From Minisyncoccota bacterium (GTDB taxonomy: Bacteria; Patescibacteriota; JACMRA01): a DNA stretch of 64,000 nt. A program made the translations under genes and the position numbers. The first letter of the stretch is position 1. The number at the start of each line of letters is the position of its first letter. The stretch lies in assembly GCA_014376695.1 (NCBI GenBank), contig JACMRA010000016.1, positions 111,814 to 175,813 of the forward strand, in the 5' to 3' direction. The notes below the pieces were generated by a model. It saw only the letters and a list, made by a program, of their open reading frames with translations, ran no database searches and was not told the DNA's origin. Shown piece by piece: positions 1 to 64,000 of this stretch.

Positions 1-2
1 CT

Positions 3-152
3 TCCCTCACAATTACCACAACCACCATTGCGGGGGTAAATCAATTAATTCGCTCCGGAAATACCAATAGCTCTATGTATTCTACTGGCTTAATGCTCAT
101 ATTACTGAGTTTAACCATCTACCCTTTGGCAAAAAAAGTAAGATTCAAGTAA
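3..152 (+). CDS. C-terminal end of a membrane protein truncated by the window edge
   Basis: Frame 3 is open from the edge to TAA at 150-152: ...SSMYSTGLMLILLSLTIYPLAKKVRFK*, a hydrophobic segment plus basic tail. Confidence 0.45.
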   Translation, partial: SLTITTTTIAGVNQLIRSGNTNSSMYSTGLMLILLSLTIYPLAKKVRFK

Positions 153-196
153 CCAAATTTGACCATCCTTGATACTTTTTGTAAACTGATTATAAT

Positions 197-1327
197 ATGT
201 CAGATGAAACACTAAAGGAAAAAACCATCACCAAAAACAAGATTGCCGCCGAGGACAAACTCTTTGGCAAAAACAAACAAGTCGTCAAAAAACCCCCAGT
301 TTTATTCAAGCAAACTCAAGACCATCTCGAGCAATTATCCCAGATTATTGGTTGCCCCGTTCTCAGCTACTTCAAGCCACCGAGCGGTAATATCTGGTCA
401 CAAGATCTCTACGCCCTAATGCAAGGACTCAAGACCATTGGCAAAGTTGACAAATTGGCCGTTTATCTTCGTTCGGACGGTGGTTCGGGTATGGTCAGCC
501 TTCGTATAATCCACTTACTTAGATCCTTTGTCAAAGAATTGATCCTTTTGGCGCCCAGTGAGTGTGCTAGTGCGGCCACTATGCTGGCCCTGGGTTGCGA
601 TGAGATTCATATGGGACCTCTTAGCTCGCTCTCTCCCGTGGACTCCTCGATGGTGCACCAACTCTCGCCAATGGATAAGGTTGGCAATAAAGTCTCAATT
701 AGCTTCGACGAACTCAGTCGCGTGGTCAAACTCTGGAACAAAGAAGACACCAACAACGACAAACTGCTCGATATCCTAGAGTCCAACAAAACCCAAAATG
801 TCTATTCCAATCTGGATAACCCCTACAAACATCTCTATAATCACATTCACCCGCTAGTTTTTGGAGCTGTGGATCGCCACAGTTCCCTGTCGGCCCGCAT
901 TTGCCGAGAAGTCCTCTCCTACCATATCACCGACCAAGATACCATCCAGCATATTACCGACAAGCTTAATCACGACTATCCAGCCCACGGCTACCCAATC
1001 ACCCAAAAAGAAGCCATTAGCATCGGCCTCCCAATCCGCAGTCTCTCCGACCAAGCCCTCCAAATCCTCAACGAATTACAGCTCCTGTACGGCGAAATGG
1101 CCGAAGATCAAATAACCGACTTTGACTCGATTAGTTACCACGATAATACCGTTTATTCGATTATTGAGACCGTGGGTATGCAGATAATCTACCAACATAA
1201 CTACGACAAATTCTACCGCGAAAACGAAAAACGCTACATTATTCTTAACGACAAATCTGGCTGGAGTAAGAACGTCTTCGATATGACCAAGAGTGGCAAG
1301 ATAGTAACAAGCCGCGTATTTATCTAA
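197..1327 (+). CDS. ClpP/crotonase-fold serine protease-like protein (SDH/SppA-type)
   Basis: LAVYLRSDGGSGMVSLRIIHLLR...ILLAPSECASAATMLALGCDEIHMGPLSSLSPVD resembles the serine dehydrogenase proteinase family. Confidence 0.75.
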   Translation: MSDETLKEKTITKNKIAAEDKLFGKNKQVVKKPPVLFKQTQDHLEQLSQIIGCPVLSYFKPPSGNIWSQDLYALMQGLKTIGKVDKLAVYLRSDGGSGMVSLRIIHLLRSFVKELILLAPSECASAATMLALGCDEIHMGPLSSLSPVDSSMVHQLSPMDKVGNKVSISFDELSRVVKLWNKEDTNNDKLLDILESNKTQNVYSNLDNPYKHLYNHIHPLVFGAVDRHSSLSARICREVLSYHITDQDTIQHITDKLNHDYPAHGYPITQKEAISIGLPIRSLSDQALQILNELQLLYGEMAEDQITDFDSISYHDNTVYSIIETVGMQIIYQHNYDKFYRENEKRYIILNDKSGWSKNVFDMTKSGKIVTSRVFI

Positions 1328-1400
1328 GCCAATTCACCTTGACAAAAAACCAATTCTAGGCCTTTATAGGTATATAAACAACCAAATCAAAACAATTTTT

Positions 1401-2027
1401 ATGAAGGAAAACTGGTTAAAGCCAACTGACACACCGTCTCAAATCCCAAATCCATTTGGATCAGTCGGAAAATTTTTATCTTTGGCGGCGGCCGGAGCAA
1501 TAGCTGGGTCAATAGCAGTACAACCAGTTAAAGCCGAGGATTTAAGAATTATGCAAGAATATCGCAGAAGCCCCGATAGCCAAGAACGCCAATATGGCCC
1601 TAGAGACGGGCTAATCACCCCCCAATACACAACCAGACAAATCGGCGAATTTCAAAATACTGGTATTGACCAGCATGGTGCCACAGAAATGAGAGATTTC
1701 CAAAATCGCAAAATAGGAGAGACTATCTATTACACGTCCCGAGCGGAGCAAGGAGTCGTCTTGAACATTCGCGGCACAACTGAGCATGTAATTGACAAAA
1801 TGCAGATTAAAATCGGCGATAAAACCGTTAGTGACTTGCAAATACAAATTATCCGCCAAGGAAACAAGAATTTTAGGGTGCGAATATTTCTGGATTTTTC
1901 ACAGTACAGGAAATTTGTTGATGGACGTGAAAAATTTAACGTCCCAACAATTACACCTGTTTTTAGTTTTCCTGCTTTATTAGATTCCAATAGGAGGCCT
2001 GCTACAATATATTTTCCTACCAGATAA
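1401..2027 (+). CDS. hypothetical secreted protein
   Basis: 208 aa ORF; signal-like FLSLAAAGAIAGSIAVQPVKAED. Confidence 0.5.
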   Translation: MKENWLKPTDTPSQIPNPFGSVGKFLSLAAAGAIAGSIAVQPVKAEDLRIMQEYRRSPDSQERQYGPRDGLITPQYTTRQIGEFQNTGIDQHGATEMRDFQNRKIGETIYYTSRAEQGVVLNIRGTTEHVIDKMQIKIGDKTVSDLQIQIIRQGNKNFRVRIFLDFSQYRKFVDGREKFNVPTITPVFSFPALLDSNRRPATIYFPTR

Positions 2028-2117
2028 AATTAAATAGTCTGATTGACAAATAATCTTACTTAGAGTAAATAGTAATTATAGTTTTATATTATACTAACCT
2101 TACTTAATTTGTTTTTT

Positions 2118-3011
2118 ATGTCTGTCCAACTTACTATTATACTAGCTCTTTTTGTGGCAATTGCCATTGTTTTTTATAATTTTATTCATATCGTCAGGCA
2201 ACAAACTGCCTACACCGTCGAGACCCTTGGTAAATATTCACGGGTGCTTATGCCAGGCTTTAATCTAATTATTCCGTTTATCGAGGTCAAAGCCCGCAAG
2301 GTCAACCTCTCCACTATGACCCTGGATTGTCCTATTGTGGCTATCACTAGCGACAAGGTTAATATCAAGATTGACACGGCTCTTATCTATCAAGTCGTCC
2401 CAACCAAGATCTACCAAGCTGCCTACACCCTCGATAATCCCGTGGTAACTATTCGCTCCCTGATTGATAACTCCATTCGAGCTTTTGTGGCTACCCAGAC
2501 ACACGAAGAGGTAATCCGCTCCCGAGACGAAATGACCCATTACCTAATGGAAAATCTCACCGCCCAGCTAGACAAATTCGGTTATTCTATCGACTCGTTC
2601 CAATTCCGAGACATAACCCTACCAAAAGAAATCACCGAAGCGATGAGTCGAGTAGTGGCCAGCAAAAGACTCCAAGAAGCCGCCTCTAACGAAGCCCAAG
2701 CTGAGTATATTCGAGCTGTCCGAACCGCCGAAGCCCAGAAACAAACTAGGCTCTTGCAGGGCGAAGGCCTAGCCCTAGAGCGAAAAGCTATTACCGAGGG
2801 ACTGGCCCAATCCATCGCCGAGATGCAAGCTATCACCGGTGTCAACGCCGAGAATCTAACTAATATCGTGCTGGCTAATCAATATATCGATATGCTTAAG
2901 ACTATCACAACCGACAAATCAGGTAATACCAAGACTGTCTTCCTCAACCCAAGCGTCTCCAGCGTAAGCGACATCCTCCAACAGTTTTCAGCTCTGCAAT
3001 CAACTAAATAA
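2118..3011 (+). CDS. SPFH/Band 7 (stomatin-like) membrane protein
   Basis: N-terminal TM, QQTAYTVETLGKYSRVLMPGFNLIIPFIEVKARKVNLSTMTLD..., ASNEAQAEYIRAVRTAEAQKQTRLLQGEG; ATG at 2118 preferred over TTG at 2109. Confidence 0.88.
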   Translation: MSVQLTIILALFVAIAIVFYNFIHIVRQQTAYTVETLGKYSRVLMPGFNLIIPFIEVKARKVNLSTMTLDCPIVAITSDKVNIKIDTALIYQVVPTKIYQAAYTLDNPVVTIRSLIDNSIRAFVATQTHEEVIRSRDEMTHYLMENLTAQLDKFGYSIDSFQFRDITLPKEITEAMSRVVASKRLQEAASNEAQAEYIRAVRTAEAQKQTRLLQGEGLALERKAITEGLAQSIAEMQAITGVNAENLTNIVLANQYIDMLKTITTDKSGNTKTVFLNPSVSSVSDILQQFSALQSTK

Positions 3012-3021
3012 GAAATAATAT

Positions 3022-3558
3022 ATGATTGAAATAGTGATGAAAATGAATGAAAAAAACATTCAGAAGAAAATAATAAAGTATAACTTAATCAAGGCAAGTG
3101 TCAAAAATGCGGCATCTTGGATTTATTTGTTAATTCTCGGCGTCCCTATTACTTCACTTGGGACGGTATATATATTAGGTTCGCGAGGAAGTTTTGAACT
3201 TATATTTTGGGGTGTTATACTTATAATTATAGGACTATTTGTAGCAATTGAGATACCTTTGATAAGTTACATTAAAATAAAGATGGTATTAAATAAAGAA
3301 GCAGATATAGTAGTTACGAATGTCGATATTTCGAATTTTATTGTAAAGAGGTATGATAAAAATAGCGATCTTATAGTTACTTCGACTTACCCAATTTCTA
3401 GTGTTGCCATAGCAAAAGAGTCTAAGGAGATTTTTGTTATAAGTACAAAACCGTTAAATACCCCATCAATAATCATTAAAGAGTCCTTCAAATCCCCAGA
3501 AGATATCAACAAATTCCGTGCGATATTCACCAAAAAAATCAACATAAGCAAACAATAA
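3022..3558 (+). CDS. small two-TM protein, possibly PH-like C-terminal domain
   Basis: 178 aa, two hydrophobic helices followed by a beta-rich tail. Confidence 0.4.
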   Translation: MIEIVMKMNEKNIQKKIIKYNLIKASVKNAASWIYLLILGVPITSLGTVYILGSRGSFELIFWGVILIIIGLFVAIEIPLISYIKIKMVLNKEADIVVTNVDISNFIVKRYDKNSDLIVTSTYPISSVAIAKESKEIFVISTKPLNTPSIIIKESFKSPEDINKFRAIFTKKINISKQ

Positions 3559-3563
3559 AAATT

Positions 3564-3944
3564 ATGTCCACAATAAATAACTTATTTGGGAGTGCCTCCC
3601 AGATCGCAGGCCAAGAAGTACTTCCATTGATCGCCGATTTCGTCGTTGAAGGAGAACAAATCTTGATTGCTTACAAATTGTGGCGGGATATGATTATTTT
3701 TACTACGGAGCGACTAATCCTGGTTGATGTTCAAGGGTTAACTGGGAGCAAAGTCTCGTTTGAGTCCATTCCCTACAGCACAATCAAACGATTCAAGATG
3801 GAGAACGCTGGAACGCTCGATATGGACTGTGAAATAACCTTAACTCTTCAAGGCGGCGCAATTTACCCACTCAAATTCGGTCGTGGCACCAATCTCAAAC
3901 CAATTTACAAATACTTGTCCACTTATATTCTACGCGACAACTAG
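3564..3944 (+). CDS. bacterial PH domain protein (bPH_1-like)
   Basis: VVEGEQILIAYKLWRDMIIFTTERLILVDVQGLTGSKVSFESIPYSTIKRFKMENAG. Confidence 0.75.
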   Translation: MSTINNLFGSASQIAGQEVLPLIADFVVEGEQILIAYKLWRDMIIFTTERLILVDVQGLTGSKVSFESIPYSTIKRFKMENAGTLDMDCEITLTLQGGAIYPLKFGRGTNLKPIYKYLSTYILRDN

Positions 3945-4031
3945 AACTCGGATATTCAATGGCAATTCTGAATTATCATTGACAAAATAGGGCTTGTTGG
4001 GGTTTGATTAAGACAATTAACCTACTCCATA

Positions 4032-5858
4032 ATGCTCCCGACCCTCAAACAATACTTCGGCTATGATAAGCTAAGACCAGCTCAAGAACCTGTGATAAGC
4101 AATGTCCTAGCTGGGAAGGACACACTGGCAATTATGCCAACTGGCGGGGGTAAATCCATGTGTTATCAGCTACCAAGTCTTATCCTGCCGGGACTTACGG
4201 TGGTAATTTCGCCGCTTATTGCCCTAATGCACGACCAAGTTCAAAGCCTTACCAAAAACGGTATTACCGCGGCTTACATCAACAGCTCCCAGTCAACCGA
4301 GGAGCAAGATCAGGTTTGGAATCGGCTCAAGGACATCAAGCAAAAAGGCCACACTCGGGACGAGGGCGATCTCAAGATGATTTACACTTCGCCTGAGAGG
4401 TTGCTGGCCAATGACAAATACTTCCTAAATTATTTGACGGGCTTGCCGATTAGTTTAGTAGCTATTGATGAAGCCCACTGCGTCTCAAGTTGGGGGCACG
4501 ACTTTCGCCCCGAATATAGTCAATTATCAATTCTCAAAGAACTCTTTCCCTCAACCCCGATTATCGCCCTAACGGCTACGGCCGACCAACTAACTCGAAA
4601 AGACATTCTCGAAAAACTTAGGTTAACTAACCCAAAAACCTTTATTTCCTCCTTCGATAGGCCTAATATCCATTATCGAGTTGAGACCAAAGCCGACCCG
4701 TATGAGCAATTAATTGACTTTATCCGATCTTGGCCCGATCAAGCTGGTATCGTCTACTGCCTAAGTCGAAAAAGTACCGAAGAAGTAGCTGCCAAGCTCA
4801 GCAAACTTGGTATCAAAGCCAAACCATACCACGCCAACTTGGACAAGTCCGCCAAAGAAAAGAATTTTAGCGACTTCATGGATGACAAAATCCAGGTTAT
4901 TTGTGCTACAATTGCCTTTGGGATGGGGATTGATAAGCCGAATGTTCGATTCGTGGCCCATTGGAACTTGCCTAAGAATATTGAGAGTTATTACCAGGAA
5001 ACTGGCCGGGCCGGGCGTGATGGTTTGCCTAGCGAGGCCATGCTTATCTATAACCCAAGCGACGCTTTTACGCTGCGTAAGTTTATCGATGGGGATAATA
5101 ATACCGGCACCAATGCCCAGTTATTTCGCGCCGTGCAACATGACAAATTAGATCGCCTTCTCGAGTTCTGCCAGACGGGACATTGTCGGAGGCGTATTCT
5201 CCTCCAGTACTTCCAAGAAAAAATTGCTTCGGATTGTAACAACTGCGACTGCTGCGATAATCCCAGGCTCAAAATTGAAGGTACGGTAATTGCCCAAAAA
5301 ATTATGTCCGCCATTTATCGAACCGGGCAAAGATTCGGTATAAGTTACATTGGAGATATTTTGCTTGGAATAGTCAACGAGCGTACCCAAAAATACGGGC
5401 ACACCGCTCTGCCAACTTTTGGAATTGGGAAAGATCAGGATAAGGATACCTGGCTATTTTATATGAATCAGCTCATCGATCTCGGGATTATTGACATCAA
5501 GTATGACGGATTTATCAAGACTCTAGGACTCAACGAAACCTCGATGAATGTTTTGAGCGGTAACAAGCCAGTGGAACTAATCCAATACAAACCCAAAGAA
5601 GAAAAAACCCGGGTCAAGCGAGCCAAAGTTACAAATGACCTGTCAGAAAGCGATACAGAATTATTTGAGCGACTCAGAGGGCTTCGAACGGTTATTGCCC
5701 GCCGAGAAAAAGTCCCGCCTTTTGTGGTCTTTGGTGATCAAACGCTCCAGTTTATCGCAAGGCTCAGGCCCAAAAATATGTTTGAATTTGCTAATATCTC
5801 GGGAGTTGGTCGTGTTAAATTACAAAAATACGGAAGAGAGTTTTTGGAGGTGATTTAG
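4032..5858 (+). CDS. recQ: ATP-dependent DNA helicase RecQ
   Basis: FGYDKLRPAQEPVISNVLAGKDTLAIMPTGGGKSMCYQLP, DEAHCVSSWGHDFRPEY, QETGRAGRDG, Cys zinc motif, C-terminal HRDC-like region. Confidence 0.96.
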   Translation: MLPTLKQYFGYDKLRPAQEPVISNVLAGKDTLAIMPTGGGKSMCYQLPSLILPGLTVVISPLIALMHDQVQSLTKNGITAAYINSSQSTEEQDQVWNRLKDIKQKGHTRDEGDLKMIYTSPERLLANDKYFLNYLTGLPISLVAIDEAHCVSSWGHDFRPEYSQLSILKELFPSTPIIALTATADQLTRKDILEKLRLTNPKTFISSFDRPNIHYRVETKADPYEQLIDFIRSWPDQAGIVYCLSRKSTEEVAAKLSKLGIKAKPYHANLDKSAKEKNFSDFMDDKIQVICATIAFGMGIDKPNVRFVAHWNLPKNIESYYQETGRAGRDGLPSEAMLIYNPSDAFTLRKFIDGDNNTGTNAQLFRAVQHDKLDRLLEFCQTGHCRRRILLQYFQEKIASDCNNCDCCDNPRLKIEGTVIAQKIMSAIYRTGQRFGISYIGDILLGIVNERTQKYGHTALPTFGIGKDQDKDTWLFYMNQLIDLGIIDIKYDGFIKTLGLNETSMNVLSGNKPVELIQYKPKEEKTRVKRAKVTNDLSESDTELFERLRGLRTVIARREKVPPFVVFGDQTLQFIARLRPKNMFEFANISGVGRVKLQKYGREFLEVI

Positions 5859-5920
5859 CTATCAAAAAGTCTTTGGTAAGGAACCTTGCCCCAAAAAGAA
5901 TTCTGCCCCATAATTAGTTT

Positions 5921-7492
5921 ATGTTAATATATTGGCACAAACGTGATTTTAGGCTCTTGGATAACCCGGCATTGAATCTGAGTTTGGAGCTATGTCGCTC
6001 AAATAATCTTGAATTTTTGCCAATAATCGGACTTGAGACAGATTTGATAAATAATCCCAAAACAAGCTCCGAATATGGTATTTTTTATCAATATGGTTTT
6101 GCCCAAGCTGTAATTCCACTAGTCAACAATTACCAATATTTTGGCATCAGGGCCGGCGTTTTTGTGTCCCCGTTTCTAGAATACTTAGAGATACTTCAGG
6201 CCAAAGAGTCGATCAAATTTTTGGTTAGTCATCAAGAGCACGGGACGGATGGGACTTATACTCGAGACAAAGCCGTCCAAAAATTCTGCAATACTCACAA
6301 TATTATCTGGCACCAAATTCCATCCAGTGGCGTCATCCGTGGCCTTATCGACCGAGACACCCGAGACAAACTGGTCAAAAAATATTTTTCAAGCACCACT
6401 CTAAAGTTGCCAAGCTTTGAGGGGATTGAGCAATTTGTAGCCCTAGATAATACGGCTGCCTTGGCCAGCATCGAGCGAATCAAAGATACGACCATCAAAA
6501 ATAATCCAGCCCTGCAATCGACATCCGAAAAATCTGCCCTTGCCTGCCTTGAATCCTTTGTAACCGACCGGGCCAGGAATTATCGCGGTGGTATCTCAAG
6601 TCCGAATAAGGCTATTACATCAGGATCTAGGCTTTCTCAGTATCTGGCTTTTGGGAGTATTTCTCTGCGTTATGTCAATCAATTTTTTTGGAATCATATC
6701 AAGCAAACTACTGACTCAAAAATCCAAGCCGGCCTGCTTGGAGCTATGCAAAGACTCCACTGGCGTGAACATTTTATTCAACGGCTCGAAACTTCGCCGA
6801 ATATGGCCGATGTCGCCATTCACCCTGACTACGATAAAATTACTTATAATAACCAATACTTCGACCAATACAAGACAGGCCAGACCGGAGAGCCGCTTAT
6901 CGACGCCTGTATTAGATGTTTGCTTGCGACCGGTTTTATCAATTTTCGGATGCGGGCCATGTTAGTTAGTTATGGAGTTTTTGGGTTGGATATTGATTGG
7001 CGGGATTTGGGACGATTTTTGGGGACGATTTTTTTGGATTATGAGCCTGGGATTCACTGGAGTCAAATTCAGATGCAATCAGGCATTACCGGTATCAATA
7101 CAATCCGAGTCTATTCGCCCCACAAGCAACTCCTCAATCAAGATCCCGACTGTATTTTTGTCAAAAAATGGGTACCCGAACTAAGCAATCTGACGCCACT
7201 CCAAATCCAAGACTATCTGACAAGTAGCCTAAACCAATTAACAGGCGGTAATTATCCTAATCCAGTCGTTAATTTCATTCTGGCAAGCAAGATTAACAAA
7301 GCCAAGACTTACGGCATAAAATCCAAGACGACCAAGGAATCAAGCCACCTTGTGTTCCTCAAGCACGGATCGCGAAAACCCCGCTCCAAAACCAAGCTCC
7401 AAGCTAAGCCAAAATCTAATCCAAAAGCCAAACAAGCAAACAAGAAACCCGCTCCAATAGAAAGCGGACTCCAAAGTCAAGAGCTATTTTAA
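5921..7492 (+). CDS. phr: cryptochrome/deoxyribodipyrimidine photolyase family protein
   Basis: WHKRDFRLLDNPAL N-terminus; FAD-binding region WREHFIQRLE, NFRMRAMLVSYGVFGLDIDWRDLGRFLGTIFLDYEPGIHWSQIQMQSG; Lys/Pro-rich tail. Confidence 0.9.
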   Translation: MLIYWHKRDFRLLDNPALNLSLELCRSNNLEFLPIIGLETDLINNPKTSSEYGIFYQYGFAQAVIPLVNNYQYFGIRAGVFVSPFLEYLEILQAKESIKFLVSHQEHGTDGTYTRDKAVQKFCNTHNIIWHQIPSSGVIRGLIDRDTRDKLVKKYFSSTTLKLPSFEGIEQFVALDNTAALASIERIKDTTIKNNPALQSTSEKSALACLESFVTDRARNYRGGISSPNKAITSGSRLSQYLAFGSISLRYVNQFFWNHIKQTTDSKIQAGLLGAMQRLHWREHFIQRLETSPNMADVAIHPDYDKITYNNQYFDQYKTGQTGEPLIDACIRCLLATGFINFRMRAMLVSYGVFGLDIDWRDLGRFLGTIFLDYEPGIHWSQIQMQSGITGINTIRVYSPHKQLLNQDPDCIFVKKWVPELSNLTPLQIQDYLTSSLNQLTGGNYPNPVVNFILASKINKAKTYGIKSKTTKESSHLVFLKHGSRKPRSKTKLQAKPKSNPKAKQANKKPAPIESGLQSQELF

Positions 7493-7520
7493 TTAAGCGG
7501 AATTACGGATTTATGGGAGC

Positions 7521-8495
7521 TTACCGCCTAAACCACCAAACTACGACCAACAAAACTATAATTAGAACAAGCCCAACTCCAATTACCGTCATCCAGCCCA
7601 TATTATTCTTGGCGTCCATACTTATCTCGCTATCCAATAAATTTTTGTTAAGTTTGTTGTGCTTTTTTTCGAGAGCTTCTTTGGTGCTTTCAATTTTACT
7701 AATCAAATCATCTAAATTGTTAAAATCAGGAGCTTGAATCTTATTAATGTCATCTTCTAGAGATAGAGTTTCGGCATTTTTGGACGGGAACTTTGGCAGG
7801 AGAGCGATATTTCGAGCCAGTTTTCGCTTTATCTGGTTGGCGGTATTATACAGCCGAGAATCCATTTTAGCTTCGGCTTTTTTGGCTTCATGCTCCCGTC
7901 GAATAGTGTCGTTAGACGGATTAGAGGCTTGGGCATTTTGTATTTTAGGTTGCAAATCCGAATAGACTTGAGGCAGGGCAAGGTTCGGGTTTGAGGCTGT
8001 GGAAATGGTCACCCGTTCACGATTAAAACCAAAGTTATCCCCTTCGGCGTTATCGTTTGAGTCAGCTCGTTGGTTGGTATTTAGCCGATTAGTGTTTGGC
8101 TGATTTGGTTCGCTTCGAAGATCGTTGGTATTTTGAGTTCCCGAGTAATTGACTTGAGGAGGCCTAACCGGGGAAGATGATTGGCTGACATAAGTACTCA
8201 GCTGTTCACTTAACTTGCTTGGCTGCGAGTTAATAGGCGGTTTCCAGATTGAGGTTATGTTGCTAATCTTGAGAAAATTAATTATGGCCAAATTATTGCT
8301 ATACCAATACAAGTTCTTGGGATATTGCTTAAGCATGGCGTTGAACACAGCCAGCGAAACACTTGTATTAATAAAAGTTGGCAGCGACTCAATTACTAAG
8401 ACGACATTTTGATTAACGGATTTGGACTCTTGCATTAACTGCATCAATAATTCGTTGCGGGTGCTTTTGGTCGTAACAGGGAGAAATTTATCCAT
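7521..8495 (-). CDS. hypothetical protein with C-terminal TM anchor
   Basis: 324 aa; low-complexity middle; MTVIGVGLVLIIVLLVVVWWFRR C-terminus. Confidence 0.5.
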   Translation of the reverse strand: MDKFLPVTTKSTRNELLMQLMQESKSVNQNVVLVIESLPTFINTSVSLAVFNAMLKQYPKNLYWYSNNLAIINFLKISNITSIWKPPINSQPSKLSEQLSTYVSQSSSPVRPPQVNYSGTQNTNDLRSEPNQPNTNRLNTNQRADSNDNAEGDNFGFNRERVTISTASNPNLALPQVYSDLQPKIQNAQASNPSNDTIRREHEAKKAEAKMDSRLYNTANQIKRKLARNIALLPKFPSKNAETLSLEDDINKIQAPDFNNLDDLISKIESTKEALEKKHNKLNKNLLDSEISMDAKNNMGWMTVIGVGLVLIIVLLVVVWWFRR

Positions 8496-8556
8496 ATAGT
8501 TAGTCTTTGTTGGCTCGGGTTTTCATATCCAAGTTAGCTTGGGTTTTTTGAATTTG

Positions 8557-9303
8557 TCAAGCCTGAATGGTATGTTTTTGGGGTGATTCTGCAATCATAT
8601 CGTCGAGAATACCGGCCAATCCAATCATTACAGCGTTATCCCCAGTGTACTTAAGCTGAGGCAAAAGTAAGTCTCCAAGATTGTGTCGATCGCTGAGTTT
8701 GGTCAATTCTTGCCGCAAAATTAGACTGGCTGAAACCCCTCCAGAAACCCCAAGACTCTTTGGCTGGAAATCAACAATCGCTTTGGTAACCTTGCTGATT
8801 AATTGAGCTACAATAACCGTTTGTATGCTAACGCAAGCCTTATAAATAAACTCGAGCTTAGGCAAATCACTTGGCTCCAAGGGCTTGATATCTGCCAGAC
8901 TTTGAGCATCAACAAGGGTTTGAAACTGGATAGGGTTTAGTGGTTTTTCATATACCAGACCCAAGTTCTGATTTTGGTTAATCTTGTTAATTTGATTTCG
9001 AACAGCCGTTTTTAGCCCAGAGAATGAGTAATTGTAATTCCCGCTTTTTTGCATTGAAATAGGTAACTCAAGATAGTTGTTAAGGTGCATTTTGGCAATA
9101 CGAGAGATGCTAATTCCGGCGGGATATTTAAGCCCAAGCATTCGCCCAGTTTTGTCAAAGCATTCCCCAGCCGCATCATCCAGTGTTTGACCAATAATCT
9201 GCCAGTCGTCCCAGCTCGAAAGCAAGATAAGTTGCGAATTGCCACCAGAGACGAGGAGGTGTAGATGAGGGAAATGGGAGGGGTCGAGTTGGGTCATATT
9301 CAA
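8557..9303 (-). CDS. tsaD: TsaD-like protein lacking the N-terminal third
   Basis: HLHLLVSGGNSQLILL...IGQTLDDAAGECFDKTGRMLGLKYPAGISISRIA...SFSGLKTAVRNQI...GVSGGVSASLILR...YTGDNAVMIGLAG; N-terminal ETSCDET and HxxGH region absent upstream. Confidence 0.85.
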   Translation of the reverse strand: MNMTQLDPSHFPHLHLLVSGGNSQLILLSSWDDWQIIGQTLDDAAGECFDKTGRMLGLKYPAGISISRIAKMHLNNYLELPISMQKSGNYNYSFSGLKTAVRNQINKINQNQNLGLVYEKPLNPIQFQTLVDAQSLADIKPLEPSDLPKLEFIYKACVSIQTVIVAQLISKVTKAIVDFQPKSLGVSGGVSASLILRQELTKLSDRHNLGDLLLPQLKYTGDNAVMIGLAGILDDMIAESPQKHTIQA

Positions 9304-9560
9304 AATATTAGGGATAAAAGTAAATTTGACAATATGTATGGAATACGAGACTGTAATCGGTTATTTAGAGTTTTGACCACGAAAAGCTTTTAGACGATTA
9401 TCTAGTTTATCTCGGCTGGTTTTTGCACGACGCTTTGAACGGCTGCAGTACCTGTCCTGGTAATTGGCGAGGTTTGGAAAGAATTGCCATATGGTTGGCA
9501 CAATGTTGTTCTGTATGATAGCAGAATTGGCTCTGGCGTTTTTCTACGTCTATCCCACTC

Positions 9561-9860
9561 CTAAATCGGCTTAATTTTAATTGTTAGTATCTGGTCTAGT
9601 TGGATATTTTCTTTGGTTCTTATGGCTTTTTTGAGGGGGAGAATGTAGGCTATTTTGCCCTTGGTGTTGAATAAGGAAGTTTTCCATTGGCTTGTACCGA
9701 GTGTTACGGTTACGGGAATCATACCCATTACGGCGATTTGCTTGTAATTATTACGGATTTCGGTTGAAATATCCTCAGGCAGTGTTACAAAATACCAGAT
9801 CCCTTTGGCCTTCCATACCCAGACTTGGGCGGCAATCTCGAATGTAGGAGTTTGAAACAT
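9561..9860 (-). CDS. DUF1905 domain protein
   Basis: AQVWVWKAKGIWYFVTLPEDISTEIRNN...GMIPVTVTLGTSQWKTSLFNTKGKIAYILPLKKAIRTKENI. Confidence 0.8.
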   Translation of the reverse strand: MFQTPTFEIAAQVWVWKAKGIWYFVTLPEDISTEIRNNYKQIAVMGMIPVTVTLGTSQWKTSLFNTKGKIAYILPLKKAIRTKENIQLDQILTIKIKPI

Positions 9861-9874
9861 AGAAGTTGATAATT

Positions 9875-10591
9875 TTACCTCGACTTTACCCAAATACCGA
9901 ACAAAGCCCAAGCTAGAACTCCAAGAGTTGTCCAGTTACGCACTCGCTTCGAGAAGAGAATATTAATAATAATGGCAAAGCTAATCACTATCCATCGCCA
10001 AATATCCTCGCTAATCCCCAAACCCGAAAACCCAAAGCCGTATTTGAGGGCAATGGTAATATTAATCACGGCGGCCACTATTGTCCAACCAACATAGACC
10101 AAAAATCCACTAGTCACCAAATGATAGAATCGTGGTTTGGTCAGCAATAACTCTTGATTAGACTCAACTAACTCACCAAAAGTTGCCACATTAAAACCCA
10201 TAATCATCGTCAAAGCAAGGCCTGAGAGAACAGGATCAAGAGCCGTCCAAAATATCGACCACAGACATATCCATATACAAGATAGCAAATAAAAGATGTT
10301 GCCTCGACTATTGAGTTTGACCCTGCCAAGGCCTATTAAAATTCCAATAACAATCAAAATAAAATATATCAGCCCCCAAATCGAAAAGGCAAACCCAGCC
10401 GGGGTTAAAACCGTGTCAAAGCTCTTGGATATTGAGGCCGTATTAGGCCCGTCGCTAGGACTTCCCATCCAAAGCGTGTAGGCAATTGATAGGACAGTCG
10501 CTACCAAAAAGCTCCAGTTGCTGAACCACTCCTGAACGGATTTATTCCAGATTGATTGAATAAATTTTTTTTTAGTTGAGGGACTTGTCAT
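9875..10591 (-). CDS. TspO/MBR-like tryptophan-rich sensory protein
   Basis: LTPAGFAFSIWGLIYFILIVIGI, VYVGWTIVAAVINITIAL, ALFGIWVKSR; five-helix pattern. Confidence 0.75.
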   Translation of the reverse strand: MTSPSTKKKFIQSIWNKSVQEWFSNWSFLVATVLSIAYTLWMGSPSDGPNTASISKSFDTVLTPAGFAFSIWGLIYFILIVIGILIGLGRVKLNSRGNIFYLLSCIWICLWSIFWTALDPVLSGLALTMIMGFNVATFGELVESNQELLLTKPRFYHLVTSGFLVYVGWTIVAAVINITIALKYGFGFSGLGISEDIWRWIVISFAIIINILFSKRVRNWTTLGVLAWALFGIWVKSR

Positions 10592-10726
10592 AATGCTGTA
10601 AATATAAATACAACAATTTTTTTGGTCAAATACTTACTATAATGACCTACTTGATCGTAAGTAGACTCCTTTTGACAAATTGAATTACTTTTTGTACGGT
10701 TGGGGTATTCTAAAGAATTTATAACT

Positions 10727-11454
10727 ATGACTTTAATTTCTAATTTACAAATAAATAATACCGAAAATTTTGACATTAGTTATGAAGTGGTCGAACGAAA
10801 AGGCCTCGGACATCCCTATACATTGTGCGATATATTGGCAGAGAAGATTTCAGCCTCCTATTCCCGATAATGCCTAGAAAATTTTGGTTGTGTGTTGAGG
10901 CATATGGTTGATAAATTGACAATTCTGGGGGGGTCTCAGAGGTTAGATTTGGATCTGGAGAAGTAATTAAACCTTTTAGAATTCTGCTAAACGGGAGATT
11001 TACCAGTAAAGTCGAAAATCAAACAATTCCCTATCTTGACATTGCCAATCATGTTATTGCTTCGTATCTTAAAACCATATTTATGCAGACAAAAAATATC
11101 CACACAATCTACGAAATTATAGATAATACTCACACTAGCCCCGGACCTGGCGTAGTTTTTAATGAGAATACATTCTTCACCACTGCGGCAGTCCAAATAT
11201 GGGAAGATCGTCTATTAAAAAGATTAGATTCTACGGACTTTAAAAAATATTTTATTAACCAAACTGTTTTTAGAAGTTCTTCGAAAACTGATCATTCACT
11301 CAATTCTTATCAATCATTTCAAAATATTGTGACCTGTTATTATACCAAAAATACCGCGGACTTTGACAATTCCATCCACCATTGGAGCGGTTTTATTGAA
11401 CCATATTTAACTAAATATCAATCAATCAGCTTTACCAGTCAAAGAATTTTTTGA
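10727..11454 (+). pseudogene. archaeal-type methionine adenosyltransferase (AdoMet synthetase) remnant
   Basis: YEVVERKGLGHPYTLCDILAEKISASYSR, then in-frame TAA (10868-10870); continues SCLENFGCVLRHMVDKLTILGG-like, then frame shift at a poly-G run into SEVRFGSGEVIKPFRILLNGRFTSK...TSPGPGVVFNEN. Confidence 0.7.
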
Positions 11455-11532
11455 TACATTTAATCAACATATGCCAATATTCCAAAGCCTTCTATCCAAA
11501 CATAATATTACACCAGAAACCCTAATCACACT

Positions 11533-12159
11533 ATGTCCACAGAAAGAATTATAATAATGGGTGGAGGTGGTAACTCTGAGGAGAGCTATGGCCTAGATTA
11601 TCAGTATCTAACAAGATTTGGAATAAAAAGCATTTTATATATACCAATTGCCCTGGACTGCGACGATATAGGGTACGAAAAATGCTATGAATGGATAGTT
11701 GGTTGGGTGACCAAGCTTAGTCCAAGATTTATCAATATTGACATATGTACTGACTTATCAGAGACAATCGATCTATTGCAATATGATTCAATCTATATTG
11801 GTGGAGGTAATACTTATAAGTTGTTATACCAAATCAAAAAATACAAGTGGGACACTAAATTAACGGATTTTTATAGGCAAGGAGGTGTGATTTATGGTGG
11901 TAGCGCTGGTGCAATAATTCTTGGTAAGTCTATACTTACGGTACCTTCAGAATATCTTGGTCTGATAAATCAATACGATACCGATGGTCTCAACCTGGTG
12001 GAGCAGTTAGTTAGATGCCACTATAATAGAGATAGAGATAATCACCATCTTAATAAGTACCTAATTGATCTGTCAGCAAAATTGAGTACACCACTGTTAT
12101 TAATCGAAGAGGATTCTGGTGCTATATTTATCAACGAAGTACGTGAGAAGTTGATTTAG
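11533..12159 (+). CDS. peptidase S51 (dipeptidase E-like)
   Basis: IYIGGGNTYKLLYQIKKYKW...RQGGVIYGGSAGAIILG nucleophile motif. Confidence 0.85.
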   Translation: MSTERIIIMGGGGNSEESYGLDYQYLTRFGIKSILYIPIALDCDDIGYEKCYEWIVGWVTKLSPRFINIDICTDLSETIDLLQYDSIYIGGGNTYKLLYQIKKYKWDTKLTDFYRQGGVIYGGSAGAIILGKSILTVPSEYLGLINQYDTDGLNLVEQLVRCHYNRDRDNHHLNKYLIDLSAKLSTPLLLIEEDSGAIFINEVREKLI

Positions 12160-13760
12160 TTGATAACAGGTATCGATTTATCAGTTTTCACCTTGGTATT
12201 AAGTAGTCCGCAGACCACCACAAAGAAAAATACCGTAACCTGAGACTCAAAAAGTTGTTGGACTAAATTACCAACCAATATTCCAAGCAAAGCGCAAATT
12301 AGGAACCCTCGAGCCACCGATAGATTGTCCCAAGCATCTAATTTAATCAGTTGCCATATGTAACTCAGCGGCCAGAGTAACAAAGCCAAATAGAGCAAAG
12401 TATACAGCAATCCACCGCTGAGAGATGTCTGGATCAGCCAGTTATCGGGGATAATTATATAATTCTGAATCATATCGGGATAAAATTTGCCTTGGGCAAC
12501 AAGCTTTTGGTAGATTGGATTAGTTTCTAAATTCTGGTACTTGGAACGAGCGGTGCTCCCAGCCGTTCCGAGGCCAAATCCTGTCAATAACTTGCTTGGA
12601 CTGTCTGTGATTACTTGCAGATTGGAACTAGTTTGGCGTATGTGCCAGGCGCTGGAAGATGGCTTGGTTAGGCTCTTTGGGAGTTGGTTTGCGACAGCTG
12701 GAAAGTGGGTATTAATGTCGATATTCAGTACAAAAACAGTAGTAATCAAAATTACAACAAGCGCAAAAAGCATTACAAACTTGGCAATCATGAGCCGAAT
12801 AACCCGCCCGAAGAATAAATATTCGCGATTGAGGTAACTACCACCCCAGCCAAACACCAACCATAATAAACTTAAAACCAGCCCAAAGATTGCGAAGCGG
12901 GTATGGCTTAGATAAATAAAAATCAGATTTAGCACCACCAAAGTCGCATAAAAAGCCCGCAACCGAAAATCTTTGACCAAGACAATTTGACTGAGCAAAA
13001 CCCCAAGTACCATTAATAAATAACTAACGAAATGCAAAGGATGTCCAAAACTACCCATAAGCCTACAGGTATCTATTCCGTAATCAAGCTTATGACACGG
13101 ATTATTAGAACTCACAAGCCCGCCCGTATCACTAAGTCCATAACCAAAATTAGAGAGCACTTTGACTTGGCCAAATCCAATCGAGGCCAGAGAAACTATG
13201 GCAACAAGTACAAACCCAATCCAGACTGATCGAATAATCACACTCCAATCAAAACCTTTGATCAAAAGTGCTTTGGCCGGGATTAATCCTAGTTCTAGGC
13301 TTCCGGTTTGAGGTTTGTGACTCATCCGCAGACTGTTCCAAGTTAACCAAATGGCTAATAAATCCAGCCAAAATAGCTCAAAGTAATATCCAATAACAAA
13401 AATCTTTATCCCCACTCGATTAAATATAAAGCTTGAACTTATTGCCAAGATATTTAGGAGCAAAACAATTAGCAGTGGCACGCAAGGCCGAATTAACTCA
13501 ACGGCTTTTTGGGGTAGCGATTTGCCAGGATACTCAATTCTTGTCCTAATCATCAAATATATCTCAATTGAGAGGTTGATTATCAGCCCTACAATCAGCA
13601 AATCTTTGATATTAGAAATTAGTGTCGGGCCGCTTCGCACATTGACCACATATTGAACAGCTAGATTGCTAATTGGCAGCCAAATCATCAAAATTGAAAC
13701 TACCCAAGTCTTGAAATTGAGTTCTAGTAGTTGATTATAATAATGATTAAACCATTTCAT
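12156..13760 (-). CDS. O-antigen ligase/polymerase-like membrane protein
   Basis: Multi-TM with Wzy/WaaL-like large loop (CRLMGSFGHPLHFVSYLLMVLGVLL; SHTRFAIFGLVLSLLW); start at ATG 13760 avoids a long murD overlap. Confidence 0.7.
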   Translation of the reverse strand: MKWFNHYYNQLLELNFKTWVVSILMIWLPISNLAVQYVVNVRSGPTLISNIKDLLIVGLIINLSIEIYLMIRTRIEYPGKSLPQKAVELIRPCVPLLIVLLLNILAISSSFIFNRVGIKIFVIGYYFELFWLDLLAIWLTWNSLRMSHKPQTGSLELGLIPAKALLIKGFDWSVIIRSVWIGFVLVAIVSLASIGFGQVKVLSNFGYGLSDTGGLVSSNNPCHKLDYGIDTCRLMGSFGHPLHFVSYLLMVLGVLLSQIVLVKDFRLRAFYATLVVLNLIFIYLSHTRFAIFGLVLSLLWLVFGWGGSYLNREYLFFGRVIRLMIAKFVMLFALVVILITTVFVLNIDINTHFPAVANQLPKSLTKPSSSAWHIRQTSSNLQVITDSPSKLLTGFGLGTAGSTARSKYQNLETNPIYQKLVAQGKFYPDMIQNYIIIPDNWLIQTSLSGGLLYTLLYLALLLWPLSYIWQLIKLDAWDNLSVARGFLICALLGILVGNLVQQLFESQVTVFFFVVVCGLLNTKVKTDKSIPVIN

Positions 13761-13764
13761 AGGA

Positions 13765-15216
13765 TTATTTTTGGTTGGCGACCCATTGTAGATAAAAATT
13801 ACCCCGTTCGATATAATTGACAAACTCATCAAAAGACGAGCCACCAGGAGAAAGCGAGATGTTCACATTCTGGCCTGGTTGTAAGTGGTAACCCTGAATT
13901 AGTTGAAGGTAATTCCAGTTAGTCGATAGGCAGGTTTTTAGCGATTGATCTATGCTTTGGAGACCTTGCATTGCTTGGATTTTGGCACCGACTTGACCGC
14001 AGTAATCTATCTGGAGAATTGAGCTTTTTTTGGATTCTAGAGTCTCAATAAGCTTTGAATAGTTACCTTGCTTGACTTTGCCCGCTAATATTAGCATGAG
14101 CTTATCAGGGCTTTGTGTCAAGGCCTCCACGCAAGCGCAGACTGCATCCGGCTCAGTGGCCGTGTTATCGTTAAAAAAGTTAAATTTCACTCCTTTAACA
14201 TCGACTGTCTTAACTAATTCTAAGCGGCCTTTGGGGGTGTCAAATGCGTCCAATTTGGCTTGGATATATTCTACCGAGAGTGGCCACTCCAAATTATTGT
14301 CTCGAAACACGCGACCAGCCAAAATCGCTGCCGTATTAATATTAGTTTGATTATGCTGGCCTTTTAGCCCCGTTACAAAGTTAAATCGACCATCTTCGAA
14401 GGGGGATACCATATCAACCTCTAGCCCAACTCTATCCTTAACAATATCCCGAATTTCCAGCGGCACGACAATTACATCCCCGCTATTTTGCCACTCAAAA
14501 ATGTTACTTTTGGCACTATGGTATTCTTCGACCGAATTATGTTGGTCAAGGTGGTCTATATAGTAATTGGTAATTCCAGCGTATTTAGGCGACAATTTGG
14601 CATAACCAAGATCTTGAAGTTGAAATGAAGACAGCTCAAGCACAAAAATATAATTATTAAGCGTATTATTTAAATCAGTCCAAAACTGATACGGCGAAAT
14701 GTTAGTCGTATTTCCACAGTACTCAATCTGCTTGCCAAGGCTCGGATCTCCCAAAAAATGAGCTACCAGACTACAAGTTGTTGTCTTACCCTTAGTCCCA
14801 GTTACTCCAACAATAATCTCCCGAAACCGCTCCACAAAAAAAGTCAAACTCGAAATAATTGAGGCCTCCCCGTTTTGACTTCTGTAATACTCCAATTCAT
14901 TTTTTAGACTCCAGATACCGGGGGCTTTGACCACCAAATCAGCCTTTTGAGTCAAAAACCACTGGAGATAATCAGCCCCACCAACGACGCTTACCTGATC
15001 AATATCGAGTAAATCAGTGTATTGCTTTGGAACAACTAATGGCTCACGCTGATCAATCAAAATTAGCTGCGAGGCTCTAATACCGACAACTCCAATAGCC
15101 CAATTGATAAATTGCCAATTCTCAACCCCAAGCCCAAGGACGGCAAGTCGACCTTCGGGACTGTTTTTTATGGCGAGTAATTGGTCAAAAAATTTGGTAC
15201 TAGAATCTGTAGTCAT
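13765..15216 (-). CDS. murD: UDP-N-acetylmuramoyl-L-alanine--D-glutamate ligase
   Basis: VGVTGTKGKTTTCSLVAHFL, ELSSFQLQDL, GITNYYIDHLDQHNSVEEYHSAKSNIF, DNTATEPDA, NISLSPGGSSFDEF. Confidence 0.93.
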   Translation of the reverse strand: MTTDSSTKFFDQLLAIKNSPEGRLAVLGLGVENWQFINWAIGVVGIRASQLILIDQREPLVVPKQYTDLLDIDQVSVVGGADYLQWFLTQKADLVVKAPGIWSLKNELEYYRSQNGEASIISSLTFFVERFREIIVGVTGTKGKTTTCSLVAHFLGDPSLGKQIEYCGNTTNISPYQFWTDLNNTLNNYIFVLELSSFQLQDLGYAKLSPKYAGITNYYIDHLDQHNSVEEYHSAKSNIFEWQNSGDVIVVPLEIRDIVKDRVGLEVDMVSPFEDGRFNFVTGLKGQHNQTNINTAAILAGRVFRDNNLEWPLSVEYIQAKLDAFDTPKGRLELVKTVDVKGVKFNFFNDNTATEPDAVCACVEALTQSPDKLMLILAGKVKQGNYSKLIETLESKKSSILQIDYCGQVGAKIQAMQGLQSIDQSLKTCLSTNWNYLQLIQGYHLQPGQNVNISLSPGGSSFDEFVNYIERGNFYLQWVANQK

Positions 15217-15361
15217 ATACCTATATAATTTACAAAATAATCCAATTGGTCAAAGGGGAGGGAGTACGCCAATCATTGGCATGAAGTCTTTACAAAAACC
15301 CTTCACCAGCAAACAATGGGGTTAGACCTCCTATAAATAGAATTACAATAAAAATCAATCT

Positions 15362-16051
15362 ATGAAGAATTTAATACACAAGAGACAAAACATATTTTAT
15401 CGAGATGAAGCTAGACAATCACAATTTGTTGATGATATTTTAAGCATTAATTCCAAAACAAGAATTTTAGATTTGGGGCATTTTAGAGGAAACCAGCTAG
15501 AAATAATTCAACAAAAAACTAAGTTTGCTTATGGATATGATAAGCAGGACATCTGCACTCTACCAAACACAACCAACAATTTTGACATTTTTACTGACCA
15601 ATGGACGCTTGATAATTTGGACTGTGTTTATTGTTTCGCTCCTGAATTTGGTGGTGACTGGTGTCGTTTTGACATCTTAGTTACAAAGATAAATACATCT
15701 TTACGGTCAGGAGGTATTTTTATTCTTGATCATTTTAATTTTAACTCATTTCCCATTGGAAAAAATTGGAAAGACTACAAGGTGGCCGATAGCTTCGTCT
15801 CTTTGAGTCATTACACTCGCAATCAAACCGATATGACATGCAAGCGGGTTAATATCCTAAAAGATTGGACAAAAGAAGATATGAGTATAGTTTGGAGAGT
15901 GTTTAGCCAACCCGAAATTCTAGAAATAATGACACATGCAGGTTTCGAATTACTCAATTTTTATATCGACTTTGATATAAATCAACCCATTTCAGACTGG
16001 GGGCAAATTCCAAGCGGGAAACGGCTCGTATCAGCTTGGACTAAAAAATAA
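15362..16051 (+). CDS. class I SAM-dependent methyltransferase-like protein
   Basis: TRILDLGHFRGNQLEII...YGYDKQDI...LRSGGIFILDHFN. Confidence 0.6.
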   Translation: MKNLIHKRQNIFYRDEARQSQFVDDILSINSKTRILDLGHFRGNQLEIIQQKTKFAYGYDKQDICTLPNTTNNFDIFTDQWTLDNLDCVYCFAPEFGGDWCRFDILVTKINTSLRSGGIFILDHFNFNSFPIGKNWKDYKVADSFVSLSHYTRNQTDMTCKRVNILKDWTKEDMSIVWRVFSQPEILEIMTHAGFELLNFYIDFDINQPISDWGQIPSGKRLVSAWTKK

Positions 16052-16056
16052 ATTTT

Positions 16057-16917
16057 ATGCCAATTCAAAAAAATCAATTCGAAAAATATCAAAATATTAA
16101 TTATCCTCATCGATTAATCGAAAACAGAGAGGAAGAAATTAACAAATTTAGACTGACGCTCCCAAAAAATTTTACAAGGGAGGACTTAGCAAACCTATTA
16201 ATACCTAGAATTGAAGTTGACGGATTAGTAATTGTGGACGGAGTGGACAAACTCACAATCAATGATATTTTTGGCTTTCAATCAGTTCTCGGTCAAACAA
16301 TTGTACAAGGAAGTCTGAATAAAATCACCAATCAAACTAATCACTTTGAGGTGAAAGCGGTGGAAGACGCAAGTGTCCGAGGCCTCACCAATCAAGATCA
16401 GGGAATGCATGTTGATGGGATTTATTTCCACGATGAACGATTTCCAAAGTTGATGACGCTTTTTTGTTCCAAGCAAAGCAAGGATGGTGGAGAAAGTCTG
16501 TTTTTTGACGCAACAATTGCCTATAAAAAATTAGAAAAATGTTATCCAAGAGGAGTTCAGGCTTTACTCGAAGAAGACTTGTCAATGGATTTGGAGATGC
16601 AGGGCCGCCATATTAACCGAAAGGTATTTACCAAAAACCCTGATGGAAGTATCGAGTTTTTCTTTAGCCCTTTTATGAAACGACTTATAGGTAGTCCAGA
16701 AGCCGAAAAAGCTTATCAGATGATATTAGGATTTAGTCACAATCGAAATACTCAAATCAAACTAAAATTAAAAGAAGGTCAGCTAGCTTTGTGTGATAAT
16801 ACCAGATTTTTACACGGCAGATGCGGATTTCCAAAAGATCAACCCAGATCGTTAAGCCGTATTTGGTACACGGGTATAAGCGAGTACCCAATCAATCTTG
16901 GAATTAAGCCGTTTTAA
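16057..16917 (+). CDS. TauD/TfdA-like Fe(II)/2-oxoglutarate dioxygenase
   Basis: GMHVDGIYFHDERFPKLMTLFCSKQSKDGGESLFFD...LCDNTRFLHGRCGF...SRIWYTG, a plausible HxD...H facial triad. Confidence 0.75.
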   Translation: MPIQKNQFEKYQNINYPHRLIENREEEINKFRLTLPKNFTREDLANLLIPRIEVDGLVIVDGVDKLTINDIFGFQSVLGQTIVQGSLNKITNQTNHFEVKAVEDASVRGLTNQDQGMHVDGIYFHDERFPKLMTLFCSKQSKDGGESLFFDATIAYKKLEKCYPRGVQALLEEDLSMDLEMQGRHINRKVFTKNPDGSIEFFFSPFMKRLIGSPEAEKAYQMILGFSHNRNTQIKLKLKEGQLALCDNTRFLHGRCGFPKDQPRSLSRIWYTGISEYPINLGIKPF

Positions 16918-18082
16918 ACTCGGCTCCTAATGCCTCAAAGTCCCGCCTCATAATATAAAAATCATTTTTGGCCCGCTGGATTACGCCCGCCTTGTCCACG
17001 CTGAGATTAACCCGATAATAGTCAATCGGATTGGCTGGATCTTGCTTTTGCAGCAGGTGCTTAGTATGTTTGATATTAACTGGGTTACTAGTTGCTCTAA
17101 AGACTACTTCGACGCTTTGGTAGGTGCTGCCGGCATAATTATCCTCAATATCTGGAGTGTAATTAACTTCTGACTCCGTATAATCCGACGGTATGATAAT
17201 CGAATCTGAGCTTTCGGGTATTGGCTGATACTCTGCCTGATAATTAGTTTTTGATTTTGCGGGGTATTTTGTAGCCTTGACTTTTAGCAATTCGGAGGGA
17301 GTTATATCCAGGATTTGACGGGTTATAGTTTTTGGGTTTTGCGTCCAGTCTATCAGTTTGGCCCATTCCAAAATTGGTTTTTCAGGCGTTCTGGTTGTGA
17401 TCCCGTTTAAGAATTGATCGATTCCACTAGAATATAAGCCGAGATGATCTATTACCAGTTTTGGACTTTCAACGTATTCGATGGGAGTTTCAAGCTGTTC
17501 AGAGGTGAGATTATCTGGATCTATCCCACTATCAATTTCGGGGTTTTGGCTGGCCTCTTTGGCTTCTTTGGCCAATTTGTCGGCTTGTTTTTTTGCTGGG
17601 TCGTTAATATTGCCCGTGACCCAGTAAAGCAACTTTTCTTCTAAGATAGAGCTGTAAGAACTGGCATTTTTGGCATAAATCACCCCTTCTAAATCCCCCT
17701 CAATGGTTGTCAATTCGAGAGCGTACATCAAAGTATTAGCCCGAGTGAAGACCTTGCGTATCTTTTGAACGATTACTAGATAGAGGCTGCGGCCCTTAAT
17801 AATCGCATTGAGTAATTTGATTAACTCCTCGTATTCGGACAGGGGATTGCCGTGCATATAAACCCCAAGACTTTCTTTTTCTTTTTGGGCGATTTCTAAT
17901 TGGCTTAGCTTTAGCGTATCAGGTTTGAGCTGGATATTGAGTAAATTACTGTCGTCAGTGTCCCCAAACAGATCTTGACTAGCATTGCTATTATGTTGTC
18001 GCCTAGCCACGATATTTTCGAGCATATTCTCGATATTGGAGAGTAGAATAGACCGATGAGTTACATAGCTTTGCTGAGACAT
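16904..18082 (-). CDS. dnaE: C-terminal portion of DNA polymerase III alpha subunit (DnaE), free-standing
   Basis: NIENMLENIVARRQHNSNASQDLFGD; QLEIAQKEKESLGVYMHGNPLSEYEELI; OB-fold-like region; C-terminal VEVVFRATSNPVNIKHTKHLLQKQ...; PHP and catalytic palm domains absent. Confidence 0.72.
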   Translation of the reverse strand: MSQQSYVTHRSILLSNIENMLENIVARRQHNSNASQDLFGDTDDSNLLNIQLKPDTLKLSQLEIAQKEKESLGVYMHGNPLSEYEELIKLLNAIIKGRSLYLVIVQKIRKVFTRANTLMYALELTTIEGDLEGVIYAKNASSYSSILEEKLLYWVTGNINDPAKKQADKLAKEAKEASQNPEIDSGIDPDNLTSEQLETPIEYVESPKLVIDHLGLYSSGIDQFLNGITTRTPEKPILEWAKLIDWTQNPKTITRQILDITPSELLKVKATKYPAKSKTNYQAEYQPIPESSDSIIIPSDYTESEVNYTPDIEDNYAGSTYQSVEVVFRATSNPVNIKHTKHLLQKQDPANPIDYYRVNLSVDKAGVIQRAKNDFYIMRRDFEALGAEFKTA

Positions 18083-18101
18083 ATACTATATATAACTATT
18101 T

Positions 18102-18863
18102 TTACATTTTTTTGTAAAGCATAGCCACCAGCTCGAACTGGGCCAAATTAATATCTTGAAACTCATCAACTTGAATATGGAGCCACCGATTTTGGCACAC
18201 CCGCCTAGCCTCAGGGTGGTGGCGAAGCACCAAATAGGGCTGAAGTATCAAATCGTCAAAATCCACCACGGCATTAGCCCGGCATTTGGCCTCGTAAGCC
18301 TTGTAGACCTGGTGAAAAATTGGTAAATAGTCCTGGGCTATCTTGTGACTATCCGCCGCCACTAACAAATCTTGTTTGCACTGACTAATAAAATGAATTG
18401 CGTAGCTAGGAGCCATTACTTTTGGGTCGATATTTAGCTCTTTTTGGCAGGTTTTAACTAGCTTGGTTTGATCGTCTTTATCAAGAATAGTAAAGGCTTT
18501 GGGAATGCCAACCAAGTCCCCAAATTCACGCAGCAACCGAACGCCCAGGCTGTGAAAAGTACAAAATAACGGACTATTGGCATAATCCAGCGACCACGCT
18601 GGCACAAATGGTAAGTCATATCCAAGCTCAAACAAAAGCTTGCGGATACGCTGATTCATCTCAAGAGCCGCTTTGTTAGTAAAGGTCAGGCTCAAAATAC
18701 TTCCAGGCCTAGCCCCCTCGGCGATTAAATAAGCGCACCTACGAGTCAAAACGGCGGTTTTACCACTGCCCGCCCCGGCAATAACCAGCGTCTCCCCAAA
18801 AACACTTTTGACAGCTTCGGTTTGGCGGTTATTTAGCCCGTGGGAAATTTGGGTATGATTCAT
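18102..18863 (-). CDS. N-terminal fragment of UvrD/PcrA-type helicase (domain 1A, motifs I to II only)
   Basis: GLNNRQTEAVKSVFGETLVIAGAGSGKTAVLTRRCAYLI...LTFTNKAALEMNQRI...FHSLGVRLLR...VDEFQDINLAQFELVAMLYKKM*. Confidence 0.9.
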   Translation of the reverse strand: MNHTQISHGLNNRQTEAVKSVFGETLVIAGAGSGKTAVLTRRCAYLIAEGARPGSILSLTFTNKAALEMNQRIRKLLFELGYDLPFVPAWSLDYANSPLFCTFHSLGVRLLREFGDLVGIPKAFTILDKDDQTKLVKTCQKELNIDPKVMAPSYAIHFISQCKQDLLVAADSHKIAQDYLPIFHQVYKAYEAKCRANAVVDFDDLILQPYLVLRHHPEARRVCQNRWLHIQVDEFQDINLAQFELVAMLYKKM

Positions 18864-20173
18864 TAGAAACTTAGTTTGCTGATTTCGGGATTCTTTGAAA
18901 TAACTACGACTTTTTTGGTCGCCCAATTAGCCTTGAGTTGATTATAAAATTCTTGCATTTCCTCAACTGTAACTTGCCTTAGTTTCTCAGTGTATTGGTC
19001 ATAAGTCTCAAGTGTTCCATAAGTGGTAAGCGTTGACTGGACGAAGTTAATTGCCTCACCAAGCTTATCTTTGGCCATGGCTTGCTTCTTAAAAATCAGT
19101 TCCTTAAACTCCTCAAACCGCTTAAAATTAAAATTCTTCTCAAAATCTGAAAATACATCCCAAGTCTCGCTCGTTATCTGCTCAAGCCTCTCAATCTCAG
19201 CCTCCATACTGATGCCCATCATCTGATTTTCGGGATCTGCCCAGCTGCTAATACCGTAGACAAGTCGTTTTTGATCCCGCAACCTATCGTACAAAGCACC
19301 GCCATAAGTCATAAACAAACTATGGAATATTGACCGTACAGCCCGATTCTCTTGAGTAATAGGCATCGGAATATAGAAGTTAAGGTCGCAGTGTTCGTGG
19401 GCAAATTCGTGAACCACTGGTAGATAATCGAAGTGATTTAGCTGACTAATACCTTGATAATTGAGCGCGAGTCGTTTAAAATTCAGCTTTTTATCAATTA
19501 TTGCTTGATTGAATGCCTTGGCAAATTCGGCTTTGAGATAATTTAGATCCAGACCACCTCCGGCCACTTTGATTAGGATATGACTTGTCTCAACAACATC
19601 TCGATGCAGCCGATAAAAATCCTCCAAAGTTGTCTGGGCGACCATCTCGGGATTGCCCAATGTCTGATGCCTTTCGATACTCTCTGGCGTGTGCATTAAG
19701 TCCTGCACAGCAAAATATAGCTTGTAATTAGGATTCCCGCGTCGCTCGGCGATTTCCCGAAGCACGATTTCTTTTTCGCGGTCTAGATCATCTTGATCAA
19801 AAGTCGGATTCACTGCCACTTCTATGGCCCAGTCAATCATTTTTTTGTAATCATTTTTGTAGCCGCCGATACTTACAGCCATTGGAATTGGGCCAGTGTA
19901 GGCATTAGGAGATAAATTCTCTCTAAATTCCCAATCCTTAAAATCTTCGTGATTCATGGCCTTGGTACGAGCTACAATACAATGTTCAAGAAGGTGTTTT
20001 TTGCCGCTGTCGGCAGGCTTTTCGAGGTAACTTCCGCCGGTGTGATACATTATTTCGATTGAGCATTGCTCACGATCCAGCGGATTAGCCAAGAGATGGA
20101 CTCCCGGTATAAATTCCTCGTAGACAAAGCCTTTGGGTATTAAATCTGTCATTTGATTATTTGCTTGAGTCAT
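18863..20173 (-). CDS. M16 family (insulinase/pitrilysin-like) zinc peptidase
   Basis: KKHLLEHCIVART (HxxEH) and downstream REKEIVLREIAERRGNP. Confidence 0.85.
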   Translation of the reverse strand: MTQANNQMTDLIPKGFVYEEFIPGVHLLANPLDREQCSIEIMYHTGGSYLEKPADSGKKHLLEHCIVARTKAMNHEDFKDWEFRENLSPNAYTGPIPMAVSIGGYKNDYKKMIDWAIEVAVNPTFDQDDLDREKEIVLREIAERRGNPNYKLYFAVQDLMHTPESIERHQTLGNPEMVAQTTLEDFYRLHRDVVETSHILIKVAGGGLDLNYLKAEFAKAFNQAIIDKKLNFKRLALNYQGISQLNHFDYLPVVHEFAHEHCDLNFYIPMPITQENRAVRSIFHSLFMTYGGALYDRLRDQKRLVYGISSWADPENQMMGISMEAEIERLEQITSETWDVFSDFEKNFNFKRFEEFKELIFKKQAMAKDKLGEAINFVQSTLTTYGTLETYDQYTEKLRQVTVEEMQEFYNQLKANWATKKVVVISKNPEISKLSF

Positions 20174-20452
20174 AAGATTTGGTGTCGCTCTGTACTTAGT
20201 TGTCTTTAGTTATATGCTTAGAGTCTTTTTGATGTCTGCAATTTGGTCAAGCGAGCGTAGAGAAGTTGCTCTGCCAACAACTCAAGCAGGTGCCTCCGTT
20301 TGACATATCTAGTATCTTAATTTAAATATTTGTGTTTTGTATCCTCTGACCTTAAAAGGCTAGTTTTTTGTTAGTCCTAGTCTTGATTTGCCACAACTTA
20401 TAATATCTGATATATTAAAGCAAATAAAAAATCATCACAATTTAGCCAGAAG

Positions 20453-20740
20453 ATGACAAGTTCTACTACTCCCCAAGCCAGTGCAACCAATTCAAAAACT
20501 AGCAACTCCCTCAAGACTAATTACGGCAAATATGTCACTCCGATCAAAATACATATTGTCGCCGAAACCAAATTCGCTCTCGAAAAAGTCACTATTAACA
20601 GCAAGCAAAGCCTCCCGCCAGACAGTACGCTGATCGAAAAAGCCCGCAATTACATCCAGAATTATTTATGGGATTATCAAGTCAGCTTTAATCAGGCTAA
20701 GCAAGATTGGCTGGATTCTATGCGAACAAATAATAACTAA
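20453..20740 (+). CDS. small hypothetical protein upstream of VirD4/TraM-like ATPase
   Basis: 95 aa ORF, 9 nt before the next gene. Confidence 0.4.
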   Translation: MTSSTTPQASATNSKTSNSLKTNYGKYVTPIKIHIVAETKFALEKVTINSKQSLPPDSTLIEKARNYIQNYLWDYQVSFNQAKQDWLDSMRTNNN

Positions 20741-20749
20741 GTTTTTTAT

Positions 20750-22189
20750 ATGACTACTAATCACGCATTACAAACCGATGATCATATTAATTATCTAGGC
20801 CTGGTAGAACTGGAGGGGGTTCACAAGACTTTTGGATTGGGGCAAGGCGACAGGCGAAGACATACTTACATCATCGGTAAGAGCGGTATGGGCAAAAGTA
20901 CTCTGCTTGAGAATATGATACTCCAGGATATTTATGCAGGTTTCGGGTGCTGTTATATTGATCCGCTCGGTGATTCAGCCGTGTCTATTATAGACAGGAT
21001 ACCTAGTTATCGACACAAAGACGTAGTTTATTTTAACCCATCGGATAAGTCGGGATCTGTCGGTATAAATCTGCTCGAAATTGCCAATGGCCAGTCGCCA
21101 TCCCTTATAACCAGCGAAATTATGTCGATTATGGAGCGGGTTTGGAGCGGTGTTTGGTCGCCCCGAATGGAATATATCCTGACTAATTCGCTAATTGCCT
21201 TGATCGAAAACACCGAAGATCACACCTTAATGGGCTGTATGAAGATGTTCAACGATCCGACTTTTGCCGACAAAATTGCCCAAAACTGCAAAAATATGGT
21301 CGTCAAGCAATTCTGGACCAAAGAATACCCAGCCTTCCCGCCTAATTACAAAACCGAGGCCGTGGCCGCTATCCAAAACAAAATTGGCCAATTATTCACT
21401 AACGAAATGGTTGGTCAAATCCTCGGGCAAGCCAAAAGCACAATCAACTTTGAGGATATTCTCAACACCAACAAAATCTTTATCTGCAACCTATCCAAAG
21501 GACAAATCGGCGAAAGTAACTGCAACCTTATGGGTTCTCTTATTGTGACCAAGATCCAACTAGCCGCAATGAATCGAGCTCAAATCCCTGCCAATGAGCG
21601 AAAAGATTTCTACCTCTACATCGATGAATTCCAAAATTTTGTTAACGATAGCTTTATTACTATTTTGTCGGAGGCTCGCAAATTTCGTCTTAATCTAATT
21701 ATTGCCCACCAATATCTCGGTCAACTCTCGGACGACGACGACAAAATCAAGCAGGCTATTTTTGGCAATGTTGGGACAATTATTAGCTTCCAAGTCTCCA
21801 AAAAAGACGCCGAATATCTAGGCGAAGAATTCCAAATCGAACTATTTCAATACTTCCAAAACCTTGGTCTCGGCCAAGTAATTATCAAGCCATGGATTGA
21901 ACAGAAGCAAACTTCGGCCTTTTTTGCTTATACTCTCCGCGACCTCTACCAAGATTACAAAGGCAACTACGAAAAATGTCGATTACTATCGAACAAGCTC
22001 TACACCCGCAAATCCACTGATATCCAAAAAGAAATCACCGCCTACTACAAATCCGAACCAAAAGACAACGCCAAAGCCCGCCGCAACCAAAAACGCCTCG
22101 AAGAATTCCTAGTCAAAAAAGGCGTAGAACCAACTGGAAGCCATAATCCGCCGGTCGATGAAGAGGTCAACGATCAAGATGAGGTATAG
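20750..22189 (+). CDS. VirD4/TraG/HerA-like ATPase (TraM recognition / conjugative transfer type)
   Basis: YIIGKSGMGKSTLLENMILQDIYAGFGCCYIDPLGD...LYIDEFQNFVNDSFITILSEARKFRLNLIIAHQY. Confidence 0.85.
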   Translation: MTTNHALQTDDHINYLGLVELEGVHKTFGLGQGDRRRHTYIIGKSGMGKSTLLENMILQDIYAGFGCCYIDPLGDSAVSIIDRIPSYRHKDVVYFNPSDKSGSVGINLLEIANGQSPSLITSEIMSIMERVWSGVWSPRMEYILTNSLIALIENTEDHTLMGCMKMFNDPTFADKIAQNCKNMVVKQFWTKEYPAFPPNYKTEAVAAIQNKIGQLFTNEMVGQILGQAKSTINFEDILNTNKIFICNLSKGQIGESNCNLMGSLIVTKIQLAAMNRAQIPANERKDFYLYIDEFQNFVNDSFITILSEARKFRLNLIIAHQYLGQLSDDDDKIKQAIFGNVGTIISFQVSKKDAEYLGEEFQIELFQYFQNLGLGQVIIKPWIEQKQTSAFFAYTLRDLYQDYKGNYEKCRLLSNKLYTRKSTDIQKEITAYYKSEPKDNAKARRNQKRLEEFLVKKGVEPTGSHNPPVDEEVNDQDEV

Positions 22190-22303
22190 AAAGTTAGATT
22201 AATAGGCTCAATTTGACGCAGGTTTTAGATGCTAAAAAGCGAAATAAGTTATTTATTACGGACTTGAATGAGCAAGAGCAACAACCTATAAAACCACAAC
22301 TTT

Positions 22304-22346
22304 AAAACCCGGAGCAATTTGGGCTTTTTTTCCTGCACGGGTTTTT
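22304..22346 (+). terminator. possible terminator-like hairpin upstream of pilB
   Basis: AAAACCCG ... CGGGTTTT complementary arms followed by T-run. Confidence 0.35.
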
Positions 22347-22349
22347 TAT

Positions 22350-24110
22350 TTGACTATTTACAGTATGCTTTTTATAGGTTATATTATATCGAATAAGATA
22401 CACTCGCCAATGACCATCCAACTCGCCCCCCGCAAGACCAATCAAGGATTATTGACTATCCCCCAGAACACTTTTAACAAAGTGCATCGCCTCAAAGGGG
22501 ATCTCGATCGAGCTTTTATCGAGAGCAACACCAAGGATAAGTCGTACGCCTATAATCTGCCCTATATCGATCTCTACGGTTATCCAATTGACGTAGCCCA
22601 AATGGTGCTAATTACCCGAGAAGAGGTCCTCCAATACCGCGTGGGTATTTTTGCTGTTCACGACAAAGAAATCTATCTGGCAACCGACGAAATTAATTTG
22701 CCAATCCAAACTCCGCTCTTTGACAAGCTCAAGCTCCAAGGTTACAGGCTTAAGCTATTTCTTTGCTCGCATTACAGTCTCGACAAAATAGTAACTAGTT
22801 ATGACCATCTTAAATTCGGCCAAGTCGCCAGCGACGCCATTGTTATCACCCAAGAAACTGTTTCCACCATCGAGAATCAAGTCAAAGATCTAACCAATCT
22901 CCAAGAAATCGTTACCAAATCCAATGTTAGCGACTCGGTGCAATATATTTTGACGGCAGCTGTGGTCAACAAGGCCTCTGATATCCACTTCGAACCCGAA
23001 AAAGAAAGTTACAACATTCGACTTAGGCTTGACGGCGTTCTCTACACTTACGCCAAGCTACCGGTCAGTATTCAAAAATCTCTCGATAGCCGGCTCAAAA
23101 TTCTATCGGGTGTCAAAATTAATATTGACAATATCCCCCAAGACGGTCGTTTCAGTTTCAAATACCTTGAACGCGATATTGATGTACGTGTATCTATGCT
23201 TCCATCGACCTATGGTTATTCTATCGTTATGCGACTGCTAGGTACTGGTAATGTTGAGCTACTAATGGCAGACCTCGGCTTTGACGGGATTAATGCCCAG
23301 CGGGTTGAGGCAGCCCTAGCCAAACCTCAGGGCTTGATTCTAACTACGGGACCAACCGGTAGCGGAAAAACCACCACCCTCTATACATTCTTGTCACAAG
23401 TCAACAACGGCGAGAACAAAATTATTACCCTAGAAGATCCTATTGAATACAAACTCCCCGGAATTAGCCAAACCCAAATTGACGCGGCTGGTGGGTTTAC
23501 TTTTGCTAGTGGACTTCGCTCGATTCTACGCCAGGATCCTGATATCTTGATGGTAGGAGAAATCCGCGACGCCGAAACTGCCGATATTGCCGTCCAGGCC
23601 TCGCTTACAGGTCACCAAGTGCTCTCAACTATCCACACCAACGACGCGGCTGGGTCGATACCGCGTATGCTCGAAATGGGAGTTAAAGGCTTTATTCTAG
23701 CTGATGCCTTAGAAATCGTCATCGGCCAGCGGTTAGTCCGCAAAATCTGCCCGCATTGCCAACAAGTCGAAATATTGGACGAAGTTACAGCCAAACTAGT
23801 CAAAGAACAAATCGCCAAAATGCCAAAAGCCATCAAAGCAACTCTGCCTGACAAAGTTGAATTTTATACCTCTCCAGGCTGCGAGCAGTGCAATCATCTC
23901 GGTTACAAAGGTCGCGTAGGTGTCTACGAAGTGATGTCTATGACCTCCGGTCTCAAATCCCTGATGAGTACCAAATTCCCGTCCATTGTCGAAATCCGAG
24001 ATATGGCCATGGCGGAGGGTATGATAACTATGTTCCAAGACGGAATCCTCAAAGCCCTAAAAGGCCACACCGATATCAAGGAATTGACAAGAAACGTCAG
24101 TAGTTATTAG
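22350..24110 (+). CDS. pilB: type IV pilus assembly / type II secretion ATPase (PilB/GspE)
   Basis: ASDIHFEPEKESYNIRLRLDGVLY, LILTTGPTGSGKTTTLYTFL, IITLEDPIEY, LRSILRQDPDILMVGEIRDAETADIAVQASLTGHQVLSTIHTNDAAGSIPRM, Cys zinc motif; ATG near 22410 is an alternative start. Confidence 0.95.
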   Translation: MTIYSMLFIGYIISNKIHSPMTIQLAPRKTNQGLLTIPQNTFNKVHRLKGDLDRAFIESNTKDKSYAYNLPYIDLYGYPIDVAQMVLITREEVLQYRVGIFAVHDKEIYLATDEINLPIQTPLFDKLKLQGYRLKLFLCSHYSLDKIVTSYDHLKFGQVASDAIVITQETVSTIENQVKDLTNLQEIVTKSNVSDSVQYILTAAVVNKASDIHFEPEKESYNIRLRLDGVLYTYAKLPVSIQKSLDSRLKILSGVKINIDNIPQDGRFSFKYLERDIDVRVSMLPSTYGYSIVMRLLGTGNVELLMADLGFDGINAQRVEAALAKPQGLILTTGPTGSGKTTTLYTFLSQVNNGENKIITLEDPIEYKLPGISQTQIDAAGGFTFASGLRSILRQDPDILMVGEIRDAETADIAVQASLTGHQVLSTIHTNDAAGSIPRMLEMGVKGFILADALEIVIGQRLVRKICPHCQQVEILDEVTAKLVKEQIAKMPKAIKATLPDKVEFYTSPGCEQCNHLGYKGRVGVYEVMSMTSGLKSLMSTKFPSIVEIRDMAMAEGMITMFQDGILKALKGHTDIKELTRNVSSY

Positions 24111-24123
24111 TTGTATAGTATAT

Positions 24124-24573
24124 ATGTCTAATGAATTTCCAAAGGTTTTAAAAATACCAATCAAAGGCTTCCTATCAAAGAAAGGAGAAAAGAAGACTAT
24201 TTGGCATCTGCCGACTGCCGAGCAAGTCACACCACCGGCAATCCTTTTTGATACTGCCGAATTTCAATCTACAAAATGGTTACGAGAGTTAAAAGAGTTA
24301 AAAAACCAACCTGACCTGACCGACGCGGCTTTTTTGAATGAATTTTCTACCTTAATAGGCAGGTTACACGCTCACCCGAAAAAAACCTGGACTGTAAATA
24401 TTCTCAATAAACTCGAAAAAGTTTCGCCTGACCTTAGAGACCGTTACCTAGGGTATTTGCAAGATACCGGCAAAACATTTCGCTTCATTATCGGCGAATT
24501 AGTAAAGCTATGCACATCTACAACTTTAGTTAAAACAATAAAAGAACTACTTGAAAAGCAGTTTCCAGAATAG
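24124..24573 (+). CDS. hypothetical protein
   Basis: 149 aa ORF with -10-like TATAGT close upstream. Confidence 0.4.
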   Translation: MSNEFPKVLKIPIKGFLSKKGEKKTIWHLPTAEQVTPPAILFDTAEFQSTKWLRELKELKNQPDLTDAAFLNEFSTLIGRLHAHPKKTWTVNILNKLEKVSPDLRDRYLGYLQDTGKTFRFIIGELVKLCTSTTLVKTIKELLEKQFPE

Positions 24574-24724
24574 CCCAGAAGAAGATATTGGATTAGTTAT
24601 ACACCTAATTGGGTCTTGTTGTCCTTGGCTTAATTTAATTGTAGGGTGAAAAGATTGGAGGAGGCGGCGTTAGAGATTTTGACGATAATCTATCGATGTA
24701 ATTTGTTTGTTACAAAAAATATTT

Positions 24725-26026
24725 ATGCACGAAAGTTTTTTGGATGAAAAAAAAGATAAAATTAAACAGGTTGCACACTCAATACTTAGTAATAAGTATA
24801 ACAACTTCCACTGGAATGAATTTTAATGGTTCTGCGCCCAATTATTCCGACTAAAAGGATATAAGATTACTAAGTTTAACCCTATTTTAGATTACACAAA
24901 ACCTGAGTTTGACGACGGAGCTGATATTATCCTGGAAAATGCTAACGAAGTTGTTGTCATTCAATCAAAGAAATCTGAATTTAATTCTACAAATAAATAT
25001 ATAAAAGAAGCTATAGTCCTTAAACATTTGGGCGTAACAAATGAATATGCTCTACGAACTACCAAAAAATGCGTTGGCTACTTTATAACACTTAAACAGT
25101 TTTATAGTTACACGCACAGTCGATTTCAAGATAATCAAAATATTATATTAATTGATCCGATATCTTTAAAAAAGGAAATTGAACTAACTAAAATCCTTGA
25201 ATGGGAACCATTGCCATTCACCAATGCAACAAAAGATAACTTGAAAATTGAAATTAATGAATTGGTTGTAAAAAAAACAAGTCTGCAAAGTGATTTTAAA
25301 AAAGTCGAGAAAATAGCTTTTTATGAAAAATCAACTAAACAGGCTCTATCCGATGTGGAAAATATTAAATACTGGAATAAAATATTCAAATTCGTCGCGG
25401 CAGCATCTATTATATTCTTTTTTATCGGTTTTTCAAATAATTTTGGAAGGACAGTGAGTGCCGCTGAAGCAGATGCTTTAAATGCAAAAAATTCGACTGA
25501 AACTAATTTAAATAAACTTAAAAATCAGTTCGAAGAATTAAACACAAAATACAGTAAATTAAAAACCGAAAATGATAAGTTTTTATCGTCAACAGACGGT
25601 GGGGTCGTCAAAAATCTCGAAAAACAAATTGAAGGAGTGAAAGGTGAATTTGCCCTAAAAGAAAACGATCATAATATTGAGCTGGAAAATAAAACTAATG
25701 ATACAAAGTCTCAAATACAACTGTTAAAAAAGGAAAACGCTAATCTAGTAAAAAATAATGAAGAGAATGATAGACTATTGTTAAGTTATAAAAACAAGGT
25801 CTCTTTAGAGCAAGAAATAGCATCAGCTTGTGAGTGGGTAAAATTTAAAACCAATGCAAATATTGATGATAATTATAAGATAGAACGAATTTCTCAAACA
25901 GTAACTAAAACGCCACTAAAGTATATTAATCTCAAAATTGAGCGTATAAATATTACTATAGAAAAAAATACCTATGAACACATTGAAATTACATACGATT
26001 GGAAACCGTGCCTAAAAGATAATTAA
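24725..26026 (+). pseudogene. Mrr/PD-(D/E)XK-like nuclease fused to TM and coiled-coil, interrupted by a single in-frame TAA
   Basis: Frame from ATG 24725: MHESFLDEKKDKIKQVAHSILSNKYNNFHWNEF*(24824-24826) WFCAQLFRLKGYKITKFNPILDYTKPEFDDGADIILENANEVVVIQSKK..., same frame as ORF 25028..26026; then AAASIIFFFIGFS TM and long coiled-coil. Confidence 0.6.
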
Positions 26027-26101
26027 AACACTAACAGATATTTAGAAATATTTTACTTTCGCAATTGGGACTGATTAGAAATCTTGACAATTGAATAGTA
26101 C

Positions 26102-27142
26102 TTGGCAATAGATATTATGAATATTACTATGATACTATTGCAACCAAATAAATTTATTCCGGAATCAGATTTGATAGTCAGAAAAGTTAGTTTTATTGAA
26201 GATCAACTCCAAAATGGTTTTTTGACTAATAAATTTACAAACCCAGAATTGTTAAATTATCTCACAAGCTACTGCCATGTGTATGACGATGATTTTGATA
26301 TGTTTTTAGCGGTAAATAATCTAAATTATGAAAGTTTATTTACCACAAGTACAGTTAATGAGTTAATCCGGGATGAGAATAAAGAGTTAATGTTTAAGCG
26401 ATTTATTTATATTTGTGATGAGTTACTAAAAAAAATGTGCAATTGCTTACAGGCTCTCACGGTCTCAAAAATCAACGAAAATGCAATCGAATATTACGAT
26501 GCAGATTTGATATCGCTCAACTCGGCAGATCGCCAAACTTGTGTAAATTTACTAAATATCCCTATGTCGGAGGAAGACCCAGAAAGTATTTTAATTTCCG
26601 ACTTTAACTATAAAGAAGGTATTCACAAATTTTGCTTTTATAGAACTATTGGATTTATAAATGACCTGAAAGCTGCCAATATTGGATATTTATTTTGCGG
26701 ACACGAGGACGGAATACAAGAAACATCCAACAAAAGCTATCCAAATCTTTTTCCATCTAATCACGAACTTAGCACACATCTTGAAGAGTGTATAACGCAA
26801 TTCAAAAACCCGTCTCCTATTCATAATTTCTCGCTTTTGTCTATAAGTAAAGTTCTAGAAGCCAAGCTAACTGAAATCTTCAGAAAAGAAGGCAGGAATC
26901 GCTTCAACTGGACAGCTAAAGACTACAACTTTTTAATTTACAATATACTGCAAGTCAAAAATGAGAATCGCGAAAAATCAATCTATGATGAACTGGTATT
27001 TATCCAAACAAAGATTCACCACGTCGGTGAGACCAATACCGATGGAAAGACAGTTTTTTACCAATTTACAGAAATTGAATATCGGTGGCGGTGGTTATTT
27101 ATTATGGATTTAATTACAATTTTAGAACATCACCAAAAATAA
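26102..27142 (+). CDS. hypothetical protein
   Basis: 346 aa AT-rich ORF, no family recognised. Confidence 0.5.
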   Translation: MAIDIMNITMILLQPNKFIPESDLIVRKVSFIEDQLQNGFLTNKFTNPELLNYLTSYCHVYDDDFDMFLAVNNLNYESLFTTSTVNELIRDENKELMFKRFIYICDELLKKMCNCLQALTVSKINENAIEYYDADLISLNSADRQTCVNLLNIPMSEEDPESILISDFNYKEGIHKFCFYRTIGFINDLKAANIGYLFCGHEDGIQETSNKSYPNLFPSNHELSTHLEECITQFKNPSPIHNFSLLSISKVLEAKLTEIFRKEGRNRFNWTAKDYNFLIYNILQVKNENREKSIYDELVFIQTKIHHVGETNTDGKTVFYQFTEIEYRWRWLFIMDLITILEHHQK

Positions 27143-27147
27143 CTAAT

Positions 27148-27687
27148 ATGTCAGAAACTCCAAAACACCGCCCCGATAACTCCAAACAAGGAATCCAAGA
27201 TGATTACCCAAAAATTACCCCAGCTGATTACAATGCATATAGACTACCTGAAAGTAAAAATAAGCGACGAGAACGGGACAGGGCGACAATTCCCGTAGCC
27301 AATGCTGAAGCTATGAAAACAGAGAAATTACATAAGCAACTCAGAGAGATGTGCAACCAGACCCACACAAGCTTTATACGTCAATTTATTAGCTGGATAA
27401 TTGATTTGACAGTGTCTGAGCGATTGACATGGTTAGAGTGGATCATCGAGAACACGTCTCGGGAAAAGCAGAGAAGCCAAATTTTTAAAAAATTTACGGA
27501 ACAAGTAAAAAGAGGATTTAGTTTGGCCAACCCAGATCTTAACGCCTTATTCATCTTATTTGCTGAGTATAACAAATCAAAGGACTATAATCGAGAAATA
27601 CAAACAGCCCTGAAAAAATATCTTGATCAATACGACCTTGATAGTAAAACCAAAAACCAAAATAAATCATACCGACTGAAAATATAA
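27148..27687 (+). CDS. hypothetical protein
   Basis: ATG at 27148 (MSETPKHRPDNSKQ...); directly follows preceding ORF. Confidence 0.5.
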   Translation: MSETPKHRPDNSKQGIQDDYPKITPADYNAYRLPESKNKRRERDRATIPVANAEAMKTEKLHKQLREMCNQTHTSFIRQFISWIIDLTVSERLTWLEWIIENTSREKQRSQIFKKFTEQVKRGFSLANPDLNALFILFAEYNKSKDYNREIQTALKKYLDQYDLDSKTKNQNKSYRLKI

Positions 27688-27869
27688 TCAACCTGCAGCC
27701 GTTCAAATTCCTGCCCAGTTGTGAGCTTGATCTGTCCAGCTAGACTCCCAAAAAAAGCAAGTTTCACTCCAAAATATCCAGGCTTACCTTCAGTACCAAT
27801 CCAAGGGATCGCAACCAAAGTTGATGACCGCCGACAAAATTACCTCTCCAAAGTTACCAGAAACAGCTC

Positions 27870-29081
27870 TTAGCGAATTGCCTTCTTGGCTTTTTCCTCA
27901 ATCATTTTGGAGTATAAATTAATATAATCAAGCCCGTAGTCGCGTTCTATATAATTACTGTAACTTGTATAGGCAGCAACCGAAAGATGTCCCAAAAGGT
28001 CTGGATTATGATATAAATCGTTAATTGCCTTGCCGAGTTTATCGATTGAGCGCCAATAACCGTTAATCCCGTCTTTGACAATATATTCATAGGCCAAATC
28101 ATCCACTGCCACCACGGGCAATCCGTAGTTCATAGCCTCTAAGGGTGTAGTTGGCAGCACCTCCGAATAAGAAGTTACCAAAAATATCTTGGCAATCGAT
28201 GCCAGTTTGATTAGTTCCATCGGCTTATAACCGCCGTATAATAATACTTGGCGTTCGAGATTCAATTCGGCAATTCTATCTTGGAGGACGCTGCGATATG
28301 GACCGTCCCCTGCAATAATATATTTCATATTGGGATACAGCCTGAGCAAAGGAAGCAAGGTGTTTATGGCCGCGATTAGATTTTTTTCTTTGGCCACGCG
28401 ACCCCAGGTGATAATATTAAATGACTCTTCTAGTTGATTGGTGTGAGTAAATTTATCGTATTTTTGGGTATCATCTTTGTCAGTTAATTTGCTTTTATTG
28501 CGGTGAATATTGACTCGTTGACTTTGCGGCGGAATGTAAATATTGGGTAAGTCATAAACTGGTTTGGTTACCTTAATATCGGTTAAATACTTGCGAATTT
28601 TGGCAGAGAGACCTATAACCCCGTCATAATTATCGCATACAATCTGACTGTAAGTTCTAACAAACTGTCTATAACCGATGATTTTGAAGTAGTCATACTC
28701 TTCAATCAAAGTATGATAGGTATGGAGGCAGGGAATACCGAGTTTTTTGGCTATAAATACGGTGTCAATCCCACCAACAAATGTATCGTGGCTATGAAGT
28801 ATTTCAACCCCGTTATCCCGCAAAAATTTGACCGCTTTGTTAAAACTAATAGGAATTCGCAGATCTTTTGAGGTGTAGCTTGGAGCTGGCACGGATCTCA
28901 GTGGTAGGATATAATCAGGGTAGACAACCCCCGGTATTTTGGGGGTAACCACAAAAACTTCGACCCCGTGGTCGCGGAGCCGTTTTTCTAAATTAGCCAA
29001 AGTCACACTAACGCCGTTGAGATTAGGTAGATAAGAATTAGTAATTATCCCAACTTTAAGATGGGAGGTTTTTGGTTTCAT
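27870..29081 (-). CDS. GT4-family glycosyltransferase
   Basis: VGIITNSYLPNLNGVSVTLANLEKRLRDHGVEVFVVTP...YIIAGDGPYRSVLQDRI...EVLPTTPLEAMNYGLPVVAVDD. Confidence 0.92.
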   Translation of the reverse strand: MKPKTSHLKVGIITNSYLPNLNGVSVTLANLEKRLRDHGVEVFVVTPKIPGVVYPDYILPLRSVPAPSYTSKDLRIPISFNKAVKFLRDNGVEILHSHDTFVGGIDTVFIAKKLGIPCLHTYHTLIEEYDYFKIIGYRQFVRTYSQIVCDNYDGVIGLSAKIRKYLTDIKVTKPVYDLPNIYIPPQSQRVNIHRNKSKLTDKDDTQKYDKFTHTNQLEESFNIITWGRVAKEKNLIAAINTLLPLLRLYPNMKYIIAGDGPYRSVLQDRIAELNLERQVLLYGGYKPMELIKLASIAKIFLVTSYSEVLPTTPLEAMNYGLPVVAVDDLAYEYIVKDGINGYWRSIDKLGKAINDLYHNPDLLGHLSVAAYTSYSNYIERDYGLDYINLYSKMIEEKAKKAIR

Positions 29082-29100
29082 ATTGTCTCCAATTTAAGAG

Positions 29101-30207
29101 TTAGGCTATAACTTTTTCTTTGACGCTTACAGCTATATTAACCGAAGTAGGTTCAAGCTTCGTAACCATTTCAATCATATCACTCATTAATTGAATACAG
29201 TTCCTTGGGTACATTCCAATTGCGGATTCCCCACTAAGCATCACGTAATCAGCTCGGTCTGTTTTGACAGCTCGGTATAAATCACTTACTTCGGCTCGGG
29301 TTGCTACTGGAGAAGTAATCATTGATTCCAGAACCTGAGTTGCTACGACAAAAGGCTTGTTGTGAGCTCGGCAAACATTCTTGATTTTTTCTTGCAAGAA
29401 CGGGACGCTTAAGTGAGCCGGAGTAGTCTCAAGAGCAAGGTCGCCTCGAGCAATCATAATCAAATCACTACCATCAGTAATTTCGGCTAGGTTCTTGTCG
29501 GTAACGGCTTCGCCCATTTCAATTTTGGCACAGAACTTTGGTAAATAGTCTGTAATATTATGTTCGTTTAGAATTTGACTAACGATATTTTTCATCTTGT
29601 TCATATCCTCAACTGTCTTGACGAAGCTTGCGGCTACATAATCAGGTTGTAATCGCGGGATAAGATCATTCAAAAATACCAAGTCTCTCGGTTGCAAAAA
29701 GTCAACTTGTAAATCGGTATCTGGCATATTCATACCTTTTCGACTCTTAACCTCGCCGCCGTATGTCACCTCACAATCAACAGAAGAGTCGTTAACTGCA
29801 GTAACTAAGAATTCAAGCTTTCCGTCGTCAACCAAAATTCGATGGCCTGCCGCCAAGAACTTGTGAGCTGGGAATTCATATGGAAAAACCGTCTTACTTC
29901 CGTTCTTGTAAGGATACTCTACATTGGCTTTGGCTTGTTCGAGAATAATTTCTTCGCCGATTTTGGCTTCTAGGACTTGAGTCACTTCGCCGAGACGAAT
30001 TTTTGGCCCTTGGAGATCCATTAAGATTTCTAATCCGGCGGCTCGAGCTAAGGTTCCAGCTTCGTAGTGAGAATCTGGTGTATTATGACTGCAATTGAGC
30101 CTGGCAATAGAGACATTGTGGCTGGCAAAAAATTCTAAAGTCTGTTTGTTTAGAGACGCAGGGCCAATTGTTGTGATGATTTGGGTTTTATGATTAGTAA
30201 TAGACAT
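29101..30207 (-). CDS. pyk: pyruvate kinase without an obvious C-terminal domain
   Basis: TQIITTIGPAS, LMDLQGPKIRLGEV, IARGDLALETTPAHLSVPFLQEKI, VATQVLESMITSPVATRAEVSDLYRAV, DYVMLSGESAIGMYP; ends about 35 aa later. Confidence 0.93.
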   Translation of the reverse strand: MSITNHKTQIITTIGPASLNKQTLEFFASHNVSIARLNCSHNTPDSHYEAGTLARAAGLEILMDLQGPKIRLGEVTQVLEAKIGEEIILEQAKANVEYPYKNGSKTVFPYEFPAHKFLAAGHRILVDDGKLEFLVTAVNDSSVDCEVTYGGEVKSRKGMNMPDTDLQVDFLQPRDLVFLNDLIPRLQPDYVAASFVKTVEDMNKMKNIVSQILNEHNITDYLPKFCAKIEMGEAVTDKNLAEITDGSDLIMIARGDLALETTPAHLSVPFLQEKIKNVCRAHNKPFVVATQVLESMITSPVATRAEVSDLYRAVKTDRADYVMLSGESAIGMYPRNCIQLMSDMIEMVTKLEPTSVNIAVSVKEKVIA

Positions 30208-30406
30208 ATATTTTACTTTTATCACACTATTGGTTTTCGGTCAAGGTTCAATGCCATATCTACGGCGGCCAGAAAGCTAAAATTGTACCGATTTAAGCAA
30301 GGTCAGCGTCCCAAAATCTTGCCAAAGTGAGTTTAGGCAAATTATAGCTCACAATACTCACCTTGCCAAGGTTGGAGGTGGGAAAAAAGATTGAAGCCTA
30401 AAAATA

Positions 30407-31078
30407 TCACGGTACCCTGAACAAGTAAGAGGTAGCAACTAAAATTGAACCGGTTTTATCGAAAGAATCAACTTTATTCCCCTCCAGTACATTGACATAA
30501 TACACTCCGTTCAGATTTAGATCCAAAGCAAGAGAGTGGCTAGCTAGAATTAATTCTTTACTTAGTCCTTTACCCTGGAGATTGGAATCTATGGCGATAG
30601 TTTTAAAAAACAGATTACCCTCATCAATATAATAACTCAAAAAACCTGACAATTCCAAACCGTTATATAACAAAAAAATCCGAGAATAACGTTGTCCGTT
30701 TCTGAGATTAAACCAGAGAAACTGCCAAAAATTAATCCTGTCTATACTCGGATAAATATTAAATGCTTTTTGGGATAATTTGAATACTTGATAGATTTTT
30801 TTTAGGCTAAATAGACCAAGCTTTATGTTGATTAGTTTATGATTTGATTTTTGATTTTGTTCTTTTGTAAGTAGATTTACTATTGATCGTATGACTTGTT
30901 TTGGTCGGTAATATGTTTTGTATATCAAATCATCTTTATTAAAACTCGGTCTAAAACGTAATCGATTTATGCAAAAATTATCCAAAAAAGTGGTATAAAG
31001 TTTTTGATCTTCAACAAAAGTTGACTTGGATTTATACCAGATTGAACTATGGATTGGAAAGTATTTCAACTTGGGCAT
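30407..31078 (-). CDS. GNAT-like acetyltransferase (putative)
   Basis: LELSGFLSYYIDEGNLFFKTIAIDSNLQGKGLSKELILASHSLALDLNLNGVYYVNV (QGKGLS resembles the acetyl-CoA loop). Confidence 0.5.
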   Translation of the reverse strand: MPKLKYFPIHSSIWYKSKSTFVEDQKLYTTFLDNFCINRLRFRPSFNKDDLIYKTYYRPKQVIRSIVNLLTKEQNQKSNHKLINIKLGLFSLKKIYQVFKLSQKAFNIYPSIDRINFWQFLWFNLRNGQRYSRIFLLYNGLELSGFLSYYIDEGNLFFKTIAIDSNLQGKGLSKELILASHSLALDLNLNGVYYVNVLEGNKVDSFDKTGSILVATSYLFRVP

Positions 31079-33227
31079 ATTGGGTATTTATATTAACTTT
31101 TTGACCCTCTTTTAGATTTTTCCAATTAGCATCTAAATTAATAAGAGCTGGGATTTGTAATTCTCTGGCTAATATCGCTCCATGTGATAAAAGCCCGCCA
31201 TGAACAATTAAAATAGCTTTATAGCCCCCTAACTCCACAACTTGACCCGGACTTATGGTCGGAGTGAGTAAAATATCTTGACCAATCACCCCTGTAACTT
31301 GACCATTCGAACAAGCTTGCCCCTTAATAATAAGCTGGTTAACATCGCCCACATTGGTATTAACTAGCTCCTGCCCCTCTTCATTAAACTTAAAAACACT
31401 CGCTATATACTTTTTTGGACGTATGTTTTGAGTCATAAAACCCTTCTGTCTAAGTAATATTAACTCTCTAACATCGCCAAAAAATCGGTGATTAGTCACT
31501 CGCTCTACTTCTTCTATGGTTAGATAGTGAATATCTTGTACCTGGTCTATCAAGTTATAATTAGCAAAGATTTCTCCGAATTGCGTATATAATTGCCGAT
31601 AAATATGAAATATCTGTGAACGATAAACTCGATTTTGCTCGCGATTAATTAGATACTTCTTGAATAGTTTTTGGGTAAAAGTCAGTTTAACTAATTTTTG
31701 ATTGGTAGCCTTAGGTTTAAGTCCTCCGTGATAATTAACAGGGCGGATAAAATCTTTAAATGGAGATTCTAAATCCATATCAATTAAAGAGCGACCATAA
31801 AATCTACTCTCAAAATCTAAGTATTCTACTGGATTATCAATTAGATCTAGATTAAGTTGGTTGCTTGCATAACTTGAGTTACTGTTGATATAATTGAGCA
31901 AGTCTAGATACTTATCTTCCCCAAGTTTTTTGGTTAGATACTTAGCTAAATGCATCAGTATAAAATCATTCTCGGCATTTATATAAAGTACCGAATTTAA
32001 TCCACTCTTTAATTGTCTCATCACCTGCTCTAAATCACTCAACCCAAACCCCGAATAGTCAATAAATATCAATGATTTAATAGTGTTTTTTAGAGTGGCT
32101 TGGTATTTATAATGAGAAGTATCAAAGGTTATCAGCTTGTAAATTAAATTGCTGTAGTAAGTTATTTTTTGCGATAATGAGTATTTTGGAGTATTTTGGT
32201 TAATCATTTTCTCAATTGGCACTTTTCCACCAATCATATTCTTGAGACTTTGGTTATTCTTGTCAGCGTTTGGTAATAGCTGGGTAAAATTATACCAATT
32301 TCCGATGTTGTAATAGACATAGCCATTATCAAAAGCTAGTAAATTTCCAAACAAATAATCATATCGATTGACTCTACTTTGATTGCTAGAACTTACGATT
32401 AGTTGACTGTAGGTCTCGTAGTAAATTCGCTCCAAAAAAGAGGCTGTCAAGGGTTTGATTGGAGTCGGTAGATTTTCTTGGATGTTTGAACTATCCACCA
32501 AAAAATACTTATCTTGTCCAATAATTTTTGCAGGTCTAACTTGTAATATTACCAATTGTTTTTTTGGATTCAGTAAATATTCTATATCGAGATTATATTT
32601 AAAAATCTGTTGTAATTTTTGGACCACGAATTGGATTTGGGTATCAATTGAATTGTCTACTTTGGCCAAAAATGCTATATTATAGCTATTAGTTGCCTCG
32701 CCATCAACAACTGTTTTTGACCCAAATTGAGAACTATTGACCAAGATTCCTCGACTAGGATTCATAGGATCAACGCTAAAAATTACCCCACCGTTATTGG
32801 TTGGAATATATTCTTGGACGATTAGATTGAGTTTGAGTAATTTTGATTCTATCTTGTTTAGCCTTAGATATTCGATTAGTTTTGATGAACTTAAACTATC
32901 CTTGATTATATTTAAGGCCTCAGGTATTTGACTTGGATCATTAATTATAGCCGACTCCATAACCCCAGCAAAGCTAAAACTCTCGCCGTCTTCCATATTC
33001 GCACTGCTGCGAATGATTACTTTGGAACTAAACCTTTCTAACTGAGAGGTAATATATTTTACAATCTCCTCGCGCGTAGCATTGTCCCAATCCTCAAAGT
33101 CAATTTCACTCAGCACCGTTAATCGCGGGACTCGAATGCCGTAATCCCCCATCAAAAACAAGTTATAAGACTTAGTGCCTATTTTCTCTTTATAGCCAGA
33201 ATAACTAAAATTATCAATTACAATCAT
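31047..33227 (-). CDS. PEP/pyruvate-binding phosphotransferase (PPDK N-domain + phospho-His swivel domain; rifampin-phosphotransferase-like layout)
   Basis: IGTKSYNLFLMGDYGIRVP; VIIRSSANMEDGESFSFAGVMESAI; IVQEYIPTNNGGVIFSVDPMNPSRG; C-terminal GGLLSHGAILARELQIPALIN; no PEP-binding barrel after it. Confidence 0.82.
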   Translation of the reverse strand: MIVIDNFSYSGYKEKIGTKSYNLFLMGDYGIRVPRLTVLSEIDFEDWDNATREEIVKYITSQLERFSSKVIIRSSANMEDGESFSFAGVMESAIINDPSQIPEALNIIKDSLSSSKLIEYLRLNKIESKLLKLNLIVQEYIPTNNGGVIFSVDPMNPSRGILVNSSQFGSKTVVDGEATNSYNIAFLAKVDNSIDTQIQFVVQKLQQIFKYNLDIEYLLNPKKQLVILQVRPAKIIGQDKYFLVDSSNIQENLPTPIKPLTASFLERIYYETYSQLIVSSSNQSRVNRYDYLFGNLLAFDNGYVYYNIGNWYNFTQLLPNADKNNQSLKNMIGGKVPIEKMINQNTPKYSLSQKITYYSNLIYKLITFDTSHYKYQATLKNTIKSLIFIDYSGFGLSDLEQVMRQLKSGLNSVLYINAENDFILMHLAKYLTKKLGEDKYLDLLNYINSNSSYASNQLNLDLIDNPVEYLDFESRFYGRSLIDMDLESPFKDFIRPVNYHGGLKPKATNQKLVKLTFTQKLFKKYLINREQNRVYRSQIFHIYRQLYTQFGEIFANYNLIDQVQDIHYLTIEEVERVTNHRFFGDVRELILLRQKGFMTQNIRPKKYIASVFKFNEEGQELVNTNVGDVNQLIIKGQACSNGQVTGVIGQDILLTPTISPGQVVELGGYKAILIVHGGLLSHGAILARELQIPALINLDANWKNLKEGQKVNINTQYAQVEILSNP

Positions 33228-33236
33228 AAAATATAT

Positions 33237-34058
33237 TTAAACAAAAATTATTAACAGCATACTCAAAATATAGATATTCATACCCAGAATCCTAACTAAC
33301 TTGTATCGGTTTTTTATAAGTGAGATAAAATAGTAGATTACCAAAATATATAAAATACTACTAAAATAGCCAAAAGGCGTTACGGCGACCAAGGCGACCA
33401 CAGGGGCTAATAATAGGATTTTGAGGGTTATTTTATCAGTGTTTTTTCTATATCCATCCACGTCAACTTTATCAATTTTACGAATAACTTCAATCAAATA
33501 CGATCCAGCAAACGAGAAAAATAAATGTTTCCAGACAAAAGCCTGACTAAAATCTAGTTGTAACAGATAATAAACAGCTCCGAGTAATGCAATATTACCG
33601 ACACTCAAAATTAGGTTATGAACCCAAAATAATCTGACTTTGTTGGCTAAATAGGTAATTATCGATAACAGCAAAACAAATATAATCACTGTGCAAGTCA
33701 AATTCAGAATCCCTATAAAAGTGAAATTAAATATCGACAGTAGTCCCAGCCATACAAGATTGACGGCTATCAATTCTTTTACACTAATTAAGCCTCGTGG
33801 AACCGGTCTGTCTGGGTGCAAAATTGCATCGGATTTGTAATCTCGAATCTCATCTAAAACTCGAATTGTAAAATACAAATATATGATTAAGCAAAGACAA
33901 TATAGGTAATTCCCGAGATTCAAAATGATAACTTGGGTATAAGTAGAAGACAATTTTTGCAAAACCCCAAGTGAAAGACCGCTTAGCAAGAGTAAGGAAA
34001 AGATCGGGAATCGTTCGTGGCAATATCTAGCAAACCGAATCAAAAGATTGTTAGGCAT
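33237..34058 (-). CDS. UbiA-family prenyltransferase
   Basis: RVLDEIRDYKSDAILHPDRPVPRGLISVKEL first Asp-rich motif; LIEVIRKIDKVDVDGYRKNTDK second motif; multi-TM. Confidence 0.78.
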   Translation of the reverse strand: MPNNLLIRFARYCHERFPIFSLLLLSGLSLGVLQKLSSTYTQVIILNLGNYLYCLCLIIYLYFTIRVLDEIRDYKSDAILHPDRPVPRGLISVKELIAVNLVWLGLLSIFNFTFIGILNLTCTVIIFVLLLSIITYLANKVRLFWVHNLILSVGNIALLGAVYYLLQLDFSQAFVWKHLFFSFAGSYLIEVIRKIDKVDVDGYRKNTDKITLKILLLAPVVALVAVTPFGYFSSILYILVIYYFISLIKNRYKLVRILGMNIYILSMLLIIFV

Positions 34059-34557
34059 AAGTTAGTAAAATTATAATAATGTTGGCAATAGTCAGATTAT
34101 CTGTGCCACCCCGACTATAATAATTTGTAATTAATAAGCCAAGAGATGTCAAAACAAAAGTTAGGCCAATATTCTGACCTCCTATTAATTCAAATATAAT
34201 CCAAAAACAAATTAGCAATATCAAGCTGTTAATGATTCTATTCTTGAAAAGGCTGGCTACAGTATCTCCAAAGGCTAGTGTCAAGACTCCAATAGCGGTC
34301 GCATTAATTTCGGATTTGAGCAGGCTACTAAGAATATAACTAATCATCAATCCCAAAAAGATATAAACTTCACCGTGATTATTAGCGCCTCTCACGGATC
34401 TAATCATTCTAATCATTGAGGTATTATTGAGCAATTTGAGAATAATCAAACCTAGTAACAAACTATAAATCCCAAAAAATAAACCCAAGTTTATATAAAT
34501 TCCGAGACTAATCAGGCAAATTAGAATGTGCCATATTTTGCGAATTATTTCGGCCAT
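34051..34557 (-). CDS. dolichol/phytol kinase-like membrane protein
   Basis: EIIRKIWHILICLISLGI; ATAIGVLTLAFGDTVASLFKNR; GGTDNLTIANIIIILL. Confidence 0.65.
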   Translation of the reverse strand: MAEIIRKIWHILICLISLGIYINLGLFFGIYSLLLGLIILKLLNNTSMIRMIRSVRGANNHGEVYIFLGLMISYILSSLLKSEINATAIGVLTLAFGDTVASLFKNRIINSLILLICFWIIFELIGGQNIGLTFVLTSLGLLITNYYSRGGTDNLTIANIIIILLTYA

Positions 34558-35117
34558 AGAGTAATTAGGGTTAGTAGAGTTATTAGATATAAAGACTGTT
34601 GCCAGCTAAATTTTTTGACCGAGATTTTGCTAATTCCCAGTATTCCAATCAGGACTGACAAAATAATAATTAGACTTGAATTAGCGGTATATTTAGCTAC
34701 AACGATCAACAAAAAATTGTAATAAACAGGCAAGCCTTTGTAATACCCAGCCTTGGCAAATCCGCTACTACTATGGCGAAAAAGACGATAAAGTCCACAA
34801 ATCACTAAAAAGCCGTAGCCATAAACCCAAAGACTATCACTTAACCAAAAATCAATCGCCAAAAAAGGAAAGGTAAGATAAATTAGGATATCGTTAACGG
34901 TATCAAGATAAGCGCCAACCTTGGTAGTCAAATTATAACGGCGAGCAATAACGCCATCGAACAAATCAATTATTAAACCTGTTAAAATAAAAATTACTCC
35001 CGCCGTCCAATTATTATAACAAATCAAAAGCTGCCCAACACCACTGCAGATAATGCCAATAAATGTAAATATATTTATAGAGACTTTTTGCCAACCACTA
35101 TCTAATCTTACGCTCAT
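34545..35117 (-). CDS. CDP-alcohol phosphatidyltransferase family protein
   Basis: DLFDGVIARRYNLTTKVGAYLDTVND matches DGx2ARx8Gx3Dx3D. Confidence 0.88.
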   Translation of the reverse strand: MSVRLDSGWQKVSINIFTFIGIICSGVGQLLICYNNWTAGVIFILTGLIIDLFDGVIARRYNLTTKVGAYLDTVNDILIYLTFPFLAIDFWLSDSLWVYGYGFLVICGLYRLFRHSSSGFAKAGYYKGLPVYYNFLLIVVAKYTANSSLIIILSVLIGILGISKISVKKFSWQQSLYLITLLTLITLWPK

Positions 35118-35135
35118 ATCTTATAAGACCAAATA

Positions 35136-35546
35136 CTAGGCCTTGGAAATTTGGTTCAGCTGTTGAATCAATAATGGAGTTAACACAAAATAATAAAGGA
35201 TTGGCACGTAAAAACCTCCAGAAATAAAAATTGCCGCACTGGCAATCTGAACAACTGGAATATAAAAACTAACTAATAGGATATAATTAAATAGTTGAAA
35301 TGTCTGAAATAATCGCAGCTTAGTAACGGGCATTAGTTTTTTATTTTTATTTTTCAATATAGCAAGTCTTTTGATTACATAAAATTCTATCAATAAAGCC
35401 GGTATTTGAAACACCACAAAGGCCGCTACCATCAAATGGTAATAAGATGCTAAACTAGGGCTAGATATAATCACAACAATATCAATAACATGCAAGATAG
35501 AGGTTAATACAAAGGCAATAATTGAAATAATTGTTATATAGACCAT
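35136..35546 (-). CDS. four-TM hypothetical protein
   Basis: 136 aa hydrophobic ORF inside the minus-strand operon. Confidence 0.5.
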   Translation of the reverse strand: MVYITIISIIAFVLTSILHVIDIVVIISSPSLASYYHLMVAAFVVFQIPALLIEFYVIKRLAILKNKNKKLMPVTKLRLFQTFQLFNYILLVSFYIPVVQIASAAIFISGGFYVPILYYFVLTPLLIQQLNQISKA

Positions 35547-35550
35547 ATGT

Positions 35551-36312
35551 TTATTTGTATTCAGGATTTGGTTTGATGGTTTCCTCTCGAAGCTTAAGAT
35601 ATTGATTGTATAGGTCTTTTTTCTCGGCGAGGGTTACTGCGTTAGGCAGTTGATGATTGAGTAGGAAATAGTATTCTAGTGCCTGTTTTTGATCTACTTC
35701 GAACAGAGCTGGAGCAGTTCCTTGATGACCTGGCAGTATTATAAATTGGCCATGGACATTAATCACCGTAGCCTTGGTTTCGATGACCTGACCATTGGAT
35801 AGCTTGTAATTATTGGGATTAAGCAAAGTCACGTGGAGTAATTTATGCAATTTCATAAATCCAATATGCTCAAGCTTGTTTAGTAATTTGGAATAATAAA
35901 AGCTTTCTAAAGCCGGGATGACCAAGAAATGCATCAATCGCTGAATCTCCGCCTCGGTCAAAAAGCCTTTTTGCAAGTAACTTTCGAGACGTTCTAAGTT
36001 TTCTATATTAATTTTCACACGAATTGTTGGCCAAATTTCTGCCGGGTTGTAATTATCAATGATTTGGATCCGACCTTCTCTGATTTCAATTATAAGCTTA
36101 ATTCCAGGATAATCAGCTATTTCCAACAAGATTACCTCGCTAAGTTTTTTGGTATATTCCAGTGGCTGGACGATTTTTTGCAAACGATGTATTACTTCTA
36201 ATAACCCTTGCTCCTCTATTGTATAATTTTGAATCAAATTAGGAGTTGGAATTGATTTTTTGTAATAACGAACTTTTTGGATAAACTCACTTTCGCGAAA
36301 TAAATTGAACAT
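35551..36312 (-). CDS. hypothetical protein, first gene of the minus-strand lipid operon
   Basis: 253 aa ORF; middle region faintly SCP2-like, not convincing. Confidence 0.5.
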   Translation of the reverse strand: MFNLFRESEFIQKVRYYKKSIPTPNLIQNYTIEEQGLLEVIHRLQKIVQPLEYTKKLSEVILLEIADYPGIKLIIEIREGRIQIIDNYNPAEIWPTIRVKINIENLERLESYLQKGFLTEAEIQRLMHFLVIPALESFYYSKLLNKLEHIGFMKLHKLLHVTLLNPNNYKLSNGQVIETKATVINVHGQFIILPGHQGTAPALFEVDQKQALEYYFLLNHQLPNAVTLAEKKDLYNQYLKLREETIKPNPEYK

Positions 36313-36378
36313 ATGAATAATTGTGGAACTTATACTAAATTAAAATTAATAAACATATCATAAACAATATTTAATATT

Positions 36379-37533
36379 ATGTCCATTACTGCACTGGTTG
36401 TTATTCCCTTGCTGATATCAGGAATTGTCCGTATATTGACCGATAAATATAAGTTGCCAATTTTCAAAACCCCTATAGATTTCAACCAAAAGATTCGAGC
36501 TAAACCAATATTTGGGCCGTCTAAAACTTGGCAAGGATTGTTTGTTATGACATTGGTTGCTTTTGGCTGTGAATGCCTTTTGCGGTATTCTAATATTCGA
36601 GCTAGTATCCTTCCTGTGGGATACTCTGCTATAACAGCCCTCTTGTACAATTTGGGCGAGTTGATTAACTCGTTTATAAAACGGCAATTCTTATTATTGG
36701 AAAACGGTCAAAATCTAAACTCCAAAAATGGCGGAATAAAAGCCTTGCAATATTTAATTGATCAAATCGATGGGTTTTTAACGATTGCAATTTATTTATA
36801 TTTTATCGGATTTAGTTGGGTTAATTTGATTCTGTTGCTATTATTGGGGTTAAGTCTCCATCTGGCAATTGACTTTGTTAATCATTTTTACACTTCCAAA
36901 AAATTATATTCGATTGATATATCTGGAATGGTGGCTTTTTACCAGATTCTAATTTATCTAGCGCTTTTACCTCTTAGACCTTTTTTTAGAATGTCCAAAC
37001 TCAAGATTGACTCCAGAATCATTTTGAGCAATCATGTTTCCGCCAAGGATTTTTTTGTCATCCTATATAGTATGTCACTTAATGATTATATTAATTTTTG
37101 CCCATTCTGCTATCCCGTTAGTACCAGCTACCGAAAATATAGTTGGCTGGTTCAGGCCACGGGAGGGGTTTTTAATCATCGAAAAAACTTGTTTGATCAT
37201 GACCCACGAATTGAACTATTATGCCGACTTAAACTTGGTTATAATCTACTCTGGTTCTGGGAAGGTCGAATACGATATGACAAAATACCTCTCCCAGCGA
37301 AACAATACAAAAGCGGATTGATAAATATCTTACAAGCTTACCCCGAGGCTAAAGTAAATTTGCTTCAACTAAGCTACCCGCCTCAAAACCAATTAAGGTC
37401 AATTGGGTCTATCTTAGCCAAGCAAATTCCTAGTCAAGACAAAGACTCTCTTTTTGAATTTCTAAACTCAATTTATTATGCTCAAACTAATCAAACTAAT
37501 CAAACTAATCAGGTTAATTCACTTAATCAATAA
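36379..37533 (+). CDS. fusion: CarS-like (CDP-archaeol synthase/DUF46) membrane domain + PlsC-like acyltransferase domain
   Basis: PIDFNQKIRAKPIFGPSKTWQGLFVM (CarS-like) then LSNHVSAKDFF (HX4D) and FWEGRIRYDKIPL (EGxR-like). Confidence 0.68.
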   Translation: MSITALVVIPLLISGIVRILTDKYKLPIFKTPIDFNQKIRAKPIFGPSKTWQGLFVMTLVAFGCECLLRYSNIRASILPVGYSAITALLYNLGELINSFIKRQFLLLENGQNLNSKNGGIKALQYLIDQIDGFLTIAIYLYFIGFSWVNLILLLLLGLSLHLAIDFVNHFYTSKKLYSIDISGMVAFYQILIYLALLPLRPFFRMSKLKIDSRIILSNHVSAKDFFVILYSMSLNDYINFCPFCYPVSTSYRKYSWLVQATGGVFNHRKNLFDHDPRIELLCRLKLGYNLLWFWEGRIRYDKIPLPAKQYKSGLINILQAYPEAKVNLLQLSYPPQNQLRSIGSILAKQIPSQDKDSLFEFLNSIYYAQTNQTNQTNQVNSLNQ

Positions 37534-38170
37534 GTTATCCATTAAGCCCAGCGACACCAAAAGAGTCTTTCAAATCGTGGATTATATACTATCAACAAGC
37601 TCAAAAAAACGACTAGCAAAAATCAATATCAAATTAAATACCAACCCCGATTATATCGAATTTCGTAAAAACTTGCAAGCCAATCCAGACCTCAGGAATC
37701 ATCTTAATCTCGAGCCTTTATCACAGTTACCTAAAAATAGCTTTGGGTATTCGATTTACAACTATTACACAATTAACAATCTTAACCCTAGTTACTATCG
37801 TATCATCAACAATCAAGAACCTGTTTACTTAATTCGAAATTACTTGGCTAGAACGCATGACATTTGGCATCTGGTCAGCGGATTTGGCAATTCTAGTATG
37901 GAAGAATACGGTTTGCAGGCTTTTTATCTGGGTCAAGAGGCTTCTATGACGGCTTTTTGTATTATGTCAGCGGGATTTATTGAGTGCCTCAAGTCGGGCA
38001 AAGCTAATACGATAGTCACTTATATGGACAATGTTACCCGTGGCTACACACTTGGCAAGCAAGCCAAAAAAATGATTTATTTAGATTGGTCTAGATTTTA
38101 CAATCTGCCGTTCAGGGATGTCCAGTCATCTATATTAAATTACGGCTCACCACAGCACATCGGAGTATAA
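37478..38170 (+). CDS. COQ4-like protein
   Basis: YLARTHDIWHLVSGFGNSSMEEYGLQAFYLGQ (HDxxHxxxG...E) and TRGYTLGKQAKKMIYLDWSRFYNLPFRDVQ. Confidence 0.75.
   Translation: MLKLIKLIKLIRLIHLINKLSIKPSDTKRVFQIVDYILSTSSKKRLAKINIKLNTNPDYIEFRKNLQANPDLRNHLNLEPLSQLPKNSFGYSIYNYYTINNLNPSYYRIINNQEPVYLIRNYLARTHDIWHLVSGFGNSSMEEYGLQAFYLGQEASMTAFCIMSAGFIECLKSGKANTIVTYMDNVTRGYTLGKQAKKMIYLDWSRFYNLPFRDVQSSILNYGSPQHIGV
37482..37526 (+). repeat. 9-bp tandem repeat TCAAACTAA (three exact plus two degenerate copies) in the overlap of two genes
   Basis: tcaaactaa tcaaactaa tcaaactaa tcaggttaa ttcacttaa. Confidence 0.85.
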
Positions 38171-38178
38171 GCCCAACC

Positions 38179-38841
38179 CTACCCGCCAAAGCGTCTCTGC
38201 CTTGATTGGTAGAATTCTACTGCCTTTGCCAGTTCTGCTTCTCCAAAGTCTGGCCAAAGAGTTTCGGTAAAATATAGCTCAGAATACACACCTTGCCACG
38301 GCAAAAAATTTGACAATCGAAGCTCTCCACCGGGGCGAATTATTAGATCCGGTTCATTGGCTGAATATAGGTTTTGGGTGATTAACTCTTCGGTTATTAG
38401 AGTTTGACCACTGGCAATTGCATTGTTGACGGCATCGACTATCTCAGCTCGCCCGCCATAGTTTAGGCAGATTTGGAGCACCAGCTTGGTACCGTCCTTT
38501 GTAGACTCGACCAGCTCTTCGACAGCTGTTTGGAGGTCGCTTGGCAAAGACTTGAGCTTACCCATAATTTTGACTCTGACATTTTGACCTACCAGTTTTC
38601 GTTTGTAACTGCGGGCCATTTTGGTGATTAAATCTACTAGATTACTTACTTCGTCCACCGATCTTTTGGTTAGATTTTCGCCCGATAAGGCGTAGACTGT
38701 AAGGGTATCAACGCCGTATTTAGGGCATAATTGCATAATTTTGCCAAGGTTGTCGGCCCCTTGAGCATGTCCGATTATCCGTGCCAAGTTGTTAGCTGCA
38801 GCGAAGCGGCGATTACCGTCCATTATAATAGCAATGTGCAT
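38179..38841 (-). CDS. uppS: isoprenyl transferase (undecaprenyl diphosphate synthase)
   Basis: MHIAIIMDGNRRFAAANN...GHAQGADNL...YALSGENLTKRSVDEV...DLIIRPGGELRLSNFLPWQGVYSELYFTETLWPDF. Confidence 0.93.
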   Translation of the reverse strand: MHIAIIMDGNRRFAAANNLARIIGHAQGADNLGKIMQLCPKYGVDTLTVYALSGENLTKRSVDEVSNLVDLITKMARSYKRKLVGQNVRVKIMGKLKSLPSDLQTAVEELVESTKDGTKLVLQICLNYGGRAEIVDAVNNAIASGQTLITEELITQNLYSANEPDLIIRPGGELRLSNFLPWQGVYSELYFTETLWPDFGEAELAKAVEFYQSRQRRFGG

Positions 38842-38890
38842 AAAATTTTATTCGTGTCATCTCTTGAAGTATCGTAAATAAAAAACAATT

Positions 38891-39409
38891 CTATAAATTT
38901 GGCAAGCTATGTTTTAATTCCCTGTGATGTTTTTTTGCGCCCACACAAATTAATTCTAGAAAATTCCAAAATTCTAGGCTGTGATTCATATGTTTGGTAT
39001 GAGCTAATTCGTGAAGGATAACATAATCGATTAGTTCAGTTTTTAGAGTTAGCAGTTTATAGTTTAGGGAAATATTTTTTCTACTACTGCATGATCCCCA
39101 GCGAGTTTTTTGGGAGCGAAAAGATACCCGATTATAATTTAAATTATTTGCCGAGGACAAAAGCTCCAAACGACTGGTCAAATATTCTCTTGCAAGCCTT
39201 TTGTCGATTGCTGGTAAGCTGTGATTGTGAATTTGGCTTTTGCTGCGTAATTGAACTGCCAAAATCCACTTGTGTTTTGCTTCTATAAGCTTGCTGACTT
39301 GTAAATGAGTTGCCCGAATCGGTGCAGTAACGACGACATTGCCTTCTCGATTAACCCGAATGTAAATATTTTTGATTTTTTTGTGTATCAGAGTGAAGTC
39401 TATGAGCAT
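38891..39409 (-). CDS. YgjP/DUF45-type zinc metallopeptidase
   Basis: SQKTRWGSCSSRKNISLNYKLL...LIDYVILHELAHTKHMNHSLEFW. Confidence 0.88.
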   Translation of the reverse strand: MLIDFTLIHKKIKNIYIRVNREGNVVVTAPIRATHLQVSKLIEAKHKWILAVQLRSKSQIHNHSLPAIDKRLAREYLTSRLELLSSANNLNYNRVSFRSQKTRWGSCSSRKNISLNYKLLTLKTELIDYVILHELAHTKHMNHSLEFWNFLELICVGAKKHHRELKHSLPNL

Positions 39410-39426
39410 ACCGGTAATAATTAGAA

Positions 39427-39462
39427 TTAAAAAACTCCCTGAAGTTAATCAAGGAGTCTAAA
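39427..39462 (-). terminator. rho-independent terminator downstream of rpsE
   Basis: minus strand AGACTCCTTGATTAACTTCAGGGAGTTTTTT: ACTCC/GGAGT stem plus T-run. Confidence 0.7.
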
Positions 39463-39486
39463 TTTTGCGCTTCTGGAGAAGTATGC

Positions 39487-40410
39487 TTATTTGATTTCTG
39501 CTTCTGCCTCTACTACTTCTTTAACTGGAGTATTTGTAGCTGGCTTTCCGTCTTTGGTTCCGTAGACTTCTTGGAGAGCTGTAACGGCGGCTCGAATTCC
39601 AACCATTTTGTTGTTGGTTCCAATTACCTTGGAGTAGATATTTTGAATACCTGCAAGTTGTAGAACCGGTCGCAAGAAACCACCAGCGATCAGACCCGTA
39701 CCGGCAGTTGCAGGCTTAAGATAAATCAAGGCTGACTTGAACTTGTAAGTGACCGAATGATTAATAGACTTATCACTGTTAAGGACAAAGTTAATCATAC
39801 CAGCCTTGGCCTTTCGAGTAGCTTTGGTTACTGCATCTTGAAAATCAAGACCTTTTCCAGTTCCGTAGCCGATAGAACCATCTTTGTTACCTGCGATAAC
39901 CAGAGCTGCAAAACGCATTTTCTTTCCACCTTTTACGGTTTTGGATACTCGATTTACTTCGATAACTTGAGTTGCGATATTGTCGTCAACAGCTGATTTG
40001 CCTCGATCATTTCGTCGACCAAAAGCTCCACCACCTTGGCCTGGGCGACCACCGAATGAGCGTCCTGCTCCGCCTGGGCCACCTGCTCGATTACCGAAAC
40101 TTCGCCCGCCGCCGCCTTGACCTGCTGGAAATCCTCCTTCTGGTCGTGGGGTTCGATTACCTTGGTAACCTCCAGTTCGTGGTGCTCCTCCTTGGTATCC
40201 GCCGCCGCCTTGACCTGCTGGAAATCCTCCTTCTGGTCGTGGGGTTCGATTACCTTGGTAACCTCCAGTTCGTGGTGCTCCTCCTTGGTATCCGCCTGGT
40301 CGTGGTGCGTAATTACTATTAGTAGCTCCCGCTGCGGCCGCACTTGGTGTAGCTGAAACAGTTGGAGTAGCTACTGGTGTAGGAGTTGTTGTTTTTTCTA
40401 ATTCTGACAT
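39487..40410 (-). CDS. rpsE: 30S ribosomal protein S5 with long Gly/Arg/Pro-rich N-terminal extension
   Basis: VIEVNRVSKTVKGGKKMRFAALVIAGNKDGSIGYGTGK...PATAGTGLIAGGFLRPVLQLAGIQNIYSKVIGTNN. Confidence 0.92.
   Translation of the reverse strand: MSELEKTTTPTPVATPTVSATPSAAAAGATNSNYAPRPGGYQGGAPRTGGYQGNRTPRPEGGFPAGQGGGGYQGGAPRTGGYQGNRTPRPEGGFPAGQGGGGRSFGNRAGGPGGAGRSFGGRPGQGGGAFGRRNDRGKSAVDDNIATQVIEVNRVSKTVKGGKKMRFAALVIAGNKDGSIGYGTGKGLDFQDAVTKATRKAKAGMINFVLNSDKSINHSVTYKFKSALIYLKPATAGTGLIAGGFLRPVLQLAGIQNIYSKVIGTNNKMVGIRAAVTALQEVYGTKDGKPATNTPVKEVVEAEAEIK
40111..40289. repeat. 93-bp direct repeat, about two copies (31-aa repeat in S5 N-terminus)
   Basis: GCCGCCTTGACCTGCTGGAAATCCTCC...CTTGGTATCC starts at 40111 and again at 40204; encodes GGYQGGAPRTGGYQGNRTPRPEGGFPAGQGG. 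Confidence 0.9.
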
Positions 40411-40448
40411 ATTCTATATTAATATTAATTTCTATATTTATTTGATTA

Positions 40449-40772
40449 CTACATATTTACTCCACTGGCTCGAATAGCATCAGCTACGGCAGCTACACGA
40501 CCGTGATACAATGTACCATTTCTATCAAAGAGAACTTTTTCTTCTAATTTTAGTTCTTTGATTTTGGTAGCTAACATTTTACCTAATTCGATTGATTGTT
40601 CGGTTTTGGTGCCAGTCATCTTGTAAGTGGTAGCGGTGAATAGTGTATTTCGGCTTTGGGCTTCGATGAGCTGAGCCATCATATTCTTGTTAGATCGCTT
40701 TACGATGACCACTGGGTAATCATAGTTTAGTTTGACTTTTGATCGTTTTCTTCGTACTGATAATTGGGACAT
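40449..40772 (-). CDS. rplR: 50S ribosomal protein L18
   Basis: VVIVKRSNKNMMAQLIEAQSRNTLFTA...VLFDRNGTLYHGRVAAVADAIRASGVNM. Confidence 0.88.
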   Translation of the reverse strand: MSQLSVRRKRSKVKLNYDYPVVIVKRSNKNMMAQLIEAQSRNTLFTATTYKMTGTKTEQSIELGKMLATKIKELKLEEKVLFDRNGTLYHGRVAAVADAIRASGVNM

Positions 40773-40801
40773 AATGATAATTGAATTATTTAACTTGAGC
40801 T

Positions 40802-41344
40802 TTATTTAGATTTCTTTACTACCTTCTTTCGATAGAATCTACCTGGGAACTTAAATCCTTTTTGTTTGTAGACATCACACTTTTTCATATTGTGAATAGT
40901 TGAGAAGAAATTACCAATTAACTGGTTATCAATAGATTCTCCACTCAATACATTTTTGGCTAGTGTCAACTTGACGGCGGCTGGTACTTCTACAATTACA
41001 GGATGTGAAAATCCAATATAAAGTGTTAGTTTTGGCCCTACTAGCTCCATCTTGAATCCGACACCGTTAAGCTCAAGAACTCGCTTAAATCCAGTGGAAA
41101 CACCTGTTACCATATTCTGAATAATCGCTCTGCTGGTTCCCCAGATTGCTCGTTGAAACTTTTCGTTTTCATCTTTTACTAATACGTTCACCTCAGTTCC
41201 GTTAATCTGTAGACTAATACAGCTATTAAGGGTCTGGGTTAATTCTCCTAAGCCACCTTTGGCAGTTACAACATTAGCCTTGTTATCATATGATAGTTGT
41301 ACTTGTGCTGGTAAGGTGATCAATTTTTTTCCTACTCGAGACAT
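40802..41344 (-). CDS. rplF: 50S ribosomal protein L6
   Basis: MSRVGKKLITLPAQVQLS...TAKGGLGELTQ...GTSRAIIQNMVTGVSTGFKRVLELNGVGFKMELVG. Confidence 0.92.
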   Translation of the reverse strand: MSRVGKKLITLPAQVQLSYDNKANVVTAKGGLGELTQTLNSCISLQINGTEVNVLVKDENEKFQRAIWGTSRAIIQNMVTGVSTGFKRVLELNGVGFKMELVGPKLTLYIGFSHPVIVEVPAAVKLTLAKNVLSGESIDNQLIGNFFSTIHNMKKCDVYKQKGFKFPGRFYRKKVVKKSK

Positions 41345-41500
41345 AATATATTTTCTTTGACGATTCAAGATTTTCTCTTAATCAATAGTAGTCAGGACGA
41401 ATAACGCCAGATTGTCAAATACTAGCCAAAATACAAATACTGGCAGTTTTTTTAAAAACAAAATTTTTCCATCCTATTGGGTGGTATTATACGTGTTTAA

Positions 41501-41530
41501 TTGACAAAATCTTCAAAATATCTGTATATA
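41501..41530 (+). promoter_or_regulatory. candidate sigma70-type promoter for the GT2 gene
   Basis: TTGACA - 18 nt - TATATA (TATAAT shifted by 2). Confidence 0.4.
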
Positions 41531-41571
41531 ATTCTAACATACCTACTACTGATATTTTAAAGTATTTTGCT

Positions 41572-43353
41572 ATGGCCACTAATTACATACCAACAACTTT
41601 TGACAAATGGAATAAACACCTTTACTCACAGCTTAATCCGCTTTCCGTTCGACTTTACTTTTTGATTGGGCTGATTACTCTGCTCGTTAGTACCATTGGA
41701 ATTTGGCAACTTATGTTAACTGGTCAGTGGTTTTTGATTTTGACTTCGTGCCTTTTTGCGGTGACTATTATCAGTCAGATTACCTCGATGCTTCTTGGTC
41801 TGCTATATCAACCATTTAGTATCAAAAAACATAATCTTGTAGTAAGTAATTACTGGAACCAATTAGCAAAGCAAGAAGCCCCAAAAGTCTGCATTTTTTT
41901 GCCAATATGTGGAGAGGCTTTTGAGATTACCTCAAATACGCTACTGGCCATTAGTCGAGTCAACTATCCTAACCTCCAAGCCGTCTGCCTCGACGATGGT
42001 AACAAAGCTGATATCAAAGAACTATGTCAAAAGCTTAATATAACCTATTTAACCCGTCCTAAACGTGGCCAATACAAAAAATCTGGTAACCTGCAATTCG
42101 GCTATGACAACACTGACAGTAAGTATGTCTTTATTCTTGACGCTGATTTTGAACCACATCCTGACTGTCTTCAGGACCTCATTCCGTATGTGGAACTCCC
42201 CGAGAACGCCAAAGTCTCGATGCTCCAGACGCCTCAATTCTTCAGGCTAAACTCCCAAATGGCCAAAAATTCACCCGTTGAATATGGATCTGGCGCTTCT
42301 GTCGAAATGTTTTATCAAGTTATGATGGGACTCAATAGCAAATATAAGGCAGGTATGTGTGTCGGCACCTCGGTTTTGGTTAGGCGACAAGCCATTATCG
42401 ATTGCGGCGGTACCCCAAAAATTAATGGTAGCGAAGATATGTGGCTTGGACTTCTTACAATGCGGGCTGGGTACCATATTAAATACCTACCTATAATTCT
42501 ATCCGCTGGTAATTGCCCTGATAATATTGAGAGTTATTTCAAACAACAATCGCGTTGGTGCATTGGGACTTTTGACACTATTTTTAACCGCAATTTCTGG
42601 ACGACAAAGATGTCGCTTGTGGCTCGGGCTTGGTATCTAAATTGTGCGTTGTTTTATATTGGTGAGGCGTTGACACCCCTTTGGATTAGTAATTTAATTT
42701 TTTTGATGGCTAGTGGCCTATTTCGTTTCGATCCAGTAATTATTTGGGCTTACATTCCTTTAATGATATTCCAATTAGTGATTTCGGTTGGATTCAGACT
42801 CTTCGATAACTACAATGCTAACCGACTTGTCGGGGTTACCCAGAGCTTTGCCTTTTTGTTCACGATTATTATCACCTTTTTCAAAAAACAGATGGCCTGG
42901 ATTCCAGCCGGCCACTTAGCTAGCAAGTATTCAGTATCAAGAGACTTTATCAGATTTAGTATGTTGCTGGCGCTAATTACCGTTGGCTACACATTTGGGT
43001 TTGCAGTTAACTTAATACGAAATTTTAATCAGTTGAATAATCCTGGTCTTTGGCTGTTAGTTGCCACAACCCTCTATCCAATTGTTATGTTTTGGCAGGT
43101 GTGTCATATCGCTCTAAGTCACATACTTCGAGTTAAGGCCGTTTCCACCTTCCGGGTCAATGATATGAATTCGCACCACGTCCATAAGCGCCAGTTTCGT
43201 ATATACAAGCCTAATGTAATGCTGGCCGTTGCCATTAGCCTGCTAATTATATTTAGCCTGAGTCAGCTACCATTTCTTATAAATCAGTGGAGTAATCTTA
43301 GTCAACGAGCCGAAATAATCAGCAAACTTACCAACACCAAGTCAAATCCTTAA
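41572..43353 (+). CDS. GT2 processive glycosyltransferase, cellulose synthase-like
   Basis: VCLDDGNKADI, FILDADFEPHPDCL, GSEDMWLGLLTMRAGY, KQQSRWCIGT (QxxRW), flanking TM helices. Confidence 0.9.
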   Translation: MATNYIPTTFDKWNKHLYSQLNPLSVRLYFLIGLITLLVSTIGIWQLMLTGQWFLILTSCLFAVTIISQITSMLLGLLYQPFSIKKHNLVVSNYWNQLAKQEAPKVCIFLPICGEAFEITSNTLLAISRVNYPNLQAVCLDDGNKADIKELCQKLNITYLTRPKRGQYKKSGNLQFGYDNTDSKYVFILDADFEPHPDCLQDLIPYVELPENAKVSMLQTPQFFRLNSQMAKNSPVEYGSGASVEMFYQVMMGLNSKYKAGMCVGTSVLVRRQAIIDCGGTPKINGSEDMWLGLLTMRAGYHIKYLPIILSAGNCPDNIESYFKQQSRWCIGTFDTIFNRNFWTTKMSLVARAWYLNCALFYIGEALTPLWISNLIFLMASGLFRFDPVIIWAYIPLMIFQLVISVGFRLFDNYNANRLVGVTQSFAFLFTIIITFFKKQMAWIPAGHLASKYSVSRDFIRFSMLLALITVGYTFGFAVNLIRNFNQLNNPGLWLLVATTLYPIVMFWQVCHIALSHILRVKAVSTFRVNDMNSHHVHKRQFRIYKPNVMLAVAISLLIIFSLSQLPFLINQWSNLSQRAEIISKLTNTKSNP

Positions 43354-43405
43354 CTAAATTTCTAACGAAACTTCTAACGAATAATACTTCTAACGCATTA
43401 ATTTT

Positions 43406-44938
43406 ATGACTCGATTTTTTACTAATTTATATATTACGATATTAGTTTTTTGCACATCAATATGGGCTTTTAGCTCCTTTTTTTGGCTGATTCAGTACCC
43501 GAGTGCGCCTTGGGCTTTGGCACTGAGCACGATTCTGACAATAACTGTAGTAATCTTACTTAATTACAATTACATCAAAGCCAATTACATCAAGTTTAAC
43601 TCTAAACCTTTTGCCCTACCTCTATTATTAGCCATCGATTTGATTAGTTACGGCTCGATAATTCTTGGGGTATTTTATATAAGCAAGGTCGCTACCCCAT
43701 TTGCAACACCAAAAAATCTCGCCTACGCCCAAGCCCTTCAAGCCTTCAAACAGGGCTGGAACCCAATTTTGTACGATGCGAGCAATCTGGCAATCAGTAA
43801 TTCCAACCAGCTTTGGTCCCAACTCCCTCGTTTTAGCATATCTAATTATTACAGCCTGAGTTCAATTAGCGGGCTTAATGCTGGGATTTTCTTGAATTTA
43901 CTATTGATTATCGCAGGCCTGGCTTGTAGTGCTTTGGCCATTAATAAGCTACTTCCGCGCAACCTCAATTTGGTCAATCGATACTTTTGGCGAATTGCTC
44001 TAACCTTAATTATTACTTGTAATCCAATCACCCTGCGCCTTGCCAGTAGTTTGGAAGTCCTCCCCCAGATTTACGCACTCTATATTATTATCCTAAGTTC
44101 CGGCGTCCTGATCAGCAAAAAAAAGTCAAATATAATCCATTGGACAACTATAACCCTCTCAACTATTATACTGGCTGGATTAAGTTATTTTGCCCTACTT
44201 ATCGGCACTCTTCTGGCCATTGGCATAGTTGCCTACCACAAACTCAATAACAGCCTTAAAATATCTCCCCAAGTTTCTTTGGCCGTATCAGAAATTGCTA
44301 TCCTTGGTGCCCTAATCAACTTCAACCCCTACATTCCCAAGCTCATTGATAAACTCGGTGGTATCAATGCTACCGGTATTAGCCAGCTCGGCGACAAATT
44401 ACTTGGCCTAATTAATCAACAATTCAACACCGTTATCCCAAGCTTGTTTGCAATGACGGGTACTAACCGCCAGTTAATCTATTCCAAGCTGCCTTTTGTA
44501 ATTGACAATTCAGAAATCGCCGTCCTTAAGAATCCTAACCTACCTCTTGTAACCGGTGGTCTTGGCCTGTGGTTTGGTGGAGTTATACTTATCTGGATTC
44601 TAGGAAATAGCTATCTCTACTGGCTAACTTGCCTCAAACCCAAGCGAATTGGCGAGGCTAACCTAGAAGAGCAAATGATTATCAAGTTCCACCACCAACG
44701 GAATATGCTGATTATTCTTATTTATACAATTTTTACAGTATTTTTGGTATTTTTGGGGCTTTTGACTCGAGATATTTTTAATCTAAATCAATTGAGTTTT
44801 TGGTGGCTTGTACCTTGTAGCAGTTTGATTGTCTGGCTCTATTTTGACGATGCCAGGCTTGATATTGCACGGCAGGTTTTGGCAGTGTTCTTAATCGGTA
44901 ATTGCCTGCTAACAATTTGGCTTGGATTAGGAATTTGA
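43406..44938 (+). CDS. polytopic membrane protein
   Basis: 510 aa with about 10 or more hydrophobic segments. Confidence 0.6.
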   Translation: MTRFFTNLYITILVFCTSIWAFSSFFWLIQYPSAPWALALSTILTITVVILLNYNYIKANYIKFNSKPFALPLLLAIDLISYGSIILGVFYISKVATPFATPKNLAYAQALQAFKQGWNPILYDASNLAISNSNQLWSQLPRFSISNYYSLSSISGLNAGIFLNLLLIIAGLACSALAINKLLPRNLNLVNRYFWRIALTLIITCNPITLRLASSLEVLPQIYALYIIILSSGVLISKKKSNIIHWTTITLSTIILAGLSYFALLIGTLLAIGIVAYHKLNNSLKISPQVSLAVSEIAILGALINFNPYIPKLIDKLGGINATGISQLGDKLLGLINQQFNTVIPSLFAMTGTNRQLIYSKLPFVIDNSEIAVLKNPNLPLVTGGLGLWFGGVILIWILGNSYLYWLTCLKPKRIGEANLEEQMIIKFHHQRNMLIILIYTIFTVFLVFLGLLTRDIFNLNQLSFWWLVPCSSLIVWLYFDDARLDIARQVLAVFLIGNCLLTIWLGLGI

Positions 44939-44963
44939 CAAAGTAACTAGTATTTAGTATATA
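44935..44963 (+). promoter_or_regulatory. candidate promoter 9 nt before the PP2C-remnant ATG
   Basis: TTGACA (44935-44940) - 17 nt - TATATA (44958-44963); ATG at 44973. Confidence 0.5.
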
Positions 44964-44972
44964 TAGTCAATA

Positions 44973-46003
44973 ATGAGCGATACTCCCGGCCTGTTTCAAC
45001 CACAAAAATACGAGCTTCCAAAAATACCTGGTACCCGTAACGGCGACGGTAGTTTTTTTCGATCCTTACCAAGTGGTAATTTTGCCATGGTTTGTGATGG
45101 CGTAGGTGAAAATAATTCTAATTCACTCCTAAAAAGCCATCTTTAGACTTGACCCTGGTATGGATGCCACTCCAATGGATATTCGATCTTCGCGTTGGAT
45201 GGAACAAGTTTGCGAAGTAATTATCGATAAACCTGAATTTATAGCTAAATTTGATAAAGTTAAAACCCTCGAGGAGCTTATATTCTTGCAACAACAAACA
45301 CTGAAAGAAATCATCAGGCAATTCCAAACTTAGGCCTCGCCTCGTAACTTATATTTAGTCTGCAAATTGGTCGGTAGCTTTTTTTTGACCAAAGAATCTG
45401 TTGGAACCGTAGGGCTAACTTACGGAGATGTATTTACTTTTGACAGCGATGGGCAAATTATTTCGATAGTCAAAAAGCTGAATTTCAAGAAGATTATAAT
45501 CAAACTTGTTCCGAAATACTATGGGATAATCTCAATATGGCCATACTCCAGATAATACCACTGGTCAAAAAGCTAGTAGACCCAAAAAAACCGGGAGGAA
45601 GTCTTTATATCCGCCTTAGATAGAATTAAAGAAAAGGTCTATCCAAATCGATACGGGGTTCTTAGATGCTTTTAAACAGTGGCTCCGAGCAGATGGAGTT
45701 AAGGATATTTTCAAAACCCAACACATGCCGACAACGATTATTAGTTCAGAATTATCAAGTAATGACCCAAAACTATATCCCTCCCCAATTGTTCAAGATA
45801 TAATAATGACTAGCGACGGAATAGAGGACGGGGTCAAAATTACTACTTTGGACAATCAACAACAGCTTTTGATTGACTATCCCTCGATAATTACCTATAT
45901 TTTGATGTTCCAAAAATTGTCGCTCACACCGATCAAAGACGATGATTTGTTATGCCTGGACATTAGGTATTTGACAACCCCCCAAATACTATCCACTAAC
46001 TAA
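44973..46003 (+). pseudogene. PP2C-like protein phosphatase remnant with several frameshifts/stops
   Basis: Fragments in different frames: RNGDGSFFRSLPSGNFAMVCDGVGENN; LTYGDVFTFDSDGQI; SPIVQDIIMTSDGIEDGVK...IKDDDLLCLDIRYL. Confidence 0.6.
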
Positions 46004-46008
46004 TTTAT

Positions 46009-46425
46009 ATGCAATTTCGTAACTCCAAAAATATGTTCTGGCGACATTGGTTGACGGCCCCTGTCATCTGGGCGCCTTTCCCGTTTGTTTTAATCCTTGA
46101 TTTGATGATGGAGATATATCACCAAGTTGGCTTTGGCCTCTGCAAGTTGGAGCGGGTTGATCGAAGCCAGTATATTCAAATCCGAGACCGCGGCAAACTC
46201 CAATACCTCAGCCCCCTAGAAAAAATTGGCTGTATGTATTGCGGTTATATCAACGGCGTAATGCTCTATTGGGGCGAAATATGCCAGCGAACAGAGGCCT
46301 ATTGGTGCGGAATTATGCACGAGGGTAAGCCAGGCTTTGAAACTCAAAAGCACCAAATTAAGGGACATTTTGCCAAGTTCAATGACCGAGAGGATACTAA
46401 TAACAAGTATCGAGAGTTTTTTTAG
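46009..46425 (+). CDS. conserved hypothetical, Cys/Trp-rich (YCGYINGxxxYWGEIxxRTEAYWCGI)
   Basis: 138 aa ORF with CMYCGYINGVMLYWGEICQRTEAYWCGIMHEGKPGF. Confidence 0.65.
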   Translation: MQFRNSKNMFWRHWLTAPVIWAPFPFVLILDLMMEIYHQVGFGLCKLERVDRSQYIQIRDRGKLQYLSPLEKIGCMYCGYINGVMLYWGEICQRTEAYWCGIMHEGKPGFETQKHQIKGHFAKFNDREDTNNKYREFF

Positions 46426-46439
46426 GTGGCTTGACATAA

Positions 46440-46759
46440 TGTTAGATACTCTCTTAGTACTTAGATCAAACTCCTCTAAAAAATATCTCAATATGATCCA
46501 AAAAGCTCTTATCCCGTTCGTAATCTCAATGATATTACCGCTTTATAATGTATATCTAAGTTTCGGTAACCCGGCTCCTGACTATTACGGTGAATTTGCA
46601 TTTCGGCATCTACCGCCAATTATTTTTTTGGTATCCTGGACTGTTTATTATTTTGCTAATAAGTCAAATATGGCCGTAATCAAAAATAATATGACTATTA
46701 ACTGGTTCTTTTTGATCTCCTTATTCTCTTCAGTAAGTGAATGGACGAATGGCTATTAG
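46440..46759 (+). CDS. small membrane protein
   Basis: Three hydrophobic segments; start uncertain. Confidence 0.4.
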
Positions 46760-46835
46760 ATGGGTTTTTGTATTTTTGTTTGACTTAATAGGTTTTTATT
46801 AGATCTCCCTACCGCAGCGTCCCGCCAAAAATCAG

Positions 46836-46935
46836 CCCTGCTTTGTAACTCAAAAGCACCAAGTCAAGTGTGGGGGACTTTGCCAAGTTTAACGACCTAA
46901 AGGATACTAATAACAAGTATCGGGGGGGGTTTTAA
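46836..46935 (+). repeat. degenerate duplicate of the 3' end of the gene at 46009
   Basis: aactcaaaagcaccaa, ttgccaagtt, and aggatactaataacaagtatcg are shared with 46330-46410. Confidence 0.75.
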
Positions 46936-46941
46936 GGGGGG

Positions 46942-47916
46942 TTAAGGAGATGCTTTCAAATCAGCAGAAGCAATTAGATTGTAATTATAGTCAGGGTTTA
47001 CTAGGATTTTTATGTTAGAAATTTGGTAGCTTTTGTTGGGAGTTAAATCTTTGACAGATAAATTTATACTTGAAGACCCGATCACCCAAGACGGTATTTC
47101 TGGGCCACTGTTAAAACCTGTAACCGGATTCTTCACGTTCTCGAAATTAAAATAATCTATATTTTTGGATTGCCGAAATGGCTGGACTTGATCTTTGAGT
47201 ACTTGCAATGACCAGCCCCTTTTTAATTTTTCCTCGATAAATATATCGCTTAATTTCTTTTCAATACTCTTTGTATCTGCTTTTTTTAAGGTTATATTTT
47301 TGGTTACATTGCTTGTAATAGAAGTCCCATCCGTGTCCCAATATTGACCATCGATTACCTCTACATATTTATCCCGCCAAATATCAAAGCCTCCTTGAAT
47401 AGTGATTTTGGTATCTTTATTGATATAAGTAATTGGGCTTTCTTCTTGCAACTCTGATATATAGCGAAGGGTAAAATCCGACTTATTGATTTCGGGATTA
47501 TTCTGAGCCTGATCAAATTGAGAGCCAGAACTGTATTCATAAATTTTTGGGATTATTTGAACAAGGGGGTATTTACTATTTCGCTGATCTGGTGTCAAAA
47601 TTGAGTTTGTATAAAAATTAAATCCAAGAGCTATACCCAAATACACTCCAAGAACCAACAACGGACTGAAGAATCCAACCCACGACCATACCCAGCTTAA
47701 AGCATGTTTAAAAAGTGCTTTACAAATTATTAATGATACAATCTGACAAATCAAAATAATTGGTAAAAATACAGGTAAGTAAATTATTGTTACCACGAAT
47801 GCCCCTCGCCCCAATTGTCGTAATCCGCCAATAAAAAGTATATGTAGCAATATATTAACGCCAACTCCGTTAAGAATGGAAAGTAAGATTTTCGGTAGTT
47901 TTTGTAATAATGACAT
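46942..47916 (-). CDS. hypothetical membrane protein downstream of heliorhodopsin
   Basis: 324 aa; about 3 N-terminal TM helices then a large soluble domain. Confidence 0.5.
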   Translation of the reverse strand: MSLLQKLPKILLSILNGVGVNILLHILFIGGLRQLGRGAFVVTIIYLPVFLPIILICQIVSLIICKALFKHALSWVWSWVGFFSPLLVLGVYLGIALGFNFYTNSILTPDQRNSKYPLVQIIPKIYEYSSGSQFDQAQNNPEINKSDFTLRYISELQEESPITYINKDTKITIQGGFDIWRDKYVEVIDGQYWDTDGTSITSNVTKNITLKKADTKSIEKKLSDIFIEEKLKRGWSLQVLKDQVQPFRQSKNIDYFNFENVKNPVTGFNSGPEIPSWVIGSSSINLSVKDLTPNKSYQISNIKILVNPDYNYNLIASADLKASP

Positions 47917-47959
47917 AGAAAAACCATGTCTGTTTTTGTTGATTCCGTCAATGATTCAT

Positions 47960-48925
47960 CTACCTCAGTGTCCCGCCGAAAATGAACCAGGCCAGGACTG
48001 ATTTGGCTACTAGGGAGAGTAAGATATAGACTTTTTCCCCGAAAAGGTAATTTTTCCATTTGCCAACGCCCTTGTATTGCAGATACATATTAAGAGCAAA
48101 ACAATTGAAGAATACGAACAAAATTGGGAAAACAAAGCGGACGGTATTCAAAACATCTTTGAACCGCTGAGGTAATTCTTGAATATTACCAAGCCTGTCA
48201 AAAGCCACATAAAAATAAATACCCATAACAATCCAGGGAATAGCCCCAGCAAAACATCCATATATAAAGTGCGACCAATTAGGCTTATAGCTATTTTGCT
48301 CAATAGTTTTTGTCTGGACTACTAGGCCGTTTTGGCGAGTAATTTGGGAGATTTCTTGCACTTTACTATATTTTTGCAGGTCACTGTTGTGCATCTCCAT
48401 ACTCGCACCGAACAAATTCATACAAGCATTAATTGCCAAAAGCGGTATCAAGATCCCAGCGTCGCGAATACCGCACAAAAGAGCAATAATCAGGATCATA
48501 ACTGAGCTAGAAATAGCATATTCATACCATCTAATCAAATTCATCTTGGACTCAAGCTTGGCCAAATACCAGGGATAAACCTTTGGTAATATCGTGATCA
48601 AATGAGCCAATGCGGACAAAAACAAAAAGAAGGCCACCGTCTTGCCAAGATCAATACTTATCCAGTCTTGAATAGCTAGCGGAATAGATTCTGGGCGTCG
48701 GCCGGTCGGCCCAGTAAAAATTGGACTAGGCAAATTCCAGAAGAGCTTTTGTGAGAAACCATTGGAGAGGGCGACCATGGTGATTGCTTGGCCCAAATGC
48801 AGGCAGGCCATAACCCCGTTCCAGAGCCGAAGATTTTTGGTTGAGTTTTTGGTTGTAATATCCTCGGGCCGAATTTGGATTGGGGCGATGACTTTGTCCG
48901 AATTTTTCGGTGTGTTGCTGATCAT
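47960..48925 (-). CDS. heliorhodopsin
   Basis: LRLWNGVMACLHLGQAITMVALSNG; FLSALAHLITIL; RWYEYAISSSVMILIIALLCGIRDAGILIPLLAINACMNLFG; WSHFIYGCFAGAIPWIVMGIYF; FFNCFALNMYLQYKGVGKWKNYLFGEKVYILLSLVAKSVLAWFIFGGTL with retinal-binding Lys in SLVAKS; ATG 48925 preferred, ORF open to 49021. Confidence 0.93.
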   Translation of the reverse strand: MISNTPKNSDKVIAPIQIRPEDITTKNSTKNLRLWNGVMACLHLGQAITMVALSNGFSQKLFWNLPSPIFTGPTGRRPESIPLAIQDWISIDLGKTVAFFLFLSALAHLITILPKVYPWYLAKLESKMNLIRWYEYAISSSVMILIIALLCGIRDAGILIPLLAINACMNLFGASMEMHNSDLQKYSKVQEISQITRQNGLVVQTKTIEQNSYKPNWSHFIYGCFAGAIPWIVMGIYFYVAFDRLGNIQELPQRFKDVLNTVRFVFPILFVFFNCFALNMYLQYKGVGKWKNYLFGEKVYILLSLVAKSVLAWFIFGGTLR

Positions 48926-49043
48926 ATTTTTGGTGTTTGTTAATATAGGCTGAGTATGAACAATATATTGATTTCTATCAAGAAAACTACTTAACTTGAC
49001 TAGACTCCAATTTTTTGACAAGTTACAAAATATCTAACTTCCT

Positions 49044-50399
49044 ATGACAAAAAAAAATCTATTCCAATCTCTCAACTGTCTAAGCATCTTGATTATGCTC
49101 GGGCTGTCTTTAATCAGTCCGCTGACCTTAGCCCAAAGTGCCCCCAACTATCCTAACAAAATAAATTTTTATATCCCGTTCGTTGTCCAAAATGGCAGCA
49201 AACAACCAACGACTCAAATCAGCGGGTCTAACTTCGGTTTCAATACCAATGTCACCGAAAATGACCAAATAAGATACGGCTGGGATAATGTAGCCATTGA
49301 TTTAACTTATAAGACCTATCCTCAAGCTGGCGGCGGCTGGATTAAAATTTATCTTGAGAACGAAAACCCCGATTCGGCAATCCTCGAGACCGGTAACAGC
49401 CCAATATCTATCAAGTCAATTGCCCCAAAGCTCAAAGAAGGTCGAAACAAAATTATCCTAGTCTTTGTCGACAGTTCTAACGATCCAGCCAAATCCCAGT
49501 CCAAGGCTAGTTTGACTTTTAACTTTCAATCGGCCACTCCGCCGCCAACAATTAATCTTACTGAACCCGCAGAAAACAGCCTGCTAATGGCTCAATTCGA
49601 CCGCAAATTCCGCTTGGAACTTGGTAACTTTGGCCTAACTAGCGAACCCTCAAAAGAACTAGATCGAGGTATCCTCAAGGTATTTTTGAATGATATTAAG
49701 ACCAAACCCCTGGCAATTATCAAAAAAAGTACCGAATTAGACGCTAATAAACATATTGTCGAATTTGGCTCCAAAGAGTTTGATCCCGAAATAAATATTC
49801 CAGATAGCAGGACAAGTAGGTTAATATTCGTGCTTGCCAAGAGCGACGGCACCAATCTCGAATCACAAACCTCCAAGCAAATGATAACTAATTACAGTAA
49901 TACTCTCAAAGACTTGGGGCTGGCAGAAATTAGCTTTGGCGAGCCAAAAGCCGATAGGTTGGATTTGACCACTGATGGCGAGCGTAAATTTATCATAAAT
50001 ATTAATAATTTTGAGATTCTTAGCCAGCTAAGTACAGGTAACAATGAAGACAAAAAAGGTTATTTACAAATTTTTATTGACGACACACCTATCAAAACCA
50101 TCTGGAATAAAAAAGAATTTACTCTCAATGAATTGGAATATACGGACAAAGTCAGTAGTAAAAAACAAGTTAAAGTCCAGCTAGTCAACAAAGATTTTAC
50201 AAAATTAGTCCCCGATGTTTCGGCCAATCTTGACATAATCTACAAGCCAACTATTAACGTCGATCCTAACCAAAAACTAGATAAAAATCAAGTCCAAAAA
50301 GGCTGGAGCCTGCTCAATGTAAATTGGAGTTTGATTGTCGGGGGATTGATCGCCGCCCTAATTATTGGAGGGATTATTGCTCTTGTTGTAAAGGGTTAA
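49044..50399 (+). CDS. exported protein with signal peptide and C-terminal TM anchor
   Basis: LSILIMLGLSLISPLTLAQSAP N-terminus; LIVGGLIAALIIGGIIALVVKG C-terminus. Confidence 0.6.
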   Translation: MTKKNLFQSLNCLSILIMLGLSLISPLTLAQSAPNYPNKINFYIPFVVQNGSKQPTTQISGSNFGFNTNVTENDQIRYGWDNVAIDLTYKTYPQAGGGWIKIYLENENPDSAILETGNSPISIKSIAPKLKEGRNKIILVFVDSSNDPAKSQSKASLTFNFQSATPPPTINLTEPAENSLLMAQFDRKFRLELGNFGLTSEPSKELDRGILKVFLNDIKTKPLAIIKKSTELDANKHIVEFGSKEFDPEINIPDSRTSRLIFVLAKSDGTNLESQTSKQMITNYSNTLKDLGLAEISFGEPKADRLDLTTDGERKFIININNFEILSQLSTGNNEDKKGYLQIFIDDTPIKTIWNKKEFTLNELEYTDKVSSKKQVKVQLVNKDFTKLVPDVSANLDIIYKPTINVDPNQKLDKNQVQKGWSLLNVNWSLIVGGLIAALIIGGIIALVVKG

Positions 50400-50466
50400 T
50401 TTGACAGATTACTGCCTATCACTTTGACTTATAACTAATATCCGACTATCCTCGAATCCTAATTTT

Positions 50467-51072
50467 ATGACTAACAGTAACCTTTTGACCAAATTCCGTA
50501 AATATTTTTTTGTAATTATTATTTGTCTGCTAATTGCTGGCGGGTACAGCTTTAATCTCGATCGAAAAAGTGAGTATTTAGCCTCGGTTTCAATTGGGTT
50601 TAGCCCCAAACCTCAAGCTAGCTTAGCCCAAAGCCCCAGCCTTAATGACAAAGAATACACATTATTACTCAACGGTTTTACTCAATATCTTCAAGCTCGG
50701 TTTGCCACTCTCAATATCCAAAATTCTTATACTCAAGTCCTAGAAACTCCCCTGACCAAAGCTAACGAAAAAAAAGCTATTTACGATATAATTCCAACCG
50801 GTCTTGGTTATATCAACTTGTCTATATCAACTAATTCGGCAGCCAAAGCCCAAAAATTTATCGACACTACCAAGGAAGTTATTAACAACAAACTAATCCC
50901 TGAGTGGAACACCGAGCGAGTGGCCGAGTACCAAGTAGCCACTAACAACAATCTAATTTCCAGTATCTCTGAGACCAAACCAAGTCCAGTAACTCTGCTT
51001 ATCCCAATTCTCGCAGCCTTAGTTGTTGGCTCTATAATCACCCTCCTGCTACCAATACCAAAAAACAAATAA
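50467..51072 (+). CDS. Wzz-like two-TM protein
   Basis: TM near both ends, periplasmic-type middle: YFFVIIICLLIAGGYSF ... PILAALVVGSIITLLLPIPKNK. Confidence 0.5.
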   Translation: MTNSNLLTKFRKYFFVIIICLLIAGGYSFNLDRKSEYLASVSIGFSPKPQASLAQSPSLNDKEYTLLLNGFTQYLQARFATLNIQNSYTQVLETPLTKANEKKAIYDIIPTGLGYINLSISTNSAAKAQKFIDTTKEVINNKLIPEWNTERVAEYQVATNNNLISSISETKPSPVTLLIPILAALVVGSIITLLLPIPKNK

Positions 51073-51079
51073 CAAAAAT

Positions 51080-52336
51080 ATGATTTCTCTCACACATCTA
51101 ATTACAAGCCCCGACATCTACCGCCAAGAATTAATCAAGCGATTCAAAGATCCGGCAACAGTTGATGCGATCATCGAAGTTAACCAAAAGTTCAAATTAG
51201 CTCAAGCTCAATTGGAGCTACTCCGGCAACAAAAGAATCAATTCAATCTATTGGTTATCAATTTGCAAGGGCAAGAAAAACAGGCCAAAATCAGCGAGAT
51301 GAAACTAATTAGTGACCAAATTCGAGTTGCCGAGTCAAATACAAAAATCCACTCCACATTACAAAATCAGCTCCTATCCAAAATACCCAATCTGACTTGG
51401 GAAGGTATTCCTGTAGCCCGCAATGACGATGGCAATGTTGAAATCGCCCAATACGGCACAAAACCGCGATTTGATTTCGAGCCGCTTAATTACTATGATT
51501 TGCCAGTATTCAAGCGAGATTATGACAGTGTCAAGGGCGTTGAGGCGGCTGGTTTTCGCGGATTTTATATCAAAGGCGAAGTTGCCAAACTCCAAAAAGC
51601 CCTTTTTGACTGGACAATGGATAGGCTTATTGCCAAAGGCTTTGATTATATTATTCCGCCAATATTTGTTAATGAAGAAGTTATGAACGGGACTGGATTT
51701 TTTCCGGATGGACGAGATGACTGCTACACAGTTGGAGCCAGTGACAAAGAATTCTATTTACCAGGGACGAGCGAAGCAGCCTTAATGTATTACCATTCCC
51801 ATCAGACGGTGTCAATGATTGACCCAATTCGCTTGACCGCTTACACCAGATGTTTTCGCAAGGAAGCCGGTAGTTACGGCAAGGATACAAAAGGCGGAAT
51901 GAGAGTTAACCAATTCGAAAAAATTGAAACCGTGTATCTCTGTAAACCAAGCCTTAGCACTCAAACTTTTGAGGCAATTACCTCCATATTTCACGAGTCC
52001 ATCGATATGTTAGGGCTACATTATCACGATCTCGAAGTCTCCAGTGGAGATATTTCCACCAAAAATTACCGCCAAATTGACATCGAAGCTTGGTTCCCAG
52101 CTCAAAAAGTTTTCCGCGAGCTTTGCTCCTCCTCTAATTGTACTGATTACCAAACCCGAACTCTCGGCATCAAATGCGAAGATAACGGAGCAATAGTCTT
52201 GGCTCACTCGCTCAACTGTACAGGTATGACTAATCGAACTCTATTTGCAATTATGGAGCAGTTTCAACAAGCTGACGGCTCGGTCATAGTCCCTGAGGCC
52301 TTGGTTAAATACTACGGCAAAGCCATATTAAAGTAA
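51080..52336 (+). CDS. serS: seryl-tRNA synthetase
   Basis: N-terminal coiled-coil; LPGTSEAALMYYHS; YTRCFRKEAGSYGKDTKGGMRVNQFEKIE; RELCSSSNCTDYQTR; LAHSLNCTGMTNRTLFAIMEQFQ. Confidence 0.94.
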   Translation: MISLTHLITSPDIYRQELIKRFKDPATVDAIIEVNQKFKLAQAQLELLRQQKNQFNLLVINLQGQEKQAKISEMKLISDQIRVAESNTKIHSTLQNQLLSKIPNLTWEGIPVARNDDGNVEIAQYGTKPRFDFEPLNYYDLPVFKRDYDSVKGVEAAGFRGFYIKGEVAKLQKALFDWTMDRLIAKGFDYIIPPIFVNEEVMNGTGFFPDGRDDCYTVGASDKEFYLPGTSEAALMYYHSHQTVSMIDPIRLTAYTRCFRKEAGSYGKDTKGGMRVNQFEKIETVYLCKPSLSTQTFEAITSIFHESIDMLGLHYHDLEVSSGDISTKNYRQIDIEAWFPAQKVFRELCSSSNCTDYQTRTLGIKCEDNGAIVLAHSLNCTGMTNRTLFAIMEQFQQADGSVIVPEALVKYYGKAILK

Positions 52337-53509
52337 TTACCATCTTCTGTAAGCCGCCTCAGTAATTGGGCCGAACAGCCCAGTGTTGCTTGGGTAGCTA
52401 AATACTCCTGCCTCGCGTAGGCACTGTTGAAGTCGCTTAACACGACTACTACGCTCACCGCTTGGATAACTTTTGTTCTTGAAATATTGACAGTCGCCAT
52501 TAGTCAGCCAGTTCTCATAGACTCCATTAGTATAATTGCCATAGTAGCCCGTAACACCTCCGCCCCAGTTAAATAGTCCTTTGTCCTTTAGGCACTGTTG
52601 AAGCTCTCTGACGGTCTGGTTAGATTGTCCGATGAGATAGTTTTGGGCAAGGCTTTTGGTACAATTATCTAGGCCTGTATCAATTGGCGCTGGCTCTGCG
52701 GTCGTTTGGCGAGATTTCCATTGATCGTGGACGTCTTTGCTGTAATTACCGTAATAACCACTAACTCCGCCCGCAAAGTTATATAAGCCGTCGGCTTTTA
52801 GGCAGTTTTGGAGGCGAACTATTTCTAGGCCGCGGGTACCAACGTCAAATGACTTTTTTTTGATAATATCGCAATTACTTTCGAAGTCGAGAGCGACATT
52901 GGTGGATTCAAAGCTTTGACCTAGGTATTTGCGATTACAAGATGTTAAATACACCCCAATCCCAAAACAGATTTTCATATCGTTGCAATCAAAAACAGAA
53001 CCTTGGATATTCATCGGGCATTGATCCGCCGGCCAGCTAAAGTGCAGATGCGCCGAATCGGTAGACAGGCGACAACCAGCCAAATCAAAACTCCCACCAT
53101 CGGTCACCTTACCGAGAACATCCCCAGTTCGAACAAAGACATCTTCGCCGCGGCTAATAGGCACCGTATCAGCTCGCATATGAAAATAACGCACAATGTC
53201 CCCAGCTCCAGTATCTAATCTAAGCCGAGTTGAGCCATTAACAGTGCAACCTCGAGTAAGTATCCCGTCGCTAACAGCCAGAACATCTTTGGTCGAGCCA
53301 ACTGGAGCATAAAAATCAAAGCCATAACCAACGCTATCTTGGTGAACACCGTAGTCGCGATCCGTTGACCAAAGCTCGGTATTTCTAAAAGGCATCTTGT
53401 AGTCGGTACTTTTTTGCGCTGAAAACACTGTCAAACTAGGTGCTAAAAGGAATCCAAAAACAGCCCCAAAAATTAGGCTTACATTGATAATATTGCGAAT
53501 GAAAATCAT
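52337..53509 (-). CDS. secreted M23-like peptidase with three peptidoglycan-binding repeats
   Basis: YGFDFYAPVGSTKDVLAVSDG...AHLHFSW; three LQxCL...GxxGYYGNYxxxV-type repeats. Confidence 0.8.
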   Translation of the reverse strand: MIFIRNIINVSLIFGAVFGFLLAPSLTVFSAQKSTDYKMPFRNTELWSTDRDYGVHQDSVGYGFDFYAPVGSTKDVLAVSDGILTRGCTVNGSTRLRLDTGAGDIVRYFHMRADTVPISRGEDVFVRTGDVLGKVTDGGSFDLAGCRLSTDSAHLHFSWPADQCPMNIQGSVFDCNDMKICFGIGVYLTSCNRKYLGQSFESTNVALDFESNCDIIKKKSFDVGTRGLEIVRLQNCLKADGLYNFAGGVSGYYGNYSKDVHDQWKSRQTTAEPAPIDTGLDNCTKSLAQNYLIGQSNQTVRELQQCLKDKGLFNWGGGVTGYYGNYTNGVYENWLTNGDCQYFKNKSYPSGERSSRVKRLQQCLREAGVFSYPSNTGLFGPITEAAYRRW

Positions 53510-53562
53510 ATGTCAAAACCTAAAGAAAAAATTGGTTTCTGACAAGTATCCCCTCCCTTAAT

Positions 53563-53925
53563 TTATTTTAGCGTTTGTTGATATATATTTAATAATCCCT
53601 CGGTCGCCATACCGTATTTAACCATATCAATGCGATCACCAGTTGCCATAACTCCTTCAGCCGCAAGTAAATCTAATTGCAGATTTCCAATCAAGCCGAG
53701 TTTATGAGTGACTATTTGACCGGTTTTTGCGATTACCCGCTGCCAATTACTTTCTTGATACTCTAGGCTTTTTTTCATACTGGACATCTGCCAACCAACC
53801 ACTTGCCCCCGAAGAAATATATCATGAGAGGCAAGTAACACGTCGCTAATTTGCCCATAATAAATGACTTTACCATACGGTATGACTTGGATAATTTGAT
53901 AAATATAGCTACGTGTATTGGACAT
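53563..53925 (-). CDS. MGMT-family alkyltransferase-like (ATL) protein
   Basis: IYQIIQVIPYGKVIYYGQISDVL...GWQMSS...NWQRVIAKTGQI...LLAAEGV; PCHR active site replaced by NWQR. Confidence 0.75.
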   Translation of the reverse strand: MSNTRSYIYQIIQVIPYGKVIYYGQISDVLLASHDIFLRGQVVGWQMSSMKKSLEYQESNWQRVIAKTGQIVTHKLGLIGNLQLDLLAAEGVMATGDRIDMVKYGMATEGLLNIYQQTLK

Positions 53926-53952
53926 AAGTTTGAGATAAATTTAATCTAACCT

Positions 53953-54000
53953 AAAAAAAGACCCCCATTAGGTAGCTTTTGCACTATAAAATGGGAGTAA
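53953..54000 (-). terminator. rho-independent terminator downstream of fusA
   Basis: minus strand ACTCCCATT...AATGGGGGT followed by T-run. Confidence 0.65.
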
Positions 54001-54024
54001 TTTTTTGGAATTGAGGAACTTTTC

Positions 54025-56136
54025 TTACTTACCTCTGGCGGCAACGATAGTTTCTTGAACATTTCGCGGTACTGGGGCGTAGTGGGAGAATTCCATTGAT
54101 GGAGCTCCTTGACCTTTGGTACTTCCTCGAAGATCGCTGACATATCCGAACAGTTTCTCAAGCGGTACTTCGGCCTTGATAATTACACTTTTGCCCCGCT
54201 CTTCTTGACCGATGACTTGACCTCTTCGACTATTGATTGAGCCGATAACATCTCCCATATATTCTTTTGGAGCTGATACTTCAAGTTTCATAATTGGTTC
54301 TAATAGAACTGGCGAGGCTTTGAGAATACCCTCTTTCATACCATTTCGGCCTGCAATCTGGAAGGCCATTTCGGACGAGTCAACATCGTGGTAAGATCCG
54401 TCAAACAATTCAACAGCTACATCGATAATTGGATATCCAGCCAAAGCACCGCTTTGCATAATTTCTTCGCAACCTTTTTGAATCGCTGGAATGAACTCTT
54501 TGGGGATAGAACCTCCAACAATTTTGTTGACAAATTTAAAACCTTCACCTCTTTCGAGTGGCTTAATTCTGAGCCAACAATCTCCGAACTGTCCTCGACC
54601 TCCTGATTGCCTTACGTGCTTTCCTTGAATTTCGACATTGGCAGTGATAGCTTCTTTGTAGGCTACTTGTGGGGCTCCTACGGTAGTCTCTACTCCGTAT
54701 TCTCGCTTCATTCGATCCACTATAATCTCAAGATGTAATTCGCCCATACCAGACATAATTACTTGCCCTGTTTCTTCGTTGGTTGCGACCTTGAGGGACG
54801 GATCTTCTTGAACTAATTTACCAAGAGCGATACCCATTTTGTCTTGGTCATTCTTAGTTTTTGGCTCAACGGCAATCGAGATAACCGACTCTGGGATAGT
54901 GATTGATTCGAGGATGGTTCGATCTGATTTTAGACATAGTGTGTCTCCGGTTCGAACGTCTTTTAGACCGATAAAAGCACCAATTTCCCCTGCATAGACT
55001 TCATCAACGTCTTTTCGGTTGTTAGAGTGAAGAAGCACAATTCGACCAGCTCGTTCAGTTTTGCCAGTTCGAGGATTGAAGAGTTCGTCGCCTTTTTTGA
55101 CAATTCCCGAGTACACACGGAAGAAGGTTAGCGACCCAAAGGAATCGGTAGCAATCTTAAATGCTAAAGCTCGCATCGGCTCGTCGTCAGAAGCGATAAC
55201 GCTAAATTCCACATCTGGCTCTTCAACTTTGTGACCCTTGGCTGGGGCAATATCGATCGGCGATGGAAGGTATTCGCATACTGCATCAAGGAGGGGCTGA
55301 ACACCCTTATTCTTAAGCGCAGTTCCTGTAAAAATAGGATGTAATTTGCAGGCAATTGTAGCGGCCCGAATAGCTGCCTTTAGTTCGATATTGGTGATTT
55401 CTTTTTCTTCCAAGAACTTTTCCATCAAAATATCGTCAGTCTCGGCAACTTTCTCGATCATCATCGCACGGTACTTATTGGCGATTTCAACCATATCCGC
55501 AGGAATCTCTTCGTCTCGAATATCCTTACCTAGATCATCGTAGTAGACAATTGCTCGCATAGTCATAAGGTCAACTAAGCCCTTGAACTGATCTTCAACA
55601 CCAATAGGCAGTTGCATAACAACTCCGTGATCGGTCAATCGATCCTTGATAGAATCAATATCATAGAAAAAGTTGGCTCCAGTTCGGTCAAGCTTATTGA
55701 TAAAGCAGATACGAGGCACATTGTATTTCTCGGCCTGTCGCCATACAGTCTCAGATTGGGCTTCTACACCCGCAACCGCGTCAAATACGGTAATTGCACC
55801 GTCAAGAACTCGAAGGGATCGCTCCACTTCGATAGTAAAATCAACGTGTCCAGGCGTATCAATAATATTGAATCGGGTTTGGAGGTCATCATCATCGCCA
55901 TAAGTTCCCTTTGGGGCGTCCCAGTAACAGACAGTCGCAGCCGATGTAATTGTGATACCGCGCTCTTTTTCTTGTTCCATCCAATCCATTATCGCACCTC
56001 CATCGTGTACTTCTCCAATCTTGTGATTGACTCCTGTGTAAAAAAGAATTCGCTCAGAAGTTGTGGTCTTTCCAGCGTCGATATGGGCAATAATTCCGAA
56101 GTTTCGGACTTTATGGATGGGGTTGGATCGTGTCAT
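54025..56136 (-). CDS. fusA: elongation factor G
   Basis: [72 protein letters not shown] at 56136. Confidence 0.97.
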
Positions 56137-56307
56137 ATATAATATAAATGTGTTTTTGATTCTCTTGTTTACAACTAAGATTGAAATCCCCAGATTTGTC
56201 AATTGCCTGCCAAAGTAATCTAAATCGAACAATAAACTACCACCTAAAGAAATTCTTTGCGGGGGTGTTAGTGTTTTAAGTGGGCTCAGTCATTTAGTAC
56301 CGAGTTT

Positions 56308-56631
56308 TTATCCTCCGCAGGTTCTACCATCTGACTTAAAAGCCTGACGCCAACCTACAATAGGCTTACCGGCACAGTCCATGTATTTTGAACCTTTTTT
56401 AGTTGCAACTACCCAAGTTCCACTTCCAGTTTTTACACTGTAATATTCGATGGGCTCGGCCTCCGCTATTTGCTGAGGAATCACAGAGAAGACTCCTACA
56501 CTTGTTCCGAGAAGTGACAAACTGATGAAAGCTCCGACAATTTGACGAGCAGGCAAGGAAGTGGAAACTTTAGAATAAGACATTGGGAATTCTCCGAATA
56601 AGCAAAGGGTGGATTCGTAACCGTAAAACAC
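56308..56631 (-). CDS. small exported hypothetical protein
   Basis: 107 aa with signal-like segment QIVGAFISLSLLGTSVGVFSVIPQQIAEA and two C-terminal Cys. Confidence 0.45.
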   Translation of the reverse strand: MFYGYESTLCLFGEFPMSYSKVSTSLPARQIVGAFISLSLLGTSVGVFSVIPQQIAEAEPIEYYSVKTGSGTWVVATKKGSKYMDCAGKPIVGWRQAFKSDGRTCGG

Positions 56632-56802
56632 ATAAAAGATTCTTAGGAATTCCTGAAGAGTTGTCTTTTACATATTCAAGTTATAACATAAAAAAAATTA
56701 CTCTTCTCAACTATAAAGCTTATAGCTATTAGACAAGATAGTTTACTAGTGATAGATATCTTATTTGTCCAAAAGCAAAATCTGTTGTATAATATATAAA
56801 AT

Positions 56803-57450
56803 ATGATTGCAACTTCCCAAGATCTTAAGAGTACACCCAGAAATCACCAACAAGAAAGGGCTACATGTGAAACGCCAGAATTCAATCCTTTAACTAGTGT
56901 AAACTTCCATTTAGACTCCGAGCTTATTCGCACAAGTCCCACTCTTCAGAACTTGAGTACTCCGGCATTTAAAGAGGTTTTGACTGAGTACTATCGACAA
57001 ATGTTTGATCTTGGTCGAGAAAATGACCGCTTGCTAAAAGTAGCAGTTAGAGAACTCGAACAACTGAAGGCCGATTTTTTTCTTTTAATGTTCAAAATTA
57101 ACTCGCCTATAGTAATTAATAAACCTGACCCATATCAAATTCCACCTACCAAAGAAGCGGTTTTGGCAAAGCTTCAGGCTAATAGAATTAAACTCAGAAT
57201 AAAAATTGCCCGACTTACGAAGGCAATCGCAGAAAATCTAGAGATAAAAACCAAAATTAAAGGACTCTTCACAGATAATTTTAGTCAAAACCGTATTCAA
57301 GATCTATTAGACGATGAACGATGGACTGGACCAGAATACCAAAAGATGACTACTTTTTATGCTTACAAGCTGGGGGAAATTCGCAAATCATTAAAAACGA
57401 ATACTTACAACCTAAAAGTTGACCGGATAGACCGACTACATCAATATTAG
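56803..57450 (+). CDS. hypothetical helical protein
   Basis: 215 aa ORF; TATAAT-like element shortly upstream. Confidence 0.5.
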   Translation: MIATSQDLKSTPRNHQQERATCETPEFNPLTSVNFHLDSELIRTSPTLQNLSTPAFKEVLTEYYRQMFDLGRENDRLLKVAVRELEQLKADFFLLMFKINSPIVINKPDPYQIPPTKEAVLAKLQANRIKLRIKIARLTKAIAENLEIKTKIKGLFTDNFSQNRIQDLLDDERWTGPEYQKMTTFYAYKLGEIRKSLKTNTYNLKVDRIDRLHQY

Positions 57451-57533
57451 TCCAGAAGTTATAACCCTACTTGTCAAAAAGCCAAAAAAAATACTATACA
57501 TAGTATTAACTTACTGCCAAAGCTAATAGTCTC

Positions 57534-58631
57534 ATGTCGTTTAAAATCTTAGAAAAAACCTCAGACAAACTCCCAAAGAAATCCAAACCCACCAAAGTCG
57601 CAAAACCCACTAGTCAAGATGATAATTGGGATCCAAGCGTTACTCTCGGGTACCTTAACCAATCGACCAATGATAATCCGAGGCAGGTTTTTGTTAGTGC
57701 GGCTGTAATTCGCCCCACCGGTTTGATCGATCCCGAAATTATACTCAAGCCCACCTCCAATCAAGTTGACGATGTTATTGAACAAGTTCGGCTTCGTGTC
57801 ATCAAAAATCAACGAGTCATCATCACAACCCTAACCAAAAAATTTGCCGAAGAGTTAGATCTTTATTTCAAGCAGATTCATATCAAATCGGCCTATATTC
57901 ACAGTGATGTCGAGACTTTGGAAAGGCTAGATATACTCTCTGATCTGAGACGTGGTAAATACGATGTAATAATTGGGATTAACTTGCTTAGAGAAGGCTT
58001 AGATTTGCCTGAAGTTAGTCTTGTAGCAATTTTTGACGCCGATAAAGAAGGGTTTTTGAGGTCTAGAACTAGCCTAATCCAGATTGTCGGGCGAGCTGCT
58101 CGCCACATCGAAGGGCAAGTAATAATGTACGCCGATAAGATGACAAGTAGTATGCAACAAGCCATCGATGAGACAAATTACAAGCGAGAACTCCAGACAA
58201 ATTATAACCAAAAACACAATATCACTGTCAAAGGCGCCACTCGCCAAAACAAAACCATAGCCGATAGCGTGCGAGAAGATGTCAACAATAACCCTTTTTA
58301 CGGCCAAAGTGGGGCTAATCTTACTGTTACAAGCGGCTTTCAAGAAAAAAAATCCGATGATTACGACCCAAAATATCGCAAGCAATTGGTCGAAGACAGC
58401 CAAGCTGGGGAGCTGACAATTGACAATCGCTTTAGTAAGCGCGAAAAACCTCTGCGCAAAGCCCGGGCTGGACAAGTTTATGCAAACTTTGATACCGAAG
58501 TCCAGCAAATACAAAATGACCTTGCCAAGCAAAATCTTGACTCAAGTGAACTCCACGAGAGACTGCAAATTGCCATTGATAGTTACAATTTCGAGGAAGC
58601 GGCGGCCATTCGCAACATTCTGGGCCTCTAA
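57534..58631 (+). CDS. uvrB: UvrB C-terminal half (helicase motifs IV-VI + UVR domain) without ATP-binding N-terminus
   Basis: [116 protein letters not shown]; no Walker A. Confidence 0.93.
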
Positions 58632-58700
58632 AAACGCCTTGGCAAAAGTATGTTTTTGTGGTAAATTAGTACTAATAGTATAACAAAAACAAAAAATTTA

Positions 58701-59468
58701 ATGACTGCCGAAGCTCTTCAACAACCAATTGTAATTACAGAGGTAATCAAGCCTCTAGCCAAAACTCAGGAGGAAGACCAATACAACGAAGAGGCCGTCC
58801 GCAACAAGCTCTTTGGTTTATATGATAGGGATAGGATTCAAACCCTGTCCGATACTTTTTTTATTGTGGCTTTTTCGTTGGTTGTCCTAGATCTTAAGGT
58901 GCCCCGAGCAGACAGCGGCATACTTAATCAATCCAACATAAATATCGATGTCCTGCTCTCGTCTTTTGGCCAGGTAATGGGAATTATTATGATAACTTTG
59001 ATTAATTTGGCAATTTTTTGGGCAATTTTTAAACAGATGATCAAACATTCCAACAAGACTTTTGACAAAAATTACTTCATTTCGGCGGTCTTTTTTTATA
59101 CTTCGATATTGCTTTTGCCTTTTGTGCATACCATTTTTTACGTTTATCAAGGTAGTCACATTGTCCAGTCAATTTATGCAGGCCACCTGGCCCTTATCTC
59201 ACTATTTCAGCTGACTACTCTGCTCTATATCTGGTCGACCAAAGGCGAAAATCATATCGAAGTTACAATGCATCACAAGCTCCTTCTCCAGATTACTCTG
59301 GCTTTTGTGATTAATTTAACCATTGCGGGGGTTAGCTACTTTTTTGGGCTGTTTAATCCTTGGCTACTTCTTTTGGCCCCTTTGATTTATTTGATCGTTG
59401 ACATTTTTTGGGTCAATAAGTTGACCAAATCTACTATTGCTGAACTGGATAATCAAAGCACCATTTAG
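58701..59468 (+). CDS. TMEM175-type (DUF1211) cation channel protein
   Basis: DRIQTLSDTFFIVAFSLVVLDLKVP, six-TM pattern. Confidence 0.75.
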   Translation: MTAEALQQPIVITEVIKPLAKTQEEDQYNEEAVRNKLFGLYDRDRIQTLSDTFFIVAFSLVVLDLKVPRADSGILNQSNINIDVLLSSFGQVMGIIMITLINLAIFWAIFKQMIKHSNKTFDKNYFISAVFFYTSILLLPFVHTIFYVYQGSHIVQSIYAGHLALISLFQLTTLLYIWSTKGENHIEVTMHHKLLLQITLAFVINLTIAGVSYFFGLFNPWLLLLAPLIYLIVDIFWVNKLTKSTIAELDNQSTI

Positions 59469-59477
59469 CCAAGACCC

Positions 59478-59936
59478 TTACTCTTCCTCAAAAATATACT
59501 CAGGATATAGCCACAAAAACAGCTTTTTTTTGATTTTATATATCTCGTCGTAGTAGACTTGCCATTTTTCTTTGCCAGTGATTTTATCTTTTTTTAGTTT
59601 CCAGCCTTTACAATCCACGCAAATAGCCTTCCCATCTCGTTCAAATACAAAATCAGCAATATAAGTAAGTTCGCGAACTACATCGTTTCGTTTTTTGACA
59701 TTGTTCCACCAAGATTTTTTTGGCACTAGCGGGAAGGCTTTTTTGCATTCTAACTTGGAGATTTTACCGTCAATTTGGTCTTGATTGAACCTTAAATACA
59801 ACTCGTACTCGCTTTTGGAGTCAAAGATTTGTAGATTAGGATTAGCTGCCGCATGATCCTTGAGACCGCTGCGACCTTTGAGGACTTTGACCCCATTTTG
59901 GTCAATTTTTTGGGTGGTGTGATTGAATCTAGGCAT
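59478..59936 (-). CDS. DUF1064-like PD-(D/E)XK nuclease-fold protein
   Basis: FDSKSEYELYLRFNQDQIDGKISKLECKKAFPLVP...YIADFVFERDGKAICVDCKGWKLKKD. Confidence 0.78.
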   Translation of the reverse strand: MPRFNHTTQKIDQNGVKVLKGRSGLKDHAAANPNLQIFDSKSEYELYLRFNQDQIDGKISKLECKKAFPLVPKKSWWNNVKKRNDVVRELTYIADFVFERDGKAICVDCKGWKLKKDKITGKEKWQVYYDEIYKIKKKLFLWLYPEYIFEEE

Positions 59937-60023
59937 AGTCTATCTTTAGGTTTTTTATATTGGTGTTCGCTAGACAAAATATAGGTATATATGCCACTCA
60001 AGTCCTAGTGTGGGCAATTTTAG

Positions 60024-60044
60024 ATCCCGTGTCAAGCACGGGAT
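60024..60044. repeat. perfect palindrome ATCCCGTG-TCAAG-CACGGGAT (REP-like)
   Basis: 8-bp perfect stem, 5-nt loop; related half-site GACGGGATGACGG near 60081. Confidence 0.8.
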
Positions 60045-60155
60045 GACAGGTCTGGGGCGGGGAGGGATGAAAGGTTCGGTGACGGGATGACGGATTTTGG
60101 AGTGGTGAAAAAGAATTATGAAGCCCAAAAATTTATTGCAAAGAGTAAAAGCGAC

Positions 60156-61745
60156 CTACTCCAATACCATAAACCTACCCAACTGCCAAAAGCCGAATTG
60201 CCCGCCTCTATTCACTAAGCTCTCTCGCAGCATTCGGACCCTATAACGCGTCGTATAATCCATTGACTTGATATCCAAATCTTTGACTTCTAGTTTTTTA
60301 CTACCAAAGGTGTACTCGCCCCCAGCGCTACTGGCATCCAGCGTATAAACCGTTGAATCACTCAAATTAACAATCTTGCACAGACTTTTGGCGATATCGC
60401 AGTTGCTAGTGACCACTTCATCCCACTGCTGTTTGATACCAAAGTTTTGATTGATATTAGCTCCTGTCTGCCCATCGATTAGCCAGATGTAATTCTTGGC
60501 CCCAGCAATATGCAAGAACAGTCGCCCGCTAGCCAGCCAATCAACTCGAATGTAATTGTCTTGATAATATTCTTCGGGGCGGGCTGGTAATGGAGCCGCT
60601 GAACTGCTCGACTGGCCAGAATCTGGCTGGCTGGAATTTGACTTGGACCTAGTCGGAGTAAGCTTGTTGATTGCGGCGGCCACTTTAAATTCTTCAAGGA
60701 GCTTTTGGTAATCGCTCTGTCCTTGTTGCTGCCAAGCGCTTGCTCCAGTCAATTCGACGGTAGTCCAAATACTACTTAGTCCCTCGCCACTTTTTTTCCA
60801 GTCGCCGCCCATTGTCTTGTCCAGTGGTAGGTAGATTATGGTATTGACATACATCTTGGGATCTTGGAACTCGTAACTAACGCTTTGGGAGCTGGAACTT
60901 GAACTATCTGGATTGACGGCCACCTTGTCCACCAGACTTTGGATTGACTCTCTGCGAGCCGTGAGGGCTATCTTGCCATCTCTAATATCTAGTAACTGGG
61001 TAATTGTGTATCTGTCTTTGAGACTATAAATCTGCTCGATTAGGATTTTGGCATTCGTGAATCCTGGTTCAGACACAAATACTGACCCATCGGTTAGGCT
61101 GTATATCCAGTATTTCCCACCGTCAATCAACTTGTCTAATTGCTGCTCCGTCCTATCCTTGTCATATTGAGTCCCAATAGCCGTCTTGCCAATTATACGA
61201 TCGCCTAGGAAGTCTTTGGCTAGCGTATAGGACTTAGTAACTGTATTGTAGATAACTGGGTAATAGCCTTGAGCGCTTGTCTCTGGAGCTTTGATAGCTG
61301 AGAGGATTGGCTGAATATAAGTCTTATTGCTACTTTGGGCTGGTACATGGAGTAACCAATTGTCCTTGTTAATTGTATTATAGTAGAATATCTGGGGGTC
61401 AAGAGCTGCCTTAAACTCCAAATTCTGAAGGTTAGTTCCATTGAGTTTGGCCACCAAGTTATTGGGATCGGTGTTGTCGATTGCAACGGGCGAAGTCGGC
61501 TTGAACAAGTACCACAGCCCAAGACTAATCGCAGCAATGGTCAAAATCGCCGTAAGAATAATCACAATCAGGCGAGTGAGAGGATGGGGCTTGAGATAGG
61601 AGGAGAAAGATTGGAGCATGAGATTATTCGGGTTCACATTTAATACTAAAACAGGGATCGACTGCGGTGCCTCCAATATGTATTTCAAAATGGAGATGTG
61701 GTCCAGTGCTGTGACCAGTAGAACCCATTTCTGCAATTCTATCAC
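60156..61745 (-). CDS. membrane-anchored exported hypothetical protein
   Basis: TM segment LTRLIVIILTAILTIAAISLGLWYLF and large Ser/Gln-rich exported part; true start likely near 61619. Confidence 0.55.
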   Translation of the reverse strand: MIELQKWVLLVTALDHISILKYILEAPQSIPVLVLNVNPNNLMLQSFSSYLKPHPLTRLIVIILTAILTIAAISLGLWYLFKPTSPVAIDNTDPNNLVAKLNGTNLQNLEFKAALDPQIFYYNTINKDNWLLHVPAQSSNKTYIQPILSAIKAPETSAQGYYPVIYNTVTKSYTLAKDFLGDRIIGKTAIGTQYDKDRTEQQLDKLIDGGKYWIYSLTDGSVFVSEPGFTNAKILIEQIYSLKDRYTITQLLDIRDGKIALTARRESIQSLVDKVAVNPDSSSSSSQSVSYEFQDPKMYVNTIIYLPLDKTMGGDWKKSGEGLSSIWTTVELTGASAWQQQGQSDYQKLLEEFKVAAAINKLTPTRSKSNSSQPDSGQSSSSAAPLPARPEEYYQDNYIRVDWLASGRLFLHIAGAKNYIWLIDGQTGANINQNFGIKQQWDEVVTSNCDIAKSLCKIVNLSDSTVYTLDASSAGGEYTFGSKKLEVKDLDIKSMDYTTRYRVRMLRESLVNRGGQFGFWQLGRFMVLE

Positions 61746-63996
61746 CCTGGCTTACCACTTGACCTACCCTAACCGAAACTTTATCATTATGACCATACAA
61801 AGTTTCCGTACCATCTAAGTGTTTAATTGTGACATAATTTCCAAAGCCTCCATTAAAGTTATTATCGTTAAAAGCAATGGTGACGGTGCCTCCTTTAGAG
61901 GCGTAAATGGAAGTTCCGGTGGGCCCGGCCAAATCTACACCATTATGAGGACGGCCCCAACGCCAACCAAACGGCGAAGTAAAGGCAACTTTTTTGTCCA
62001 CTGGCCTGATGAAACCTCCTGGATTTTTTACGCCGCTATTACCCAAATCCCCAAAATTAATAGTACTGGGATTGATAGACGTATAGCCTCCCGCGCAGTT
62101 GGGCGTGCCAGTTAAGTTGTCTGTCGCCCTAATATTCGCACCTCCTTTGGTATTTGGATTTGGTAAATTAGAACCGCTGGCATTTACACCATCCTTGTCC
62201 AAACCTAAGTACTTAATAACTTCATTTGGTGGCATAAATTCCCCGTCATTTTGACTTCGGTTTATTAAAATACCAAAGTGCAAATGATCGTTATTATTTC
62301 CCTTCCCTGTGTTTCCGAGATAATCATTTACTTTTATTTTGGAGCCGACAGCATTTTCTGACTGAGTAATCGCAAGTTTCGAGAGATGAGTGTACCACAA
62401 ATATTTGTATATTAAACCGTTATAGACCACCGAGTTGTCGAGTTCAATTAATATCGTCCCCGGCGTGTCGACTCCTATATTTCTACTAGTACCCCAAGGT
62501 GTATGCCCATTCTCGGAATATATAATGGTTCCGTTGGCGGCGGCCCGTACTGGAGTACCAAAAGGAACTGCTAAATCCGCTCCAGAATCTCCCTCGTAGG
62601 CCGCATTATTTGCAGCACCTAGACCTTCTATTGGCAGCTGTAGTAACCCGTCAACACTTCGACCGGTGTATCCCTGCGCTAAGGCCTCCACCCCCGCGAA
62701 CGGATTGAGATTATTGAACCACTTGGTATCAGATTGTACCGTTGGGGCAAGCATAGCCTCCCGAAACTGTTTATCAAGGCTGGCGTAGGTGTTGGGGATT
62801 GGGTTACTGGCAGTTTTTACTCCGGTTCCAAGACAGCTGGCGAAAAGCTCATTGTAATTATTTTCGGCGGCCTCCCCGTATTGTTCTGGTCTAGTCTGAT
62901 TTTTATCCGCTGGACCAGCACCTAGCCACAACGCGGCGATTTTAAAATTATTTGACCTCCCTCCAAATACATTGAATGCTATCTTTTCTTTCCGTCCTGC
63001 GTTAATTACTTTTGCCTGTTTTATATGGTTTTCCTCCGAACCGGTCAATCCATATCCGTTAGAAGCTAAACTCGGATCGATTGGTATACCTGCAGTTCTC
63101 ATCCATTCTTCCATACCATGGGCTGCACCCGCGACATTTGGACACAGTTGAGCAACTCCAATACATCTCAATGTAGGATCTTTACTTATAGTATCCCATG
63201 CTGTTAACGAACCTGCCGTTTCAGTTGCCATTAGGGTAGTCACAAAGACAACGCTTTCATTAATCTCTTTTTCAGGTAATCCGGTCTTTTGAAATGTGCT
63301 TATAACTTTTCTTATTGCGGCAACAGGTATTTTAGCATCTTTTGAAAGTACTCCAGCATTTGCTTTCCACATTAATACTATATCATTATCCGCCTTACCT
63401 TCAATAGCTTTTGTAATACAGCCGCTTACTATTACGCTACCAGTCGTCGCGCTCCCAGGCTTTGAACAATTAGCATTAGCCGAGTTTTGAGCATCGTTTT
63501 TGCACTTCGTTAGTGTCGTTGAGTATCCAGCTACTGTCGCTAATACAGGATTTAAGGTCGCTGAGAGCGTAACAGCACTACCCGCAACAAATCGACTAAG
63601 CCCATCCTTGCAATAAAAGGCATCCGCGTAAGTCTGAAACAAGGCGATAAAAATCGTAGCCAGTATCAAAATCCCAAAAATAACAGCCACCGCCCAAGCC
63701 ACGTACGGAGCGATAACTTTTAGAATCATATCCCGGATCTTGCCTTCGGCTGCCTGGCGAAGCTTACTTTTTTGGTCGCCCGCGGGATTGCCGCCGTCTG
63801 CTCTTTGAGCTTCCTGGCTGAGGGCGTTTTGTTTGTTGCCAAGCTCTTCTCTTTTGGCATCTTTATCTTCGTCAGATTGATTAGTATTTTCGTTCTCTTC
63901 CTTCTGTCTCTCGATTTCGGCTTGACTCTCCTGCCTCATTTCGGCCTGCTTTTCGGGGCTTTGGCCACTATAAGGAAATGGATTAGTTTCGGGCAA
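61624..63996 (-). CDS. large membrane-anchored protein with two M23 (LytM) domains, possibly T4SS/cell-wall related
   Basis: TM APYVAWAVAVIFGILILATIFIALF; M23 copies YEGDSGADLAVPFGTPVRA...DHLHFG and PFGWRWGRPHNGVDLAGPTG...GPHLHFEIH; start is TTG at the window edge and may extend outside. Confidence 0.82.
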   Translation of the reverse strand: MPETNPFPYSGQSPEKQAEMRQESQAEIERQKEENENTNQSDEDKDAKREELGNKQNALSQEAQRADGGNPAGDQKSKLRQAAEGKIRDMILKVIAPYVAWAVAVIFGILILATIFIALFQTYADAFYCKDGLSRFVAGSAVTLSATLNPVLATVAGYSTTLTKCKNDAQNSANANCSKPGSATTGSVIVSGCITKAIEGKADNDIVLMWKANAGVLSKDAKIPVAAIRKVISTFQKTGLPEKEINESVVFVTTLMATETAGSLTAWDTISKDPTLRCIGVAQLCPNVAGAAHGMEEWMRTAGIPIDPSLASNGYGLTGSEENHIKQAKVINAGRKEKIAFNVFGGRSNNFKIAALWLGAGPADKNQTRPEQYGEAAENNYNELFASCLGTGVKTASNPIPNTYASLDKQFREAMLAPTVQSDTKWFNNLNPFAGVEALAQGYTGRSVDGLLQLPIEGLGAANNAAYEGDSGADLAVPFGTPVRAAANGTIIYSENGHTPWGTSRNIGVDTPGTILIELDNSVVYNGLIYKYLWYTHLSKLAITQSENAVGSKIKVNDYLGNTGKGNNNDHLHFGILINRSQNDGEFMPPNEVIKYLGLDKDGVNASGSNLPNPNTKGGANIRATDNLTGTPNCAGGYTSINPSTINFGDLGNSGVKNPGGFIRPVDKKVAFTSPFGWRWGRPHNGVDLAGPTGTSIYASKGGTVTIAFNDNNFNGGFGNYVTIKHLDGTETLYGHNDKVSVRVGQVVSQGDRIAEMGSTGHSTGPHLHFEIHIGGTAVDPCFSIKCEPE

Positions 63997-64000
63997 ATTA

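Follow-up and report, generated by a model that had tools for sequence, protein, structure and literature searches.

A gene joining a CarS/CdsA-like cytidylyltransferase domain and a PlsC-like acyltransferase domain in a Minisyncoccota bacterium

The locus and its relatives

We analyzed a stretch of 64,000 nucleotides (the window) from a Minisyncoccota bacterium (assembly GCA_014376695.1, contig JACMRA010000016.1, positions 111,814 to 175,813). The contig measures 197 kb, and the genome (G000) measures 956 kb and is 78% complete. Its phylum includes CPR3 bacterium 4484_211 (G017), which places the organism in the Candidate Phyla Radiation (CPR; Patescibacteria). The gene of interest combines two lipid-enzyme-like domains and is flanked by the features listed in Table 1. 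Directly downstream of it is a Coq4-like open reading frame (ORF), whose listed start overlaps the end of the fused gene; its true start may be later. By eye, this Coq4-like gene of a reduced-genome organism carries an HDxxH-x11-E motif.

Table 1. Features of the fused gene and its surroundings (positions are those of the window)
Feature	Position	Strand	Basis
Fused gene, 384 aa, CarS/CdsA-like cytidylyltransferase plus PlsC-like acyltransferase domains	36379..37533	+	ORF, Pfam, NCBIfam, phylum PlsC profile, hhalign
CarS/CdsA-like domain (residues 1-176) with five long helices predicted	36379..36906	+	PF01148, conserved residues, helices with pLDDT about 60-84
GELINSFIKRQ, subfamily variant of the CarS motif GDxxxSFxKRR	36655..36687	+	Alignment, tree; shared as ELPNSxxKR(Q/R) with G017, G246, planctomycete
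PlsC-like acyltransferase domain, beginning near residue 188 (core residues ~210-360)	36940..37480	+	PlsC profile, hhalign, motifs
NHVSAKD, acyltransferase HX4D catalytic motif (H219, D224)	37030..37050	+	Sequence, alignment
FWEGR, block III of the acyltransferase (most have FPEGxR; Pro to Trp)	37255..37269	+	Sequence, alignment
Coq4-like ORF directly downstream	37478..38170	+	PF05019 7.8e-12
253-aa gene of no known family, divergent from the fused gene	35551..36312	-	Pfam; homologue in CPR3 cluster
Small membrane protein of 136 aa without a family assignment	35136..35546	-	ORF, Pfam
CDP-alcohol phosphatidyltransferase, phosphatidylserine/archaetidylserine-synthase-like (PssA-like)	34545..35117	-	PF01066 2.4e-14, pssA 1.1e-12; homologue in G017
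Membrane protein, CTP-dependent lipid/dolichol kinase-like by eye only	34051..34557	-	Weak G017 homologue (8e-4); no Pfam match above cut-off
UbiA-family prenyltransferase-like protein	33237..34058	-	EboC 1.2e-5, GGGP geranylgeranyltransferase 1e-4, both below cut-off; homologue in G017
PEP-synthase-like dikinase (PPDK_N plus PEP-utilizer)	31047..33227	-	PF01326 2.8e-22, PF00391 2.9e-13; homologues in G017, G246
GNAT acetyltransferase-like protein	30407..31078	-	PF00583 1.7e-4

Related clusters turned up elsewhere. CPR3 bacterium 4484_211 (G017) carries homologues of the 253-aa gene, of the UbiA-like, dikinase, and phosphotransferase genes, and of CarS, and a weak one of the kinase-like gene; the GNAT and small membrane proteins of the window showed no pairwise similarity to their counterparts in that cluster. 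Among the 384 phylum genomes, the 253-aa gene had convincing matches in G000 and G017 only. A third genome (G246) has a row made up of CarS, a dikinase, a phosphatidylserine decarboxylase (PSD), UbiA, a second dikinase, a GNAT-like gene, and a fatty-acid-type acyl/AMP ligase. A combination of UbiA-like, PEP-synthase-like, and CarS-like genes with a CDP-alcohol phosphotransferase or PSD gene is shared by three distant members of the phylum (window positions 30407-36312 on the minus strand, L015, and L090). On a Planctomycetota contig (L031, positions 3828-7144), a CarS gene of the same subfamily (GELPNS) is followed by a PEP-synthase-like dikinase, which suggests that the pairing of these two extends past the phylum. 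The recurrent set, with its PssA-like or PSD genes, is a lead of its own.

The two halves of the fused gene

The earlier note on this DNA, made by a model from the letters alone, had proposed that one polypeptide joins the two domains and had quoted three motifs, all of which are present: PIDFNQKIRAKPIFGPSKTWQGL at residues 32-54, NHVSAKDFF (H219-X4-D224), and FWEGRIRYD (E295, G296). The ORF opens with ATG, has no internal stop, and holds two halves recognizable by sequence. At the extreme C terminus, a short ACTAATCAA-type repeat (37485-37515) codes for NQTNQTNQ. A frameshift or assembly error fusing two neighboring genes, a reading that fits the occurrence of the fusion in no other sampled genome, is extremely improbable in our estimate: both halves are open in a single frame of 389 codons (300 shuffles of the region gave no more than 150) inside a 197-kb contig, and the error would have had to remove a stop and keep the frame through the linker. 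The in-frame coding score also argues against it, being positive throughout the ORF, although the signal is weak and fails to tell the frames apart near the junction.

The N-terminal half, which had been called CarS-like, matched the Pfam family CTP_transf_1 (PF01148) with 25-27 bits, above the 24-bit cut-off, in a match that covers profile positions 164-260 of 264, the last third of the model. It kept the CarS residues but was not claimed by the CarS models themselves: PF01864 (CarS-like) gave no match to the fused protein in the Pfam search, and the NCBIfam CarS model (PRK04032) matched with 3.7e-9, yet with 36.7 bits, far under its 148-bit cut-off. The residues D34, G46, K49, T50, G53, G93, S98, K101, R102, D128, and D131 were common to 13 of the 13 aligned sequences (this half and 12 relatives). 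When compared with the CarS-like relatives and the CarS structure 5guf, the half keeps PxD, KTxxG, SxxKR, and DxxD, with the Asp of GD changed to Glu. Searched against solved structures, the family profile matched CarS (5guf) at 2e-27 and CdsA (4q2g) at 3e-4. The pattern ELxNSxxKR and an insertion before the last DxxD are common to the window, G017, G246, and the planctomycete (L031), and these four clustered together with a support of 0.98, the half from the window on a long branch, in a tree to be interpreted with caution, a single FastTree run on an alignment both short and divergent. G017, G246, and the planctomycete also have the Glu variant, which makes it a subfamily trait. By these sequence comparisons, the half is a member of the CarS/CdsA cytidylyltransferase superfamily.

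The C-terminal half, proposed to be an acyltransferase, scored 12.6-14.6 bits with PF01553 (best E value, 0.03), under the 23-bit cut-off and suggestive only. Used alone as a query, it matched a single other protein in the 384 phylum genomes, a standalone PlsC (L023/L026; E value of 5e-4 per genome), which itself matches PF01553 at 2.6e-8. The two together as a query matched 10 further genomes, and the three proteins examined (L092, L093, and L094) were PlsC by Pfam; their genes are close to response-regulator genes in the three genomes. A profile of L026 and these three proteins, with the window left out, matched the C-terminal half with 39.4 bits and an E value of 1.5e-10 (best of 5,000 shuffles, 0.018), a result to be read with a mild circularity, as L092-L094 had been retrieved by a two-row profile containing that half, although all four are PF01553 members on their own. 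An hhalign comparison with PlsC gave 93.9% and 1.6e-7 over 150 columns, and H219, D224, E295, and G296 fell in register with the four PlsC proteins in both the alignment and hhalign. So the proposed acyltransferase identity held for the aligned HX4D and EG motifs and the phylum profile, but not for PF01553 on its own, and we take this half to be a putative divergent PlsC-type (LPLAT) acyltransferase domain. An earlier PlsC profile, built from six very diverse relatives, could not separate the half from shuffles, and the four closer phylum members were used in its place.

Structure modeling was less informative. With an alignment of four rows, AlphaFold2 modeled the N-terminal half moderately and gave no usable model of the C-terminal half, whose mean pLDDT was 37 when predicted alone; in the full model, residues 198-334 stayed under 50. 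A Foldseek search with the full-length model returned no match.

We then determined how widespread the architecture is. A three-row CarS profile found CarS-like domains in 51 of the 384 phylum genomes, and the fusion in 1 of these 51, which bears out the view that the domain combination is unusual. The other 50 CarS-like ORFs, of 167-257 aa, were unfused; standalone relatives, about 180 aa in length, are found throughout the phylum, several of them adjoining a CDP-alcohol phosphotransferase gene. Relatives of the fused protein and of the PlsC proteins were sought in a viral collection and none were found, and a scan of genome contigs with poor seed peptides returned three loci. In the open-access literature, we found no paper describing a CarS/PlsC fusion. 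Taken as a reading of the sequence, the CarS/CdsA-type and PlsC/LPLAT-type domains form one polypeptide, and the fusion looks real and rare.

A possible role in phospholipid synthesis or salvage

Bacteria ordinarily make phosphatidate with PlsC and turn it into CDP-diacylglycerol with CdsA. Acylation and activation by CTP are thus consecutive steps of ester phospholipid synthesis, and their fusion needs no ether chemistry. The reading we favor, with moderate confidence, is that the gene product is a bifunctional, membrane-bound enzyme for making or salvaging ester-type phospholipids, i.e., a lysophosphatidate-type acyltransferase/CDP-lipid synthase. The PlsC-like domain would acylate a lysophosphatidate-type acceptor, the CarS/CdsA-like domain would move CMP from CTP onto the resulting phosphatidate-type lipid to give a CDP-lipid, and the divergently transcribed PssA-like CDP-alcohol phosphotransferase would put a head group on the latter. 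The activity of both domains, their order of action, the substrates, and the acyl donor are what we infer here.

The main catalytic residues are conserved in both halves. In a search of G000, the only PF01148 match was in the fused protein, and PF01553 matched no separate gene of this 78% complete genome; the lack of a second gene of either kind is suggestive of one protein doing both jobs. A PssA-like gene accompanies CarS in G017 as well, and in G246 CarS is grouped with a PSD and a fatty-acid-type AMP ligase. Against this reading, a PlsY-type first acyltransferase was not found in G000 (78% complete), so lysophosphatidate would need to be scavenged or made otherwise. A lipid survey of the CPR reported acylglycerols and many lysolipids in the samples and found that none of 675 CPR genomes encoded a known lipid pathway in full (PMC7242380), which makes a role in completing scavenged lyso-lipids plausible.

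The same observations bear on a salvage or repair function in which the acyltransferase puts an acyl chain back on scavenged lysolipids such as lysophosphatidylethanolamine, rather than on lysophosphatidate, the fusion merely co-localizing two independent activities. Lysolipids are abundant in CPR samples and CPR bacteria are presumed to obtain lipids from others (PMC7242380), the first acyltransferase was not seen in G000, and the C-terminal domain is divergent, all of which would fit; the CTP-activating fusion partner, however, points to a phosphatidate-level intermediate rather than to a finished phospholipid, and we consider this alternative unlikely.

Counting against the bifunctional ester-phospholipid enzyme are the unusual block III (FWEGR) and the strong divergence of both halves, which means that one of them could be inactive. 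That only a single half is active, the other being a degenerate regulatory or anchoring remnant, would agree with FWEGR in place of FPEGxR, with Glu in place of the conserved Asp of GDxxxS, and with the long branch in the tree. The Glu variant is, however, shared with G017, G246, and the planctomycete, the C-terminal half keeps HX4D and EG, and the N-terminal half has the residues common to its relatives, so that a one-sided protein seems very unlikely.

Plain ester lipids also leave the UbiA-type prenyltransferase of the cluster without an explanation. From the joining of the two domains, the earlier note had suggested a mixed ether/ester lipid. In such a scheme, UbiA would add a prenyl chain and PlsC an acyl chain, the CarS-like domain would activate the hybrid, and the phosphotransferase would add the head group. 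A UbiA-family gene does occur together with a CarS-like gene in three genomes, the weak UbiA model matches include GGGP geranylgeranyltransferase, the phosphotransferase matches archaetidylserine synthase models too, and the N-terminal half is closer to CarS than to CdsA by NCBIfam. The suggestion was not supported, however, by the remaining data. CarS-like domains are common in the phylum and several lie beside a CDP-alcohol phosphotransferase gene, so that a CarS-like domain alone need not imply ether lipids in this phylum. The first ether bond is made by GGGP synthase, and this enzyme (PF01884) was not found in G000 (78% complete), G017 (99%), or G005 (85%); control genomes did give matches. 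Moreover, G017 has UbiA without a PF00348 prenyl synthase match, and the best scores of the UbiA proteins are with EboC or an uncharacterized prenyltransferase model, not with the ether-lipid enzyme (DGGGP synthase). A mixed ether/ester or prenyl/acyl lipid is therefore quite unlikely, and we regard as very improbable a version in which the cluster makes a hybrid prenyl/acyl lipid, the CarS-like domain activating the product and the organism drawing precursors from its host.

If the bifunctional ester-phospholipid enzyme is the right reading, a single protein that would both acylate and activate a lipid, opposite a small phospholipid-type cluster, offers a concrete and testable entry to how some CPR bacteria, a group presumed to lack complete lipid pathways, finish membrane lipids from scavenged parts.

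Comparison with known systems

The cluster of CPR3 bacterium 4484_211 (G017, L015/L032) resembles that of the window in its CarS-, UbiA-, PEP-synthase-, and kinase-like genes, its CDP-alcohol phosphotransferase gene, and its counterpart of the 253-aa gene (253/277 aa), but its CarS is a separate gene of 182 aa, and neither an acyltransferase domain nor a Coq4-like gene was seen nearby. CarS of Aeropyrum pernix (PDB 5guf) shares with the N-terminal half its size, its membrane domain, and the series PxD...KTxxG...SxxKR...DxxD, consistent with the profile match given above, whereas the fused protein differs by GE for GD, an insertion of about 10 residues before DQID, and the attached acyltransferase; unlike the setting of archaeal CarS, the genome of the fused gene yielded no GGGP synthase. 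Archaeal CarS has a preference for unsaturated isoprenoid substrates (PMC9385802). CdsA of Thermotoga maritima (PDB 4q2g) belongs to the same superfamily, in keeping with the PF01148 score over the cut-off, and has a similarly longer stretch from KR to DxxD, while its N-terminal part is missing from the fused protein. With respect to the PlsC proteins of CPR bacteria (PF01553; L026, L092, L093, and L094), the fused protein is set apart by an acyltransferase placed behind a cytidylyltransferase, by Trp for the Pro of FPEG, and by a score below the Pfam cut-off on its own, but it has in common with them NHxSxxD, FxEGR, a downstream Gly, and a C-terminal IY element.
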